A DNA stretch of 64,000 bases, taken from positions 62,001-126,000 of the forward strand of contig JAVHLY010000002.1 in the NCBI GenBank assembly GCA_031081585.1. The letters are read 5' to 3'. Position 1 is the stretch's first letter. Each line of letters starts with the position of its first letter. Of the stretch, positions 1 to 64,000 are shown piece after piece. This stretch comes from Armatimonadota bacterium (GTDB lineage: Bacteria; Sysuimicrobiota; Sysuimicrobiia; Sysuimicrobiales; Humicultoraceae). The translations under genes and the position numbers were made by a program. The notes below the pieces were generated by a model, which saw nothing but the letters and a program-made list of their open reading frames with translations, was not told the DNA's origin and did no database searches.

Positions 1-34
1 CCGCGCACAGGCTGCCTTCCTTCCTGGAGGGGCC

Positions 35-577
35 GTGTCCCTGCTCGACGACGTCGATGAGATCCTGATTCCCACTGAGGCTCTCCAGCAGCGGATCCAG
101 GAGCTCGGTCGGGCCATCTCTCACGACTACGACGGGCGCGAGCCCCTGCTGGTGGGCATTCTGACTGGATCGTTCGTCTTTCTCGCCGACCTGCTGCGGG
201 CCATCACCATCCCCTGCGCCGTGGACTTCATGGCCACCGCCTCCTACGGGCAGGGGACGGAGAGCTCCGGGATCGTGCGCATCCTCAAGGACCTGGACCA
301 GTCGATCGAGGGGCGCCACGTGGTGGTCGTGGACGACATCATCGACACCGGCTACACCATGGACTACCTGCTGGAGCTCCTGCGCGCCCGCTACCCGGCC
401 TCGCTGGCGGTCTGCGCCCTCCTCGACAAGGTGCCGCGGCGGCGCCGGGAGGTGCGCATCGACTACCGGGGCTTCGAGATCCCCGACCGCTTCGTGGTCG
501 GCTACGGGCTCGACTACGCCGGCCGCTACCGCAACGTCCCCTTCATCTGCGTGCTCAAACCGGAGATCTACCGCTGA
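35..577 (+). CDS. hpt: Hypoxanthine phosphoribosyltransferase
   Basis: Salvages hypoxanthine (and usually guanine) with PRPP to give IMP or GMP in the cytoplasm. The 180-residue length is usual for the family. The PRPP-binding signature VVDDIIDTGYT lies at about residues 104-114, and the N-terminal core contains the typical LLVGILTGSFVFLADLLR strand. The GTG start is chosen because CTGGAGGGG precedes it by about 6 bases. The stop overlaps the next ATG (TGATG), so it is translationally coupled to the IMP dehydrogenase-like gene; with guaA this makes a three-gene GMP-forming operon. The operon may begin upstream of the window. Family assignment is secure; preference between hypoxanthine and guanine is not decidable by eye. 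Confidence 0.93.
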   Translation: MSLLDDVDEILIPTEALQQRIQELGRAISHDYDGREPLLVGILTGSFVFLADLLRAITIPCAVDFMATASYGQGTESSGIVRILKDLDQSIEGRHVVVVDDIIDTGYTMDYLLELLRARYPASLAVCALLDKVPRRRREVRIDYRGFEIPDRFVVGYGLDYAGRYRNVPFICVLKPEIYR

Positions 578-1734
578 TGCCCTTCGTCGGCCGCCACCGC
601 ACCGCCCGCACCGCCTACGGTTTCGACGACATCGCGCTCGCCCCCGGGACCTCGACGGTCGACCCCGAGGACGTCGACCTCTCCTGGCGCGTCGGTGACC
701 TGACCTTCCCCCTGCCCTTCCTCGGGGCGGCCATGGACAGCGTGGTGGACGTGCGCACGGCCGCGCTGCTCGGCGCGCTGGGGGCGGCGGGTGTGCTCAA
801 CCTGGAAGGACTGCAGACGCGCTACCCCGACCCGGAGGTGGCCCTGGAGGCCATCGCCAGCGCTTCGCCGGAGGAGGCGGTGGCGCGGCTCCAGGAGGTC
901 TACCGCCCGCCGGTGCGGGAGGAGCTGGTGGCCGAGCGCGTGGCGGCTATCAAGGCGGCCGGTGTGCCCTGCCTGGTCTCGGTGACGCCGGCCCAGGCCG
1001 AGCGCCTGGTCCGTCCGGCGGTGGAGGCGGGCGCCGACGCCGTGCTGGTGCAGTCGACCGTGGTGACCGAGCGCCACCGCAGCCGCCGCGGGGCCAGCCT
1101 CTCGCTGCGCGACCTGACCCGCCGGCTGGACGTCCCGGTGATGGTGGGCAACTGCGTGACCTACGACGCCGCCCTCCAGCTCCTGGACGCGGGGGCCGCC
1201 GGGGTCTTCGTGGGGGTGGGGCCCGGCGCGGCCTGCACCAGCCGGCGCGTGCTGGGGGTGGGCGTGCCCCAGGCCACCGCCATTGCCGACGTGGCCGCCG
1301 CCCGCGACGAGTACCGCCGCCGCACCGGCGTCTACGTACCGGTGGTGGCCGACGGGGGCATCGGGGTGGGCGGGGAGGTGGCCAAAGCCATCGCCTGCGG
1401 TGCCGACGCCGTCATGCTGGGCTCGGCCCTGGCCAGGGCCGAGGAGGCGCCGGGCCGCGGCTTCCACTGGGGGATGGCCACGCCGCACGCCGCCCTGCCG
1501 CGCGGTACGCGCATCCGCGTGGGGACCTCGGGGACGCTGCGCCAGATCCTGCTGGGCCCCGCCGTGGTGGACGACGGGTCGCAGAACCTGGCCGGGGCGC
1601 TGCGCACGGCGTTGGGCATGTGCGGGGCGACGACGCTCGCCGAGATGCACGAGGTGGAGATCGTGCTGGCACCGGCGCTGGCCACGGAAGGGAAGGGGCT
1701 GCAGTTCGCCCAGCGGGTGGGGCAGGGGCGGTGA
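577..1734 (+). CDS. guaB3: GuaB3-type IMP dehydrogenase family protein
   Basis: TIM-barrel protein of the IMP dehydrogenase/GMP reductase family, 385 residues. It lacks the roughly 120-residue CBS pair found in canonical GuaB, and the N-terminus ([11 protein letters not shown]) is of the GuaB3 type known from actinobacteria and cyanobacteria. The active-site loop [10 protein letters not shown] carries the catalytic cysteine at residue 220, followed by the VPQATAI segment. VVADGGIG and GADAVMLGS are the phosphate-binding strands. Position between hpt and guaA supports conversion of IMP to XMP. GuaB3 proteins differ in whether they are active, so activity is inferred from the intact cysteine and the operon. 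It overlaps both neighbours by 1-4 bases. Confidence 0.88.
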
Positions 1735-3368
1735 CGCGCGGCCGCGCGGTCGAACCGGGCCCGGGCGTGACCGCCCCGGAGGCCGCCCCGGCCGGGCAGC
1801 CCGTGCCCCTCCCCGAAGCGCCTTCCGCTACCGACACGGGGCACGACACGGTCATCGTCCTGGACTTCGGCGCCCAGTACGCCCAGCTCATCGCCCGCCG
1901 GATCCGGGAGAGCCGGGTCCACAGCCTGATCCTGCCCTTCGACACGCCGGTGGAGGCGCTGCGCCGCCTGCGCCCCGCCGGCATCGTCCTCTCGGGCGGC
2001 CCCGCCAGCGTCTACGAGCCGCAGGCCCCCCGCCCCGACCCCGCGCTCTTCACCATGGGCGTGCCCCTGCTGGGCATCTGCTACGGGATGCAGCTGATGG
2101 CCCACGCGCTGGGCGGGGAGACCGGACCCGGAGACCACCGCGAGTACGGCCGCACCCGCCTCTACCTGGACCGGCGCGAGCCGCTCTTCGGGCGCCTGGA
2201 AGACCGCCTGATCTGCTGGATGAGCCACGGCGACGCCGTCCGGCGCCTCCCGCCGGGGTTCGAGCGGCTGGCGCACACCGACGGCGGGACCATCGCCGCC
2301 ATGGGCGACCACGCCCGCCGACTCTACGGCGTGCAGTTCCACCCCGAGGTTTCCCACACGCCCTGGGGAGTGCAGGTCCTGCGCGCCTTCCTCTTCGAGG
2401 TGTGTGGGTGCCGCCCCACCTGGACGATGGCCTCCTTCGTCGACCGCGCCGTCGACGCCGTCCGGCGGGCCGTGGGGGAGGGGCGGGCCCTCTGCGCCCT
2501 CTCCGGCGGGGTGGACTCGGCCACGGCGGCGGCGCTGGTCCACCGGGCCATCGGCGACCGGCTGACCTGCATCTTCGTCGACCACGGCTTCCTGCGGGCC
2601 GGCGAGCCCGAGCAGGTGGTGCGCACCTTCCGCGACCTCTACGGGGTGCGGCTCGTCCACGTGGACGGCCGGGCGCGATTCCTCGCGCGCCTGCGCGGCG
2701 TCACCGACCCCGAGGCCAAGCGGCGGCGCATCGGCGAGGAGTTCGTGCGCGTCTTCGAGGAGGAGGCGGCGCGGGTGGGGGACGTGGACGTGCTGGTCCA
2801 GGGGACCCTCTACCCGGACGTCATCGAGAGCGGGACCCGCACCGCCGCGCGCATCAAGACCCACCACAACGTGGGCGGGCTCCCCGAGCGCATGCGGTTG
2901 CGCCTGGTCGAACCGCTGCGCGAGCTCTTCAAGGACGAGGTGCGCGAGGTGGCCCGCGAGCTTGGGCTGCCCGACGCCATCGTGGAGCGCCACCCCTTCC
3001 CCGGCCCGGGGCTGGCCATCCGGGTCGTCGGCGAGGTGACGGAGGCGCGGCTGGACCGGCTGCGCGCCGCCGACGCCATCGTCCGGGAGGAGGTGCGGCG
3101 CGCCGGGCTCCACCGCGACCTCTGGCAGGCCTTCGCCATCCTCCTCCCCGTGGCCAGCGTCGGGGTGCAGGGGGACGCGCGCGCCTACGGCGAGGTGGTG
3201 GTGGTGCGGGCGGTGACCAGCGAGGACGGGATGACGGCGGACTGGGCTCGCCTGCCCGACGACCTGCTGGAGATCCTGGCCAGCCGCATCACCCGGGAGG
3301 TGCGCGGGATTACCCGGGTCCTCTACGACGTCACCAGCAAGCCCCCGGCCACGATCGAGTGGGAGTAG
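1731..3368 (+). CDS. guaA: GMP synthase (glutamine-hydrolysing)
   Basis: Aminates XMP to GMP using ATP and glutamine-derived ammonia. About 545 residues. A class I glutamine amidotransferase domain comes first, with nucleophile Cys117 in GICYGMQ and the His/Glu pair in QFHPEVSHT. The ATP pyrophosphatase domain follows, with its P-loop LSGGVDS at about residues 257-263, then the C-terminal dimerisation domain ending in [11 protein letters not shown], the near-universal GuaA terminus. The GTG start overlaps the guaB3 stop as GTGA. This leaves an Ala/Pro-rich stretch of about 35 residues before the domain begins at [15 protein letters not shown]; a slightly later start is possible. Last gene of the purine operon. 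Confidence 0.96.
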
Positions 3369-3372
3369 GACG

Positions 3373-3402
3373 TTGACTGAGTCATTGGGTCCAATCTACT
3401 CT
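3373..3402 (+). promoter_or_regulatory. Promoter with nested palindromes for the Phd-type antitoxin
   Basis: TTGACT (3373-3378) and TACTCT (3397-3402) are separated by 18 bases. Between and over these boxes lie two perfect short palindromes, GACTGAGTC (3375-3383) and ATTGGGTCCAAT (3384-3395). An ACTC...GAGT pair follows at 3398-3413. AT-rich palindromes placed over a promoter are the usual arrangement for autorepression by Phd/VapB antitoxins. Read from sequence only. Confidence 0.5.
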
Positions 3403-3419
3403 CCTGTGGAGTGGCTCCC

Positions 3420-3665
3420 GTGACGATCCACGAGGCCAAGACGCACCTTTCCCGGCTCATCCGACGGGTGGTCCGGGGTGGGGCGGTCGTCATCACCCGA
3501 GGGATTCCCGTCGCCCGCCTGGTGCCGGTGACGGCCGAATCGGCAGGGATGCGGCGGTTGGGCCTCGATGCGGGCCTGGTGGCGATCGAAGAAACGTTCG
3601 ATGAGCCTCTGCCCCAGGAAGTCGCCACAGCCTTCACGTGGCGGGCCTGCCCCCGCGCCCAGTGA
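3420..3665 (+). CDS. Phd/YefM-type antitoxin
   Basis: Short DNA-binding antitoxin that would neutralise a PIN toxin and repress its own promoter. The N-terminus (TIHEAKTHLSRLIRRVVRGG, then VVITRGIPVARLVPV) is a standard Phd/VapB fold start. The C-terminal toxin-binding motif is still present as IEETFDEPLPQEV. The GTG at 3420 is chosen because GGAG at 3408-3411 sits 8 bases upstream; a GTG at 3411 is also open. After the toxin-binding motif the reading frame runs into sequence that matches the C-terminal part of a PIN toxin in other frames, so the last dozen residues are probably not native. Its toxin is a remnant, which makes this an orphan antitoxin. Confidence 0.75.
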   Translation: MTIHEAKTHLSRLIRRVVRGGAVVITRGIPVARLVPVTAESAGMRRLGLDAGLVAIEETFDEPLPQEVATAFTWRACPRAQ

Positions 3666-3771
3666 TCCATTCGACCGGCTCCTGATCGCGCCAGCGCCGC
3701 TGGAAGGGCTGACGATCCTGACGGCTGACCGCCATTTCGAGGCGTATGGCGTCCCCCTCGTCCAGACCTGA
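3635..3771 (+). pseudogene. VapC-type PIN toxin, internally deleted and frameshifted
   Basis: Only the C-terminal third of a PIN-domain ribonuclease is recognisable. HVAGLPPR is readable in the frame starting at 3635. After a frameshift, SDPFDRLL and then LEGLTILTADRHFEAYGVPL follow in another frame up to the stop at 3769-3771. In intact VapC of this family these pieces form one run near the C-terminus, after an N-terminal DTH or DTSAL motif that is missing here. The deletion seems to have joined the antitoxin 3' end directly to the toxin 3' end. No active toxin can be made. Confidence 0.75.
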
Positions 3772-3845
3772 TCTCCGCCTCGAGCGCACCACGGCGCCGC
3801 CCGTAGCCGCGTCGTGCTCGCGCCGATGTGGCCGGTGAGCGTTGG

Positions 3846-6017
3846 ATGACACGCGGCGACGGTCTGCTGGCCGGCCTCAACCCGCCCCAGCGCCAGGCGG
3901 TCGAGCACCCGGGAGGCCCGCTGCTCATCCTGGCCGGTGCCGGCTCGGGGAAGACCCGGGTCCTGGCCTACCGTATCGCCCACCTGATCCGGGTCCGCGA
4001 GGTGCGGCCCGGTCGCATCCTGGCCGTGACCTTCACCAACAAGGCGGCCAACGAGATGCGCGAGCGGGTGGACCGCCTGGTGGGCAGTGCCGTCGGACGG
4101 GCCATCTGGATCGGCACCTTCCACCACCTCTGCAGCCGCCTGCTGCGGCGCCACGGCGAGCGGGTGGGGCTGCCCCGCCACTTCGTCGTCTACGACGCGG
4201 ACGACCAGCGAACGCTGGTCCGCGAGGTGCTGGGCGCGCTGGGGCTGGACGAACGGCGCTTCCCGCCGGCGCTTCTGCTGGGCATGATCGGCAAGGCCAA
4301 GGACGAGATGCTGGGGCCGGCGGAGTACGCCGCCCGGGCGGAGAACCTCTACGAGGAGATCGCCGGCAAGGTCTACGCCGCCTACCAGGCGGCCCTGCGG
4401 GAGCGGGGCGCCGTCGACTTCGACGACCTGCTGCTGGAGACGCTGCGCCTCTTCGAGGAGGCGCCCGAGGTCCTGCGCGAGTACCAGGAACGCTTCCTGC
4501 ACATCCTGGTGGACGAGTACCAGGACACCAACCGCGCGCAGTACCGGATCGTCCGCGCGCTGGCCGCCCGTCACCGCAACCTGTGCGTGGTGGGGGACGA
4601 CGACCAGTCGATCTACCGGTGGCGCGGGGCCGACATCAGGAACATCCTCGACTTCGAGCGCGACTACCCGGACGCCACCATCGTCAAGCTCGAGCAGAAC
4701 TACCGCTCGACGAAGACGATCCTGGCGGCCGCCACCGAGGTCATCCGCCACAACCCCCACCGCCACGAGAAGCGCCTGTGGACGGCCAACCCCGAGGGGG
4801 AGCCGGTGCAGGTGTACGAGGCCTACGACGGGCACGACGAGGCCCGCTTCGTCGTCGATGTCATTCGCCGGGAGGCCGCGGCCGGCCGCCCCTACCGCGA
4901 CGTCGTCGTCCTCTACCGCACCAACGCCCAGTCCCGCCTCTTCGAGGAGCAGTGCCTGCGCGCCGGCATCCCCTACCAGGTGGTGGGCGGGGTGCGCTTC
5001 TACGAGCGCAAGGAGGTCAAGGACCTCCTGGCCTACCTGCGGCTGGCCCTGAACCCCCAGGACCTGGGCAGCTTGCGGCGGGTGGTGAACACGCCCCGCC
5101 GTGGCATCGGCGAGGTCTCCCTGGCCCGCCTGGAGGCCTACGCGGCGGCGCACGGGATGACGGTGCTCGAGGCCATGGCCGCCCCCGAGGCCCTGGCCGA
5201 GCTGCCCCGGCCGGTCGTCCGGGCGGCGGGGGAGTTCCTCGGGATCGTGGAGCGCATCCGGGACCGCGCCGGCCGCGTCCGGGTCAGCGACCTGATCGAG
5301 CAGACCATCGTCGAGACCGGCTACCAGGCCATGCTCGAGGCGGAAGGGACCGACGAGGCCTACTCCCGGCTGGAGAACCTGCGCGAGCTGGTCACGGTGG
5401 CGCGCGAGTTCGAGCAGGTCACCGGAGAGGAGACCCTCGAGGCCTTCCTCCAACACCTGGCGCTCATCACCGACGTGGACACCTGGCAGGAGCAGGCCGA
5501 TCGGGTGACGCTGATGACCCTCCACAGCGCCAAGGGGCTGGAGTTCCCCATCGTCTTCCTGGTGGGGATGGAGGAGGGGATCTTCCCCCACGCCCGCAGC
5601 CTGGAGGAGGAGGGCGGGCTGGAGGAGGAGCGGCGCCTCTGCTACGTGGGGATGACCCGGGCCAGGGAGCGTCTCTACCTGACCTACAGCCGCCAGCGCA
5701 CCCTCTTCGGCACCCCCCAGCCGGCCATCCCTTCCCGCTTCCTGGACGAGGTCCCCCAGTCCCTGCTGCGCCCGGCCGCCACCCCCCGCCCGGCCGGTGA
5801 GGAGGAACCGCCCGGGCCCCTGGCCTGGGCGGAGGAGGCCCGGCGCGTGGTCGTGCCCCCGACCGGCTCCCTGGTGCGCCACGCCACCTTTGGGGACGGC
5901 CGGGTCCTGGAGGTGGAGGGGGAGGGGGTCCTGGCGGTGATCACCGTCCAGTTCGCCGCCGGGGTCAAGCGCCTGGCCGCCGGCTATGCCCCCCTGGAGG
6001 TGATCCAGACCCCTTGA
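3846..6017 (+). CDS. pcrA: ATP-dependent DNA helicase, PcrA/UvrD family
   Basis: SF1A 3'-5' helicase used in repair and in clearing proteins from DNA. About 723 residues, normal for PcrA. Motifs in order: Q motif NPPQRQAV, Walker A GAGSGKT at about residues 31-37, Ia TFTNKAANEM, Walker B VDEYQDTN, motif III GDDDQSIYRWRGA, motif IV QNYRST, motif V TLHSAKGLEFP and motif VI YVGMTRARE. The C-terminal segment from about residue 680 (VRHATFGDGRVLEVEGEG) is the PcrA RNA-polymerase-binding Tudor-like tail, which favours PcrA over Rep. The ATG at 3846 is preferred; a GTG at 3828 in the same frame would add six residues. It stands alone between a toxin remnant and the transporter island. Confidence 0.95.
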   Translation: MTRGDGLLAGLNPPQRQAVEHPGGPLLILAGAGSGKTRVLAYRIAHLIRVREVRPGRILAVTFTNKAANEMRERVDRLVGSAVGRAIWIGTFHHLCSRLLRRHGERVGLPRHFVVYDADDQRTLVREVLGALGLDERRFPPALLLGMIGKAKDEMLGPAEYAARAENLYEEIAGKVYAAYQAALRERGAVDFDDLLLETLRLFEEAPEVLREYQERFLHILVDEYQDTNRAQYRIVRALAARHRNLCVVGDDDQSIYRWRGADIRNILDFERDYPDATIVKLEQNYRSTKTILAAATEVIRHNPHRHEKRLWTANPEGEPVQVYEAYDGHDEARFVVDVIRREAAAGRPYRDVVVLYRTNAQSRLFEEQCLRAGIPYQVVGGVRFYERKEVKDLLAYLRLALNPQDLGSLRRVVNTPRRGIGEVSLARLEAYAAAHGMTVLEAMAAPEALAELPRPVVRAAGEFLGIVERIRDRAGRVRVSDLIEQTIVETGYQAMLEAEGTDEAYSRLENLRELVTVAREFEQVTGEETLEAFLQHLALITDVDTWQEQADRVTLMTLHSAKGLEFPIVFLVGMEEGIFPHARSLEEEGGLEEERRLCYVGMTRARERLYLTYSRQRTLFGTPQPAIPSRFLDEVPQSLLRPAATPRPAGEEEPPGPLAWAEEARRVVVPPTGSLVRHATFGDGRVLEVEGEGVLAVITVQFAAGVKRLAAGYAPLEVIQTP

Positions 6018-6052
6018 GGCTGGGAGAAGGGGTCACCGGCCGACCCGAGGAA

Positions 6053-6092
6053 TACTCGAATGCTCTAGGATGTACGACGATAATCTCGAGTA
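6053..6092. promoter_or_regulatory. Inverted repeat in the leader of the first transport unit
   Basis: The 175 bases between pcrA and the first binding-protein gene contain a TACTCGA (6053-6059) / TCGAGTA (6086-6092) inverted repeat around an AT-richer stretch that includes GATAAT at 6079-6084. This is the only obvious candidate for a promoter or operator driving the transporter. No good -35 hexamer is seen at the proper distance. Confidence 0.3.
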
Positions 6093-6192
6093 CACGCAGG
6101 GAGCCGGGCTGGGCCCGTCGACGGGCCCGCGTCCGGTCGCCACGGTTCGGCAAGAGACCGGGACGGCACCGGCCGTCGTAGGAGGGAGGAGG

Positions 6193-7959
6193 ATGCGGAG
6201 GAGTGCACTGGCTCTGCTCGTGGCGTTCGTCCTGGCCGGGACGACCGCGGCGCTGAGTGCAGCCGCCCCGGCGCCCCGCTTCAGCCTCCCCGGGATCCCG
6301 AACCCCGGGGTGAACATGCGGGCGCCGGAGATCGGGAAGTACGGCGGGACGTACATCATCTCCCAGATCTCCGACCCCCGGACCTTCAACCCCATCGTCG
6401 TGCAGGACACCGCCTCAGGGGCGGTCACGGGGGCGTTCGCGGATGGGCTCGTCGAGCAGAACTACCTCACCGGGGAGATCGAACCCTCGCTGGCGGAGTC
6501 CTGGAGCGTCAGCCCGGACGGGCGCACCTGGACCTTTACCCTCCGGGAGGGGATCGTCTGGTCGGACGGTCAGCCGCTCACCACGGCGGACGTGGAGTTC
6601 AGCGCCAAGGCGATCTTCACCCCGGGCGTGGACAACAGCTTCAGGAACCTGCTGACCTTCCGCGGGGAGCCCGTCCGCTGGCGCGTGCTGGACCGCCGCC
6701 GCATCCAGTTCATGACCCCGCGCAACCAGCCCCCGGTGGGACTCTTCCTGCGGTTCATCGGCTTCCCCATCGTGCCCAAGCACAAGCTCGAGGCGGCGCT
6801 GAACGCGGGCGGACAGCAGTTCACCCAGTCCTGGGGCATCAACGCCAACCCTCGGGACATCGTGGGGAGCGGGCCCTTCGTCCTCCAGTCCTACACCCCC
6901 GGCCAGCGGGTGATCATGCTGCGGAACACCCGCTACTGGAAGGTGGACCGGCAGGGGCAGCGCCTCCCCTACCTGACCCGCTACGTCATCCTGGTCGTGC
7001 CCAACACGGAGGCGGCCCGCCTGAAGTTCCTGGCCCGGGAGACCGACGCGTATGGCGCGCGGCCCCGGGAGTTCGCCGAGCTGAAGGCGCTGGAGCGCCA
7101 GCACAACTTCACCATCTACGACGGCCCGGAGACCTTCACCCGGGAGTTCCTGGTCTTGAACCAGAACCCCAACGCCCCCATCAGCAAGACGAAGGTGGCC
7201 TGGTTCTCCGACGTGCGCTTCCGCCGGGCCCTGGCCCACGCCATCGACCAGCAGACGATCATCAACCAGGTCTACGCCGGCCGGGCCACACCGCCCACCA
7301 GCGACGTCAGCGTGGGTAACACGCTCTACTACAACCGCAACCTGCGCCCGTATCCCTATGACCTGAACCGGGCCCAGCAGCTGTTGGCCGAGGCCGGCTA
7401 CCGCAAGGGGCCCGACGGGGTGCTGCGCGACGCGCAGGGCAACGTCGTCGAGTTCACCATCGTCACCAACGCCGGCAACCAGGACCGCGAGGCCATCGGC
7501 AACATCGTCCGGCAGGACTTCGTCAAGCTGGGCATCCGCGCCACCTTCACCACGGAGGCCTTCCCGTCCCTGGTGAGCAAGCTGACCGGGACCTACAACT
7601 GGGAGGCCATCATCATCGGCTTCACCGGCGGCATCGAACCCTGCACTGCCCGCAACCTGTGGCTGAGCTCGGGCGACCTGCACATGTGGAACCCCAACCA
7701 GAAGCAGCCGGCCACGGCGTGGGAGGCCGAGGTGGACCGGCTCTTCGAGCAGTGCGGGACCGAGGTGGACCAGAACAAGCGCAAGGCCATCCTGGCCCGC
7801 TTCCAGGAGGTCGTCTACGAGAACCTGCCGATGCTCTACTTCCCCTACGTCAAGACCCAGCCGGCGCTGCGTAACACCATCGGCAACGTCAAGCTGGGCC
7901 TGCAGGGTGTCACAGGCGAGCTGGACACGCGCTACTTCAAGGGCGCGTACCGCCCGTAG
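6193..7959 (+). CDS. Peptide ABC transporter substrate-binding protein (SBP_bac_5)
   Basis: Exported binding protein that captures peptides or similar solutes for the permeases downstream. About 588 residues. The signal peptide (MRRSALALLVAFVLAG..., predicted cut after ALSAAA) has no lipobox cysteine. Family signatures include LAESWSVSPDGRTWTFTLREG and the later LLAEAGYRKGPDGV. The ATG at 6193 is chosen over an upstream in-frame ATG at 6070 because GGAGGGAGGA lies just before it and the signal peptide begins there. It is clearly diverged from the three other binding proteins in the island and pairs with the permeases at 8013 and 8971. Substrate unknown. Confidence 0.9.
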   Translation: MRRSALALLVAFVLAGTTAALSAAAPAPRFSLPGIPNPGVNMRAPEIGKYGGTYIISQISDPRTFNPIVVQDTASGAVTGAFADGLVEQNYLTGEIEPSLAESWSVSPDGRTWTFTLREGIVWSDGQPLTTADVEFSAKAIFTPGVDNSFRNLLTFRGEPVRWRVLDRRRIQFMTPRNQPPVGLFLRFIGFPIVPKHKLEAALNAGGQQFTQSWGINANPRDIVGSGPFVLQSYTPGQRVIMLRNTRYWKVDRQGQRLPYLTRYVILVVPNTEAARLKFLARETDAYGARPREFAELKALERQHNFTIYDGPETFTREFLVLNQNPNAPISKTKVAWFSDVRFRRALAHAIDQQTIINQVYAGRATPPTSDVSVGNTLYYNRNLRPYPYDLNRAQQLLAEAGYRKGPDGVLRDAQGNVVEFTIVTNAGNQDREAIGNIVRQDFVKLGIRATFTTEAFPSLVSKLTGTYNWEAIIIGFTGGIEPCTARNLWLSSGDLHMWNPNQKQPATAWEAEVDRLFEQCGTEVDQNKRKAILARFQEVVYENLPMLYFPYVKTQPALRNTIGNVKLGLQGVTGELDTRYFKGAYRP

Positions 7960-7969
7960 GCCGGTGACC

Positions 7970-8005
7970 GCCCGGGGGCGAGGCACGGCGACCTCGCCCC
8001 CGGGC
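7970..8005 (+). promoter_or_regulatory. Strong stem-loop between binding-protein and permease genes
   Basis: A perfect 14-base stem, GCCCGGGGGCGAGG (7970-7983) with CCTCGCCCCCGGGC (7992-8005), encloses an 8-base loop. It starts 11 bases after the binding-protein stop and ends 7 bases before the permease ATG. There is no U-run, so it does not look like a classical intrinsic terminator. It more likely protects the 3' end of the binding-protein message or lowers permease expression. Confidence 0.65.
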
Positions 8006-8012
8006 ACCCCCC

Positions 8013-8978
8013 ATGCTGCGCTACATCGTCCGCCGCCTGTTCCACATGGTCCCCCTGCTCTTCGGGGTGACCCTCATCTCCTTCATCGTCATCCACCTCT
8101 CCCCGGGGGACTTTCTGGCGGAGATCCGCCTCAACCCGGTGGTGGACCCGGCGGTGGTCGAGGAGATGCGCCGCAACCTGGGGCTGGACCAGCCGGTGCA
8201 CATCCAGTACCTGAAGTGGCTGTGGTCGGTGCTGCACTTCGACTTCGGCTACTCCTTCGCCTACCACGTGCCGGTGAGCTGGCTGCTGGGCAGCCGCCTC
8301 CTCAACACCCTCATCCTCAACCTGGGGGCGCTGGTCCTGGCCTGGCTCATCGCCATCCCCATCGGCATCCACGCCGCCACCCGCCAGTACTCCTGGTCCG
8401 ACAACGCGCTGTCCATGGTGGCCTACCTGGGGATCTCCACGCCGACCTTCTTCTCCGGGCTGCTGCTGCTCTACCTGGCCTTCGTCACGGGCTGGCTGCC
8501 CATCGGCGGCATGACCTCCATCGAGTACGACACCCTCCCGTGGTACGGGAAGGTCCTGGACGTGGCCCGGCACATGCTCGTCCCCGCCACGGTGCTGGCC
8601 TTCGGCGCGGCGGCGGGACTGATGCGGCAGATGCGGGCCAACCTGCTGGAGGTGCTACGCCAGGACTACGTGCGCACCGCCCGGGCCAAGGGGCTGGCTG
8701 ACCGGCCGGTGACCTACAAGCACGCCGTGCGTAACGCCATCAACCCCCTCATCACGATCTTCGGCTTCGAGATTGGCGCGCTGCTCTCGGGCTCGGCGAT
8801 CCTGGAGAACGTGGTCGGCTGGCCGGGGCTGGGCCAGCTCATCCTGGAGTCGGTGGTGCGCAAGGACCTCTACGTCGTCATGGGGGCGCTGCTGCTCGGC
8901 AGTGTGACGCTCATCCTGGGGAACCTGATCGCCGACCTCCTCCTGGCGGTGGCCGACCCGCGGATCCGCTATGACTAG
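8013..8978 (+). CDS. Peptide ABC transporter permease, DppB/OppB type
   Basis: Inner-membrane permease, 321 residues, with an N-terminal LRYIVRRLFHMVPLLFGVTLI helix and about six membrane segments. The EAA loop reads RQDYVRTARAKGLADRPVTYKHAVRNA, which docks the ATPase. It ends in VADPRIRYD, the typical DppB terminus. The ATG follows the hairpin directly with no visible ribosome site. The last eight bases overlap the DppC-type gene, so the two permeases are coupled. No ATPase gene is adjacent; the OppD/OppF pair at 19992-22196 is the only candidate in the window. Confidence 0.9.
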   Translation: MLRYIVRRLFHMVPLLFGVTLISFIVIHLSPGDFLAEIRLNPVVDPAVVEEMRRNLGLDQPVHIQYLKWLWSVLHFDFGYSFAYHVPVSWLLGSRLLNTLILNLGALVLAWLIAIPIGIHAATRQYSWSDNALSMVAYLGISTPTFFSGLLLLYLAFVTGWLPIGGMTSIEYDTLPWYGKVLDVARHMLVPATVLAFGAAAGLMRQMRANLLEVLRQDYVRTARAKGLADRPVTYKHAVRNAINPLITIFGFEIGALLSGSAILENVVGWPGLGQLILESVVRKDLYVVMGALLLGSVTLILGNLIADLLLAVADPRIRYD

Positions 8979-10122
8979 CGCCCGCGTCCCCGCCCGCTCG
9001 CGCCCGCTGCCCCTGACCGGCCTGGCGACGACGGAGGCGGCGCGGGTGATCCGGCGGACCCCCGGGGAGCTGGCCTGGCGGCAGCTGCGCAAGCACCGCG
9101 TGGCCATGGTGGGGTTGGGGATCCTGGCCGTCCTCTACACGATGATGCTCTTCGCGGAATTCCTCGCCCCCTACCCGCTCGACTTCACCGATCGCAACCG
9201 CTTCTTCCACCCGCCCATCCTGCCGCGCTTCGTCGACGCCGAGGGGCGCATCCACCTGCGGCCGTTCGTCTACGCCACGACGCTGGTCGACCCGCAGCTG
9301 CGCATCTACCGGCCGGACACCTCCCGGCGGTACCCGGTGCGGTTCTTTGTGCAGGGCGAGCCCTACCGCCTGCTGTGGATCATCCCCACCCGGGTGCACC
9401 TCTTCGGGGTGGAGGAGCCGGGGCGCATCTTCCTCATGGGCACCGACCAGTTCGGGCGGGACCTCTTCAGCCGCATCCTCTACGGCTCCCGGGTCTCCCT
9501 GCTCATCGGCATCATGGTCGTCTCCATCACCATCCCCATCGGCATGGTCTACGGCGGGATCGCCGGCTACTACGGCGGGCGGGTGGACAACATCATGATG
9601 CGCGTCGTCGAGGCCATCATCGCCCTGCCTGGCTTCTACCTGCTGATCACCCTCAGCGCCATCCTCCCCACCAACGTGGGGTGCACCACCCGCTTCTACC
9701 TCATCGTCATCATCCTGAGCTTCCTTGGGTGGACGGGGTTCTCCCGGCTGATCCGTGGCTACGTCCTCTCCCTGAAGGAGCGGGAGTTCGTCCTGGCCGC
9801 CCGGGCCCTGGGGCGGGACGACCTGGGTATCATCCTGCGCCACATCCTGCCCAATACGGCCTCCCTGGTCCTCGTGGTGGCCACCCTGTCGATCCCCGGG
9901 GCCATCCTGGGGGAGTCGGGGCTAAGCTTCCTGGGGTTCGGGGTGCGGGAACCCTGTGCCTCCTGGGGCAACCTGCTCACGGCCGGCACCAACCTGATCA
10001 ACCTCTCCCGGTCGCCCTGGCTACTCTTGCCGGGGGTGTTCATCGTCCTGGCGGTCGTGGCCTACAACTTCCTGGGGGATGGGCTGCGGGATGCCTTCGA
10101 CCCGCGACTGCGCTCCGGGTGA
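8971..10122 (+). CDS. Peptide ABC transporter permease, DppC/OppC type, with long external insertion
   Basis: Second permease of the heterodimer, 383 residues instead of the usual 290-310. The extra length lies between the first membrane helix and the conserved GTDQFGRDLFSR motif: about 95 residues (from APYPLDFTDRNR to EEPGRIFLMG) where the paralogues at 13654 and 17344 have about 21. The rest is standard, with the EAA loop AARALGRDDLGIILRHILPN and C-terminal FLGDGLRDAFDPRLR. Long first periplasmic loops are known in a subset of OppC-like proteins. The loop probably contacts the binding protein at 6193. Confidence 0.9.
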   Translation: MTSARVPARSRPLPLTGLATTEAARVIRRTPGELAWRQLRKHRVAMVGLGILAVLYTMMLFAEFLAPYPLDFTDRNRFFHPPILPRFVDAEGRIHLRPFVYATTLVDPQLRIYRPDTSRRYPVRFFVQGEPYRLLWIIPTRVHLFGVEEPGRIFLMGTDQFGRDLFSRILYGSRVSLLIGIMVVSITIPIGMVYGGIAGYYGGRVDNIMMRVVEAIIALPGFYLLITLSAILPTNVGCTTRFYLIVIILSFLGWTGFSRLIRGYVLSLKEREFVLAARALGRDDLGIILRHILPNTASLVLVVATLSIPGAILGESGLSFLGFGVREPCASWGNLLTAGTNLINLSRSPWLLLPGVFIVLAVVAYNFLGDGLRDAFDPRLRSG

Positions 10123-10232
10123 TGGCGGGGGTTCCCCCAAAGGGGACCTCGAAAGCGGATGCGAGCGGATGCCCCCATCCGTGGCTTTCCTGAAGTCGGA
10201 GGGTGGAACTTCGGGAGGCCCGGGTCCGTAGG

Positions 10233-10287
10233 ACTTGATGGCTCAAGACTATGGTCTTGTATACTTGAGTCAAGTTCTCGCTATACT
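10233..10287 (+). promoter_or_regulatory. Operator cluster and promoter of the small HTH gene
   Basis: An AT-rich patch in a GC-rich surround, with three overlapping inverted repeats built on the same half-site: CTTGA/TCAAG (10234-10247), CAAGAC/GTCTTG (10244-10259) and the perfect ACTTGAGTCAAGT (10263-10275). TATACT occurs twice (10260-10265 and 10282-10287). TTGATG (10235-10240) and TTGTAT (10257-10262) each lie 19 bases upstream of one of them. The HTH start codon is 10 bases after the second TATACT, giving a very short leader. The layout suggests autoregulation by the HTH protein. Confidence 0.5.
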
Positions 10288-10297
10288 GGAGAGCGCC

Positions 10298-10714
10298 ATG
10301 GCCCGTAAGCCCGAGCGTGTTACCACCCAGGGGGACCTGCTCACCGTAGCCCAGGTGGCTGCCTACCTCCAGCTCAACCGCCTGACCGTCTACCGCTACA
10401 TCCGTGAAGGCCGACTCGAGGCGGTGCGGATGGGTCGGACGATCCGGGTTCGGCGGGTGGACGTGCAGCGGTTCCTGGAGGCCCAGCGGGTGGTGCCCAA
10501 GGGAGCAGCGCCTTCTCGGCCGGTAGCTCAGCCTGGCCAGCCAGCCCCCTCCAGTCTGGAGAGGGGCTCCGCCCGGCGGCCGCACCCCGTGACCTCTCCC
10601 GTCAAGCACAGTGACGAGATCTACGTGGGGCCGCCCCGAGAGGAGCAGAGTCCGTCCCGGGAGGCGGTGGTCACGCCTAGTCCTCTCGACTGGGTGATCC
10701 GGGGCCTCCACTGA
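10298..10714 (+). CDS. Excisionase-family helix-turn-helix DNA-binding protein
   Basis: 138 residues. The first half contains a MerR/excisionase-type winged HTH: LLTVAQVAAYLQLNRLTVYR, then YIREGRLEAVRMGRTIRVRR with the arginine-rich wing, then DVQRFLEAQR. The second half is Pro/Ser/Arg-rich and looks unstructured. The ATG at 10298 is preferred over ATGs at 10235 and 10238 because GGAGA precedes it and the upstream part is operator DNA. It sits alone between two transporter units. Similar small proteins are often annotated as excisionase but act as transcription factors; nothing in the window suggests phage or integrase. A local regulator of the transporter island is an inference. Confidence 0.75.
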   Translation: MARKPERVTTQGDLLTVAQVAAYLQLNRLTVYRYIREGRLEAVRMGRTIRVRRVDVQRFLEAQRVVPKGAAPSRPVAQPGQPAPSSLERGSARRPHPVTSPVKHSDEIYVGPPREEQSPSREAVVTPSPLDWVIRGLH

Positions 10715-10884
10715 CGGTACGGCGTTACCGACCAACGGCGTGACCGGCCACGGGCGTCAACGGCCAGGGGCCTTTGACGACGGGAACGGCGAAGGGAGGT
10801 GACCGCGGGGAGGAGACGGAGAGACCCACGAGGAGGAGACGCGTCGCCGCCCCGGACCGGGGCGGGAGAGAGGAGGGAGAGTGC

Positions 10885-12579
10885 ATGCGGCACTGGAGGT
10901 GGTCTTCGCTCCTGCTGGCGCTGGTGGTGACCTTCGGCACCGCCACGCTGGTGGGAGCCGCGCCCGCACGGCCGGCCACGGGGCCGGACACCGTGGTCCT
11001 GTTCACCCAGCAGGAACCCTCGTGTCTGGCACCCCAGCCGGACTCCTGTCAGATGTTCGTGGCCTCGGTCATCCGGTCCCTGATCTTCACCGACCTGGTC
11101 GGGATGACCAACGAGTGGAAGTACTTCCCGATTCTGGCCGAGAAGATCCCCAACCTCAAGGACGGGGACTGGAAGGTGCTGCCCGGCGACAAGATGCAGG
11201 TGACCTGGCGGATCAAGCGCGGGTTCACCTGGCACGACGGCCGGCCGGTCACCGCCCAGGACTGGATCTGGGCCTGGCGCGTGAACATGCACCCCGACTT
11301 TCCCACCGCCGGCCGCGACGTAGCCGAGCGCGTGGAGAACATCCTCGCCCCCAACCCCTACCAGATGACGGTGCAGTGGAAGAAGAAGTACGCCTTCGCC
11401 AACCTCGGCGCGGCGGGGTCCGGCATCCTGCCCAAGCACGCCACCGAGCGGATCTTCCGGCAGAACCCGGCCCGGTTCGACCAGGCCTGGGGCACGGGCG
11501 TGCCGACCATCGGCAACGGGCCCTACGTGCTGCGGGAGTGGCAGAGGGGCTCGTCCATCACCGTGGAGGCCTACCCGAACTGGCAGGGAGTGCCTCCGTA
11601 CCTGCCCAAGGAGCGCGGCGTGCGGCGCATCGTCTACCGGTTCATCTCTGACACCAACACCATCATCGCCAACATCCTCTCCGGTGCGGCGGACGCCTTC
11701 GACGAGACGGCGGTGCCCTTCGTCCAGGGCCTGGAGCTGGAGGCGCGGCTGCAGCGGGAGAACCGGCGCGACTGGGTCCTGCGGGCGGAGCCCGGCCTGA
11801 TCTGGGAGCACATCGACCTGAACCTGGACAACGTCCACCTGCGCGACAAGCGGGTGCGCCACGCCCTGATCTACGCCATCAACCGCGAAGAGCTGGTCCA
11901 GCAGCTCTTCCAGGGCAAGCAGCCCGTCTCCCACTCCTTCCTGCCGGAGAAGCACTACGGCTTCAACCGGAACGTCAAGAAGTACGCCTTCGACCCGGCC
12001 CGGGCCCGGCAGCTGCTGGCCGAGGCCGGCTACACCCCGGGGCCCGACGGGATCCTGCAGAAGGGGGGCCAGCGCCTCTCGCTGCGCTTCACCACCACGG
12101 CGGGCAACCGCACCCGGGAGCAGGTGCAGCAGATCCTGCAGGCGCAGTGGCGGGCCGTGGGGGTCGAGGTGCGCATCGTCAACCTGCCCGCGCGGGCCTA
12201 CTTCGGGGACGCGCTGCCGCGGCGCGACTTCGACCTGGCCATGTACGCCTGGGTCTTCAGCCCCACCTCGGACTGCGAGGGGCTCTACACGGGGGACACC
12301 ATCCCCACCCCCGAGAAGCGCGAGGGGCAGAACTACCCGGGCTACAAGAACGACGAGGTGACGCGCATCTGCCACGCCGTGCCCGAGGAGCTGGACGAGG
12401 GGCGGCGGGCGGCGATGTTGCGGCGCGCGCAGGAGCTGTGGGTGGAGGACCTCCCAGTCATCCCGCTCTACCTGCGCTCCGACTACACCGGGCACAAGGC
12501 CGGGCTCCAGAACTTCCTCCCGACGGGGGCTGACACGCCGGTCACCTGGAACGCCCCGAGCTGGAGGTGGGTCCGGTAA
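10885..12579 (+). CDS. Peptide ABC transporter substrate-binding protein, paralogue 2
   Basis: SBP_bac_5 protein of 564 residues, first of three clearly related paralogues (with 14601 and 18285). Signal peptide MRHWRWSSLLLALVVTFGTA, cut near VGAAPA, no lipobox. Signature motifs: MQVTWRIKRGFTWHDGRPV, then LLAEAGYTPGPDGIL. The three paralogues share the framework of a DTVVxGxxQEP opening, KxKIPxLKDGDW and a terminal WNxxxWxW. ATG at 10885 follows AGGAGGGAGAG; an in-frame ATG at 10774 would add an implausible Arg-rich leader. It is followed by its own permease pair. Ligand unknown; oligopeptides are only the family default. Confidence 0.9.
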   Translation: MRHWRWSSLLLALVVTFGTATLVGAAPARPATGPDTVVLFTQQEPSCLAPQPDSCQMFVASVIRSLIFTDLVGMTNEWKYFPILAEKIPNLKDGDWKVLPGDKMQVTWRIKRGFTWHDGRPVTAQDWIWAWRVNMHPDFPTAGRDVAERVENILAPNPYQMTVQWKKKYAFANLGAAGSGILPKHATERIFRQNPARFDQAWGTGVPTIGNGPYVLREWQRGSSITVEAYPNWQGVPPYLPKERGVRRIVYRFISDTNTIIANILSGAADAFDETAVPFVQGLELEARLQRENRRDWVLRAEPGLIWEHIDLNLDNVHLRDKRVRHALIYAINREELVQQLFQGKQPVSHSFLPEKHYGFNRNVKKYAFDPARARQLLAEAGYTPGPDGILQKGGQRLSLRFTTTAGNRTREQVQQILQAQWRAVGVEVRIVNLPARAYFGDALPRRDFDLAMYAWVFSPTSDCEGLYTGDTIPTPEKREGQNYPGYKNDEVTRICHAVPEELDEGRRAAMLRRAQELWVEDLPVIPLYLRSDYTGHKAGLQNFLPTGADTPVTWNAPSWRWVR

Positions 12580-12592
12580 CACGGACGTCCCT

Positions 12593-12628
12593 GGCGGCGG
12601 GGCGGGGGACCTCCCCGCCCCGCCCGCC
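12593..12628 (+). promoter_or_regulatory. Strong stem-loop between binding-protein and permease genes
   Basis: A GC stem of about 15 pairs with one or two bulges: GGCGGCGGGGCGGGG... (from 12593) pairs with CCCCGCCCCGCCCGCC (12613-12628) around a short ACCT-containing loop. It lies between the binding-protein stop and the permease ATG at 12644 and has no U-run. Its position matches that of the hairpins at 7970 and 16273. Confidence 0.6.
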
Positions 12629-12643
12629 GGGTCCTGCTGACCG

Positions 12644-13639
12644 ATGAGCCGCTACCTCATCCGCCGTCTGCTCCAGATGATCCCTCTGGTGGTGGGGCTG
12701 TCGGTGATCATCTTCCTGCTGCTGGCGGCGGCGCCTGGCGACCCGGTGGACCTGCTGGTCTTCGGGAACCCCAACATCAAGCCCGAGGACGTGGCCCGCC
12801 TGAAGCGGCTCTACGGCCTCGACCAGCCGCTGTACATCCGGTACTTCAAGTGGCTATGGGCGGCGCTGCACGGCGACCTGGGCTACTCCCAGGTCTACAA
12901 GGTCCCCGTGCTGGCGCTGATGTGGGACCGGGTGGGCAACAGCCTCTGGCTGCAGATCCCGGCGTTCTTCCTCTCGCTGGCGGTCGCGGTCCCGGTAGGG
13001 ATCTACTCCGCGCTCCACCAGTACTCCACGGCGGACTACATCGCCACCTTCCTGACCTTCTTCGGGGTGTCCATCCCGGCGTTCTGGTTCGGCATCATGA
13101 TGATCTACCTCTTCGCCGTGTGGCACCCCTGGACGGCCCTGCCGGGGCTCGACTGGCTGCGGCTCCCGGCGGGAGGGTTCAGCACTCCGGGCATCACCCG
13201 GGGCCTGGCGCTCTACCTGGACCGGCTGCGCTACATGCTCCTGCCCACCCTGGTGCTGTCGCTCCTCTTCATGGCCTCCTACACCCGGTACACCCGGTCG
13301 AGCATGCTGGAGGTGATCCGCCAGGACTACGTGCGGACGGCCCGGGCCAAGGGACTGGCCGAGCAGGTGGTGGTGACGAAGCACGCCCTGAAGAACGCCA
13401 TGATCCCCATCGTGACCATCGTGGCCCTCTCCATCCCGGCGCTCTTCGCCGGGGCGCCGCTGACGGAGACGGTCTTCGGCTGGCCCGGCGTGGGCCGGTT
13501 GCTGGTGGAGGCGGTGCTGGCGGCGGACTTCGCTGTCGCCCAGGGGATCATCATCTTCCTGGCGGCCCTGGTCATCATCTTCAACCTGCTGGCGGACATC
13601 GCCTACGCGGTGCTCGACCCGCGGATCCGGTACGACTGA
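12644..13639 (+). CDS. Peptide ABC transporter permease, DppB type
   Basis: 331-residue membrane protein with N-terminal SRYLIRRLLQMIPLVVGLSV helix, DPVDLLVFGNPNIKPEDV first loop, EAA motif RQDYVRTARAKGLAEQVVVTKHALKNA and C-terminal VLDPRIRYD. It is closely related to the permease at 16338; both share the GIYSALHQYS and WHPW/WAPWxxLPGLxWL segments, which points to tandem duplication of the whole unit. No clear ribosome site precedes the ATG. It is 14 bases upstream of the DppC partner. Confidence 0.92.
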   Translation: MSRYLIRRLLQMIPLVVGLSVIIFLLLAAAPGDPVDLLVFGNPNIKPEDVARLKRLYGLDQPLYIRYFKWLWAALHGDLGYSQVYKVPVLALMWDRVGNSLWLQIPAFFLSLAVAVPVGIYSALHQYSTADYIATFLTFFGVSIPAFWFGIMMIYLFAVWHPWTALPGLDWLRLPAGGFSTPGITRGLALYLDRLRYMLLPTLVLSLLFMASYTRYTRSSMLEVIRQDYVRTARAKGLAEQVVVTKHALKNAMIPIVTIVALSIPALFAGAPLTETVFGWPGVGRLLVEAVLAADFAVAQGIIIFLAALVIIFNLLADIAYAVLDPRIRYD

Positions 13640-13653
13640 GCGAGGAGCGCCCC

Positions 13654-14544
13654 ATGGCTGTCATCGTCGAGCGCCCGACTGCCGTCGTCGAAGCTCCTCC
13701 CGGCCAGGGCTACTGGCAGATCGCCTGGCGGCGGTTCAAGAAGCACCGGGTGGCCATGATCGGGGGAGCGGTGATCCTCCTCTTCATCGCCGTCTCCATC
13801 CTGGCCCCTGTCCTCACCCCCTACGAGTTCGACGCCATCGACCTCTACAACCGGCGCTCGCCTCCGACCTGGGCGCACCCCCTCGGCACCGACGACCTCG
13901 GCCACGACGTCCTCACCCGCCTGCTCTACGCCGGCCGGATCTCACTCAGCGTGGGCTTCAGCGCGGCCCTGGCCGCCGCGCTCTTCGGGATGGTCGTCGG
14001 CGGGATCTCCGGGTACTACGGGGGCGTCCTGGACAACGTCCTCATGCGCTTCACCGACATCATGTTCTCCCTGCCCGACCTGCCCATCCTGATCATCCTG
14101 GCCCGTTACATGGGCGGCTCGGTGACCGGCATCATCATCGTCCTCAGCGCCTTCGCCTGGATGGGCACGGCGCGCCTGGTCCGCGGGGAGATGCTGAAGC
14201 TGCGCGCCCAGGACTTCACCGAGGCGGCCCGGGCCATCGGGGCCAGCGACGCCCGCATCCTGCTGCGCCACCTCATCCCCAACGCCCTGGCGCCGGTGAT
14301 CGTCGCGGCGACCCTCACCGTGGGCGGGGCCATCCTCTCCGAAGCCGGGCTCTCCTTCCTGGGCGTGGGCATCCAGCCGCCCACGCCGTCCTGGGGGAAC
14401 ATGCTCCAGAACGCCCAGGACTACGTCTGGACGACGCCCTGGCTGGCCATCTGGCCCGGGGCGATGATCTTCCTGACAGTGCTGTGCTTCAACTTCCTGG
14501 GAGACGGCCTGCGGGACGCCCTCGACCCGCGGCTCAAGGTGTGA
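13654..14544 (+). CDS. Peptide ABC transporter permease, DppC type
   Basis: 296 residues; cytoplasmic N-terminus, a first helix HRVAMIGGAVILLFIAVSIL, short first loop, GTDDLGHDVLTRLLYAGRIS, EAA loop AARAIGASDARILLRHLIPNA and the end FLGDGLRDALDPRLKV. The ATG follows GAGGAGCGCCCC. Nearly co-linear with the permease at 17344. It forms the channel with the protein at 12644. Confidence 0.92.
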   Translation: MAVIVERPTAVVEAPPGQGYWQIAWRRFKKHRVAMIGGAVILLFIAVSILAPVLTPYEFDAIDLYNRRSPPTWAHPLGTDDLGHDVLTRLLYAGRISLSVGFSAALAAALFGMVVGGISGYYGGVLDNVLMRFTDIMFSLPDLPILIILARYMGGSVTGIIIVLSAFAWMGTARLVRGEMLKLRAQDFTEAARAIGASDARILLRHLIPNALAPVIVAATLTVGGAILSEAGLSFLGVGIQPPTPSWGNMLQNAQDYVWTTPWLAIWPGAMIFLTVLCFNFLGDGLRDALDPRLKV

Positions 14545-14563
14545 TCCGCCCGGGACGGGCGGA
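14545..14563 (+). promoter_or_regulatory. Short stem-loop after the second transport unit
   Basis: TCCGCCC (14545-14551) and GGGCGGA (14557-14563) form a 7-base stem with a 5-base loop directly after the permease stop and 38 bases before the next binding-protein start. It lacks a U-run. It may partly separate two transport units or stabilise RNA ends. Confidence 0.3.
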
Positions 14564-14600
14564 CCGCTGACCGGCTCCCGTCGGGGGGAGGGAGGAGAAC

Positions 14601-16265
14601 ATGCGTATGGGCTGGATCGGACGGTGCCTGGTCCTGGTGGCGCTGGCAGTCGCCCTGGTACCCGTCGCCGCCGACGCGGGTCAGGCCCGACGGGACACGG
14701 TGGTGATCGGCGCAGCCCAGGAGCCGGCCTGCCTCATGACGGTCTTCGCCGGCTGCACGCTGGCCATCGGCGCCGCGGTGAACAACTCGCTCTTCGTCTC
14801 CATGGTCGAGTTCAACCACGAGTGGAAGCTCAACGCGCGCCTGGTGGAGAAGATCCCGTCGCTGCGCGACGGCGACTGGGAGCTGCTGCCCGAGAAGAAG
14901 ATGCGGGTGACCTACCGGTTCAAGCGCGGGTACACCTGGCACGACGGGCGTCCGGTCAGCGCCCTGGACACCTCCTGGACCTATCTGATGCTGCGCAACC
15001 CGCGCACGCCCACGGCCAGCCGCTTCGTGCTGCGGAAGATCGACCACATGCTGGTCCCCAACCCCAACAACCCCTACACGCTCGTGGTCCAGTGGAACGA
15101 GCGCTATCCCTTCGCCAACCTCGGACACACCACCTACCCGAAGCACGTCCTGGAGCGGGAGTACCAGCAGAACCCCACCGGGCTGAGCCGCCACCGGCAG
15201 AACTTCGAACCGGTGGGGAACGGCCCGTACCGGTTCGTGGAGTGGGCGCGGGGCAGCCACATCACCCTGGAGGCCTACGACGGCTTCAAGGAAGGACGGG
15301 CGAAGATCCGGCGCATCGTCTTCCGCTTCATCCTGGACGCCACCGTGCTGCAGGCCAACGCCATCGCCGGGCAGGTGGACGTCACCGAGATCAACAACTT
15401 CGACTGCACCCAGGTGGCCGAGATCGAACGGCGCAACCCGGCGGTCCAGGGCCACTACACCCCGGCGCTGATCTGGGAGCACGTCGACTTCAACCTGGAC
15501 CACGAGTGGCTGCGGGACCGGCGGGTCCGGCACGCCCTCATCCACGCGCTCAACCGGCAGCAGCTCGCCGAGCTGGCCTGCCCCGGCGGCCGGCAGCCGG
15601 TGGCCCACACCTGGCTCCCCGAGCGCCACGAGGCCTTCAACCCCAACGTGAAGAAGTACGACTACAACCTCGAGCGGGCGCGCGCGCTCCTGCGGGAGGC
15701 CGGCTTCACCCCCGGCCCCGACGGGATCCTGCGCGACGCCCAGGGGCGCCGGTTCGAGCTGACCATCATGACCACGGCCGGCAACGCGCTCCGGGAGCAG
15801 GTGCAGCAGGTGATGCGGGAGCAGCTCCGCCAAGTGGGGGTGGACCTGCGCATCGACAACCGTCCGGCCTCGGTGCTCTTCGGCCAGGTCACGGCGCGCC
15901 GGCAGTTCCCCCACCTGGTCATGTACGCCTGGGTCATGTCCCCCACCACCCTGCCCGCGGCGCTGTGGCACAGCACCCAGATCCCCCGCCCGGAGAACAA
16001 CTGGGAGGGGCAGAACATCCCGGGGTGGCGGAATGCCGAGAACGACCGGCTCATCGACCAGATCATGGAGGAGATCGACACGCAGCGGCGCATCCGCCTC
16101 TTCCGCCGGCAGCAGGAGCTCTGGGTGGAGGACCTCCCCTCCATCCCGCTGTACTTCCGGCTCAGCCTGACCACCTCCGCCCGGGCGCTGCGGAACGTCA
16201 AGCCGGCGGGGCTGGCGGGCACTTACATCAACTGGAACTCGGAGCAGTGGGAGTGGGCCCAGTAG
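14601..16265 (+). CDS. Peptide ABC transporter substrate-binding protein, paralogue 3
   Basis: 554-residue SBP_bac_5 protein with signal peptide MRMGWIGRCLVLVALAVALV, cleavage near AADAG and no lipobox (the Cys at position 9 lies before the hydrophobic core). It is very similar to the protein at 18285: MRVTYRFKRGYTWHDGRPV, NNPYTLVVQWNERYPFAN, VDVTEINNFDCTQVAEIERR and IDNRPASVLFGQV all have counterparts there. Start supported by GGGAGGGAGGAG. Followed by a 13-base-stem hairpin and its own permeases. Confidence 0.92.
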   Translation: MRMGWIGRCLVLVALAVALVPVAADAGQARRDTVVIGAAQEPACLMTVFAGCTLAIGAAVNNSLFVSMVEFNHEWKLNARLVEKIPSLRDGDWELLPEKKMRVTYRFKRGYTWHDGRPVSALDTSWTYLMLRNPRTPTASRFVLRKIDHMLVPNPNNPYTLVVQWNERYPFANLGHTTYPKHVLEREYQQNPTGLSRHRQNFEPVGNGPYRFVEWARGSHITLEAYDGFKEGRAKIRRIVFRFILDATVLQANAIAGQVDVTEINNFDCTQVAEIERRNPAVQGHYTPALIWEHVDFNLDHEWLRDRRVRHALIHALNRQQLAELACPGGRQPVAHTWLPERHEAFNPNVKKYDYNLERARALLREAGFTPGPDGILRDAQGRRFELTIMTTAGNALREQVQQVMREQLRQVGVDLRIDNRPASVLFGQVTARRQFPHLVMYAWVMSPTTLPAALWHSTQIPRPENNWEGQNIPGWRNAENDRLIDQIMEEIDTQRRIRLFRRQQELWVEDLPSIPLYFRLSLTTSARALRNVKPAGLAGTYINWNSEQWEWAQ

Positions 16266-16272
16266 GCTGAAG

Positions 16273-16310
16273 GTGGACCCGGGGGCCGGCCCGCCGACCC
16301 CCGGGTCCAC
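16273..16310 (+). promoter_or_regulatory. Strong stem-loop between binding-protein and permease genes
   Basis: A perfect 13-base stem, GTGGACCCGGGGG (16273-16285) with CCCCCGGGTCCAC (16298-16310), encloses a 12-base GC-rich loop. It begins 8 bases after the binding-protein stop. The permease start at 16338 has its own GAGGAGA site after the hairpin. No U-run. Third example of the same arrangement in the island. Confidence 0.65.
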
Positions 16311-16337
16311 GTCCGCCCCCGGGGCCGAGGAGACGGG

Positions 16338-17333
16338 ATGCAGCGATACCTGATGCGCCGGGCCGTCCAGACGGTGGTGATCCTCTTCGGTCTCTCCCTG
16401 CTCCTCTTCACCCTGCTCGTCTTCACGCCGGGGGACCCGGTGGAGCTCCTGGCCGCCAGCAACCCGGACATCCGGCCGGAAGACATCGCCCACCTGCGCC
16501 GCTACTACGGGCTGGACGACCCGCTGCACATCCGCTACCTGAAGTGGCTGCGCACCGTCCTCCGCGGCGATCTCGGCTACTCCCGCACCTACGGGCAGCC
16601 GGTGACCGCGATCATGGGGGAGCGGCTGAAGAACACGCTGATGCTGCTCACCGCGGCCTTCCTCATCGCCTTCGTCGTCGGGGTGTCGGTGGGGATCTAC
16701 TCGGCGCTGCACCAGTACTCGCCGGCGGACTACGTCGTCACCGTGCTCTCCTTCGTCGGGCTGGCCATGCCGGTCTTCTGGCAGGGGATCCTCTTCATCC
16801 TCCTCTTTGCGGTCTGGGCCCCCTGGGCGCAGCTCCCCGGCCTGGCCTGGCTGAAGCTGCCGGCCGGCGGGATGATGACGCCCGGCGTGCACGGGGGGGT
16901 GGAGGGGGTGCTGGACCGGCTGCGCCACCTGGTCCTGCCCACCCTCGTCCTGGCCACCACCGGCATGGCCTCCTGGGCCCGGTACACCCGCTCCAGCGTG
17001 CTCGAGGTGATCCGGCAGGACTACATCCGCACCGCCCGGGCCAAGGGGAACCCGGAGCGGGTCGTCATCAACCGCCACGCCCTGCGCAATGCCCTCATCC
17101 CCATCATCACCCTGGTCGCCCTCAGCCTCCCGGGCATCCTGGACGGGGCGGTCATCACCGAGACGGTCTTCAGCTGGCCGGGGACGGGGTTGCTGCTCTA
17201 CCAGGCCGTGCTGGGGCACGACCACTACGTGGCCATGGCCGTGCTGCTCTTCCTGGCCCTCATGACCATCCTCTCCAACCTCCTGGCCGACGTGGCCTAC
17301 GCGCTCGTCGACCCGCGCATTCGCTACGACTGA
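16338..17333 (+). CDS. Peptide ABC transporter permease, DppB type
   Basis: 331 residues, the same length as the paralogue at 12644. N-terminal QRYLMRRAVQTVVILFGLSL helix, DPVELLAASNPDIRPEDIA loop, EAA loop RQDYIRTARAKGNPERVVINRHALRNA and C-terminal LVDPRIRYD. Ten bases separate it from the DppC-type gene. Confidence 0.92.
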   Translation: MQRYLMRRAVQTVVILFGLSLLLFTLLVFTPGDPVELLAASNPDIRPEDIAHLRRYYGLDDPLHIRYLKWLRTVLRGDLGYSRTYGQPVTAIMGERLKNTLMLLTAAFLIAFVVGVSVGIYSALHQYSPADYVVTVLSFVGLAMPVFWQGILFILLFAVWAPWAQLPGLAWLKLPAGGMMTPGVHGGVEGVLDRLRHLVLPTLVLATTGMASWARYTRSSVLEVIRQDYIRTARAKGNPERVVINRHALRNALIPIITLVALSLPGILDGAVITETVFSWPGTGLLLYQAVLGHDHYVAMAVLLFLALMTILSNLLADVAYALVDPRIRYD

Positions 17334-17343
17334 GGCGGCGGCG

Positions 17344-18267
17344 GTGGCGCGACAAGTCCTCTCCCCCGACCTGGCCCTGCAGCTGGAGCGGCGACGCCGC
17401 GCCGCGGCGGGCGTGGGCCTCGGTCTCTCCTACTGGCAGGTGGCGGTGCGCCGCTTCCTCCGCCACCGCCTGGCGCTGGTGGGCGGCGTCGTGGCCCTGC
17501 TGCTCACCCTCATGGCCGTGCTGGCCCCGGTCCTGGCGCCCTACCCGGTGGACCGGATCAGCCTGGACGCCCGCTGGCACCGGCCCGGGGGGGCGCACCC
17601 CCTCGGCACGGACGAGCTGGGGCGCGACGTGCTGACGCGGATCATGTACGCGGGACGGATCTCCCTGACCGTGGGCTACGTCACGGCCGTCGCCATCGCC
17701 GTGGTGGGCTCGCTCGCCGGCGCGGCGGCCGGCTTCTACGGCGGGGTGGTGGACACGGCGCTCATGCGGCTGGTGGACGTCCTCCTCTCCATCCCGACGC
17801 TCCCCCTCTACCTCATCCTGGCCGCGCTGATCCCGGGCGGCGGGGTGCTGCGCATCGTCCTCATCTTCAGCGCCTTCGGGTGGACGGGGGTGGCCCGCCT
17901 GGTGCGGGGCCAGATCCTCTCGCTGAAGGCCCAGGACTTCGTCGAGGCGGCCCGGGCCATGGGGGCTTCGGAGGCGCGCATCGTCCTGCGCCACCTCATC
18001 CCCAACGCCCTGGCCCCCGTCATCGTTGCCGCCACCTTGACGGTGGGCGGCGCCATCCTGGGGGAGTCGGCGCTCAGCTACCTGGGGCTGGGCATCCAGC
18101 CGCCGACCCCGTCGTGGGGCAACATGCTGCAGCGGGCCCAGGAGTACCTGTGGAACGCCGCCTGGCTGGCGGTCTTCCCGGGGGTGTTCATCTTCATCAC
18201 GGTGCTGAGCTTCAACTTCCTGGGAGACGGGCTGCGGGACGCACTGGACCCGCGGCTCCGGGTGTGA
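17344..18267 (+). CDS. Peptide ABC transporter permease, DppC type
   Basis: 307 residues with a GTG start. Motifs: GTDELGRDVLTRIMYAGRIS, EAA loop AARAMGASEARIVLRHLIPNA and the terminus FLGDGLRDALDPRLRV. The N-terminal cytoplasmic tail (LSPDLALQLERRRRAAA) is longer than in its paralogues. Only 17 bases separate it from the fourth binding protein, so it may also serve that protein. Confidence 0.9.
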   Translation: MARQVLSPDLALQLERRRRAAAGVGLGLSYWQVAVRRFLRHRLALVGGVVALLLTLMAVLAPVLAPYPVDRISLDARWHRPGGAHPLGTDELGRDVLTRIMYAGRISLTVGYVTAVAIAVVGSLAGAAAGFYGGVVDTALMRLVDVLLSIPTLPLYLILAALIPGGGVLRIVLIFSAFGWTGVARLVRGQILSLKAQDFVEAARAMGASEARIVLRHLIPNALAPVIVAATLTVGGAILGESALSYLGLGIQPPTPSWGNMLQRAQEYLWNAAWLAVFPGVFIFITVLSFNFLGDGLRDALDPRLRV

Positions 18268-18284
18268 GGAGGGAGGGAGCGACG

Positions 18285-19946
18285 ATGGCAGCGATCCGAC
18301 GCGCGGTGGTCTGCGGCACGGTCCTGGCGCTGCTCCTCGGCGGGTGGGCGGGCGCCACCCAAGCGGCGCCGGCCCGCGACACCATCGTCATCGGCATGGC
18401 GCAGGAGCCGGACATCCTGGGGCCGTTCTCCATCATGGCGGCGGCCGGGGTCATCCACAACCCGCTGTGGGGCTTTATCGCCCCCTACACGGACCGGTGG
18501 GTGCGCATGCCCGTCATGGCGGAGAAGCTCCCCACCATCAAGGACGGGGACTGGCAGGTCCTGCCCACCAAGAAGATGCGCGTGACCTGGCGGCTCAAGC
18601 GCGGCTTCACCTGGCACGACGGCCGGCCGGTCACCGCGCTGGACTGGCGCTTCACCTACGGCTTCCTCCGGAACCCCCGGGTGCCCCACCGGTACAGCCG
18701 CTTCATCGTGAACAAAGTCGACAACGTCCTGGTCCCGACCCCGAACGACCCCTACACCCTGGTGGTCCAGTGGAACGAGCTGTGGCCCTTCGCCAACGCC
18801 GACCCCTTCGGCATCCAGTACGCGCTCCCCCGGCACGTCCTGGAGCGCGACTACCTGCGCGACCCCACCCGGATGCAGGCCCACCCGTACTTCCGCGCCC
18901 CGGTGGCCAACGGGCCGTACCGCTTCGTCGAGTGGGCCCCCGGCAGCCACATCGCCCTGGAGGCCTACGAGCGGTGGCCGCTGGGCGCCCCCAGGGTGCG
19001 CCGCCTGATCTTCCGCTTCATCCTCGACTCCACGGTCCTGACGGCCAACCAGATCGCCGGCACCGTCGACGCCACGGAGATCAACAACTTCGGGATCGAG
19101 CAGATGGTGGAGATCGAGCGCCGCAACCCGCGCGTGGCCACCCACTACACGGAGGCGCTCATCTGGGAGCGCATCGACTTCAACCTGGACCACGAGTGGC
19201 TGCGGGACAAGCGCGTGCGGCAGGCCCTGGCGTACGCCATCGACCGCGAGGGCATCGTGCGGGCCCTCTTCCAGGGCAAGCAGCCGGTGGCCCACTCCTG
19301 GTTGGCCCCCAAGCACCCGGCCTACAACCCCAACGTGAAGAAGTACCCGTATGACGTGGCCCGGGCGCGGGCCCTGCTGGCCGAGGCGGGCTTCACCCCC
19401 GGGCCCGACGGCATCCTGCGGGACCGGGCCGGCCGCCGGGTGGAGCTGACGATCATGACGACGGCGGGGAACGCGCCCCGGGAGCAGGTGCAGCAGATCA
19501 TGAAGGAGCAGCTGCGCCAGGTGGGCATCGACCTGCGCATCGACAACCGGCCCGCTTCGGTCTTCTTCGGCAGCGTGGTGCCGCGCCGGCAGTTCCCCCA
19601 CCTGGCCATGTACGCCAGCCTCTTCACCCCCGACTCCACGGCCTTCGACCGGTTCCACAGCAGCCAGATCCCCAGCGAGCAGAACAACTGGGAGGGGAAC
19701 AACCGGGTCGGGTGGCGGAATCTGGAGAACGACCGGCTGATGGAGCAGATCATTAACGAGCTGGACGAGGGCCGGCGGAACGCCTTGTTCAAGCGGCACC
19801 AGGAGCTCTTCGCCGAGGAGCTCCCCTCGCTGCCGCTGTACTTCCGCCTGAGCCTGACGACGATGCGCCGGGACGTGCGGAACGTCAGGCCCACCGGGCT
19901 GGGGACCTACTACCTCCCCTGGAACAGCTGGCAGTGGGAGTTCTAG
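18285..19946 (+). CDS. Peptide ABC transporter substrate-binding protein, paralogue 4 (no permease pair of its own)
   Basis: 553 residues, closest to the protein at 14601 across its whole length. Signal peptide MAAIRRAVVCGTVLALLLGG, cut near ATQAAPA, no lipobox. Motifs: MRVTWRLKRGFTWHDGRPV, VDATEINNFGIEQMVEIERR, IDNRPASVFFGSV. Start supported by GGAGGGAGGGAG. It follows the permease at 17344 and is followed by OppD and OppF ATPases with no further permeases. It presumably feeds the adjacent permease pair with a different ligand or affinity. One of four binding proteins sharing three permease pairs. Confidence 0.92.
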   Translation: MAAIRRAVVCGTVLALLLGGWAGATQAAPARDTIVIGMAQEPDILGPFSIMAAAGVIHNPLWGFIAPYTDRWVRMPVMAEKLPTIKDGDWQVLPTKKMRVTWRLKRGFTWHDGRPVTALDWRFTYGFLRNPRVPHRYSRFIVNKVDNVLVPTPNDPYTLVVQWNELWPFANADPFGIQYALPRHVLERDYLRDPTRMQAHPYFRAPVANGPYRFVEWAPGSHIALEAYERWPLGAPRVRRLIFRFILDSTVLTANQIAGTVDATEINNFGIEQMVEIERRNPRVATHYTEALIWERIDFNLDHEWLRDKRVRQALAYAIDREGIVRALFQGKQPVAHSWLAPKHPAYNPNVKKYPYDVARARALLAEAGFTPGPDGILRDRAGRRVELTIMTTAGNAPREQVQQIMKEQLRQVGIDLRIDNRPASVFFGSVVPRRQFPHLAMYASLFTPDSTAFDRFHSSQIPSEQNNWEGNNRVGWRNLENDRLMEQIINELDEGRRNALFKRHQELFAEELPSLPLYFRLSLTTMRRDVRNVRPTGLGTYYLPWNSWQWEF

Positions 19947-19991
19947 GGGCGGGACGGTAGAATAAGGTATCTCCGGGGATGAGGTGAGAGC

Positions 19992-21044
19992 GTGGCGGAG
20001 CAGCCCCTGCTGTCGGTACGCAACCTGAAGACCTACTTCTACACGGACGAGGGCGTGGTGAAGGCCGTGGACGGCCTCTCCTACGACCTGCACCGGGGGG
20101 AGACCCTGGGCATCGTGGGGGAGTCCGGGTCGGGGAAGAGTGTGCACGCGCTGTCCATCATGCGGCTCATCCCCCAGCCCCCCGGCAAGATCGTGGCCGG
20201 CGAGATCCTCTTCGAGGGACGCAACCTGCTGAGCCTCTCCGAGGAGGAGATGCGCCGCATCCGCGGCAACCGCATCGCCATGATCTTCCAGGAGCCCATG
20301 ACCTCGCTGAACCCGGTGCTCACCATTGGCGAGCAGATCGCCGAGGCGGTGATGCTCCACCAGCGCCTGCCCCGCAAGGCCGCGTGGGACCGGGCCGTGG
20401 AGATGCTGGAGAAGGTGCGCATCCCGCTGGCCCGGGAACGGGTGAAGGACTACCCGCACCAGTTCAGCGGCGGGATGCGCCAGCGGGTCATGATCGCCAT
20501 GGCCCTCTCCTGCAACCCCTCCATCCTCATCGCCGACGAGCCCACCACCGCCCTCGACGTGACCATCCAGGCGCAGATCCTCGAGCTGATGCAGGAGCTG
20601 CAGCAGGAGTTCCACATGGCCATCATCCTCATCACGCACAACCTGGGCGTGGTGGCAGAGATGTGCGACAACGTGGTGGTCATGTACGCGGGGCGGCCGG
20701 TGGAGAAGGCCAACGTCCTGCGCACCTTCCAGGATCCCAAGCACCCCTACACCTGGGGCCTGCTCCACTCCATCCCCAAGCTGCACGAGCGCAAGGAGCG
20801 GCTCATCCCCATCGAGGGGCAGCCCCCCAGCCTGATCGACCTGCCCCCGGGGTGCCCGTTCGCCCCGCGTTGCCCCTTCGCCATGGAGATCTGCGTGCAG
20901 GAGGATCCGCCGGAGTACCTGGTGGGGCCGGAGCACACGGCGCGGTGCTACCTCTACAGCGAGCACGCCACCGAGGAGGACCGGCGGGCGGCGGTGGAAG
21001 CGGGGCTGGCGGCGGCCACGCCGCGCCCGGTGGTGCAGGAGTGA
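19992..21044 (+). CDS. oppD: Oligopeptide ABC transporter ATP-binding protein, OppD/DppD type
   Basis: 350 residues. Walker [10 protein letters not shown]-loop [11 protein letters not shown], signature [14 protein letters not shown], Walker [15 protein letters not shown] and H-loop [15 protein letters not shown]. The C-terminal oligopeptide-transporter extension [17 protein letters not shown] holds the cysteine cluster typical of DppD. The GTG start follows GAGGTGAGAGC. TAGAAT at 19958-19963 could be a weak -10 element, but no -35 is seen. With OppF it is the only ATPase pair for the three permease pairs upstream. Confidence 0.94.
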
Positions 21045-21152
21045 GGCGCACGGCGGCGCGGCCGGGGCCGGGGCGGCCGGGGGACGGCGCGGTGAGCGGG
21101 CGCTGACGCCGGCAGGACGGCGCACGGGAGGACGACGCACGGGAGGACCGAC

Positions 21153-22196
21153 ATGGCGACGGTGAGCGACGACATCATCCTCGACGTCCGGAACCTCTAC
21201 AAGTACTTCCCCATCACCAAGGGTTTCATCTTCCAGAAGCAGGTGGGGGCGGTGAAGGCCGTGGACGGCGTCTCCTTCACCATCCGCCGCGGGGAGACGC
21301 TGGGCCTGGTGGGGGAGTCGGGGTGCGGCAAGACCACCACGGGACGCGTCATCCTGCGCCTGCAGGAGCCCACCAGCGGCGAGGTCTACTTCGAGGGGCG
21401 CAACATCTTCAAGCTCAACAAGGAGGAGATGCGCCGCCTGCGCCGCGACATGCAGATCATCTTCCAGGACCCCTACTCCTCCCTCAACCCGCGCATGACG
21501 GTGGGCGACATCATCGGCGAGCCCCTGGAGATCCACAACCTGGCCCGCGGCAAGGAGAAGGTGCGGCGCGTGCAGGAGCTGCTGGAGGTGGTGGGCCTCT
21601 CCCCCTACCACGCCAACCGCTACCCGCACGAGTTCAGCGGCGGGCAGCGGCAGCGCATCGGCATCGCCCGGGCCCTGGCGGTGAACCCGAAGCTCATCAT
21701 CTGCGACGAGCCGGTCTCCGCCCTGGACGTGAGCATCCAGGCCCAGGTGCTGAACCTGCTGGAGGAGCTGCAGAAGGAGTTCGGGCTGACCTACCTCTTC
21801 ATCGCCCACGACCTCTCCGTGGTCAAGCACATCAGCGACCGCATCGCCGTCATGTACCTGGGGCGCATCGTGGAGATCGCCGACGCCGACGAGCTCTTCA
21901 CCAACCCGCAGCACCCCTACACGGAGGCCCTCCTCTCGGCGGTGCCCATCCCTGACCCGGCCATCCGGCGGGAGCGCATCATCCTGCCGGGGGACGTGCC
22001 GAGCCCGGTCAACCCGCCCAGGGGGTGCCGCTTCCACACCCGCTGCCTGTACGCTCAGGAGTCCTGCCGCATCGAGGACCCGCCGCTGCTGGACGTGGGC
22101 GGCGGCCACCTGGTGGCCTGCCCCATCCTGCCCTTCCGCCACCAGCGCAGCCGCGCGGCGGTGGTCCCGGCGGGGACGGCGGGCCCGACCACCTGA
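21153..22196 (+). CDS. oppF: Oligopeptide ABC transporter ATP-binding protein, OppF/DppF type
   Basis: 347 residues. Walker [11 protein letters not shown]-loop [18 protein letters not shown], signature [14 protein letters not shown], Walker [15 protein letters not shown]-loop [14 protein letters not shown]. The C-terminal [17 protein letters not shown] carries the family cysteine cluster. The [20 protein letters not shown] stretch is usual for OppF. Start supported by GGGAGGACCGAC. It ends convergently 31 bases from the MNT gene, closing the transporter island. Confidence 0.94.
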
Positions 22197-22227
22197 ACCC
22201 CCGGGGCCGAGCGGAGCGGCGGTCCGC

Positions 22228-22581
22228 TTACAGGTTGCTGCCCAGGAGGGTGACGCCGCCGCGCGTCATCCGGTCCACGGTCGCCTGCACCGCCCGGTAC
22301 TCCGCCTCGCTGTACACGTGCGGCTCCAGGCGAGGCAGGGCGAGCGTCTGGCGCACCACGGCATACGCCTCAGCGCGGGGCGGGTCGGCGTAGACCACCA
22401 GCAGGTCGACGTCCGAGGCGGCGGTGTGCCGGCCCCGGGCGTACGAGCCGAAGAGCACCACCCGCCTCAGCGGAAGGACCTGTGCCAGCGCCGGGAGGCG
22501 CGCGCGCAGGGCCTCCACCAGCGCCTCCCTAGTCCAGCGTGGATAGGAGACCCTGACAGAACTCGACGACCGCTTCCGCAT
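22228..22581 (-). CDS. MNT-type nucleotidyltransferase (antitoxin of a HEPN/MNT pair)
   Basis: 117-residue minimal nucleotidyltransferase. The signature VVLFGSYARGRHTAASDVDLLVV gives the GS motif and the two metal-binding aspartates (DVD). In HEPN/MNT systems this protein inactivates the HEPN RNase, in studied cases by adding AMP to a tyrosine. The ATG at 22581 overlaps the HEPN gene by 53 bases. No GTG or ATG occurs between that ATG and the conserved TREALVEALR region, so the long overlap appears genuine. The last residues (GGVTLLGSNL) look ordinary. Confidence 0.82.
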   Translation of the reverse strand: MRKRSSSSVRVSYPRWTREALVEALRARLPALAQVLPLRRVVLFGSYARGRHTAASDVDLLVVYADPPRAEAYAVVRQTLALPRLEPHVYSEAEYRAVQATVDRMTRGGVTLLGSNL

Positions 22582-22924
22582 GGGCGATCAGGCGCTCGGC
22601 CTCCGTTCGCGTGTACCGGCTGCTGGCCGACCCCGCCGGGTGGGCATTGGGATAGCGGGCGGGGATGTAGGCCTTGTCCAGTTCCAGGGCACGGTCGACG
22701 AGCGCGCCCGGGACGTCGGCGCGTGAGCGGAGCTCGCCGAGGAGGTCGGCCACCGAGTGGCCCCACGCCTCCGCCCCCAGACGCTGGAAGACGGCCTTCA
22801 CGGCCTTCTCGGCGGCCTGCTGCGCGGAGAAGCAGGCCCAGTTGTAGAACCCCCGTTCCGCGTCGCTCCTGGCGTGCTCCAGGTCGCGGCGGGCGTCCTC
22901 CATCCAGTCCCGGCTGCGCTCCAC
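22529..22924 (-). CDS. HEPN domain protein (putative RNase toxin)
   Basis: 131 residues, all helical: RDWMEDARRDLEHARSDAERG, then FYNWACFSAQQAAEKAVKAVFQ, GHSVADLLGEL, and SSRYTRTEAERLIAHAEAVVEF. This is the classic HEPN layout (Pfam HEPN, PF05168 type) with the GHS motif and a late Tyr-Thr segment. HEPN proteins of this group pair with MNT proteins as toxin-antitoxin modules. It is upstream of and overlaps the MNT gene on the minus strand, so both are made from one message. Confidence 0.82.
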   Translation of the reverse strand: MERSRDWMEDARRDLEHARSDAERGFYNWACFSAQQAAEKAVKAVFQRLGAEAWGHSVADLLGELRSRADVPGALVDRALELDKAYIPARYPNAHPAGSASSRYTRTEAERLIAHAEAVVEFCQGLLSTLD

Positions 22925-22944
22925 GTCGGCCCCATCCTAGCACG

Positions 22945-23112
22945 GGCGTCCCCGGGTCCCCGGACCCCCGCCAGTTCGGCGGCTTGGTGCGCCCTCCACG
23001 GGAGTACGACTTCAGGCCTGCGGAACTGATGCGCGCCCTGCAAACGTCCTTTGCCGACCCCGACGGCAACGAGTTCGACGTGCTCCAAATTTTGGAGGAG
23101 TTCGCAGAGTGA
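22945..23112 (+). pseudogene. C-terminal remnant of a VOC/glyoxalase-family protein
   Basis: In one frame ending at the TGA at 23110-23112 the translation reads GGLVRPPREYDFRP, then TSFADPDGNEFDVLQ. The DPDGN-plus-hydrophobic pattern is the usual end of a VOC-fold (glyoxalase/bleomycin resistance) protein. No start codon with a full N-terminal half is found; the HEPN gene occupies the opposite strand just upstream. Taken as gene debris in a degenerate intergenic patch. Confidence 0.5.
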
Positions 23113-23386
23113 CCGTCCGTTTCCCGTGCCATCTTGCCTGCTCTACGACCTCGCGCATCGCTCGCTCAAACATCGTGGCGGTCCCTCCCGCTGTCTGACT
23201 GCTCAGGGCACACTCTGGGTACCGGTCTCACTCGCCAGCGCGCACTCCAGCGTCTCCGGGGCGGTGATCTGCACCTCCGTGCCGCCAGCTTCCAGGTCCT
23301 CGAGGTCGCTACCCCTCGGGTACCGGTGGCGGAGTACTCTGCTCCCGGCAACGGCGCAAACGGCTCGTGGTACGATGGTCCCTGCC
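23113..23386. other. Intergenic stretch with no recognised gene
   Basis: About 270 bases between the VOC remnant and gatC. Short open frames exist on both strands but none resembles a known family or has a ribosome site. TACGAT at 23370-23375, about 12 bases before the gatC start, is a weak -10 candidate. A GGTACCG-type word recurs at 23217 and 23319. Confidence 0.4.
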
Positions 23387-23830
23387 ATGGCCATCGATCG
23401 CGCCACCGTCGACTACGTCGCCCGGCTGAGCCGGCTGGCCCTCACCGAGGCCGAGCGGGAGGCCTTCACCCGCCAGCTCCGCGAGATCGTCGACTACTTC
23501 GCCCGGCTCCAGAGCCTGGACCTCGGCACGGTCCCCCCGACCGCGCACGTCCACGAGGGCACCAACCTCTTCCGGGAGGACATCCCCCGACCGTCGCTGC
23601 CGCGGGACGAGGTCCTGGCGGCCGCCCCCGAGGTGGAGGAGGGGTTCTTCGTTGTCCCGGCGGTGCTGGAGGAGGTCGTCCACGAATCCCCACCGCCCGT
23701 GCCGGAGGAGGCCGTCCACGAAGCCGCCCCACCGCCCGGCAGGGCCGACGGGCCGCATGGCTCCGGGGAGGTCGCCGACGAGACCGCCGGGCCGCCGCCG
23801 GACCGGGGCGGGGAGGGTCGCGCCGGCTGA
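23387..23830 (+). CDS. gatC: Asp-tRNA(Asn)/Glu-tRNA(Gln) amidotransferase subunit C, with C-terminal extension
   Basis: Small subunit of the GatCAB transamidosome, wrapped between GatA and GatB. Residues 1-95 are standard: [34 protein letters not shown], then [23 protein letters not shown] and [10 protein letters not shown]. It then continues for about 50 residues of Pro/Glu/Gly-rich sequence, including the near-repeat [10 protein letters not shown] / [11 protein letters not shown], up to a stop that overlaps the gatA ATG. Most GatC end near residue 95. An upstream in-frame ATG at 23375 would add four residues. Overlap with gatA indicates translational coupling. Confidence 0.9.
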
Positions 23831-25296
23831 TGCTCGACACCCTGCTGCCCGCCGCGAGCCTGATCGAGGGGCTGCGCCGCCGCGACTGGTCCGCGCTGGA
23901 GGTGGTGGACGCCTACCTGGCGCGCATCGAGGCGCTGGACGGGCAGGTGCGCGCCTACCTCTACGTGGACCCGGAGGCGGCGCGGGCGGAGGCGCGCCGG
24001 TGGGACCAGCGGGCAGCCCGGGGCGAGCCCCTGCCGCCGCTCGCCGGGATCCCGGTGGCGGTGAAGGACAACATCTGCACCCGCGGGGTGCCCACCACGT
24101 GCGGCTCCCGCATCCTGGAGGGGTGGCGGCCCCCCTACGACGCCACCGTGATGGTGCGGCTGCGCGAGGCGGGCGCGGTGCTGCTGGGGAAGACCAACCT
24201 GGACGAGTTCGCCATGGGCTCCTCCACCGAGAACTCCGCCTTCGGCCCCACCCGCAACCCCTGGGACCTCTCGCGCGTCCCGGGCGGGAGCAGCGGCGGC
24301 TCGGCCGCCGCGGTGGCGGCGGGGCTGGCCCCCTGGGCGCTCGGCACCGACACCGGCGGCAGCATTCGCCAGCCGGCCGCGCTGGCCGGCATCGTCGGCC
24401 TCAAGCCCACCTACGGCCGGGTCTCCCGCTCCGGGCTGGTCGCCTACGGCTCCTCGCTCGACCAGATCGGCCCGCTGGCGCGCACGGTGCGGGACGCGGC
24501 CCTCCTCCTCCAGGTGATCGCCGGCCCGGACCCGCTCGACGCCACCAGCGCGCCGGTGCCGGTGCCGGACTACCCGGCGGCGCTGGGCGGGGGCATCGAG
24601 GGGCTGCGCATTGGCGTGGCCCGGGAGGGGCGCGGCGAGGGGCTGCAGCCCGGGGTGGCGGCGGCGGTGGAGGCCGCGCTCGAGGTGCTGGCCGGGCTCG
24701 GCGCGGAGCTGCGCGAGGTGAGCCTGCCGATGATCGACTACGCGCTGGCCACCTACTACCTGGTGGCCACGGCGGAGGCGAGCAGCAACCTGGCCCGCTA
24801 CGACGGGGTGCGCCACGGCCTGCGCGTGGCGGCCCCGGACGTGGTGGAGATGTTCGCCCGCACCCGCGCGGCGGGCTTCGGCGCCGAGGTGAAGCGCCGC
24901 ATCATGCTGGGCACCTACGCTTTGAGCAGCGGCTTCTACGACGCCTTCTACCTGACGGCGCAGCGCGCCCGCACACTGGTGCGGCGGGACTTCGAGGCGG
25001 CGTTCCGCGAGGTGGATCTGGTGGCGCTGCCCACCTCGCCGACCGTGGCCTTCCGCCTGGGCGAGCGGGTGGACGACCCCCTGCAGATGTACCTGGCCGA
25101 CATCTTCACCGTCCCGGTGAACATGGCGGGCCTCCCGGGGATCTCCGTGCCGTGCGGCTTCGCCGACGGGCTGCCGGTGGGCCTGCAGCTCATCGGGCGC
25201 CCCTTCGACGAGGCCACGCTGCTGCGCGCCGCCCACGCCTACGAGCAGGTCACGCCCTGGCACCGCCGGGCGCCGGCCCTGGCCGCCGCCGCATGA
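23830..25296 (+). CDS. gatA: Asp-tRNA(Asn)/Glu-tRNA(Gln) amidotransferase subunit A
   Basis: Amidase-signature subunit that releases ammonia from glutamine for the GatB active site. 488 residues, full length. The Ser-cisSer-Lys triad is present: Lys79 in [10 protein letters not shown], cis-Ser near residue 154 in [11 protein letters not shown] and the nucleophile Ser178 in [12 protein letters not shown]. The C-terminal region [14 protein letters not shown] is typical. It starts inside the gatC stop (TGATG). A complete gatCAB operon implies that Gln-tRNA and/or Asn-tRNA is made by the indirect route. Confidence 0.96.
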
Positions 25297-25318
25297 GCGC
25301 TGTCGCCGAGCACGCCCC

Positions 25319-26782
25319 ATGAGAGCCGTCACCGCGCGCGGCCTGCAGGTGGTGATCGGGCTGGAGATCCACGCCCAGCTCCTCACCGCCTCCAAGATGT
25401 TCTGCGGGTGCGCGGTGGCCTTCGGCGCGCCGCCCAACACGCTGGTCTGCCCGGTCTGCCTGGGGCTGCCGGGGGCGCTGCCGGTCCCCAACCGGCGGGC
25501 GGTGGAGCTGGGGTTGCGCACGGCGCTGGCCCTGGGCTGCCGCGTCCACCCGCGCAGCCAGTTCCACCGGAAGAACTACTACTACCCCGACCTGCCGAAG
25601 AACTACCAGATCTCCCAGTACCAATACATGGACCACCCGCCGCTGGCCACGGACGGGTGGCTGGAGATCGAGGTGGACGGGGAGGGGCGGGCCATCCGCA
25701 TCCGCCGGGTCCACCTGGAGGAGGACACCGGCAAGCTCCTCCACCCCCAGGACGGGCGGCCACGCTCGCTGGTGGACTACAACCGCTCCGGCGTGCCGCT
25801 GATGGAGATCGTCACCCAGCCCGACCTGCGCAGCCCGGCCGAGGCGCGGGAGTTCCTCCTCGAGCTGCGCGCGCTCCTCCAGACCCTGGAGGTGAGCGCG
25901 GGGCGGATGGAGGAGGGGACGCTGCGGGTGGACGCCAACATCTCGCTGCGCCGACCCGACGGCACCCTGGGCACGCGCACCGAGGTGAAGAACCTCAACT
26001 CCCTGCGCGCGCTGGAGCGGGCGCTGACCTTCGAGGCCGAGCGGCAGGCTGCCCTGCTGGCGCAGGGCGCGCCGGTGGTCCAGGAGACCCGCCACTGGGA
26101 CGAGCGCCGCCAGGTGACCTTCTCCACGCGCACCAAGGAAGAGGCGGAGGACTACCGCTACTTCCCCGAGCCCGACCTGGTGCCGCTCCACATCGACGAG
26201 GCGTGGCTGGACACGGTCCGGGCCAGCCTGCCGGAACTGCCGGCGCAGAAGCGGGCGCGCTACGTCACGGCGCTCGGGCTGGGGCGCCACGAGGCCAACC
26301 TGCTCGTCCGCGATCCCAAGCTCGCCAGCTTCTTCGAGGCTACCCTGGCCGCCTTCCCGCAGCCGCGCACCGTGGCCAACTGGCTGGTGGGGGACGTCGC
26401 CGGCGTCCTCAACGCCGAAGGGCGGGAGATCGACCAGACGGCGCTCACGCCCGCGCGCCTGGCCGACCTGCTGCGCCTGGTGGAGGAAGGCCGGATCAGC
26501 ATCCGCGCGGCCAAGGAGCTGCTGCCCGAGGTGATGCGCCGCGACGTCCCGCCGGCGGCGCTGGTGGCGGAGCGCGGGTTGGAGCAGCTGAGCGACCCCG
26601 AGGCCCTGGCCCGGGTGGTGGAGGAGGTGCTGGCTGCCCACCCCCGGCCCGCCGAGGAGTACCGCCAGGGGAAGGATCGCGCCCTGGCCTTCCTGGTCGG
26701 GCAGGTGATGAAGCGCACCGGCGGGCGCGCCAACCCCGACCTGGTCAACCGGCTGCTGCGGGAGCGCCTGCGGGATGCGTGA
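25319..26782 (+). CDS. gatB: Asp-tRNA(Asn)/Glu-tRNA(Gln) amidotransferase subunit B
   Basis: Kinase/transamidase subunit that activates the misacylated tRNA and adds ammonia. 487 residues. N-terminal [19 protein letters not shown] and [15 protein letters not shown], then [17 protein letters not shown], the substrate region [10 protein letters not shown] and [15 protein letters not shown], and the C-terminal YqeY-like tRNA-binding domain ending [16 protein letters not shown]. Cysteines in CGCAVAF and CPVC could hold the zinc seen in some GatB. Its last eight bases overlap the RlmD/TrmA-like gene. Confidence 0.96.
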
Positions 26783-28217
26783 GGCGGCTCCGTCTCCGTC
26801 CGCGTCCGTGGGGCGCGCGACGCCGTCGGCACGGGGCTCCGGACGCGTGGGGGACCGCGCGGGCGGCCTCCGCCCCCTGCGGCCGGGGACGCAGCTCACG
26901 GTGACCTTCTCGGCCATGGCCCCAGACGGCGCCGCCGTGGCTCGCGTCGGCCGGGTCCGTCTGGCCGTCCCCTACGGCATTCCCGGCGAGACCGCCGTCG
27001 TCGAGGTCACGCAGACCTCCCCGGTCCTGCGCGGCCGCATCGTCGGGCTCATGCGCAAGTCCCCCGATGCCACCGTCCCTCCCTGCCCGCACTTCGGCCG
27101 CTGCGGGGGGTGCCAGTGGCAGCACATCGTCCTGGATGGACAGCGCCGCCTGAAGCAGGCCATGGTGGTCGAGGCGCTGCGCGGCGCGGAGGTGGAGCCC
27201 CCGGCCGTAGCCCCCTGCGTGGGCATCGAGCCCTGGACCTACCGCACCGTGCTGGCCGCCACGATCAGCGGTCGGGCCGGCGTTCCCGTGGCGGGGTTCC
27301 ACACCTGGGGCGGGGGCGCGGTGGTGCCGGTGGAGTCGTGCGCCGTCCAGCACCCCACGAACGTGCAGCTCCTCCACGCCGTCCGTGAGGCGGTGGCGGC
27401 GCTGCGGCTGCCGCCGTACGACCCCCGGCTGCGGCGCGGCCTGGTCCGCGGCGTGGTGGGGCTGACCGCGGCAGCCACGGGGGAGGCTCTGGCGGTCCTC
27501 TCCACCACCGGCCCCCTCCCCGACCGCATGGCCTTCGTCCGCGCCCTCCTCGACCGGGTCCCCGGCCTCGTGGGAATCCTGCTCACCGTGCAGCGGCGTC
27601 CCCTCCCGCGGCTGCTCGGCCCGCGCCTCGACCTCCTGTGGGGACGGCCGTACGTCCAGGAGGAGCTGCTGGGGGTGCGCTGGCGCCTCGACCCCCGCCT
27701 GCCGGTCCTGCCCAGCCCGCGGGCGCTCAAGCTGCTCTTCGAGACCGTCCGCGAGGCGGCCCGGCTGCGCGGCGAGGAGCAGGTCCTCGAGGCGTTCGCG
27801 GAGGGCGGCGTGCTCACGCTGGCCCTGGCGGGGTGCGTCCGGCGGGCCGTCGGCGTGGTCGCCGACCGCGAGGCCATGACGGCGGCCTGGGCCACCGCCG
27901 CCGCCAACGGCATCGCCAACGCCGTCTTCTACACCCGCGACCCGGGCCGCGTGCTGGTCAAGCTCCACCGGCGCGGGGAGCGCAGCGACGTCCTCGTCCT
28001 CGCCCCGCCGGGTGCCGGGCTGCCGGCGGAGCTGGGTCCGGCGCTCCAGGCGGCAGGGCCCCACCGCCTGGTCTACGTGGCGCGGTCGCTGCGGGCCCTC
28101 GCCGAAGACCTGCGGCGCCTGCGCGGGTGGGGCTACGTCGCCGGAGCCGTCCGCCCGCTCGACCTCTTCCCCCAGACGAACCACGTCCACACCGTCGTGG
28201 CGCTGGAGCGCCGCTGA
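26775..28217 (+). CDS. RlmD/TrmA-like RNA methyltransferase homologue lacking catalytic residues
   Basis: 480-residue member of the uracil-C5 methyltransferase family (RlmD/RumA, TrmA). A TRAM-like RNA-binding segment comes first, followed by the iron-sulfur motif [14 protein letters not shown] with a fourth Cys in VESCAVQ. The catalytic half is degenerate. The SAM-binding DLYCGVGTF motif is replaced by [11 protein letters not shown]. The YVSCNP loop that carries the nucleophilic Cys reads YVARSL (Arg at residue 437). The general-base Glu of HVETV is His472 in HVHTV. Family knowledge says these residues are needed for 5-methyluridine formation, so this protein probably binds RNA without methylating it. 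The frame is open and well formed, so it is not an obvious pseudogene. Confidence 0.75.
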
Positions 28218-28236
28218 CCGCGAAGGGAGCCGCACC

Positions 28237-29598
28237 GTGACCGATCCCCGCCACGCCGTCCACCGTCTGGGCCCGCGCGCGGACGCGCTGCTCCGGCGGG
28301 CCCGCGCCGTCGTCCCGCCGGCACTCGACCTGCTGACGCCCGTCTTCGTGGTGCGCGCCGAGGGCGCCCGCCTGTGGGACGCGGACGGCCACGTCTACCT
28401 GGACCTGAGCGGCGGGGTGGGGTGCCTGAACGTCGGGCACAGCCACCCGAAGGTCGTGGCCGCCATCACCGAGCAGGCGAGGCGCTTCATCCACACCGAC
28501 TTCACCGTGGCCCCCTACGAGGCGTACGTCGCCGTGGCGGAGCGCCTCGTGGCCCTGGCCCCCGGCGCCGGACCCAGGCGCGCCGCCCTCTTCAACTCCG
28601 GCGCGGAGGCGGTGGAGAACGCGGTGAAAGTGGCGCGGGCGGCGACGGGGCGGCCGGCCCTCATCGCCTTCGAGGGCGCCTTCCACGGCCGCACCTACCT
28701 GGCCCTCTCATTGACCAGCCGCGTGGACCCCTACAAGCGGCGCCTCGGGCCCTTCATGCCCGAGGTCTACCGGGCCCCCTACCCCGACCCCTACCGCACC
28801 CCGTCGGCCGACCCCACCGCCTACGTCATGGACCATCTGGAGCGGATGCTGGTGGCGCAGGTGGCGCCGGACGCGGTGGCGGCCGTGATCGTGGAGCCGG
28901 TGCTGGGGGAGGGCGGGTTCGTCGTCCCGCCGCCGGACTTCCTCCCGGCCTTGCGAGCGCTGTGCGATCGCCACGGCATCCTCCTCATCGTCGACGAGAT
29001 CCAGACCGGGTTCGGGCGGACGGGGCGGATGTTCGCCGTGGAGCACAGCGGTGTCACGCCGGACCTGCTGGTGGTGGGGAAGTCCCTGGCCGCCGGGATG
29101 CCCCTCTCAGCGGTCGTGGGCCGCGCCGACCTGTTCGACCAGGCCCCGCCGGGGGCGCTCGGGGGGACGTACGTGGGCAACCCGGTCGCCTGCGCGGCGG
29201 CGCTGGCGGTCCTCGAGGTGATCGAGGAGGAGCGGCTGGTGGAGCGGGCGCGCCGGCTGGGGGAGGTGCTGGAGGCGCGCCTGGCCGCGTGGGCGGCGCG
29301 CTACCCCCTCGTCGGCCACGCCCGAGGCCTGGGTGCCATGCGCGCGGTCGAACTGGTGCACGACCGCACCACCCGTGCGCCGGCGCCCGACGCGACGGCG
29401 GCGGTGCTGCGGGAGGCGCTGGCCAGAGGTGTCCTCGCCCTGCGGGCGGGGCTCTACGGCAACGTCATCCGCTTCCTGATGCCCCTGGTCATCGCCGAGG
29501 AGGACCTGCAGCGGGCCCTCGACATCCTGGAGGAGGCGCTCGCCAAGGTCCAGCAGACGGCACGGCCGGCCCGGCTCTCCGCCGGGGCGGCGGAGTAG
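28237..29598 (+). CDS. Class III PLP-dependent aminotransferase (GabT-like)
   Basis: 453-residue fold-type I aminotransferase. Motifs: LDLSGGVGCLNVGHSHPKVV, FNSGAEAVENAVKVAR for phosphate binding, FEGAFHGRT, IVDEIQTGFGRTG with the cofactor-ring aspartate, and VVGKSLAAGMPLSAVVG with the Schiff-base Lys282. Closest in feel to 4-aminobutyrate aminotransferases and related omega-amino acid enzymes; beta-alanine or another omega-amino acid is equally possible. GTG start with GAAGGGAGC upstream. It converges on the BMP binding-protein gene. A role in using amino products of nucleobase breakdown would fit the next region but is inference. Confidence 0.85.
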   Translation: MTDPRHAVHRLGPRADALLRRARAVVPPALDLLTPVFVVRAEGARLWDADGHVYLDLSGGVGCLNVGHSHPKVVAAITEQARRFIHTDFTVAPYEAYVAVAERLVALAPGAGPRRAALFNSGAEAVENAVKVARAATGRPALIAFEGAFHGRTYLALSLTSRVDPYKRRLGPFMPEVYRAPYPDPYRTPSADPTAYVMDHLERMLVAQVAPDAVAAVIVEPVLGEGGFVVPPPDFLPALRALCDRHGILLIVDEIQTGFGRTGRMFAVEHSGVTPDLLVVGKSLAAGMPLSAVVGRADLFDQAPPGALGGTYVGNPVACAAALAVLEVIEEERLVERARRLGEVLEARLAAWAARYPLVGHARGLGAMRAVELVHDRTTRAPAPDATAAVLREALARGVLALRAGLYGNVIRFLMPLVIAEEDLQRALDILEEALAKVQQTARPARLSAGAAE

Positions 29599-29676
29599 CC
29601 TCGGGCCGGCCGGTCGCGCCGGGGCTGGAGTTCGCGCCGGGCTGGCGTGGCAGCCCTACGCCGGCTCGTGCGGCGC

Positions 29677-29729
29677 GGGGCCGACCACGCCCGCTACTTC
29701 GGCTCCTTCGGCCAGGGGCCGACCACGCC
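29677..29729. repeat. 15-base direct repeat at the end of the BMP gene
   Basis: GGGGCCGACCACGCC occurs at 29677-29691 and again at 29715-29729, a period of 38 bases. The second copy lies inside the 3' end of the BMP gene and the first just beyond its stop at 29694. It looks like a small local duplication of the gene end. Confidence 0.5.
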
Positions 29730-30845
29730 AGGGGCCGCCCACTCCATCGTGGTCAGCTCGGCCACGGTCATGACCTTGCCCGCCGGGACGCGCAGCACCC
29801 CGTTGCGGTCGCGGATGGGTCCGGTGAAGGGGTCCCACTTCACCGGCTTGGCGGACATCTGGGCCAGGCGACGGTTCACCAGGTCGTAGACGGAGACCCG
29901 GCCGAACTCCCGCGTCTGGACCCGCGCCGCCTTCAGCCGGTCCACGAAGATCGGGTTGATCGGTACCCCGAACTCCCCGCCCAGCTCCACCGCCTTCTCC
30001 GCCAGCAGCCACCAGTAGTCCACGTTGGCCAGGTTCTCGGCGTTGTACCGGCCGCTGAGCACCTTGGAGAGGAAGTCCAGGTAGATCGTCTCCCAGTGCA
30101 CCAGCTGCCCCGAGATCACGTGGCGCGGGGCGAACCGCTGCATCGGGGAGTAGTGGCTGAAGGAGAGGAGGTTTCGCCGCGCCGCCACCTGGATCACCGT
30201 CGGCGAGTCCTCGGTGAAGGCGAAGACGTCGGCGCCTTCGGCGATGAGAGCCTCGGTGGCCTCCTTGGCCTTGGCCGGGTCGAACCAGGAGAAGATCCAG
30301 CGGACGTGGACGGTGGCGCGCGGGTTCACGGCGCGCACGCCGAGCGCGAAGGCGCTGATGTGGCGCTTGACCTCCGGGATGGGGAAGGCGCCCACGTAGC
30401 CGATCTTGTGGCTCCGGGTCAGCGCGCCGGCCATCAGTCCGTTGAGGTAGTAGACCTGGTAGAAGTCGGCCATGTAGGTGAACATGTTGTGGTTGCGCTT
30501 GAAGCCGCTGGCGTGGCCGAAGATGATGGTCGGGTAGCGCTTGGCCATCTCCAGCGTGCCGTCCATGAAGCCGAAGCTGGTGGTGAAGACCACCCGGGCG
30601 CCCTGCTGGATGAGCTTCTCGATGAAGGGCTGCACCTGGGCCTCCGGCACCGACTCCACGTACATCGTCTGCACCGGCAGCTTCTGCTCGACGATCCGCC
30701 GCGCCTGGTCGTGCGCGTGGGTCCACCCGTAGTCGCCGATGGGGCCCACGTAGATGAACCCCACCTTGAGCTTCGCCTGCGCCGCCCCGCCGGCGGCGAA
30801 GGCCAGGACCAGGATGAGCACCAGGCATGCCCGCAGGATCCGCAT
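29694..30845 (-). CDS. BMP-family ABC transporter substrate-binding protein
   Basis: Exported binding protein of the BMP/PnrA group, which usually binds purine nucleosides. About 383 residues. Signal peptide MRILRACLVLILVLAFAAGG, cut near AAQA, without a lipobox. Fold signatures: VGFIYVGPIGDYGWTHAHDQ, IFGHASGFKRNHNMFTYMAD, KIGYVGAFPIPEVKRH and [33 protein letters not shown] lies before the ATG at 30845. It is the last gene of a minus-strand transporter operon. Divergent molybdenum hydroxylase and guanine-deaminase-like genes fit a purine or nucleobase ligand. Confidence 0.9.
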   Translation of the reverse strand: MRILRACLVLILVLAFAAGGAAQAKLKVGFIYVGPIGDYGWTHAHDQARRIVEQKLPVQTMYVESVPEAQVQPFIEKLIQQGARVVFTTSFGFMDGTLEMAKRYPTIIFGHASGFKRNHNMFTYMADFYQVYYLNGLMAGALTRSHKIGYVGAFPIPEVKRHISAFALGVRAVNPRATVHVRWIFSWFDPAKAKEATEALIAEGADVFAFTEDSPTVIQVAARRNLLSFSHYSPMQRFAPRHVISGQLVHWETIYLDFLSKVLSGRYNAENLANVDYWWLLAEKAVELGGEFGVPINPIFVDRLKAARVQTREFGRVSVYDLVNRRLAQMSAKPVKWDPFTGPIRDRNGVLRVPAGKVMTVAELTTMEWAAPGVVGPWPKEPK

Positions 30846-30926
30846 CGTCTCCCTCCCCTGCGCCAGTTCTGCGTGATCTGGTTCCACGGCCACGACGCCT
30901 CCGCCTGCCGCCCGGCCCCTGGATCG

Positions 30927-31802
30927 TCAGGGTTCGCCCCGGCTATAGGGCAGGCCCAGCGCCTCGGGCGCCCCACCCCACCGGCGGGCGCCGCCCCGCC
31001 CCGCCGCCGCCAGGACCAGGATCGTCACCGCAAACGGCATGAGCTGGAGCGGCTCCGGGGGGATCCAGGTCTGGAGGCGGAACGACAGGTGGAAGAGGCC
31101 CCCGAAGAGCACCGCCCCGGCCACCGCCCGCAGCGGGTCCCAGGCGGCGAAGATGGCGATGGCGATGGCGATCCACCCCAGCCCCGCGGTCATCCCCTCG
31201 GTCCAGGAGGGGCGGTAGGCCACCGAGAGGAAGCCGCCGCCCACCCCGGCCAGCATGCCGCCCAGGACCACCGCCAGGTAGCGCACCAGGGCCACGTTGA
31301 TGCCCACGGCGTCCACGGCCGCCGGCGCCTCTCCCGCCGAGCGCAGCGCCACCCCCCAGGCGGTGTGGTACAGGACAAACCACAGGAGCACCGCCAGCAG
31401 CACCCCGCCGAAGGTGACCCCCGAGACCTCGGGCAGGGTGTTGAGGAGCGGCAGCCCCTCCCAGCGGCGGCCCAGCAGGGCGGAGAGCCCCAGGCCGAGC
31501 ATGGTGAGGGCCAGCCCCGAGACGTATTGGTTGGCGCGCAGCGTCACGGCGACGAAGGCGTGCAGCAGCGCGGCCAGCCCGCCGACGCCGGCGGCGGCCA
31601 GGAGCCCCACCTCGGGACGCCCCAGGGTCTGCGCCACGGCGAAGGCGGCGAAGGCGCCGAGGATCATCATCCCCTCCACGCCCAGGTTGACCACGCCGCT
31701 GCGCTCGGCGTAGACCTCGCCCAGCGCCGCCCACAGCAGCGGCGTGCCCAGGGCCAGCGCCCGCACCAGCGTCTCGGCCAGCCAGGTGACCACCGCTTCC
31801 AT
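30927..31802 (-). CDS. BMP-type nucleoside ABC transporter permease 2
   Basis: 291-residue membrane protein of the BPD_transp_2 family. Typical start TLVRALALGTPLLWAALGEV, then YAERSGVVNLGVEGMMILGA, a signature of NupQ/YufQ-type permeases. LRSAGEAPAAVDAVGINV is the coupling-loop region. The ATG at 31802 is preferred over a GTG at 31901 because GGAGGG precedes it and the upstream extension would be Gly-rich and uncharacteristic. It lies 81 bases upstream of the BMP gene in the operon. Confidence 0.9.
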   Translation of the reverse strand: MEAVVTWLAETLVRALALGTPLLWAALGEVYAERSGVVNLGVEGMMILGAFAAFAVAQTLGRPEVGLLAAAGVGGLAALLHAFVAVTLRANQYVSGLALTMLGLGLSALLGRRWEGLPLLNTLPEVSGVTFGGVLLAVLLWFVLYHTAWGVALRSAGEAPAAVDAVGINVALVRYLAVVLGGMLAGVGGGFLSVAYRPSWTEGMTAGLGWIAIAIAIFAAWDPLRAVAGAVLFGGLFHLSFRLQTWIPPEPLQLMPFAVTILVLAAAGRGGARRWGGAPEALGLPYSRGEP

Positions 31803-31890
31803 CACGCGCCCTCCGGCTCCCCCGCCCCCAGACCCCGGCGCTCCCCCGGCCCCGCCGGCCTCAGGCCACCGCTCCTCCGGTCCCCTGAGA

Positions 31891-33033
31891 TCATCCGTCA
31901 CCGCCCCCCAGCCCGGGGACTTCCCGTTCCGGCTCCATCACCGGGGCGCGTGCAGCGGGTGCAGGCGCCCATCGCACCCGCAGCCGCAGCAGCCGCTCGC
32001 TGCCGATCAGGCAGAAGAGGATCAGCCCGTTGAAGACGTCGGTCACCCGGGCCGGCATCTGCAGCGCCACCCGCATCACGTCCCCGCTGGCGAAGATGAT
32101 CCCGAGGAAGAGCGCGGTGGCGATCACCGCCAGCGGGTTGTTGCGGGCGAGCCAGGCCACGATGATGGCCGCGTAGCCGAAGCCCAGCGAGATCTGGTTG
32201 GGGTCGAGCAGGCGGTGGTGGATGCCGCCCACTTCCCCCACCCCGGCCCATCCCGCCGCCCCGCCGGCCAGGAGCATGACGAGCAAGGTCACCCGCGCCG
32301 GCCGCATGCCCGCATACCGCGCCGCCTCGGGACTGTGCCCCTGGACGCGGATCTCGAAGCCCAGCCGCGTGCGGGCCAGGAGCAACGCCGCGCCCACGGC
32401 CAGCAGCAGCCCGAGGGCGAGGGTGGGCCAGTGGATGCGCGTGCCGGCCAGCACGGGGATGGTGGCGCCCGGCGGGAAGGCATTGGTGAAGGCGAAGCCG
32501 CGCATCTCCGGCCCCTTCCAGGGGCCGTGCACCAGCCAGGCGACGATGTAGAGCGCGATGTAGTTGAGCATGAGCGTGGAGATGACCTCGTTCACGGCGA
32601 AGCGCCAGCGCAGCAGGACCGGCAGCGCGCCCCAGGTCGCACCGGCCAGGAAGCCGGCCAGGAACATGGCCGGCAGCTTCCACGCCGCGGGGACGGGGGA
32701 GAAGAGGGCCACCCAGGTGGCGCCGATGGCGCCGCAGAGCAGCTGGCCCTCGGCGCCGATGTTCCAGAACTGGGCACGGAAGGCCAGGGCCAGCCCCACG
32801 CCGGCCAGCAGCAGGGGGATGGTGTTGCGCACGATCTCCGGCAGGGCCCGGGCGTTGAAGAGGGTCCCCTGGACGATCACGGCGTAGGCGCGCACCGGGG
32901 AGACGCCGTAGGCGGCGAAGATCACGCCGGCCAGGAGGAACGCGGCCACGACGGCCCCGGCGGAGACGGTGAGCACCCACCACCCCGGGGGGTCAGGCCG
33001 AGGTTCCACCAAGAAGGGGCCGACCCGTCTCAT
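31891..33033 (-). CDS. BMP-type nucleoside ABC transporter permease 1
   Basis: 380-residue BPD_transp_2 permease of NupP/YufP type. Signatures: RNTIPLLLAGVGLALAFRAQ, FWNIGAEGQLLCGAIGA, VNEVISTLMLNYIALYIVAW and the coupling segment IRVQGHSPEAARYAGM. The ATG overlaps the ATPase stop by four bases. The C-terminal tail (PAPAARAPVMEPEREVPG) is cytoplasmic and variable. It makes the channel with the permease at 30927. Confidence 0.92.
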   Translation of the reverse strand: MRRVGPFLVEPRPDPPGWWVLTVSAGAVVAAFLLAGVIFAAYGVSPVRAYAVIVQGTLFNARALPEIVRNTIPLLLAGVGLALAFRAQFWNIGAEGQLLCGAIGATWVALFSPVPAAWKLPAMFLAGFLAGATWGALPVLLRWRFAVNEVISTLMLNYIALYIVAWLVHGPWKGPEMRGFAFTNAFPPGATIPVLAGTRIHWPTLALGLLLAVGAALLLARTRLGFEIRVQGHSPEAARYAGMRPARVTLLVMLLAGGAAGWAGVGEVGGIHHRLLDPNQISLGFGYAAIIVAWLARNNPLAVIATALFLGIIFASGDVMRVALQMPARVTDVFNGLILFCLIGSERLLRLRVRWAPAPAARAPVMEPEREVPGLGGGDG

Positions 33034-34634
33034 CCCGCGGACTCCCGGGCGGGCTCCCCTCCGGTGCGCTCCGCCGCGGGGGCGGCCGCCTGCCCCGTCA
33101 TCAGCAGTCCGACCGTCTCCCGGTCGGCTTCGGCGCCCGGCAGGACGGCCATGAGCTGTCCGCCGTACATCACCGCCACCCGGTCGGCGAGGGCCAGGAC
33201 CTCGTCGAGGTCCTCAGAGACCAGGAGCACCCCGGCCCCCTCGTCCCGCCGGCGCAGGAGCTGGGCGTGGATCTGCTCGGTGGCGCTCACGTCCAGCCCC
33301 GAGGTGGGGTGGGCGGCCACGATCAGGCCCGGCCGGCCGGAGAGCTCGCGCGCCAGGATGAGCTTCTGGATGTTCCCGCCAGAGAGGGCGCGCACCGGCG
33401 TGCGCGGCCCCGGCGCGGCGATCTCGTACTCGGCGATCAGGCGGGTGGCGAACCCCTCCACCGCCCGCAGGTCCAGGAGCGGGCCGCGGGCGAAGGGCGG
33501 GTAGCGGTAGTGGCGCAGCACCAGGTTCTCCTGGACGGTCATCGCCGGCACGACGCCCACGCCGAGCCGCTCCTCGGGGATGTGGGCCGCTCCGGCCTCG
33601 AAGACCTCCCGCGCGGTGCGGTTGGTCACCTCGCGCCCCAGCACCCAGACCCGCCCGCGCTCGGCCGGGCGCAGCCCGGTGAGGACCTCCACGAGCTCCC
33701 GCTGGCCGTTCCCCGCCACGCCGGCGACGCCCACCACCTCGCCGCCCTGCACCGTGAGGCTCACCCCGCGCACGGCCACGAGCCCCCGGTCGTTGCGCGC
33801 CCACACCCCCTCCACCCGCAGGGCCTCGCCCGCCGGCGCCCGCGGCGTGCGGCGCGGGCGGAACTCCACCTCGCGCCCCACCATCATCCGCGCCAGCGTC
33901 CGCTTGTCCACGCCGGTCACGGGGAGCGTCCCCACCACGCGGCCGCGGCGCAGCACGGTCACCCGGTCCGCCAGGCCGATCACCTCGTCGAGCTTGTGGG
34001 TGATGAAGATCACCGCCTGCCCCTCGGCGCGCATGCGGCGCAAGACGGCGAAGAGGGCCTCGGCCTCCTGCGGGGTGAGGACGCTGGTGGGCTCGTCCAG
34101 CACCAGGACCCGGGCGCCGCGCAGCAACGCCTTGAGGATCTCCAGGCGCTGCTGTTCGCTCACCGAGAGGCTCCACACCGGGGCGCGCGGGTCCACGGTG
34201 AGGCCGTAGCGCGCGCCCACCTCACGCAGGCGGCGCTCCACCTGGCGGGCGGGGAAGAGCCAGGGGGCGTCGGCCAGGCCCAGCGCGATGTTCTCGGCGG
34301 CGGTGTGGCGGCGCACCAGCAGGAAGTGCTGCGGCACCAGCCCGATGCCGAGCGCGATGGCGTCCCGCGGGGAGTGGATGGTGACCCGCCGGCCGCGCAG
34401 GAGGATCTCCCCGCCGTCCGGCTGGTGCAGGCCGTAGAGGACGTGCACCAGGGTGGTCTTGCCGGCGCCGTTCTCGCCCAGCAGGGCGTGGATCTCCCCG
34501 GCACGCACCTCGAGCGTCACCCGGTCGTTGGCGACGACGCCGGGGAAGGTCTTGGTGATCTCCCGGAGGGCCAGCAGGGGGGCGTCGAGCGACCCCGACC
34601 TCTGCCCGCTGTCCGGCAGGCCAGCGAGCGCCAC
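33030..34634 (-). CDS. BMP-type nucleoside ABC transporter ATPase (two NBDs)
   Basis: About 534 residues with tandem nucleotide-binding domains, like NupO/YufO. First domain: Walker A GENGAGKTTL, signature SVSEQQRLEILKAL, Walker B VLVLDEPTSVL. Second domain: degenerate Walker A GVAGNGQRELVE, signature LSGGNIQKLILAREL, then LIVAAHPTSGLDV. The GTG at 34634 is chosen as the first reasonable start before the conserved LLALREITKTFPGVVANDRV; a GTG or ATG further up would add a low-complexity leader. First gene of the transporter operon, divergent from the hydroxylase operon at 34790. Confidence 0.9.
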   Translation of the reverse strand: MALAGLPDSGQRSGSLDAPLLALREITKTFPGVVANDRVTLEVRAGEIHALLGENGAGKTTLVHVLYGLHQPDGGEILLRGRRVTIHSPRDAIALGIGLVPQHFLLVRRHTAAENIALGLADAPWLFPARQVERRLREVGARYGLTVDPRAPVWSLSVSEQQRLEILKALLRGARVLVLDEPTSVLTPQEAEALFAVLRRMRAEGQAVIFITHKLDEVIGLADRVTVLRRGRVVGTLPVTGVDKRTLARMMVGREVEFRPRRTPRAPAGEALRVEGVWARNDRGLVAVRGVSLTVQGGEVVGVAGVAGNGQRELVEVLTGLRPAERGRVWVLGREVTNRTAREVFEAGAAHIPEERLGVGVVPAMTVQENLVLRHYRYPPFARGPLLDLRAVEGFATRLIAEYEIAAPGPRTPVRALSGGNIQKLILARELSGRPGLIVAAHPTSGLDVSATEQIHAQLLRRRDEGAGVLLVSEDLDEVLALADRVAVMYGGQLMAVLPGAEADRETVGLLMTGQAAAPAAERTGGEPARESAG

Positions 34635-34661
34635 ACGGACAGGTTCCCCCGGTGGCGCGGG

Positions 34662-34716
34662 CACTCCTGCCGGGACGCCGGCGCGTCCGCACTTTCGGCG
34701 CGCTGCGGCAGGAGTG
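34662..34716. promoter_or_regulatory. Inverted repeat in the divergent promoter region
   Basis: The 155-base gap between the importer ATPase (minus) and the hydroxylase small subunit (plus) holds a perfect 11-base inverted repeat, CACTCCTGCCG (34662-34672) and CGGCAGGAGTG (34706-34716), 33 bases apart. A shorter CATGC/GCATG pair (34740-34760) lies nearer the plus-strand start. Shared control of importer and enzyme genes is likely at such a site; no -10/-35 pair is convincing. Confidence 0.4.
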
Positions 34717-34789
34717 GCGGGACCGGGGCGGGAAGCGTACATGCCGAACATTCCCGCATGATGCCACGTCCCGACGGTGAGGCGAACCG

Positions 34790-35263
34790 ATGCTCGTCCG
34801 GATGCGCGTGAACGGCGAGTGGCGGACGGCGGAGGTCTGGCCGGGGGCCAGCCTGCTGGCGGCCCTGCGCGACCACCTCGGCCTGCCCGGCGCCAAGAAC
34901 GCCTGCGAGCAGGGGGAGTGCGGCTCCTGCTCGGTGTGGCTCGACGGCGAGCTGGTCTGCGCCTGCCTGGTGCTGGCAGCCCAGGCGGAGGGGCGCGAGG
35001 TGCGCACCGTGGAGAGCCTGGCCGCCGCCGGCACCCTCCACCCCGTGCAGGAGGCCTTCCTGGAGGCGGGGGCGGTCCAGTGCGGCTTCTGCACCCCGGG
35101 GCTGGTCGTGGCCGTCACCGACCTGCTGGAGCGCCACCCTGACCCCGACGAGCTGACCGTCCGGGAGGCCCTGGCGGGCAACCTCTGCCGCTGCACCGGC
35201 TACGCCAAGATCCTCGACGCGGTCCGCCTGGCCGCGGATCGCCTCCGTCCCGCTCCGGCGTGA
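34790..35263 (+). CDS. Molybdenum hydroxylase, [2Fe-2S] small subunit
   Basis: 157-residue iron-sulfur subunit of a xanthine-dehydrogenase-family enzyme. The plant-ferredoxin-type cluster is bound by CEQGECGSCSVWLDGELVCAC and the second cluster by QCGFCTPG plus LCRCTGY. It passes electrons from the molybdenum centre to FAD. The ATG follows GGTGAGGCGAACCG. It overlaps the deaminase gene by four bases (GTGA), and that gene overlaps the large subunit. No FAD subunit lies in this operon; the nearest is at 56879. Confidence 0.94.
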   Translation: MLVRMRVNGEWRTAEVWPGASLLAALRDHLGLPGAKNACEQGECGSCSVWLDGELVCACLVLAAQAEGREVRTVESLAAAGTLHPVQEAFLEAGAVQCGFCTPGLVVAVTDLLERHPDPDELTVREALAGNLCRCTGYAKILDAVRLAADRLRPAPA

Positions 35264-36630
35264 GCACCCTGCTCATCGACCGCTGCGAGGTGGTCGTCAC
35301 CATGGACGAGGCGGGGACCGAGCTCCCGGGCGGCTCCGTGCTGGTCCAGGATGGGGTGATCGCCTGGGTGGGCACGGGTCCTGCCCCGGCGCCGCCCGAG
35401 GCGGAGCGCGTGGACGGCCGCGGCCTCGTGGCCCTCCCGGGTCTGGTGAATACCCACCACCACCTCTACCAGGCGCTCACCCGTGTGCGGGCCCAGGACC
35501 AGGGGCTCTTCGGCTGGCTGCGCGCGCTCTACCCGGTGTGGGCCGGGGTGGACGCGGAGTGGGCGTGGGCGGCGGCCCGCGTGGGGCTGGCCGAGCTGGC
35601 CCTCTCCGGGTGCAGCACGACGACGGACCACCACTACGTCTTCCCGCGCGGCGGCGGGGGGATCCTGGAGGCAGCCATCGCCGCCGCGGCCTCGCTCGGG
35701 GTGCGCTTCCACCCCTGCCGCGGGTCGATGGACCTGGGGGCCAGCCGGGGAGGGCTGCCGCCCGACGGGCTCGTGGAGGACGCCGACACCGTCCTGCACC
35801 ACACCGAAGAGGTGATCCGGCGCCACCATGATCCGCGCCCCGCCGCGATGCTGCGCATCGCCGTGGCGCCCTGCTCGCCCTTCTCCGTCACACCGCGCCT
35901 GATGCGCGACGCCGCAGACCTGGCCCGCCGCCTCGGCATCCGCCTGCACACGCACATCGCCGAGACGCGCGACGAGGAGGCCTACTGCCTGGAGACCTTC
36001 GGGCGCCGGCCGGTGGAGCTGCTGGAGGAGATGGGCTGGCTCGGCCCCGACGTCTGGCTGGCCCACGCCGTCCACCTCGACGGCGGGGACATCCAGCGCC
36101 TGGCCCGCACGCAGACCGCCGTGGCCTGGTGCCCCACCTCCAACCTGCGTCTGGGGTCGGGGATCGCGCCCGCCGCGGCCCTGCTCCGCGCCGGCGTGAC
36201 GGTAGGACTGGCGGTGGACGGCTCCGCCTCCAACGACAGCGGCCACCTGCTGGCGGAGGCGCGCATGGGGTTGCTGGCCAGCCGCGTCCACGGGGCCGCC
36301 ACCCTTGGGGCCCGCGAGGTGCTGCGGGCGGCTGCCCGCGGCGGGGCGCTCTGCCTGGGCCGCCCCGAGCTGGGCTCCCTCGTCCCGGGGCAGCAGGCCG
36401 ACGTGGCGCTCTTCTCCGTGGAGGGGGTGGAGTTCGCCGGGGCGGAGGCGGACCCGGTGGCCGCGCTCCTCTTCTGCACACCGCGCCGGGTGCGCCACCT
36501 CCTGGTGGCCGGGCAGTGGGTGGTGCGCGACGGGCGGCTCGTGCGGGCCGACGAGGAGGAGATCGCCGTGGAGGGGCGGCGGGTGGCGCGCCAGATCCTG
36601 GCGTGGAGCGAGAGGACGGTGGCGGGATGA
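35260..36630 (+). CDS. 8-oxoguanine/guanine deaminase-like amidohydrolase
   Basis: 456-residue amidohydrolase of the ATZ/TRZ (cytosine/guanine deaminase) group. Metal ligands: HxH in LVNTHHHLYQALTR, His in HTHIAETRDE, His in WLAHAVHLDGG and Asp in LAVDGSASNDSG. The LFGWLRALYPVWAGV and TTTDHHYVFPRGGGG segments resemble 8-oxoguanine deaminases, which make uric acid. It sits between the small and large subunits of a hydroxylase with 4-base overlaps on both sides, a strong hint that all three act on the same purine. Guanine, 8-oxoguanine or isocytosine-type substrates cannot be told apart by eye. Confidence 0.85.
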   Translation: MSTLLIDRCEVVVTMDEAGTELPGGSVLVQDGVIAWVGTGPAPAPPEAERVDGRGLVALPGLVNTHHHLYQALTRVRAQDQGLFGWLRALYPVWAGVDAEWAWAAARVGLAELALSGCSTTTDHHYVFPRGGGGILEAAIAAAASLGVRFHPCRGSMDLGASRGGLPPDGLVEDADTVLHHTEEVIRRHHDPRPAAMLRIAVAPCSPFSVTPRLMRDAADLARRLGIRLHTHIAETRDEEAYCLETFGRRPVELLEEMGWLGPDVWLAHAVHLDGGDIQRLARTQTAVAWCPTSNLRLGSGIAPAAALLRAGVTVGLAVDGSASNDSGHLLAEARMGLLASRVHGAATLGAREVLRAAARGGALCLGRPELGSLVPGQQADVALFSVEGVEFAGAEADPVAALLFCTPRRVRHLLVAGQWVVRDGRLVRADEEEIAVEGRRVARQILAWSERTVAG

Positions 36631-39044
36631 GCGTCCGCACCGTGACCCGCACTCGCGGCGTCGTCGGCGAGAGCGCCCGCCGCGTCGACGGGGTCCCCAA
36701 GGTCAAGGGGGAGTTTCTCTTCGGCAGCGACCTGTGGGCCGAGGGGATGCTCTACGGCCACACCGTGCGCAGCCCCCACGCGCACGCCCGCATCCGCCGC
36801 ATCGACGTCTCCGCCGCCCTGGCCACCCCCGGCGTCCACGCGGTCCTCCTGGCCGACGACGTCCCCGGGCGGAAGACCTTCGGGCTGGAGTTCGCCGACC
36901 AGCCGGTGCTGGCGTGGGACCGGGTGCGCTACGTGGGCGAGGCGGTGGCGGTGCTGGCGGCGGACGACCCGGAGACGGCCCGCCGCGCCGCCGAGCGGGT
37001 GGTCGTGGAGTACGAGCTCCTGCCGGCGGTGACCGACATGGAGGAGGCGCTGCGCCCCGACGTGCCGCGCCTGCACGACTTCGGGAACGTGCTGCGCCAC
37101 CTGCGCATCGTCCACGGCGACCCCGACGCCGCGGCCGAGGTGTGGGTGGAGGGCTACTACGAGACCGGGATGCAGGACCAGGCCTTCCTCGGGCCCGAGG
37201 CCGGCCTGGCCGTGCCCGCCGGCGACGGCGGCGTCGACCTGTACGTGGCCACGCAGTGGCTGCACGTCGACCAGGAGCAGATCGCGCCGTGCCTGGGCCT
37301 GCCCAAGGAGAAGGTGCGCCTCTACCTGGCAGGGGTCGGCGGGGCCTTCGGCGCCCGCGAGGACCTCTCCATGCACATCCACGCCTGCCTGCTGGCGCTG
37401 CGCACCGGCCGCCCGGTGAAGATCGCCTACGGGCGGGAGGAGTCCTTCTACGGCCACGTCCACCGCCACCCCGCGCGCATCTGGATGCGCACCGGGGCGG
37501 CGCGCGACGGCCGGCTGGTGTGCGTGCGGGCGCGCATCCTGCTCGACGGCGGCGCCTACGCCTCGTCGTCGGCGGCGGTCATCGCCAACGCCGCCACCTT
37601 TGCGGCCGGGCCCTACGAGGTGCCCAACGCCCTCATCGAGGGGACGTGCGTCTACACCAACAACCCGCCCTGCGGGGCGATGCGCGGCTTCGGCGCGGTG
37701 CAGGCGTGCTTCGCTTACGAGGCGCAGATGGACCGCCTGGCCCGGGCCCTGGGGATCGACCCGGTGGAGCTGCGGCGGCGCAACGCCCTGCGCCCGGGGT
37801 CGGTGCTGCCCACGGGGCAGGTGGTCCGGGGGAGCGCCCCCGTGCGCGAGGTCATCGACCGCTGCGCCGCCGTCCCGCTCCCGCCCGAGGAACCCCCCGC
37901 CGGGCGGAACCCGCTCGCCTACCCCGGCGGCGCCGGCAACGTCTCCCGCGGCGAGCGCCTGCGCCGCGGGGTGGGGTTCGCCGTCGGCTACAAGAACCTG
38001 GCCTACAGCGGCGGCTTCGACGACGCGGCCGAGGCGCGCGTGCGCCTCTTCGCCGGCCCGGCCGGTCCGGTGGTGGAGGTGCACAGCGCTGCGGCGGAGG
38101 TCGGCCAGGGGGTGCACACGGTGCTGGCCCAGATCGCCCGCACCGAGCTGGGCGTGGAGCAGGTGGTGATCCGCCAGCCCGACACGGCCGTGGGGTCGGC
38201 CGGGTCGAGCTCGGCGTCCCGTCAGACGATGATGTCCGGCGGGGCGGTGCAGCTGGCCGCCCAGGCCGTGCGCGACGCCCTGCTGGAGCGGGTCCGCCGC
38301 CACGCCGCCGCGCAGGGGCGGGCGCTGCGCGAGCCGCTCACGCTGGCCGGCGGACTGGTTCTCGCGGACGGCGAGCCGGTGGGGGCCATCGCCGACTTCC
38401 TGGCCGAGCCCATCGAGGCCACCAGGACCTTCCACCACCGGCGCACCACGCCGCTCGACGCCCGCGGGCAGGGGGACGTCCACGTCGCCTTCGCCTTCGC
38501 CGCGCAGCGGGCCGTGGTGGAGGTGGACGAGGAGCTGGGGCTCGTGCGCGTCGTCCAGATCGCCACCGCGCAGGACGTGGGGCGGGCCATCCACCCGCAG
38601 CACGTCTTCGGGCAGATCGAGGGCGGCACCGCCCAGGGCCTCGGCCTGGCGCTGATGGAGGAGCTGCAGCTGCGGGACGGCCGCATCCTCAACCCCTCCT
38701 TCACCGACTACCTGATCCCCACGATCCTGGACATGCCCCCGGTGGTCTCCATGCTGGTCGAGGAGCCGGAGCCCGGATTCCCGTACGGGGCGAAGGGCGT
38801 GGGGGAGCCGTCGACCGTGGTCTCCACCGCCGCCATCGTGGCCGCGCTGCGCGATGCCACGGGGCGCGAGCTGAACCGCGTGCCGGTGCGCCCGGACGAC
38901 CTGGTCGGACTCGCCCCGCCGGTGCGCCCGCGTGCCGGCTGGCCGCCGGCCCCCGATGTCCCCGGGCCGGAGCCGGTGCCGCACTACTACGGCCTCTCCA
39001 CCGGGCAGGCGGTGCTGGGGGGGACGGTGGGGAAGGCCCCCTGA
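36627..39044 (+). CDS. Molybdenum hydroxylase large (molybdopterin) subunit, xanthine dehydrogenase family
   Basis: About 805 residues, catalytic subunit that hydroxylates an N-heterocycle. N-terminal GESARRVDGVPKVKGEFLFG and a-type domain, then LYLAGVGGAFGAREDLSMHI for molybdopterin, CGAMRGFGAVQACFAYE, AAEVGQGVHTVLAQIARTEL and the catalytic Glu727 in GAKGVGEPS. The starting ATG overlaps the amidohydrolase stop. With the [2Fe-2S] subunit upstream it gives an enzyme lacking an FAD subunit in the same operon. Hypoxanthine or xanthine is the likely substrate from context. It ends at a 23-base tandem duplication. Confidence 0.92.
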   Translation: MSVRTVTRTRGVVGESARRVDGVPKVKGEFLFGSDLWAEGMLYGHTVRSPHAHARIRRIDVSAALATPGVHAVLLADDVPGRKTFGLEFADQPVLAWDRVRYVGEAVAVLAADDPETARRAAERVVVEYELLPAVTDMEEALRPDVPRLHDFGNVLRHLRIVHGDPDAAAEVWVEGYYETGMQDQAFLGPEAGLAVPAGDGGVDLYVATQWLHVDQEQIAPCLGLPKEKVRLYLAGVGGAFGAREDLSMHIHACLLALRTGRPVKIAYGREESFYGHVHRHPARIWMRTGAARDGRLVCVRARILLDGGAYASSSAAVIANAATFAAGPYEVPNALIEGTCVYTNNPPCGAMRGFGAVQACFAYEAQMDRLARALGIDPVELRRRNALRPGSVLPTGQVVRGSAPVREVIDRCAAVPLPPEEPPAGRNPLAYPGGAGNVSRGERLRRGVGFAVGYKNLAYSGGFDDAAEARVRLFAGPAGPVVEVHSAAAEVGQGVHTVLAQIARTELGVEQVVIRQPDTAVGSAGSSSASRQTMMSGGAVQLAAQAVRDALLERVRRHAAAQGRALREPLTLAGGLVLADGEPVGAIADFLAEPIEATRTFHHRRTTPLDARGQGDVHVAFAFAAQRAVVEVDEELGLVRVVQIATAQDVGRAIHPQHVFGQIEGGTAQGLGLALMEELQLRDGRILNPSFTDYLIPTILDMPPVVSMLVEEPEPGFPYGAKGVGEPSTVVSTAAIVAALRDATGRELNRVPVRPDDLVGLAPPVRPRAGWPPAPDVPGPEPVPHYYGLSTGQAVLGGTVGKAP

Positions 39045-39084
39045 CACCGGGAGCACTACTCTCCTGACACCGGGAGCACTACTC
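39041..39084. repeat. 23-base tandem duplication at a convergent gene end
   Basis: A 21-base word beginning CTGACACCGGGAGC is found at 39041-39061 and again, identical, at 39064-39084. The first copy contains the stop codon of the hydroxylase large subunit and the second the stop codon of the minus-strand ComA-like gene. Only one unit would be needed to end either frame, so this is a recent local duplication between convergent genes. Confidence 0.85.
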
Positions 39085-39915
39085 CTTGTACGTCAGTACC
39101 CGGCCCCACACCCGCGCGGTGCCCCAGAGGCCGGAGCGCATGCACTCGAGCTCCACGATCTGGCTGTGGTCGACGAAGAGGTTGACCTCCGGGCCGTAGT
39201 GCCTGATGTACCATTCGAAGACCGGCGGGTCGGCGGCCTCGAACATCACCCGCTCCAGCCCCAGCGCGTTGATCAGCTTCGCCACCACGTCGGTGCGCCA
39301 GGTCCGGACGTTCTCGGTGATCCCCTCCGACTCGACCATGATCATCCAGGCCCCGGCCTCCAGGTACCGTCGGGCCTGCGCGATGGCCCACTCCACGTCG
39401 CGCGTGCCCTCGGCCTCGAGGGCCTCGACGGCGCTGGCGCCGCCGGCCCCGAACTGGATGCCCACCTCCGGTTTCGGTTTGAGGCCGGCCTGCTGCACCC
39501 GCTCGATCAGGCGCACGACGTCGTCGGTGGGCAGCGTGATGAAGCCGGTGGAGAGCTCCAGGATGTCGAACCCGACCGCCCGGACCTCCTCGACGTAGCG
39601 GTCGACCGCGTCCGGCCCCTGGAGGAGCACGCGTTCGATGAAGCCGCCCGTGGAGACCTGGACGTCGTAGCGGTGGCAGAGCTCGATGAGCTCCACCAGC
39701 CGGTCGCGCGGCATGAGGGCGAACGACCCGCCGGCGAACTTGAGGCTGTCCACCCAGGCGCCCATCGTCTCCAGGATGTCCTCGAGATACCGCCGGCCCA
39801 TGGGCGTGTAGTAGGGGCCGCGGATCTCGGTGACGCCGCGTGTCCGGGGCTTGCGGCCCCGCTCGTTGAGCCGGATGAACGCGAACGCCCGCTCGGATGG
39901 CTCGATGGCGCTCAT
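39079..39915 (-). CDS. ComA/Hsa32-like (phosphosulfolactate synthase family) protein
   Basis: 278-residue TIM-barrel protein. VTEIRGPYYTPMG, WVDSLKFAGGSFAL, VSTGGFIERVLLQG, FDILELSTGFITLP and KPEVGIQFGAGG follow the order of the ComA family. That family includes archaeal phosphosulfolactate synthase (PEP plus sulfite) and plant heat-stress protein Hsa32. In archaeal ComA, from memory, the fifth motif ends in two lysines; here it ends IQ, so the classical reaction is doubtful. The ATG overlaps the MmgE/PrpD stop as ATGA and has AGGAGGGGAG upstream. Downstream of an importer and MmgE/PrpD gene, so a catabolic role in one pathway is likely. Function unknown. Confidence 0.75.
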   Translation of the reverse strand: MSAIEPSERAFAFIRLNERGRKPRTRGVTEIRGPYYTPMGRRYLEDILETMGAWVDSLKFAGGSFALMPRDRLVELIELCHRYDVQVSTGGFIERVLLQGPDAVDRYVEEVRAVGFDILELSTGFITLPTDDVVRLIERVQQAGLKPKPEVGIQFGAGGASAVEALEAEGTRDVEWAIAQARRYLEAGAWMIMVESEGITENVRTWRTDVVAKLINALGLERVMFEAADPPVFEWYIRHYGPEVNLFVDHSQIVELECMRSGLWGTARVWGRVLTYKE

Positions 39916-41288
39916 CGTCTCCCCTCCTGGCCGATCGCTTCCAGGAGCCGCGTCAGCTCGCGCACGGTGATCCCCTCCAGTCCGGCCACCGCCTCCACCA
40001 CCGCCCGCCGCTGTCTGGCGTCGGTGAAGGGTGCGGCCAGCCGCTCGAACTTCTCCACCACCCCCGCCCACGGCATCGGGCGGGTGTGGAACCCTTCGTA
40101 GTCCCGCTTCTCCACCGAGAGCACCCGCCCGTCGCGGAGCACGACGCGCAGCCGCGCCGGCATCTCGGCCGGGAAGCGCCGGCTGAGCGCCTCGTCCGGT
40201 TGGACCACGACCCGGCGCAGCAGGGCCTGCACGTCCTGGCGCTCGATCCGCTCGGGGGTGTACTGCTCCGGGCCGAGGGCGCCGTCCAGGGCGGCCACGG
40301 CCAGCATGTAGGGCAGGCTGTGGTCGGCCTCCTCCTTGGTCCGGACCTCGTACTTGTCCCCTTCCGCACCGCCGCCGATGATGTGAAAGGCGACGTCGAA
40401 GGTGTCGAGCTCGATCCGCTCGATCTCCTCGCCGCCGAACCCCGCCGCGGCCCTGAGCTCCAGCAACCCTTCGAGGGCCGACTGGGCGTGAATCTCCGCA
40501 TTGTACTTCTTCACGACGGTGCGGCGCACGGCCTCGAGGTCCTCCCGGCTCCAGTCCAGGCTGAACCGCCCGGCGATGGCGTCCATGAAGCCCTTGGTGC
40601 CCTCGAAGACCTCCAGCGGCCCGGTGATCCCGCGCATGGCCAGGAAGACCGCATGCGTGGCCCCGAAGGCGGCGTTGGGGTACGCCAGCCCCTTCCAGTG
40701 GGAGAGCCGGCCGGTGCGCGTGACCCGGAGCGCGTTGAAGGCCGTGCCGCTGATGGCGATGCCGTGCGCCGCGCGCGCCGCGTCCAGTCCCAGCGCCCGG
40801 GCGACGCCCGCGGCCGCCGCGTAGGCCCCCTGGGTCACGTGGTCGAACCCCCGGGCCCGCACCGGGGCGACCTCGGAGAGCCGGCACTGCACCTGGTAGG
40901 CGACGGCCAGCGCCGCCAGCAGGTCGCGGCCGCTGGCATCGGCGGACTCGGCGGCCGCCAGCACGGCGCCCAGGTTGTCGCTGGGATGGCAGGTCTCGCC
41001 GGGGGCCAGGAAGCTGTCGTTGAAGTCCAGGTAGCGCACCAGGGCCCCGTTGTAGAGCGCGGCGCGGTCCGGCGCGGTGCGCCCCCCGCCGATGAGGGAC
41101 GCCAGCGGGCGGCCGCCGAACGCCTCCAGGTGCCCGCGCAGGGCGCGGAGGGGCGTGCCGTCCAGCGCGCCGATGGCGCAGCCGAGCGCGTCGAGCACCC
41201 GGAGCTTGAGCTGCTCCCGGGCTGCCGCCGAGAGATCCTCGTCGCTGGCCCGCACGGCGAAGGCGGCCAGGTGCTCCACCATTGTCAT
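39912..41288 (-). CDS. MmgE/PrpD family protein
   Basis: 458-residue all-helical protein of the 2-methylcitrate dehydratase / cis-aconitate decarboxylase superfamily. Signatures: RVLDALGCAIGAL, YLDFNDSFLAPGETCHPSDN (the usual GETHPSDN-like site, here with Cys), SGTAFNALRVTRTGRLSHWKG and GFMDAIAGRF. Members dehydrate, decarboxylate or isomerise small carboxylic acids. It precedes the ComA-like gene with an ATGA overlap and follows an NMT1/THI5-type importer in the same direction after a 107-base gap. No other propionate genes are present, so 2-methylcitrate is not an obvious substrate. Confidence 0.88.
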   Translation of the reverse strand: MTMVEHLAAFAVRASDEDLSAAAREQLKLRVLDALGCAIGALDGTPLRALRGHLEAFGGRPLASLIGGGRTAPDRAALYNGALVRYLDFNDSFLAPGETCHPSDNLGAVLAAAESADASGRDLLAALAVAYQVQCRLSEVAPVRARGFDHVTQGAYAAAAGVARALGLDAARAAHGIAISGTAFNALRVTRTGRLSHWKGLAYPNAAFGATHAVFLAMRGITGPLEVFEGTKGFMDAIAGRFSLDWSREDLEAVRRTVVKKYNAEIHAQSALEGLLELRAAAGFGGEEIERIELDTFDVAFHIIGGGAEGDKYEVRTKEEADHSLPYMLAVAALDGALGPEQYTPERIERQDVQALLRRVVVQPDEALSRRFPAEMPARLRVVLRDGRVLSVEKRDYEGFHTRPMPWAGVVEKFERLAAPFTDARQRRAVVEAVAGLEGITVRELTRLLEAIGQEGRR

Positions 41289-41395
41289 GGTCCGTCTCCT
41301 GGTCCTCCGGGGAAGTCATGGTAGCACGCGCCGGCGGCGCATGGGGGGCAGGGGCGGAGATCTCGCGTCCGCGGCCGGCGCCGCCGGAGACGGCG

Positions 41396-42166
41396 TCAGC
41401 CCGCGACCGACTGCCCCCGGTAGGCCCACCCCGTCAGGCGCCGCTCCACCAGCGCGAAGACCACGAAGAGGGCGACCCCCATGGCCGCCACCACGACGAG
41501 GCCCGCGAAGACCAGCGGGACTTCGAAGCGGGCGCTGGCCGCGATCATCAGGTAGCCGATGCCACGGTTGGCCGCCACCGTCTCGGCGATGATGGCGCCG
41601 ACGAAGGCCAGCGTCACCGCCACCTTGAGCGAGGCGAAGAAGTAGGGCAGCGAGCGGGGGAGGCCGATCTTCAGGAAGATCTCCCGCTTGCTCGCCCCCA
41701 GCGACCGCAGCACGTCCTGCAGCTCTGGCTCCAGCGTGGCCAGCCCGGTGGCCACGTTCACCACGATGGGGAAGAACGAGATGAGGAAGGCGGTGAGGAT
41801 GGCCGGGACGGTGCCGATGCCGAACCAGATGACCAGCACGGGCACGATGGCCGCCTTGGGCACGCTGTTGAACCCCACCAGCAGCGGGTAGAGGGCGCGA
41901 TAGACCAGGGCGGAGTAGCCGATGGCCAGGCCGAGGAGCATCCCGCCCACCAGCGCCAGCCCGAACCCCACCAGCGTCGTGTAGAGGGTCTGGGCCGCGT
42001 TGAACCAGATCGCCCCCTCCCAGGCCCGGTAGGCGGCCCACACCGCCCGCGGCCCCGGCAGGACGAATGGCTCGACGCCGAGGAGCTCCACACCGACCTC
42101 CCAGAGGAGGAAGGCGCCGAGGATGACCAGCACCGGCGGCGTCCACTCGCGCAGCTGCCGGGTCAT
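41396..42166 (-). CDS. ABC transporter permease, SsuC/TauC/ThiX type
   Basis: 256-residue permease with about six helices. EAA loop VLRSLGASKREIFLKIGLPR, first helix VLVILGAFLLWEVGVELLGV, then FVLPGPRAVW, which is typical of the nitrate/sulfonate/taurine/pyrimidine importer family. C-terminal VVVAAMGVALFVVFALVERR. The ATG overlaps the ATPase stop (ATGA). It forms an importer with the two genes upstream. The ligand could be a sulfonate, a pyrimidine or a hydantoin-like compound; sequence alone does not decide. Confidence 0.9.
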   Translation of the reverse strand: MTRQLREWTPPVLVILGAFLLWEVGVELLGVEPFVLPGPRAVWAAYRAWEGAIWFNAAQTLYTTLVGFGLALVGGMLLGLAIGYSALVYRALYPLLVGFNSVPKAAIVPVLVIWFGIGTVPAILTAFLISFFPIVVNVATGLATLEPELQDVLRSLGASKREIFLKIGLPRSLPYFFASLKVAVTLAFVGAIIAETVAANRGIGYLMIAASARFEVPLVFAGLVVVAAMGVALFVVFALVERRLTGWAYRGQSVAG

Positions 42167-43026
42167 GGTCCGGCCCTCTCTCGGTGGAGGCCGTGCGCGC
42201 CGTGGTCCGGGCCGCCGCCGGGTCCTGCGGCGGCCTCCCCGCCACCGCCGATGTGCCGGCGCACCGCGTGGTAGAGCTCCGTGAACGCAGGGGTGAAGGT
42301 GTCCTCCAGCGTCCGCGGCCGGGGGAGAGGGACGGGTGCCGCGTACACCAGCCGCCCCGGGCGCGGGCTCATCACGTAGACCGTGTCGGCCAGGAAGATG
42401 GCCTCGCGCAGGTCGTGGGTCACCAGCACCACGGTGAAGCGCCGCTCCAGCCACACCCGCTGCAGGACCTGCCAGAGCTCTTCGCGCGTGAAGGCGTCGA
42501 GCGCCCCGAAGGGCTCGTCCAGCAGCAGCAGGAGCGGGTCGTGGATCAGCGCCCGACACAGGTTCACCCGCTGCTGCTGCCCGCCGGAGAGCTGCCAGGG
42601 GTGGCGGTCGCCGAAGCCGTCCATCCCCACCGCGCGCAGCAGCGCCTGCGCCCGCGCCACGTACTCCCGGCGGTGGGTGCGCAGATGGTGCTTGTGCGGG
42701 GGCACGATCTCCAGCGGCAGCAGCACGTTGTCCAGGGTGCGTCGCCAGGGGAGGAGGATCGGGTTCTGGAAGGCCATCCCCACGTGCTGCTGCGGGCCCC
42801 GCACCGGCCGGCCAGCCACCCACACTTCGCCGCGCGTGGGGCGCAGCAGACCGGCCAGCAGTTTGAGCAGGGTCGTCTTCCCGCACCCGCTGGGCCCGGT
42901 GACGGCCACGAAGGCGCCCCGGGGAGCGGTGAGGCTCACGTCCTCGACGGCGGGGACCGCCCGGTGGTCGTGGGTATAGGCGGCACTCACCCCCTCCAGC
43001 CGGATGAAGGGCGGGTCGACCGGCAC
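42163..43026 (-). CDS. ABC transporter ATPase, SsuB/TauB/ThiZ type
   Basis: About 287 residues. Walker [19 protein letters not shown]-loop [19 protein letters not shown], signature [15 protein letters not shown], Walker [14 protein letters not shown]-loop [15 protein letters not shown]. The GTG at 43026 is the best conventional start: it gives [17 protein letters not shown] and lies 30 bases after the binding-protein stop. The Q-loop WRRT is typical of this family. An inserted [17 protein letters not shown] segment follows the Q-loop. The tail is Gly-rich. It overlaps the permease gene by four bases. Confidence 0.88.
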
Positions 43027-43055
43027 GGGCGCGACGTGGGGGGCGGGCAGCGTCC

Positions 43056-44117
43056 TCAGCGCAGCGGCGGCAGCATCCGGTCTTTCTTCGGCGGGAGGAA
43101 GCGCGGGGTGAAGACCTCGTACCACGTCGGCTTGGTGGGCAGGCCGAAGGCCAGCGCCACCGCGTCGATGGCCCGCGCCAGCCGCTCCGGTCGCACGCCC
43201 CCGAAGCCGTCGGCCTGGACCTCCCGGGTGAGGATGTTGGCCCGCAGCGCCAACAGCAGCCGCTCCTGCTCCACCGCCTCGTTCAGCAGCGGGTCGCGGC
43301 GCTTGAGCAGCGCCACGGCCTCCTGAGGGGAGGCGATGCTGTCGGCGACCCCGCGGATGAAGGCCCGCACGAACCCCCGCACGGCCGCCGGCTCCCGCTC
43401 GAGCAGCGCCCGCGGGGCCATGACGGCGTTCCCGTAGAGCGGCAGCCCGTAGTCGCTGTAGAGGAAGGCCACGATGTCCTCCGGCCGGACGCCGGTGGCC
43501 TTCAGGTTGATGAACGCGGTGAAGTAGAAGCCGGTGATGGCGTTCACGCTGCCGCGGATGAGGGAGGGTTCGCGCAGCGGCACGTCCATCGTCACCCACT
43601 CCACCGAGTCGGGGTGGATGCCCACGGCGCGGGCGAAGACCGGGAAGAGCCGGCGCGGCGCGTCCCCGGCCGGCGCCCCCAGGCGCTTGCCCACGAGGTC
43701 CTGCGGGGTGCGGATGTTCTCGCGCCGCAGCGTGAGGATGGCGAAGGGCGGCGCGTTGAGCACCATGACGAAGGCCACGAGCTCCTTGCCCGGGTTGCGG
43801 ACGTTGAACTCGATCATCGTGTTGATGTCCGCGTAGCCCAGGTCGTAGGCGCCGCCGGCGATCTTGGCCACCGCGTCGGCGGAGCCGAAGCCGCGGTCGA
43901 TGGTCAGGTGCACCCCCTCCCGGGCGAAGTAGCCCTTCTCCAGCGCCACCAGGAAGGGGGCCTGGGGACCCTGGAGGAGGAAGTCCAGGGTGAACTTCCA
44001 GGTGACGGGACGTGCGGGGCGCGCCGGCGCCTGGGCGAACGCCAGGGTCGTGGTCGCCAGCACCAGGGCGGCCAGGACAGCCCCGCGCAGCAACCGGTGG
44101 GCAACCCGGTGGACCAT
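43056..44117 (-). CDS. NMT1/THI5-type ABC transporter substrate-binding protein
   Basis: 353 residues, exported (MVHRVAHRLLRGAVLAALVL, cut near AFAQAPA, no lipobox). Signatures of the NMT1/SsuA-like fold: FLLQGPQAPFLVALEKGYFA, GSADAVAKIAGGAYDLGYAD, LVGKRLGAPAGDAPRRLF and AFINLKATGVRPEDI. Members bind alkane sulfonates, nitrate, thiamine-pyrimidine precursors and related small molecules. The ATG at 44117 follows GGGAGGGGGAGG. First gene of the minus-strand operon that continues with ATPase, permease and probably the MmgE and ComA-like genes; divergent from the hydantoinase gene. Confidence 0.88.
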   Translation of the reverse strand: MVHRVAHRLLRGAVLAALVLATTTLAFAQAPARPARPVTWKFTLDFLLQGPQAPFLVALEKGYFAREGVHLTIDRGFGSADAVAKIAGGAYDLGYADINTMIEFNVRNPGKELVAFVMVLNAPPFAILTLRRENIRTPQDLVGKRLGAPAGDAPRRLFPVFARAVGIHPDSVEWVTMDVPLREPSLIRGSVNAITGFYFTAFINLKATGVRPEDIVAFLYSDYGLPLYGNAVMAPRALLEREPAAVRGFVRAFIRGVADSIASPQEAVALLKRRDPLLNEAVEQERLLLALRANILTREVQADGFGGVRPERLARAIDAVALAFGLPTKPTWYEVFTPRFLPPKKDRMLPPLR

Positions 44118-44246
44118 GCGAGCCTCCCCCCTCCCACCTGCCCCCGCGCGGCGGTCACCCGCAGGGCAGGCGTCCGCGGCGAGCAGGTGGAAATCTGATT
44201 CCGAGTGTTCCCCGGCCTTTCCTCTCAGACAGCCGCGGGAGGACCT

Positions 44247-44274
44247 GGCCCGCTCCACGGGGCTGGAGCGGGCC
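44247..44274. promoter_or_regulatory. Perfect inverted repeat in the hydantoinase leader
   Basis: GGCCCGCTCCA (44247-44257) and TGGAGCGGGCC (44264-44274) form a perfect 11-base stem with a 6-base loop. It ends about 17 bases before the hydantoinase ATG, next to its GGGAGG site, in the 173-base divergent gap. It could be an operator, or an RNA hairpin affecting translation. Confidence 0.5.
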
Positions 44275-44290
44275 CCTCGATGGGAGGCCG

Positions 44291-45700
44291 ATGAAGACCC
44301 TGTTCCGGGGCGCCACCCTCGTCACCGCGACCGACCGGTTTCGGGCCGATCTGCTGGTCGAGGGGGAGCGCATTACCGCCGTCGGCGAGGACCTGCCCGC
44401 CTCGGGCGCCACCGTCGTGGACGCCGGGGGGTGCTACCTCCTCCCCGGCGGCATCGACGTCCACACCCACCTGGACATGCCGCTCGACGGGATCACCTCC
44501 TCCGACGACTTCTACACCGGCCAGGTGGCGGCCGCTTTCGGCGGCACGACGTCGCACATCGACTTCGCCATCCAGGAGCGCGGCGGGACGCTGCGCGAGG
44601 CGCTGGACCGCTGGCAGGCCCGGGCGGAGGGCAAGGCCGTCATCGACTACGGCTTCCACATGACCGTGGCTGACCCCACCCCCGAGGCCCTCGCCGAGAT
44701 CCCCCGCCTGCCCGAGTGGGGCGTCACCTCCGTGAAGGTCCTCATGGCCTACAAGGGGCGGCTGCAGGTGGACGACGCCGCGCTCTTCACGGTCCTGCGC
44801 CTGGCGGGCGCCCACGGGCTGCTCACCCTGGTCCACTGCGAGAACGGCGACGTCGTCGATCTGCTGGTGCGCGAGGCGGTGGCGGCGGGGCGGCGGGAGC
44901 CGCGCGAGCACCCCCGGAGCCGCCCGGCGATCCTGGAGGCCGAGGCCACCCACCGGGCCATCGCCCTGGCGGCGCTGGCGGAGGCCCCCCTCTACGTCGT
45001 CCACCTCACCTGCGCGGGGGCGCTTGAGGCGGTGCGGGCCGCCCACGCCCGCGGGCAGCCGGTGTGGGCCGAGACCTGTCCCCAGTACCTCTGCCTCACC
45101 GCTGAGGCGCTGGAGCGGCCGGGGTTCGAGGGGGCCAAGTTCGTCTGCTCGCCTCCCCTACGCACCGCCGCCGACCAGGCGGCGCTGTGGGAGGGGCTGC
45201 GGGACGGCACCCTCGCCGTCGTGGCCACCGACCACTGCCCCTTCTTCTACGAAGGGCAGAAGACGCTGGGGCGCGAGGACTTCAGCCGGATCCCCAACGG
45301 CTTGCCGGTGATCGAGGACCGGCTGGTCGTCCTCTACGCGCAGGGCGTGGCCACCGGGCGAATCGACCTGCACCGCTTCGTGGAGGTCACGGCCACCAAC
45401 CCGGCGAAGCTCTTTGGCCTCTACCCCCGCAAGGGCACGCTGGCGGTGGGTGCGGAGGCGGACCTGGTCCTCTGGGACCCGACGGCCGAGCGCACCCTCA
45501 GCGTTGCCCGCCACCACATGCGGGTCGACTACAACCTCTTCGAGGGGATGCGCGTGCGCGGCGTCCCCGTGGGGGTGTGGGTGCGCGGGCGCCAGGTGGT
45601 GGACGGCGGCCGCTTCCTGGGCGAGGCGGGGACGGGGCGGTTCCTGCGCCGCCAGCGCTTCGGCCCGTCGCGCCCAGGGGTGGGCGGGCCGGCCGTCTAG
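44291..45700 (+). CDS. hyuA: Hydantoinase/dihydropyrimidinase-like amidohydrolase (HyuA type)
   Basis: 469-residue cyclic-amidase that opens hydantoin, dihydropyrimidine or allantoin-like rings. Metal ligands: HTH in GIDVHTHLDMPL, the carboxylated Lys149 in TSVKVLMAYKG, His in TLVHCENGD, His in YVVHLTCAGAL and Asp in VATDHCPFF. The NGLPVIEDRL and TNPAKLFGLYPRKGTLAVGADADL-like stretches match D-hydantoinases. ATG at 44291 with GGGAGG upstream. First gene of the long catabolic operon, as hyuA is part of the E. coli ygeW-xdhD region. The true substrate is likely a ring-opened purine intermediate, by context. Confidence 0.88.
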   Translation: MKTLFRGATLVTATDRFRADLLVEGERITAVGEDLPASGATVVDAGGCYLLPGGIDVHTHLDMPLDGITSSDDFYTGQVAAAFGGTTSHIDFAIQERGGTLREALDRWQARAEGKAVIDYGFHMTVADPTPEALAEIPRLPEWGVTSVKVLMAYKGRLQVDDAALFTVLRLAGAHGLLTLVHCENGDVVDLLVREAVAAGRREPREHPRSRPAILEAEATHRAIALAALAEAPLYVVHLTCAGALEAVRAAHARGQPVWAETCPQYLCLTAEALERPGFEGAKFVCSPPLRTAADQAALWEGLRDGTLAVVATDHCPFFYEGQKTLGREDFSRIPNGLPVIEDRLVVLYAQGVATGRIDLHRFVEVTATNPAKLFGLYPRKGTLAVGAEADLVLWDPTAERTLSVARHHMRVDYNLFEGMRVRGVPVGVWVRGRQVVDGGRFLGEAGTGRFLRRQRFGPSRPGVGGPAV

Positions 45701-45736
45701 GGTGTCACGACGTCTGGAGGTCAGCGCGTCCGGCGT

Positions 45737-45763
45737 GTGACAACGAAGATATGTCGTTGTCAC
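45737..45763. promoter_or_regulatory. 27-base palindrome upstream of the first PLP enzyme gene
   Basis: GTGACAACGA (45737-45746) and TCGTTGTCAC (45754-45763) are perfect inverted repeats around AGATATG. The site is AT-rich within a very GC-rich region. It ends 34 bases before the ATG at 45798. A related half-site, GTGTCACGACG, occurs just after the hydantoinase stop. It looks like an operator for a dimeric repressor. Confidence 0.6.
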
Positions 45764-45797
45764 GGCTACCGGGCGGGGACGGAGCGGAGGCATCGCG

Positions 45798-47290
<1,493 letters not shown>

Positions 47291-47294
<4 letters not shown>

Positions 47295-48757
47295 GCGCGG
47301 TGCCGGTGCCCTCGGTCCTGCGCTGCACGGGGTGCGGCTACGAGGCCCCGGAGCGGGCCGGCTGGCTGGCCCGCTGCCCTCGGGCCGACGCCCTCCCCGA
47401 GGTGGACCACGTGCTGGCGGTCCGCCTCGACCACGCGCGCCTGACCTTCCCCCGGGGGACGGAGCCCAACCCCTTCGTGCGCTACCGCACGCTGCTGCGC
47501 CCCTACCACCTGGCCCGGGCCGCCGGGATGCGCGACGAGGCCTTCGCTACGCTGGTGGCCGACCTCGACCGGGCCGTGGCCGCCGTGGACGGCCGCGGCT
47601 TCGTCGTCACCCCCTGCGTCCCGCAGCCGGCGCTCGGCGCACATCTGGGCTTCGTCCCCTCGGGCGGGGTGTGGGTGAAGGACGAGACCGGCAACGTCTC
47701 GGGCTCGCACAAGGCCCGCCACCTCATGGGGCTGTGGCTCTACCTGGAGGTGGAGCGGCGGGCCGGCGGAGGACCGCCCGCTGGCGCGGGGCTCGGGGGC
47801 GCCGGCGGGGACGAGAGGCCGGAACTGGCCATCGCCAGTTGCGGCAACGCCGCCCTGGCCGCCGCGGTGGTGGCGCGGGCGGCGCAGTGGCCGCTGCGGG
47901 TCTTCGTCCCCACCTCGGCCGACCCGGTGGTTGTCGAGCGCCTCCACCGGCTGGAGGCGCGGGTGGTGGCGTGCGCGCGCGAGCCGGGCACATCGGGCGA
48001 CCCCACCTACCTGGCGCTGCGCCGCGCCGTGGCCGCCGGCAGCCTGCCCTTCACCTGCCAGGGGAGCGACAACGGGCTGACCATCGAGGGCGGCAAGACG
48101 CTGGGCTACGAGCTCGCCGACACGCTGGCCGGGGCGGGGGTCGTCCCCGACCGTCTCTTCGTGCAGGTGGGGGGCGGCGCGCTGGCCAGCGCCGTGGTCC
48201 AGGGGCTGGAGGATGCGGTGGCCCTCGGGGTCCTGCCCCGCCTCCCGCGGGTGCACGCCGTCCAGCCGGCGGGGGTGCAGCCGCTGCGGCGCGCCTACGA
48301 CCGCGTCGTGGCCCGGGCCCTGGGCGGCCTGGACCGGCGTGGCGTGGCCTGGCGCGCGCCGGAGGACGCGCAGGGCGACCGCGCGCGGGCCGACCTCCTG
48401 GCCGCCCACCCCGACGCCGTCGAGGAGGCCCTCGCCTACGCCGTCCAGCACCGCCGGGAGTTCATGTGGCCCTGGGAGGAGACGCCGCGCTCGGTGGCGC
48501 ACGGCATCATCGACGACGAGACCTACGACTGGGCGGCGGTGGTGCGGGCGATGCTGGTGACCGGCGGCTGGCCGGTGGCGGCGACGGAGGGGGACCTCCG
48601 GGAGGCCCACCGCCTCGCCCGGGGGACGACCGGCATCCCGGTGGACCCCACGGGGTCGGCCGGGCTGGCCGGGCTGCTGCGCCTGCGGCGCGAGGGCGAG
48701 GTGGGAGCGCACGAGCAGGTCGTCGTGCTCTTCACCGGGGTGGAGCGGGTGGGCTGA
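47291..48757 (+). CDS. Fold-type II PLP enzyme, threonine synthase / diaminopropionate lyase-like
   Basis: 488 residues. N-terminal [19 protein letters not shown] recalls the small zinc-ribbon-like start of some threonine synthases. [16 protein letters not shown] carries the Schiff-base Lys141 and is close to threonine synthase and ammonia-lyase forms. [16 protein letters not shown] binds substrate and [16 protein letters not shown] is the phosphate loop. The GTG start overlaps the upstream stop. As a second PLP lyase in one operon it could perform the YgeX-like step. No hom or thrB genes are nearby, which argues against biosynthetic threonine synthase. Confidence 0.78.
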
Positions 48758-48835
48758 GGGTCGTCACCGTCACGCGGGGACGACGGCGCCGCGCCCCGGG
48801 GGCGCGCGCCGGAGACGCACCGAAGGAGGGATAGG

Positions 48836-49789
48836 ATGAGGAGTTTCCTCGGCCGTGACATCCTCTCGCTCAAGGACTTCGAGCGGATGGAGTACTTCCA
48901 CGTCTTCCAGGTGGCCGACCGGCTGGCCCCCTACGCGCGGGACCGGCGCAACACCGACCTCCTGAAGGAGAAGACGCTCGTCACCGCCTTCTACCAGCCC
49001 AGCACCCGCACCCGGCTCGCCACCGAGGCGGCCATGCTGCGGCTGGGGGGCAAGGTGCTGGGCTTCTCCGACGTGAAGATGACCCGCGCCGGGGACTGGT
49101 ACCAGGAGTCGATCAAGGACACCGTGCACATGCTCGAGTTCTACGGCGACGTCATCGCCATGCGCCACTTCCAGCAGGGCGCCCCCGCCGAGGCGGCGCG
49201 CTGGGCCTCGGTGCCGGTGATCAACTGCGGCGACGGGTGGGGGGAGCACCCCACCCAGGTGCTCACCGACCTCTACACCATCTGGCAGGAGAAGGGCACC
49301 CTCGACGGGCTGAAGGTGCTCTGCGTCGGCGACATGCGCATGCGCACCATGCACTCCATCCTCTACGCCATGTCGCAGTTCGACATGGAGGCCTTCATCG
49401 TCTCGCCGCGGGAGATGTCGCTCCTGCCGGAGTTCAAGGCGGAGCTGGACGCGCGCAACGTCCGCTACCGCGAGGCCGACAGCGTCGCCGACGTGCTGCG
49501 CCACGCCGACGTCATCTACATGGAGCCGGTGGTGCAGCCCGACTACACGAAGCCGCGGGAGGAGGCGGTGGCCGACCGCGGCACCACCCCGGCGGCCTAC
49601 AAGGTCACCCGGCAGCTCCTGGCCGAGCTGGCCAAGCCCGACGCCATCGTCCTGCACTCCCTGCCGCGCATGGACGAGCTGCCGCCGGACGTGGACGCCA
49701 CGCGCCACGCCCGCTACTGGATCGAGGCCTTCAACGGGGTGGTGATGCGCATGGCGCTGCTGGCGCTGGTCCTGGGGGCGGTGGAGTAG
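48836..49789 (+). CDS. Aspartate-carbamoyltransferase-like protein
   Basis: 317 residues, two-domain transcarbamoylase. Carbamoyl-phosphate motif STRTR at residues 56-60 and HPTQ near residue 138. The LPR motif at 276-278 in HSLPRMDELPPDVDAT, followed by GVVMRMALL, is as in aspartate carbamoyltransferases. The mobile-loop KGES of PyrB is replaced by a WYQESIKDT segment, so the amino-acid substrate may differ. There is no other pyr gene in the window and it abuts a YgeW-like gene and carbamate kinase. A catabolic role is therefore more likely than pyrimidine synthesis. ATG preceded by AAGGAGGGATAGG. Confidence 0.82.
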   Translation: MRSFLGRDILSLKDFERMEYFHVFQVADRLAPYARDRRNTDLLKEKTLVTAFYQPSTRTRLATEAAMLRLGGKVLGFSDVKMTRAGDWYQESIKDTVHMLEFYGDVIAMRHFQQGAPAEAARWASVPVINCGDGWGEHPTQVLTDLYTIWQEKGTLDGLKVLCVGDMRMRTMHSILYAMSQFDMEAFIVSPREMSLLPEFKAELDARNVRYREADSVADVLRHADVIYMEPVVQPDYTKPREEAVADRGTTPAAYKVTRQLLAELAKPDAIVLHSLPRMDELPPDVDATRHARYWIEAFNGVVMRMALLALVLGAVE

Positions 49790-49790
49790 C

Positions 49791-50768
49791 GTGCAGACGC
49801 ACCTGCGCGGCCGCGACCTGATCAGCCTCCAGGAGTGGAGCAAGGAAGAGATCGAGACCGTGCTGGAGACCGCCGTGGCGCTCAAGCGGCTGCGGGCGCT
49901 GGGCCAGCCCCACCCCTACCTGCGCGACAAGGTCCTGGCCATGCTCTTCTTCTACGCCAGCACGCGCACCCGGGCGTCCTTCGAGGCGGGCATGGCCCAG
50001 CTGGGCGGCCACGCCCAGTTCATCGAGAGCCGCACCACCCAGATCGCCCACGGCGACACCCCCAAGGAGATCGGCGAGATCCTGGGGCGCTACTGCGACG
50101 GCATCGCCATCCGCCACGTCGACTGGGGGACGGGCCACGCTTACATCCGCGCGGTGGCCGAGGCCAGTCGCGCCCCCGTGCTGAACATGCAGTGCGACCG
50201 CTTCCACCCCCACCAGACCCTGGCCGACCTGCTGACCATCCTGGAGAAGCTCGGCGACCCGCGCGGCCGGACGATCACGGTGAGCTGGGCCTACGCCGCC
50301 AGCTACCAGAAGCCGCTCAGCATCCCCCAGGACCTCGTCCTGCTGATGCCGCGCTTCGGGCTGAACGTGCGGCTGGTCCACCCGCCGGGCTTCGACCTGC
50401 TCCCCGAGGTCCTGGAGCAGGCCCGGGAGAACGCCCGGCGGGCCCGGGTGGGCTTCGAGGTCCTGGACGACTTCGACGCGGGCTTCCGCGGGGCGGACGT
50501 CATCTACGCCAAGAGCTGGGGGGCGATGGCCTCGGGCCGCAGCGACGCCGAGGGCGCCGAGCTGGCCGAGCGCTACCGGGACTGGATCACCGACGAGCGG
50601 CGCATGCGGCTGGCCCGGGAGGACGCCATCTACATGCACCCGCTGCCGGCCGACCGCAACATCGAGGTGACGGACGCGGTGATCGACGGCCCGCAGTCGG
50701 TCGTCTACGACCAGGCGGAGAACCGCCTGCACGTCCAGAAGGCCGTCATGGCCCTGACGATGAGCTAG
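49791..50768 (+). CDS. ygeW: YgeW-like knotted carbamoyltransferase
   Basis: 325 residues. STRTR at 57-61, HPHQ at 139-142 within CDRFHPHQTLADLLTI, then SWAYAASYQKPLSIPQDLVL and MPRFGLNVRLVHPPGFDLLP. These match the YgeW group, in which a knotted loop shapes the second substrate site, rather than OTCase, whose motif is DHPCQ. Family knowledge places YgeW in purine-degradation clusters, probably moving a carbamoyl group from a ureido compound to phosphate. GTG start one base after the upstream stop; carbamate kinase follows after 16 bases. Two transcarbamoylases in tandem is unusual. Confidence 0.85.
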   Translation: MQTHLRGRDLISLQEWSKEEIETVLETAVALKRLRALGQPHPYLRDKVLAMLFFYASTRTRASFEAGMAQLGGHAQFIESRTTQIAHGDTPKEIGEILGRYCDGIAIRHVDWGTGHAYIRAVAEASRAPVLNMQCDRFHPHQTLADLLTILEKLGDPRGRTITVSWAYAASYQKPLSIPQDLVLLMPRFGLNVRLVHPPGFDLLPEVLEQARENARRARVGFEVLDDFDAGFRGADVIYAKSWGAMASGRSDAEGAELAERYRDWITDERRMRLAREDAIYMHPLPADRNIEVTDAVIDGPQSVVYDQAENRLHVQKAVMALTMS

Positions 50769-50784
50769 GGGAGGCGCGCGCAGC

Positions 50785-51732
50785 ATGGCCAGGTCCCGCA
50801 CCGCCGTGGTGGCCATCGGCGGCAACTCGCTGATCAAAGACCCCCAGCACCAGACCGTCCCCGACCAGTACGCCGCCGTGGGGGAGACGGTGCAGCGCAT
50901 CGTCCCCATGGTGGCCGACGGGTGGTCAGTGGTGGTCACCCACGGCAACGGCCCCCAGATCGGGTTCATCCTGCGCCGGTCGGAGCTGGCCGCCCACGAG
51001 CTGCACGAGGTGCCCCTGGACGTCTGCGGGGCGGACACCCAGGGGGCCATCGGCTACATGATCCAGCAGCACTTCCACAACGAGTTCCAGCGCCGGGGCC
51101 TCGTGCGCCAGGCCGTCACCGTCGTCACCCAGGTGGAGGTGGACCCGGGGGACCCCGCCTTCCAGCACCCCACCAAGCCCATCGGCTCCTTCATGGACGA
51201 GGCCAAGGCCCGCCAGCGCCAGGCCGAGGGGTGGACGGTGGTGCAGGACGCCGGGCGGGGATGGCGGCGGGTGGTGCCGTCGCCGCGGCCGCGGCGTATC
51301 GTGGAGGTGGAGGCGATCCGGCGCCTGCTGGCCGAGGGGTTCGTCGTCATCGGCGTGGGGGGCGGGGGGATCCCCGTGGTGCGGGACGCGGAGGGCAACC
51401 TGCGCGGCGTGGCCGCGGTCATCGACAAGGACCTGGCCTCCTCGCTGCTCGCCACCCTGATCGGGGCCGACCTCTTCGTCATCACCACCGCCGTGCCCCA
51501 GGTCGCCCTCCACTACGGGCGGCCCGAGCAACAGTGGCTCAGCCGCCTGACGGTGCCGGAGGCCCGCCGCTACCTGGCCGAGGGGCACTTCGGGCAGGGG
51601 AGCATGGCGCCCAAGATCGAAGCGGTGATCGGCTACCTGGAGCGGGGAGGCCGGGAGGCCATCATCACCGACCCGCCCAACCTGGAGCGGGCGCTCGCCG
51701 GGGACGCCGGGACCCGCATCACCCTGGAGTGA
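50785..51732 (+). CDS. arcC: Carbamate kinase
   Basis: 315 residues. Converts carbamoyl phosphate and ADP to ATP, with CO2 and ammonia released. Typical motifs: VVAIGGNSLI, VVVTHGNGPQIGFILRRSEL, PTKPIGSFMD, VIGVGGGGIPVV and VIDKDLASSLLATLIGADL, then FGQGSMAPKIEAVIGYLE. Directly downstream of two transcarbamoylases, as yqeA is linked to ygeW in E. coli. Its presence shows that the transcarbamoylases run in the catabolic, phosphorolytic direction and yield ATP. Start has GGGGAGG upstream. Confidence 0.95.
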   Translation: MARSRTAVVAIGGNSLIKDPQHQTVPDQYAAVGETVQRIVPMVADGWSVVVTHGNGPQIGFILRRSELAAHELHEVPLDVCGADTQGAIGYMIQQHFHNEFQRRGLVRQAVTVVTQVEVDPGDPAFQHPTKPIGSFMDEAKARQRQAEGWTVVQDAGRGWRRVVPSPRPRRIVEVEAIRRLLAEGFVVIGVGGGGIPVVRDAEGNLRGVAAVIDKDLASSLLATLIGADLFVITTAVPQVALHYGRPEQQWLSRLTVPEARRYLAEGHFGQGSMAPKIEAVIGYLERGGREAIITDPPNLERALAGDAGTRITLE

Positions 51733-51741
51733 GGTGAGGTC

Positions 51742-54462
51742 ATGGCCATCGCCTTCACGCTGAACGGCCGGCCGGTCACCGTCGAGGCCCCACCCGGCGC
51801 CAGCCTGCTGGAGGTCCTGCGGGAGCAGTGCGGGCTCACCTCCATGAAGGACGGGTGCGCGCCGGAGGGGTCGTGCGGCGCCTGCACCGTCATGGTGGAT
51901 GGCCGCGCCGTGGTCTCCTGCGCCCAGCCGGCGGCGCGGGTGGCCGGGCGGCAGGTGACGACGCTGGAGGGGCTGCCCCCCAAACGCCGCGCCCTGTGGG
52001 CCGACTGCTTCGTGGCCGCCGGCGCCTCCCAGTGCGGCTTCTGCTCCCCCGGCATCGTCATGAAGGCGGAGGCGCTGCTGGCGCGCCAGCCGACCCCCTC
52101 CCGCGCCGAGATCGCCCGCGCGCTGGCCGGGAACCTCTGCCGTTGCACCGGGTACGTGAAGATCGTCGACGCCATCGAGCACGTGGCGGCGGCCGGGCGG
52201 GGGGTGCCCCCGCCCGCGGTGGACTGGAGCGGCCGGGTGGGCTCGCGCACGGGACGGTACGAGGGGCGGGAGCTCGCGCTGGGCACCAAACCCTACGTGA
52301 ACGACCTGCGCGTCCCCGGCCTGCTGCACGGGGCGCTGCGCTTCTCGGACCACCCGCGGGCGCGGGTGGTGCGCATCGACACCACGAAGGCGCGCGCCTA
52401 CCCGGGCGTGGTGGCGGTGGCCACCTGGCGCGACGTCCCCGGCGAACGGACCCAGGGGCTCATCACGCGGGACTGGCGCCAGTTCGTGGCCGAGGGGGAG
52501 ACCACCGCCTACGTGGGGGACGTGCTGGCGGCCGTCGCTGCGACGTCACGGGCCGCGGCCCGGGAAGCCGCAGCCTTGATCGAGGTGGAGTACGAGGTCC
52601 TCGAGCCTGTCACGGATCCTGTCCAGGCCCTGCAGCCCGACGCGCCGCGCCTGCACGAGCGCGGCAACGTCCTCTCGGTCTCCACGGTCAAGCGCGGCGA
52701 CGTCGACGCCGCCCTGGCCAGTGCGGCGCACGTCCTGACCGAGACCTTCCAGACCCAGTTCATCGAGCACGCCTTCCTCGAGCCGGAGTCCGCGCTGGTG
52801 GTCCCGGAAGCCGACGGGACGCTGCACGTCTACTCCCAGGGCCAGGGGCCCTGGGACGACCGCCGGCAGGTGGCCTCCTTCCTGGGGTGGCCGGAGGACC
52901 GGGTGCGCGTCACCCAGGTGAGCAACGGCGGCGCCTTCGGCGCCAAGGAGGACCTGAACGTCCAGTGCCACGCCGCTCTCCTGGCGGTCCTCACGGGGCG
53001 CCCGGTGCTGGTCACCCTCTCCCGCCGCGAGTCCATCCGCTTCCACACCAAGCGCCACCCCCTGACGATGACCTACACGGTGGGCTGCGACGCCGAGGGG
53101 CACCTGGTGGCGGTGCGGGCGCGCATCGTGGGCGACACCGGCGCCTATGCCAGCGTGGGGGACAAGGTGCTGGAGCGCGCCGCCGGGCACGCCTGCGGCC
53201 CCTACCGGGTCCCGGCCGTCGACGTGGAGGCCACCGCCGTCTACACCAACAACCCGCCGGCGGGGGCGATGCGCGGCTTCGGGGTGCCCCAGGTGGCCTT
53301 CGCCATGGAGGGGATGCTCGACCGCCTGGCCGAGCGCGTGGGCATCGACCCCTGGGAGATCCGCTGGCGCAACGCGCTGGAGACGGGAGACATCTTCGCC
53401 ACCGGCCAGCGCCTCGGCCCCGGCGTGGGCCTGAAGCGGACGCTGCTGGCGGTGCGCGACATCTACCGCTCGGCGCGCTACGCCGGCATCGCCTGCGGGG
53501 TGAAGAACACCGGGGTGGGCAACGGGCTGGCCGAATACGGCAAGGCCATCCTGCGCCCCGAGGCCGACGGCACCGTCATCCTCTTCCACTCCTGGACGGA
53601 GATGGGGCAGGGGGTGCACACGGCGCTGCAGCAGATCGCCTGCGAGGAGCTGGGCCTCACCGCCGACCGCGTGCGCGTCGTGGTGGACACCATCCGCGAG
53701 CTGAACACCGGGCAGTGCACCGCCTCGCGTTCCACGGTGCTCGGCGGACGGGCGGTGATCGAGGCGGCGCGCCGGCTGCGGGCGGCGCTGGACGGGCGGC
53801 GGCTGGAGGAGCTGGCCGGCCAGGAGTTCTACGGCGAGTTCGTGGTGGACTGGACCACGAAGCTCGGCGTCCCCAACCCGGTCACCCACTTCGCCTACGG
53901 CTGGGCCACCCAGGTGGTCATCCTCGACGACCAGGGGCGGGTGGCGAAGGTGGTCTGCGCCCACGATGTCGGCAAGGTGATCAACCCCACCCTGCTGGAG
54001 GGGCAGATCGAGGGCTCGGTGCACATGGGCCTCGGCTACGCCCTCTCGGAGGAGTTCGTGGTGGAGGGCGGGGTGCCGGTGACCGACACGCTGAAGTCGC
54101 TGGGGATCTGGCCGGCGACGGCCATGCCCGAGGTGGAGTGCATCTTCGTGGAGGAGCCGCAGCCGGAGGGGCCCTACGGGGCCAAGGGCGTCGGGGAGAT
54201 CGGCATGGTGCCCACCGCCGCTGCCGTGGCCGGGGCCCTCCACGCCTACGACGGCATCCGCCGCACCCGCCTGCCCATGCGCGACGCCCCGGCCTCCCGG
54301 GTGGCCGCGCCCAAGCGCAGCGCGGTCGGCCGGGCCGTGGCGGCGGCCGGCGCGTCGTCTCCGGTGACGGCGGCTGGCGGGTCGTCTCCCATGGCGGCAG
54401 CCGGGGGGCCGTCTCCCGGCGTCTCACCGCCGCAGGCCGCAGCGGGGACCGTCCCTCCCTGA
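51742..54462 (+). CDS. xdhD: Fused [2Fe-2S]-molybdopterin hydroxylase, XdhD / selenium-dependent xanthine dehydrogenase-like
   Basis: 906 residues. Residues 1-155 are the iron-sulfur part: CAPEGSCGACTVMVDGRAVVSC and QCGFCSPG with LCRCTGY. The catalytic part follows, with VSNGGAFGAKEDLNVQCHAA, GAMRGFGVPQVAFAMEG, EMGQGVHTALQQIACEEL and active-site Glu819 in GAKGVGEIG. The single-chain small-large fusion is the layout of E. coli XdhD and of the selenium-dependent xanthine dehydrogenase family. The last 45 residues are a Ser/Pro/Ala/Gly tail with three near-repeats and are not catalytic. No FAD domain: it probably uses the FAD subunit at 56879. ATG preceded by GAGGTGAGGT. Confidence 0.9.
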   Translation: MAIAFTLNGRPVTVEAPPGASLLEVLREQCGLTSMKDGCAPEGSCGACTVMVDGRAVVSCAQPAARVAGRQVTTLEGLPPKRRALWADCFVAAGASQCGFCSPGIVMKAEALLARQPTPSRAEIARALAGNLCRCTGYVKIVDAIEHVAAAGRGVPPPAVDWSGRVGSRTGRYEGRELALGTKPYVNDLRVPGLLHGALRFSDHPRARVVRIDTTKARAYPGVVAVATWRDVPGERTQGLITRDWRQFVAEGETTAYVGDVLAAVAATSRAAAREAAALIEVEYEVLEPVTDPVQALQPDAPRLHERGNVLSVSTVKRGDVDAALASAAHVLTETFQTQFIEHAFLEPESALVVPEADGTLHVYSQGQGPWDDRRQVASFLGWPEDRVRVTQVSNGGAFGAKEDLNVQCHAALLAVLTGRPVLVTLSRRESIRFHTKRHPLTMTYTVGCDAEGHLVAVRARIVGDTGAYASVGDKVLERAAGHACGPYRVPAVDVEATAVYTNNPPAGAMRGFGVPQVAFAMEGMLDRLAERVGIDPWEIRWRNALETGDIFATGQRLGPGVGLKRTLLAVRDIYRSARYAGIACGVKNTGVGNGLAEYGKAILRPEADGTVILFHSWTEMGQGVHTALQQIACEELGLTADRVRVVVDTIRELNTGQCTASRSTVLGGRAVIEAARRLRAALDGRRLEELAGQEFYGEFVVDWTTKLGVPNPVTHFAYGWATQVVILDDQGRVAKVVCAHDVGKVINPTLLEGQIEGSVHMGLGYALSEEFVVEGGVPVTDTLKSLGIWPATAMPEVECIFVEEPQPEGPYGAKGVGEIGMVPTAAAVAGALHAYDGIRRTRLPMRDAPASRVAAPKRSAVGRAVAAAGASSPVTAAGGSSPMAAAGGPSPGVSPPQAAAGTVPP

Positions 54463-54487
54463 GGCGGCTGGCAGGCCTGACCTCCCC

Positions 54488-55816
54488 ATGGGCCTGACGC
54501 TGCGCGGCGGGACGGTCCTGGTGAGCCTGGACCCGCCGCGCCTGGTGCACGGTGACGTGGTCGTGGACGGCGGCCGCGTCGTCGCGGTCGGCGCGGCCGG
54601 CGGCACGGCCGCCGGACCCGCGCGGGACTGCAGCGGCTGCCTCATCCTCCCCGGCCAGGTGAACGCGCACACCCACCTCTACTCGGCCCTGGCCCGCGGG
54701 ATGCCCTACCGCCTGCCGCCGCCCCGGAACTTCCTGCAGATCCTCCAGCGGGTCTGGTGGCGGCTCGACCGGGCGCTCGACGAGGCCAGCCTGCGCGCCT
54801 CCGCGCTGTTGGGGGGGCTGGAGGCGCTGCTGGCCGGCACCACCACGCTGATCGACCACCACGCCTCCCCCAACGCCATCGACGGCGCGCTGGACGTCAT
54901 CGCCGAGGCCCTGGAGACGCTGGGCGTGCGCTCGGTGCTGTGCTACGAGGTGACCGACCGCGACGGCCCCGAGCGCGCCCGGGCGGGGCTGGCGGAGAAC
55001 CGCCGCTTCCTGCGGCGGCGCCACCCGCTCACCCGCGGGCTCGCCGGTGCCCACGCCTCCTTCACCCTCTCGGAGGAGACGCTGGCCGAGTGCGTGGCCG
55101 TGGCGCGCGCCGCCGGCGTCGGCGTGCATATCCACGTGGCGGAGGACCTGGCCGACCAGCGCGACGCCCTGGCCCGCTTCGAGCGCCGGGTCGTCCGCCG
55201 CCTGGCCGACGCCGGGGCCCTCGACGGTGGCGCCCTGCTGGCCCACTGCGTCCACGTCGACGAGGAGGAGGTCGCCCTCATCCAGGCGCACCGGGCCACG
55301 GTGGCCCACAACGCCCGCTCCAACATGCACAACAGCGTCGGCCGGGCGCCGGTGGGCCGCCTCGGGGGGCGGGTGGTCCTGGGGACCGACGGCATCGGGG
55401 GCGACATGTTCGCCGAGGGACGGGCGGCCTACTGGCGGGCGCGGGAGGACGACATCGCGGTGGGGGTGGACTGGCCGCTCAGGCGGCTGGCGGCGGCCGC
55501 CGCGCTGGCGGGGCGGCTCTTCGGCGAGCCGCTCCTCGGTCGCCTGGAACCGGGCGCGCCGGCGGACCTGGTCGTCCTGGCGTACCTGCCGCCCACGCCG
55601 CTGGCGGCGGAGAACGTGGCCGGCCACTGGGTCTTCGGGCTGAGCGCGGCCCAGGTGCGCGATGTGGTGGTGGCCGGTGAGCTGGTGGTGGCGGACCGGC
55701 AGCCCACACGGGTGGACCGGGCGGCGGTGGTGGCCGAGGCGACGGCGCAGGCGGCGCGGCTGTGGCAGCGCCTGGAGGCGCTGGGACCCCACCCGTACGA
55801 GCCGGCCGGGACCTGA
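54488..55816 (+). CDS. ssnA: SsnA-like aminohydrolase
   Basis: 442-residue amidohydrolase. Metal ligands: HTH in GQVNAHTHLYSALARGMP, His in GVHIHVAEDLAD, His in LLAHCVHVDEEE and Asp in LGTDGIGGDMF. CYEVTDRDGPERARAGLAEN and NFLQILQRVWWRLDRALD are close to the SsnA family, a purine-cluster protein related to guanine deaminase. SsnA is part of the known anaerobic purine-degradation gene set. It follows the XdhD-like gene, the usual company. Distinct from the deaminase at 35260, so the region has two such enzymes. Confidence 0.88.
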   Translation: MGLTLRGGTVLVSLDPPRLVHGDVVVDGGRVVAVGAAGGTAAGPARDCSGCLILPGQVNAHTHLYSALARGMPYRLPPPRNFLQILQRVWWRLDRALDEASLRASALLGGLEALLAGTTTLIDHHASPNAIDGALDVIAEALETLGVRSVLCYEVTDRDGPERARAGLAENRRFLRRRHPLTRGLAGAHASFTLSEETLAECVAVARAAGVGVHIHVAEDLADQRDALARFERRVVRRLADAGALDGGALLAHCVHVDEEEVALIQAHRATVAHNARSNMHNSVGRAPVGRLGGRVVLGTDGIGGDMFAEGRAAYWRAREDDIAVGVDWPLRRLAAAAALAGRLFGEPLLGRLEPGAPADLVVLAYLPPTPLAAENVAGHWVFGLSAAQVRDVVVAGELVVADRQPTRVDRAAVVAEATAQAARLWQRLEALGPHPYEPAGT

Positions 55817-55840
55817 AGGCGCGGGGGAGGAGGTGCGGCG

Positions 55841-56857
55841 GTGGCGGTGACGAGCGCGGGGCGGGTGGCGCTCTACCTGCAGGACAAGCACCCCATCCGG
55901 GACGGGATGGCCTACGTGCAGTACGCCGAGGCCCACGGCTTCGAGGCGGTCTGGCAGGCGGAGAGCCGCCTGGTGCGCGAGGCCACCATCCCGCTGGCCG
56001 CCTTTGCCGCCGTCACCGAGCGCATCAAGGTCGGCAGCGGGGTGGTCAGCCTGTGGACGCGCAACGTGGGGTTGCTGGCGGCCACCTTCGTCACCCTCGA
56101 TGACCTGGCCCCGGGCCGGGTGATGCTGGGGATCGGGGCGTGGTGGGAACCGCTCGCCTCCAAGGTAGGGGTGCGGCGGGAGCGGCCGCTGCGGGCCATG
56201 CGCGAGGTGGTGGAGGTGACGCGCCGCCTCATGGCCATGGAGCGCGTCACCTACCACGGCGAGTTCGTCCACGTCACCGACATCGAGATCGACATCGTGC
56301 ACGGCAACCGGGCCCCGCGCCGGATCCCCATCTACATCGGGGCCACCGGGCTGCAGATGCTGGAGCTGGCCGGCGAGATCGGCGACGGCGTCCTGCTCAA
56401 CTACCTGGTTAGCCCGGCCTACAACGCCCAGGCCATGGCCGCCCTCGCCCGGGGAGCCGCGCGGGCGGGACGCCGCGTCGAGGACATCGACCGCCCGCAG
56501 CTCGTCGTCTGCTCGCTGGACCGGGACCGGGCGCGCGCGCTGGACCGCGCCCGGGAACTGGTCACCCAGTACCTGGGGCAGCAGCCCCACATCATGAAGG
56601 CGAGCGGGGTGGACCCGGGCCTGCTGGAGGAGATCGGCCGGGTCCTCACCTGGCCGGCAGGCCCTGAGGAGATCCGCCGGGCCATGCGCCTGGTACCCGA
56701 CGATGTGGTGCAGATGATCACCGCCTCGGGCACGCCCGAGGAGTGCCAGGCCAAGGTGCGGGAGTACGTGGGCGCCGGATGCACCTGCCCCGTGCTGTAC
56801 CCCCTGGGCGACGACGTGCGGTTGATGATCGACACCTTCGCCCACGGGGAGTTCTGA
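55841..56857 (+). CDS. LLM-class flavin-dependent oxidoreductase
   Basis: 338-residue luciferase-like TIM barrel. [38 protein letters not shown]-type strand, [17 protein letters not shown] and [23 protein letters not shown] are the family landmarks. It resembles the methylenetetrahydromethanopterin reductase/F420 subgroup, but the cofactor (F420 or FMN) cannot be assigned from sequence. It lies between ssnA and the hydroxylase FAD subunit in the same operon. Canonical purine clusters carry the YgfK reductase here; this enzyme could take over a ring-reduction or ring-oxidation step, a guess from position only. GTG start with GGGGGAGGAGG. Confidence 0.82.
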
Positions 56858-56878
56858 GGAGAGGAGGCCCGCAGCCGC

Positions 56879-57754
56879 GTGGAGGTCCTGCGCCCCCGCA
56901 CCCTGGAGGAGGCCCTGGCGCTGAAGGCGCGCACCCCGGAGGCCGTGCCCATCGCCGGCGGGACCGACCTGATGGTGGAGCTGAACTTCGACCGCCGCCG
57001 CCCGCCCGCGATCCTCGACCTCTGGCGGCTGCCCGGCATCACCGGGTGGCGGCGCGAGGACGGCACGCTGTTCCTCGGGAGCGGCGTCACTTACACCCGC
57101 ATCATCCGCGAGCTCCCGGACATCCTCCCGCTGGTGCAGGCCTCCCGCTCGGTGGGCTCCCCGCAGATCCGCAACCGCGGCACCGTGGGGGGCAACCTGG
57201 GGACCGCCTCTCCCGCCGGGGACGCGCTGCCCGTCCTGGCCGCCTACGACGCCGAGGTGGTGGTGGCCAGCGCCGCCCGCGGCCCGCGCACGCTCCCCTG
57301 GGACCGCTTCCTCACCGGCCCGAAGCGCACGGCGCTGGCACCCGACGAGCTGATCCTGGGGGCGCGGTGGCGCCCGCTGCGGGGCGCGGGCTCGTTCTCG
57401 AAGGTGGGCATCCGCAACGCCATGGTCATCGCCGTGGCCAGCCTGTGCCTGGTGCTCGACGAGGAGGGGCGCACGGTGCGGGTGGCCCTGGGCTCGGTGG
57501 GCCCGACGGTCCTGCGGGCCCCCGAGGCGGAGGCCTTCGCCGCCCAGGCCCTGGCGCGGGCCGGTGCGTGGGAGGACCCGCGCGCGGAGCTCCCGCCCGA
57601 AGCCTTCGAGGGGTTCGCCGAGCGCGTGGCGGCTGCCGCCCGCCCCATCGACGACATCCGGGGGACCGCGGCCTACCGCCGCCACGCCTGCCGCGTGCTG
57701 GCCCGGCGGGCCCTGGCGTGGGCGCTGGAGGATCGCTGGCGCGAACAGTCGTGA
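56879..57754 (+). CDS. Molybdenum hydroxylase FAD-binding subunit (YgfM/CoxM type)
   Basis: 291 residues. Opening EVLRPRTLEEALALKA, FAD pyrophosphate motif VPIAGGTDLMVELNF, then the second motif VGSPQIRNRGTVGGNLGTASPAGD and the C-terminal AYRRHACRVLARRAL. It takes electrons from the iron-sulfur subunit and passes them to NAD or another acceptor. GTG start preceded by GAGAGGAGG. It is the only FAD subunit in the window and would have to serve the hydroxylases at 34790/36627 and 51742, or only the latter. Last gene of the operon. Confidence 0.93.
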   Translation: MEVLRPRTLEEALALKARTPEAVPIAGGTDLMVELNFDRRRPPAILDLWRLPGITGWRREDGTLFLGSGVTYTRIIRELPDILPLVQASRSVGSPQIRNRGTVGGNLGTASPAGDALPVLAAYDAEVVVASAARGPRTLPWDRFLTGPKRTALAPDELILGARWRPLRGAGSFSKVGIRNAMVIAVASLCLVLDEEGRTVRVALGSVGPTVLRAPEAEAFAAQALARAGAWEDPRAELPPEAFEGFAERVAAAARPIDDIRGTAAYRRHACRVLARRALAWALEDRWREQS

Positions 57755-57798
57755 AGCTCCGCGGGCAGATCGCCCTTTCCCGCAGCCCCTGTGTGTGG

Positions 57799-57837
57799 TT
57801 GACATGATGGTATAAAGTGGTATCATAATGGTATGAT
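57799..57837 (+). promoter_or_regulatory. Promoter and operator of the RHH-PIN module
   Basis: TTGACA (57799-57804), 16 bases, then TATCAT (57821-57826). GGTAT occurs three times about one helical turn apart (57809, 57819, 57830) and ATCAT/ATGAT is an inverted pair (57822-57837). This AT-rich block is exceptional in the window. Transcription from the -10 would start at about the ATG at 57833, giving a leaderless message. RHH antitoxins usually bind such repeats to repress themselves. Confidence 0.65.
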
Positions 57838-58078
57838 CAGGAGGCAAGTCCAGCTCACGGACGACCAGGACGCGCGCCTGCGGAAGCTGGCGGCCGAACG
57901 CAAGGTCTCCCAGTCCGACCTGGTGAGGCAGGCCGTGGATCTGCTGCTGAGGCAGGCGGAGGGGGACTCCGCCGAAGCCCGGCGCCGGCGGGCATTGGAT
58001 GTGGTCGGGCGCTTCAGCTCGGGACGGTCCGACGTCAGCATCCGCCACGACGACTACCTGGCTGAGGAGTTCCGCTAG
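57833..58078 (+). CDS. vapB: Ribbon-helix-helix antitoxin (VapB-type)
   Basis: 81 residues. N-terminal strand IRRQVQLTDDQDARLRKLAA and helices KVSQSDLVRQAVDLLLRQ form an RHH DNA-binding domain. The tail ALDVVGRFSSGRSDVSIRHD, then YLAEEFR, is a typical toxin-binding end. There is no ribosome site before the ATG; the promoter places the transcript start at or beside it. The TAG stop is followed at once by the in-frame PIN toxin sequence. Confidence 0.88.
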   Translation: MIRRQVQLTDDQDARLRKLAAERKVSQSDLVRQAVDLLLRQAEGDSAEARRRRALDVVGRFSSGRSDVSIRHDDYLAEEFR

Positions 58079-58492
58079 CTGAACACCTTCATCGATACCT
58101 CCGCACTGTACGCGCTGCTCGACCGGGACGACCAGGTGCATCGTGCAGCCGCAGCCACCTGGGCCGGGCTTCTGCGGGCAGGGGACCCGCTGCTCACCCA
58201 CAACTACGTCCTCGTCGAGACCACCGCCCTGCTGCAGCGGCGCCTCGGTACGGCGGCGGTGCAGGCGCTCCGGGACGACCTCCTCCCCGTGCTCTCCACG
58301 GTGTGGGTGGACGAGAACGTGCACGAAATGGCCCTCACGGCTCTCATCGCCGCGCGCGACCGGGAGGTCAGCCTGGTCGACCGGGTCAGCTTCGAGTGCA
58401 TGCGCCGGCGGGGGGTGCGGCGGGCGTTCGCCTTCGACCGGCACTTCGCGGACCAGGGCTTCGAAGTGATCCCCGAGGGCGCCGCCCGCTGA
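58079..58492 (+). CDS. vapC: PIN-domain toxin (VapC-type) with non-standard start
   Basis: About 137 residues, RNase of the PIN family. Acidic residues: Asp in FIDTSALYALLD, Glu in HNYVLVETTALL, Asp in SLVDRVSFECM and Asp in AFDRHFADQGF, all present, so the toxin looks intact. The first conventional start (GTG 58136) would delete the catalytic DTSAL region. The frame opens at CTG (58079), directly after the antitoxin TAG in the same frame. So it starts at CTG, or is made by stop-codon readthrough as a fusion. Neighbouring GC-rich genes use ATG or GTG. Confidence 0.85.
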   Translation: MNTFIDTSALYALLDRDDQVHRAAAATWAGLLRAGDPLLTHNYVLVETTALLQRRLGTAAVQALRDDLLPVLSTVWVDENVHEMALTALIAARDREVSLVDRVSFECMRRRGVRRAFAFDRHFADQGFEVIPEGAAR

Positions 58493-58589
58493 GCGAGGCC
58501 CGGTGCGGTCCCGTCCCCGTGACCGCCTCCCGGGGATGGAGTAGACTGCCTCTCGGAAGCCGCTCCCGGGACGACGCCGCGAGGGACCG

Positions 58590-61500
58590 ATGACCGAACC
58601 GTTCGTCCACTGCCACCTGCACACCGAGTACTCCCTGCTCGACGGCCACAGCCGGATCCCCCAGCTCATGGAGGCGGCGGCGCGCGCGGGCATGCCGGCC
58701 ATCGCCCTGACCGACCACGGGGCGATGTACGGGGCCATCGAGTTCTTCCTGGCGGCGCGGCAGGCCGGCCTCAAGCCCATCATCGGCGTGGAGGCCTACG
58801 TCGCCGCCCGGACCATGGCCGACCGCGACCCCAAACTGGACGCGGTGGCCCACCACCTGGTGCTGCTGGCCACCTCGCTGGAGGGCTACCGCAACCTCAT
58901 CGCCCTCACCACGGCCGCCCACCTGGACGGCTTCTACTACAAGCCGCGCATCGACCACGCCCTGCTGGCCCGCCACCGCGGGGGGCTCATCGCCCTCTCC
59001 GCCTGCCTCCAGGGGGAGGTGGCGCGGGCCCTGCTCGCCGACGACGAGGCCGCCGCCCGGCGCATCGCCGCCACGTACCGGGACATCCTGGGGCCCGACC
59101 ACTACTACCTGGAGGTCCAGGACCACGGCTTGCCCGAGGAGGCGAAGGTGCGCCACGGCGTGGTGCGCCTGGCCCGCGACCTGGGCCTGCCGCTGGTGGC
59201 CACCAACGACGTCCACTACGTCCACCGGGAGGACGCCGACGCCCAGGACGCCCTGATGTGCATCCAGATGAACATCGGGCTCGACCAGACCGACAAGCCG
59301 CGCATGGGGGACGTCCCCGAGTTCTACCTGAAGCGCGGCGAGGAGATGGCCCGCCTCTTCGCCGACCTCCCGGAGGCGCTGCGCACGCCGCTCGAGATCG
59401 CCGAGCGCGTCGACCTGGAGATCCCCATGGGGACGCTGCGCCTGCCCCACTTCCCCGTCCCGGCCGGGGAGACGGCCGACTCCTACCTGCGCGCCCTGTG
59501 CGAGGCCGGGCTGCGCCGCCTCTACGGCCGCGTCACCCCGGAGCTGCAGGCGCGGCTGGACGAGGAGCTGCGCGTCATCGCCCAGACCGGCTACGCCGCG
59601 TACTTCCTCATCGTCTGGGACTTCGTCCGCTTCGCCCGCGAGCGCGGCATCCTCACCACGGTGCGCGGCTCCGCCGCCGGCAGCCTGGTCCTGTATGCGC
59701 TCGGGGTCACCGACGTCGACCCCATCCGCTACCGCCTGCCCTTCGAGCGCTTCCTCAACCTGGAACGCTTCACCCCGCCGGACATCGATGTGGACTTCAT
59801 GGACAGCCGGCGGGACGAGGTCATCCGCTACGTCATCGACAAGTACGGGCTCGACCACGTCGCCCAGATCATCACCTTCGGCACCATGGGGGCCCGCCAG
59901 GCGGTGCGCGACGTGGGCCGGGTCATGGGGCTGCCCTACGGCGACGTGGACCGCATCGCCAAGCTCATCCCCTTCAACGCCACCCTGGACGAGGCGCTGC
60001 GCCAGGACCCCGAGCTCGCCCGCCTGGCCCGCGAGTCCGCGCAGGTCCGGCGCCTGCTCGACCTGGCCCGCAAGCTGGAGGGCGTGGCCCGCCACGCCAG
60101 CACCCACGCCGCCGGGGTGATCATCTCCCGGGAGCCGCTGACGGAGCACGTGCCGCTGCAGAAGGCCACCAAGGGCGACCTGGTGATGACCCAGTACGAC
60201 ATGAACTCCGTGGACAAGATCGGCCTGCTCAAGATGGACTTCCTGGGCCTGGTGAACCTCACCATCCTGGACACGGCGCTCCGGATCATCGAGCAGACCC
60301 GCGGCGTGCGCATCGACCTCAAGGCGATCCCGCTGGATGACCAGGCCACCTACGACCTGCTCTCCGCGGGGGAGACCGTGGGGATCTTCCAGCTGGAGGG
60401 GGCGGGGATGACCCGCTACCTGCGCGAGCTGCGCCCCTCGCGCATCGAGGACATCATGGCCATGGTCGCCCTCTTCCGCCCGGGGCCGATGGCCAACATC
60501 CCCGCCTACATCCGGCGCAAGCACGGCAAGGAACCGATCACCTACCTCCACCCGCGGCTCGAGCCGGTGCTGCGCGACACCTACGGGGTGATGGTCTACC
60601 AGGAGGACGTCATGGCCGTGGCCCAGGCGGTGGCCGGCTTCACCCTGGCCGAGGCCGACGTCCTCTGCTACGCCATCCGCAAGAAGATCAAGGACAAGCT
60701 GGAGGCGCAGCGGGAGAAGTTCGTGCGCGGGGCCCGGCGCAACGGCATCCCCCCCAAGGTCATCGACCAGCTCTGGGAGCAGTTCGAGCCCTTCGCCCGC
60801 TACGGCTTCAACCGAGCGCACGCGGCCTGCTACGGCCTCATCGCCTACTACACCGCCTACCTGAAGGCCAACTACCCGGTGGAGTACATGACGGCGGTCC
60901 TCACCCACGAGGCGCAGGGCCAGGACTGGCAGGCCAAGGTGGCGCTGGCCGTGGCCGAGGCGCGGCGCATGGGGCTGCAGGTGCTGCCGCCCGACGTGAA
61001 CGCCTCGGCGGAGAACTTCGCCGTGGCCGGCGGGGCCATCCGCTTCGGGCTGGGGGCGGTGAAGCACGTGGGGCTGGGGGCGGTGCAGGAGATCATCCGC
61101 GCCCGCGAGGCCGGCGGCCCCTTCACCGGCCTGGCGGACTTCTGCGCCCGCGTCGACACGCGCGTGGTGAACAAGCGCGTGGTGGAGGCGCTCATCAAGG
61201 CGGGGGCGTTCGACTCGCTGGGCGTGCCGCGGGCCCAGCTGCTGGCCGCCCTGGACGGCGCGCTGGCGGCGGGGCAGCGGGCACAGCGGCTGCGGGACTC
61301 CCTCCAGCAGGGGCTGTTCGACGTGGGGGTCGAGAGCACTCCGGCGATGCCGGACGGCAGCGTCGGGCTGCCCGAGTTCACCCAAGAGGAACGGCTGGCC
61401 ATGGAGAAGGAGATGCTGGGCCTGTACATCTCCGACCACCCGCTGGCCCACGTGCAGGAGGACCTGGCCGCGCGCACCAGCCTGCCCATCGGCCAGCTCG

Positions 61501-62117
61501 CCGAGGTGCGCGACCGCACGCCGGTCACCGTCGGCGGGATCGTCGCCGCCCTGAAGCGCACCACCACCAAGAGCGGCTCGGTGATGGCCTTCCTGACCCT
61601 GGAGGACCTCACCGGGAGCGTCGAGGTGATCGTCTTCCCACGCACCTACGAGCAGCACGCCGTCCTGCTGAAGAAGGACGCCATCCTGGTGGTGCGCGGG
61701 CGCGTGGACGTCGCCGAGCAGCAGGTGAAGGTCCTGGCCGACGCGCTCTTCCCGCTGGCGGAGGCGCCGGCCGCCGAGCCGGTCACCCTGAACGGTGTCG
61801 CCGTCCGACCGGCGGGGACGGCAGACGACGGGGAGGAGGGGGAAGCGCTCTCCGCCGCGGCCGAGGCCCCGGCCGCGGACCCGGCCGGAGACCTGCACGT
61901 GCGCCTGCCCGCCTCCCTCGGCCCCGAGGGCCTGGAGCGCCTGCGCCGCTCCCTCGACCGCCACCCCGGACCGCACGGGCTCGTCCTGCACCTGGTGGGA
62001 TCGGGGCAGGAGACGGTGGTGCGGGCGCGCGGGGTGCGGGTGCGCGGGGAGGAGGCGCTGACCGTGCTGCAGGCGGAGTTCGACCAGGTGGCCGCCTGGC
62101 TGGAAGGACCCCCGTGA
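58590..62117 (+). CDS. dnaE: DNA polymerase III subunit alpha
   Basis: Replicative polymerase, 1175 residues, DnaE1 type. PHP domain at the N-terminus (HCHLHTEYSLLDGH). The palm aspartates lie at about residues 398-402 in PDIDVDFMDSRRDEVIRYV, followed by GARQAVRDVGRVMGLPYG and ARHASTHAAGV. FNRAHAACYGLIAYYTAYLK is the beta-clamp/finger region, and the late OB fold is VTVGGIVAALKRTTTKSGS. The C-terminus is shorter and more Ala-rich than in E. coli. ATG at 58590 follows GCGAGGGACCG. Its stop overlaps the TlpA-like gene as GTGA. Confidence 0.96.
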   Translation: MTEPFVHCHLHTEYSLLDGHSRIPQLMEAAARAGMPAIALTDHGAMYGAIEFFLAARQAGLKPIIGVEAYVAARTMADRDPKLDAVAHHLVLLATSLEGYRNLIALTTAAHLDGFYYKPRIDHALLARHRGGLIALSACLQGEVARALLADDEAAARRIAATYRDILGPDHYYLEVQDHGLPEEAKVRHGVVRLARDLGLPLVATNDVHYVHREDADAQDALMCIQMNIGLDQTDKPRMGDVPEFYLKRGEEMARLFADLPEALRTPLEIAERVDLEIPMGTLRLPHFPVPAGETADSYLRALCEAGLRRLYGRVTPELQARLDEELRVIAQTGYAAYFLIVWDFVRFARERGILTTVRGSAAGSLVLYALGVTDVDPIRYRLPFERFLNLERFTPPDIDVDFMDSRRDEVIRYVIDKYGLDHVAQIITFGTMGARQAVRDVGRVMGLPYGDVDRIAKLIPFNATLDEALRQDPELARLARESAQVRRLLDLARKLEGVARHASTHAAGVIISREPLTEHVPLQKATKGDLVMTQYDMNSVDKIGLLKMDFLGLVNLTILDTALRIIEQTRGVRIDLKAIPLDDQATYDLLSAGETVGIFQLEGAGMTRYLRELRPSRIEDIMAMVALFRPGPMANIPAYIRRKHGKEPITYLHPRLEPVLRDTYGVMVYQEDVMAVAQAVAGFTLAEADVLCYAIRKKIKDKLEAQREKFVRGARRNGIPPKVIDQLWEQFEPFARYGFNRAHAACYGLIAYYTAYLKANYPVEYMTAVLTHEAQGQDWQAKVALAVAEARRMGLQVLPPDVNASAENFAVAGGAIRFGLGAVKHVGLGAVQEIIRAREAGGPFTGLADFCARVDTRVVNKRVVEALIKAGAFDSLGVPRAQLLAALDGALAAGQRAQRLRDSLQQGLFDVGVESTPAMPDGSVGLPEFTQEERLAMEKEMLGLYISDHPLAHVQEDLAARTSLPIGQLAEVRDRTPVTVGGIVAALKRTTTKSGSVMAFLTLEDLTGSVEVIVFPRTYEQHAVLLKKDAILVVRGRVDVAEQQVKVLADALFPLAEAPAAEPVTLNGVAVRPAGTADDGEEGEALSAAAEAPAADPAGDLHVRLPASLGPEGLERLRRSLDRHPGPHGLVLHLVGSGQETVVRARGVRVRGEEALTVLQAEFDQVAAWLEGPP

Positions 62118-62773
62118 CCGACCACCCGCTCAGCGCTCCGCGCCGTCGCCTCTGGCGCCTGGGAGCGGGGCTGTGGCTCCTGGCACTCCTGGCCGCGGGC
62201 GGGCTGGCGCTGGCCGCGGCCCGCGGCGTCCTCGCCCCGGCGCGGCCCCCGCTCCCGGAGGTGGTCGCACGGCCGGCCACCGCCCCCGGGGTCCCGCGGG
62301 CCCCCGCGCTCCCGGAACTGCCGGGGATGCTCCCGGTCGTGTCGCGTCCGCCGGCTCCGGACTTCGTGCGCCCGTCGCTGCGCGACGGCCGGCCGGTCCG
62401 CCTGAGCGACTTCCGCGGCCGCACCGTCCTGCTGAACTTCTTCGCCTCCTGGTGCGTCCCGTGCAGGGAGGAGGCGCCCGTGCTGGAGCGCACGGCGCAG
62501 GCGTTCCGCCACCGGGGCGTGGTGGTGCTGGGCGTGGCCGTGGTGGACGAGTACGAGGCCGCCAGGGCCTTCCTGGGGACCCACGGGATCACCTACCCGG
62601 CGGTCTTCGACGCCGCAGGTGACCTGATGCGGCAGTTCCGGGTGACCGGGCTGCCCACCTCGATCTTCATCGACCCGCAGGGGCGCATCGCCGGCCGCTT
62701 CGTCGGCCCCTTCCTCGGTACGGAGGGGGCCCGGGAGCTGGAGCGGCGTCTGGTCGCCTCCGGAGCCCGCTGA
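62114..62773 (+). CDS. TlpA/ResA-like membrane-anchored thioredoxin
   Basis: 219 residues. An N-terminal helix (LGAGLWLLALLAAGGLALAA) anchors or exports the protein, followed by a Pro-rich linker. The redoxin domain has the WCVPC active site with Cys114 and Cys117, then VVVLGVAVVDEYEAARAF and the cis-Pro loop GLPTSIFIDPQGRI. It probably reduces disulfides or supports cytochrome or other protein maturation outside the membrane. GTG start overlapping dnaE, stop directly before the DUF881 ATG. The dnaE coupling is likely coincidence of a compact genome. Confidence 0.9.
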   Translation: MTDHPLSAPRRRLWRLGAGLWLLALLAAGGLALAAARGVLAPARPPLPEVVARPATAPGVPRAPALPELPGMLPVVSRPPAPDFVRPSLRDGRPVRLSDFRGRTVLLNFFASWCVPCREEAPVLERTAQAFRHRGVVVLGVAVVDEYEAARAFLGTHGITYPAVFDAAGDLMRQFRVTGLPTSIFIDPQGRIAGRFVGPFLGTEGARELERRLVASGAR

Positions 62774-63526
62774 ATGGCCCACGACCTGCTGGCCTCCGCC
62801 GCGCGGGTGCGGACCCGGTTGCCGGTGTGGCAGCCGCTGGCCGCCCTCGTCCTCATGGCCCTGGGTTTCCTGCTGGTGGTCCAGCTCCGCACCGGCCGCG
62901 AGCTCGTGGCCGAGCAGGCCGAAGTCCCCACGCGCAACGTCTACGCGCTGGCCAGCCTCCTGCGGGAGGAGCGCGAGGCCCGTCGTGCCCTGGAAGGGCA
63001 GGTGGCGGCGCTGCGGAAGCAGCTGGAGCGCTACGAGCGCGCCCAGGCCCAGGGGCGCAGCCTGGCCGCCTCCCTCACCCACGAGGTGGAGCAGCTGCGC
63101 ATGGCGCTGGGCCTCGTGGCCATGGAGGGGCCGGGCGTGGTCGTCGTCCTGCGTGACGCGCCCGTCCAGCCGGCCGGCGCCGCCCCGGTGATCGTCACCT
63201 ACCAGGATCTGGTCGGCGTGGTGAACGAGCTGTGGGCGGCCGGCGCCGAGGCCGTGGCCGTGAACGGGCAGCGGGTCACCGCAATGACCGGGTTCAGCCA
63301 GGTCGGCGGGACGGTTGTGGTGAACCTGCGGCGCCTCACCGCCCCCTACCGCATCACGGCCCTGGGTGACCCGCAGACGCTGCAGGAGGCGCTCACCATC
63401 CGCGGCGGGCTCGTCGAGGGGCTCCGGGGGCTCGGCCTCTCCGTGCAGATCACCCGTCACCCCTCCCTCCAGGTCCCTCCCTACACCGGCACCATCCGGT
63501 TCGAGCGGGCCCGGCCGGTGCGATGA
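62774..63526 (+). CDS. DUF881 family membrane protein
   Basis: 250 residues. One N-terminal helix (PLAALVLMALGFLLVVQL), then a coiled coil of about 60 residues (LLREEREARRALEGQVAALR...), then the conserved globular domain with VIVTYQDLVGVVNELWAAGA, EAVAVNGQRVTAMTG and ALTIRGGLVEGLRGLGL. Homologues (YlxW/YlxX type) occur mostly in Gram-positive bacteria, often near cell-division genes. Function unknown. The stop overlaps the next start (ATGA). Confidence 0.88.
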   Translation: MAHDLLASAARVRTRLPVWQPLAALVLMALGFLLVVQLRTGRELVAEQAEVPTRNVYALASLLREEREARRALEGQVAALRKQLERYERAQAQGRSLAASLTHEVEQLRMALGLVAMEGPGVVVVLRDAPVQPAGAAPVIVTYQDLVGVVNELWAAGAEAVAVNGQRVTAMTGFSQVGGTVVVNLRRLTAPYRITALGDPQTLQEALTIRGGLVEGLRGLGLSVQITRHPSLQVPPYTGTIRFERARPVR

Positions 63527-64000
63527 GGGGCGCCTGGCTCATGCCCGGCGGGAGCGCTCCCGCCGCAGCGCCCACCCCTCCCCCGCGCACGCCGTTGCCC
63601 GAGTGCGCAGACGTCGTGGTCGCGGGGGCGAGCTTCGCGGGGCTGGCCGCCGCCCGTGCGCTGGGGCCCCGGGCCCTCGTCCTGGACCGCGCCCCGCTGG
63701 GCGCGCACCAGACCTCCGCCTGTGCCCTGCCGGTCCACCTGGTGGAGCGCATGGACGCAGGAGCGGCCGTCCTCCAGCGGCACGACCGGCTGGTGATCAC
63801 CGTCGACCGGCGCACCACGACCTGGCCCCTGCCGCGTCCCTTCGGCACCATCGACTACGCCGCGTTCTGCCGCCTGGCGTTCGCCGCCTCGGGGGCGCGT
63901 TTTCACCTGGCCGCCGTCACAGGCGTGACCCGGACCCCCGCACCCGGCGGATGGCTGGAGGTGCACACCGCGGCGGGCACGGTCCGGACGCGCTTCGTCG
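63523..64000 (+). CDS. FAD-dependent oxidoreductase (partial)
   Basis: The frame from the ATG at 63523 runs off the window after 159 residues. A variable Pro-rich leader comes first, then DVVVAGASFAGLAAARALG for the dinucleotide fold, ALVLDRAPLG with the ribose-binding acidic residue (Asp), and IDYAAFCRLAFAASGARFHL, which resembles geranylgeranyl-reductase/FixC-type flavoproteins. The glycine motif is GxSxxG rather than GxGxxG. ATGA overlap with the DUF881 gene. Product type is clear but substrate is not. Confidence 0.8.
   Translation, partial: MRGAWLMPGGSAPAAAPTPPPRTPLPECADVVVAGASFAGLAAARALGPRALVLDRAPLGAHQTSACALPVHLVERMDAGAAVLQRHDRLVITVDRRTTTWPLPRPFGTIDYAAFCRLAFAASGARFHLAAVTGVTRTPAPGGWLEVHTAAGTVRTRFV

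Follow-up and report, generated by a model that had tools for sequence, protein, structure and literature searches.

We found that the gene directly following gatB in the window (the whole 64,000-nucleotide stretch of DNA analyzed here) encodes an RlmD-like protein, hereafter pRlmD, whose catalytic residues have been lost across most of a single uncultured phylum while the residues for an Fe-S cluster and for RNA-backbone contacts have been kept. pRlmD very probably has no m5U methyltransferase activity, and a role in binding RNA is likely. As an overall explanation, we favor a neofunctionalized, non-methylating RlmD paralog, namely an Fe-S-containing RNA-binding protein that probably acts as a folding or assembly factor for rRNA or tRNA, with roughly even chances that its role lies specifically in ribosome or tRNA maturation. 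The original prediction of an RlmD/TrmA-family protein without catalytic residues is thereby strongly supported, and it applies lineage-wide, as the losses and retentions were sought and found again in 26 aligned members.

The reading frame has the limits, strand and length first described for it (Table 1), and its start is overlapped by the last codons of gatB by 8 bases. gatC, gatA and gatB lie 5' of it on the same strand and were each identified with NCBIfam models, so the proposed linkage to gatCAB is real. Downstream of pRlmD is a class-III aminotransferase gene (NCBIfam name GABA transaminase).

Table 1. Coordinates in the window of pRlmD, its domains and key residues, and the gatCAB genes.
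Feature	Position	Strand	Remarks
gatC	23387..23830	+	NCBIfam TIGR00135
gatA	23830..25296	+	NCBIfam TIGR00132
gatB, conserved upstream neighbor of pRlmD	25319..26782	+	NCBIfam TIGR00133; synteny
pRlmD, RlmD-like protein without catalytic residues	26775..28217	+	480 aa open reading frame
TRAM domain, ~residues 36-96	26880..27062	+	Approximate boundaries; Pfam TRAM 36-88, below cut-off; AlphaFold strands 40-94
Central Fe-S-bearing RNA-binding domain, ~residues 97-312	27063..27710	+	Approximate boundaries; RlmCD/RumA alignment, conservation
Degenerate methyltransferase domain, ~residues 313-480	27711..28214	+	Alignment, conservation, AlphaFold
C104, Fe-S ligand position (RumA C81)	27084..27086	+	Invariant, 26/26
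C110, Fe-S ligand position (RumA C87)	27102..27104	+	Invariant, 26/26
C113, Fe-S ligand position (RumA C90)	27111..27113	+	Invariant, 26/26
R157, RNA-phosphate contact (RlmCD R127), kept	27243..27245	+	26/26; role from PMC6235398
C189, Fe-S ligand position (RumA C162)	27339..27341	+	Invariant, 26/26
V362, SAM-ribose Glu position (RlmCD E333), lost	27858..27860	+	Acidic in 0/26
A410, methyl-pocket Asp position (RlmCD D381), lost	28002..28004	+	Asp absent among the residues listed for the clade
R437, nucleophilic Cys position (RlmCD C408, RumA C389)	28083..28085	+	R16 H5 T2 Q1 S1 G1; Cys 0/26
H472, general-base Glu position (RlmCD E443, RumA E424)	28188..28190	+	H16; Glu 2/26

pRlmD scored 247.8 bits against TIGR00479, the NCBIfam equivalog model for RumA/RlmD (cut-off 183.55), and 13.2 bits against the Pfam m5U methyltransferase model, under the cut-off of 23. 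As TIGR00479 passes the protein despite its missing catalytic residues, RlmD as an automatic name is a false enzymatic label here. The AlphaFold model had a mean pLDDT of 91.3 and a pTM of 0.89, with disorder only in residues 1-29; canonical family members were part of the supplied alignment, which favors the family fold. Foldseek's best PDB matches to this model were RlmCD (TM 0.88), RumA with RNA (0.79) and RumA alone (0.77), followed by archaeal m5U enzymes and TrmA. pRlmD is thus predicted to have the complete RlmD fold (TRAM, central and class I methyltransferase domains).

For residue roles, pRlmD was aligned with two solved proteins of published residue function, RlmCD of S. pneumoniae and RumA of E. 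coli (PMC5614603, PMC6235398), and conservation was scored in 26 members of the pRlmD clade, 28 canonical paralogs and 28 outgroup proteins. Arg437 and His472, the residue numbers originally given for the changed nucleophile and base, were exact in this alignment. Across the 26 members, position 437 is R, H, T, Q, S or G and position 472 is H, Q, S, E, M or N; the nucleophilic Cys, the general-base Glu and the DPPR Asp are kept in 28/28 canonical paralogs and 28/28 outgroup proteins. Further replacements relative to RlmCD are R384 by G413, F281 by P310 and Q283 by L312. Compared with RlmD/RumA (the 23S rRNA m5U1939 methyltransferase; TIGR00479, PDB 1uwv/2bh2), with which it shares the three-domain fold, the four Fe-S cysteines and the RNA-phosphate Arg, pRlmD therefore lacks the nucleophilic Cys of the YxSCNP motif, the general-base Glu, the methyl-pocket Asp of DPPR, the uridine-binding Phe/Gln and the SAM-ribose Glu. 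In the alignments with RlmCD, RumA or the canonical paralogs, pRlmD showed no catalytic Cys or Glu at a shifted position, which disposes of the objection that these residues might simply lie elsewhere.

The original prediction had also listed the SAM loop as changed. This holds for families f1 and f2, where the loop is eroded, and holds less well for f5 and f6, where it is partly kept, and f7, where it is AGxGxY-like; some cofactor binding is thus possible in these three families. Unlike an intact SAM loop, the Cys, the SAM-ribose Glu and the Asp are missing throughout the clade. We infer a single, early loss of catalysis, followed by a fading of cofactor binding.

The retained residues form the second half of the pattern. 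The iron-sulfur motif, correctly described as intact, has its four cysteines in every member. The counterpart of R157 in RlmCD, R127, contacts an RNA phosphate, and its R127A substitution lowers activity by ~92-98% (PMC6235398). Q192 (RlmCD Q162) is likewise kept in 26/26, and H470 (RlmCD H441, an RNA-phosphate contact) is H or R in 25/26. Because the 26 aligned members share these losses and retentions, the pattern is not due to chance. The methyltransferase domain has a mean net charge of +5.5, versus -0.8 in the canonical paralog, and such a shift from an acidic to a basic pocket would fit RNA contact in place of SAM chemistry, although it could have other causes. An RNA-binding role, one of the two functions that had been suggested, gains indirect support from the predicted fold, the invariant RNA-phosphate Arg, the H/R at the second contact and the basic methyltransferase domain. 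The other suggestion was redox sensing. A sensor that reads redox state or iron supply through its Fe-S cluster and regulates translation genes is compatible with the 26/26 retention of the cysteines. However, this retention is not specific, since the canonical RlmD paralogs all keep the same four cysteines, apparently for structural reasons, and we consider a sensor improbable.

A second, canonical RlmD is encoded in the window's own genome (G000:C5; DLYCGVGTF, DPPRAG, YVSCNP and HVE intact; 359 bits against TIGR00479), and the two genes occur together in many genomes. This co-occurrence would suit a protein that regulates the active RlmD, for instance as a noncatalytic subunit or by competing for its rRNA site, and inactive methyltransferase partners are known from other families. 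However, canonical RlmD, which most relatives have, was not found in genus g2 (G001, 97% complete; G007, 89%) or g18 (G026, 93%; G023, 86%), and G001 and G026 keep pRlmD without it, which makes an obligate partner unlikely, allowing for possible assembly gaps in these two genomes. Overall, we give the regulatory reading a low probability, similar to that of the sensor. Methylation of m5U1939 has possibly been lost in these two genera.

A quick, unrooted tree placed all 26 pRlmD proteins in one clade (SH-aLRT 100) and the canonical RlmD proteins in a separate group (100). The single clade and a branching order that follows the host families suggest an old, vertically inherited gene. A recent duplication of the lineage's own RlmD was also considered and is unsupported, given the two separate, fully supported groups. 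In close pairs, dN/dS was 0.12-0.28 for pRlmD versus 0.15-0.24 for the canonical paralog of these same genomes (G000-G004, a distant pair, was left out because of saturation); this resemblance to the active paralog indicates that pRlmD is not decaying. A decaying pseudogene could account for the eroded SAM loop and for branches longer than those of the canonical clade, but it conflicts with these dN/dS values, the four cysteines in 26/26, the confident intact predicted fold and a frame that is almost always open (the fragmentary copy G041 has an in-frame stop, the only one). We rejected this reading on dN/dS and conservation, and consider it extremely improbable. Instead, pRlmD is a conserved pseudoenzyme: its catalytic residues are gone, whereas its predicted fold and its orthologs persist under purifying selection.

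Constraint is unevenly distributed along the protein. Amino-acid distances are larger than those of the canonical paralog by a factor of 1.15 for the central Fe-S domain, 1.3 for TRAM and 1.5 for the methyltransferase domain, and among canonical-conserved positions, 14 are kept and 47 lost in the methyltransferase domain, with 23 kept and 29 lost in the central domain. This bears on whether pRlmD might be an enzyme with changed chemistry, in which a pocket remodeled with Arg437, His472 and Arg388 uses another cofactor or nucleotide for a different RNA modification or a redox reaction. The invariance of R388 (26/26, with Gly/Ala in the canonical family), the recurrence of R at 437 and H at 472 (16/26 each) and the partial retention of motif I in f5, f6 and f7 are consistent with such an enzyme. 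However, a catalytic pair would not be expected to vary as positions 437 and 472 do among clade members, and constraint is most relaxed in the methyltransferase domain. We therefore regard changed chemistry as unlikely, though it is the strongest of these rivals, and prefer the non-methylating RNA-binding protein.

pRlmD orthologs were identified in 31/43 Ca. Sysuimicrobiota genomes, fragments included, the relatives named ANGP1 belonging to this phylum (order Sysuimicrobiales). They are present in 23/23 genomes of families f1, f2, f5 and f7 that are at least 90% complete and in the single f6 genome (72% complete); none was found in seven f4 genomes or the single f3 genome. A clade profile gave >600 bits for the core pRlmD proteins tested, <=363 for canonical RlmD and 257 for a divergent copy from genus g17, and a search with it through 254 genomes from four further phyla found no pRlmD. 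A pattern scan of an 84,980-species collection returned 10 close loci, and those matched to records were from this phylum. By these tests, with a scan that favors close relatives, pRlmD is seen only in Ca. Sysuimicrobiota; other phyla may have lost the Cys independently.

Outside genus g17, pRlmD directly follows gatB on the same strand in 25/25 readable cases, namely the window and 24/24 relatives. In g17 (L133, L134 and L135), pRlmD is located away from gatB and forms the most diverged branch (length 1.79); the general-base Glu is again present in 2/3 of these copies and the Cys is absent. Across the phylum, the presence of pRlmD does not track GlnRS or AsnRS, so pRlmD does not just mark indirect aminoacylation, and we rejected dependence on GatCAB as the cause of the linkage. 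The genes may simply have been inherited in this order, with no functional significance. In a Bacillota MAG (L052:1715-4392), a catalytically intact RlmD overlaps the end of gatB in the same arrangement as pRlmD, so the position after gatB may predate the loss of catalysis. GlnRS itself is present in the majority of f1 genomes and in several from f2, and was found neither in the genome of the window nor in f3-f7. A second AsnRS-like protein, with a score under the cut-off, occurs in several f2 genomes.

The aligned residues show that pRlmD has had its residues for holding the flipped uridine, binding the SAM ribose, placing the methyl group, attacking C6 (Cys) and removing the C5 proton (Glu) replaced, with the cysteines of the Fe-S site and the contacts to the RNA backbone retained under purifying selection. 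Under the favored explanation, it would still carry a [4Fe-4S] cluster, whose occupancy is assumed from the cysteines, and this would stabilize an RNA-binding groove. A structured RNA (23S rRNA near U1939, or a tRNA) would be bound via the central/TRAM groove and left unmodified, so that pRlmD, transcribed together with gatCAB, would serve in folding or assembly. As a speculation, the cluster might tie the amount or the activity of pRlmD to redox state or to the supply of Fe-S clusters.

Known systems offer partial parallels. RlmCD (PDB 5xj1/5zq0) is the top structural match and shares the RNA contacts R127/R157 and Q162/Q192, but it is a mirror case, being catalytic without an Fe-S cluster (PMC5614603), so that Fe-S cysteines are not universal in the family. 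As RlmCD catalyzes without a cluster and pRlmD keeps the site without catalysis, the RumA-type cluster appears to serve structure or RNA binding. METTL17/Rsm22, a mitoribosome assembly factor, has a methyltransferase-like fold and four Fe-S cysteines that are more conserved than its SAM motif (PMC11046306). It resembles pRlmD in fold type, in cysteines versus SAM motif and in a proposed RNA-binding assembly role; however, it belongs to a different methyltransferase family, was not present by name among the best 50 Foldseek matches listed for pRlmD, and can be likened to it by mode of action only, the assembly function of pRlmD being putative. A full bacterial counterpart of a METTL17 checkpoint, in which a dead RlmD-derived protein uses its [4Fe-4S] cluster to gate RNA binding and ribosome or tRNA maturation follows Fe-S or redox status with GatCAB co-expressed, is an unlikely extension, which we offer tentatively.

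TrmA/Trm2 belongs to the same wider m5U family as pRlmD. TrmA is catalytically active and is not known to have the Fe-S/TRAM layout of pRlmD. RNA-folding (tRNA chaperone) roles of TrmA/Trm2 are separable from methylation, and the bovine mitochondrial Trm2 homolog lacks a key catalytic residue (reviewed in PMC11301382); in pRlmD, catalysis has been lost throughout a whole clade. RNA-folding roles independent of methylation are suspected for TrmA-family RNA methyltransferases, and the pRlmD clade beside its active paralog is a natural separation-of-function experiment, with catalysis removed and the Fe-S and RNA-backbone sites kept. Conserved pseudoenzymes from RNA methyltransferase families are known; the pRlmD clade adds a variant to them, and searches of the open-access literature turned up no account of one derived from RlmD.

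Shortly upstream of gatCAB, the window also contains a HEPN-domain protein gene (22529-22924, minus strand; Pfam PF05168, E=2e-35) adjoined by an MNT-type nucleotidyltransferase gene (22228-22581, minus strand; MntA antitoxin model E=2.4e-8, under the cut-off). Together (22228-22924), these are likely a toxin-antitoxin pair.
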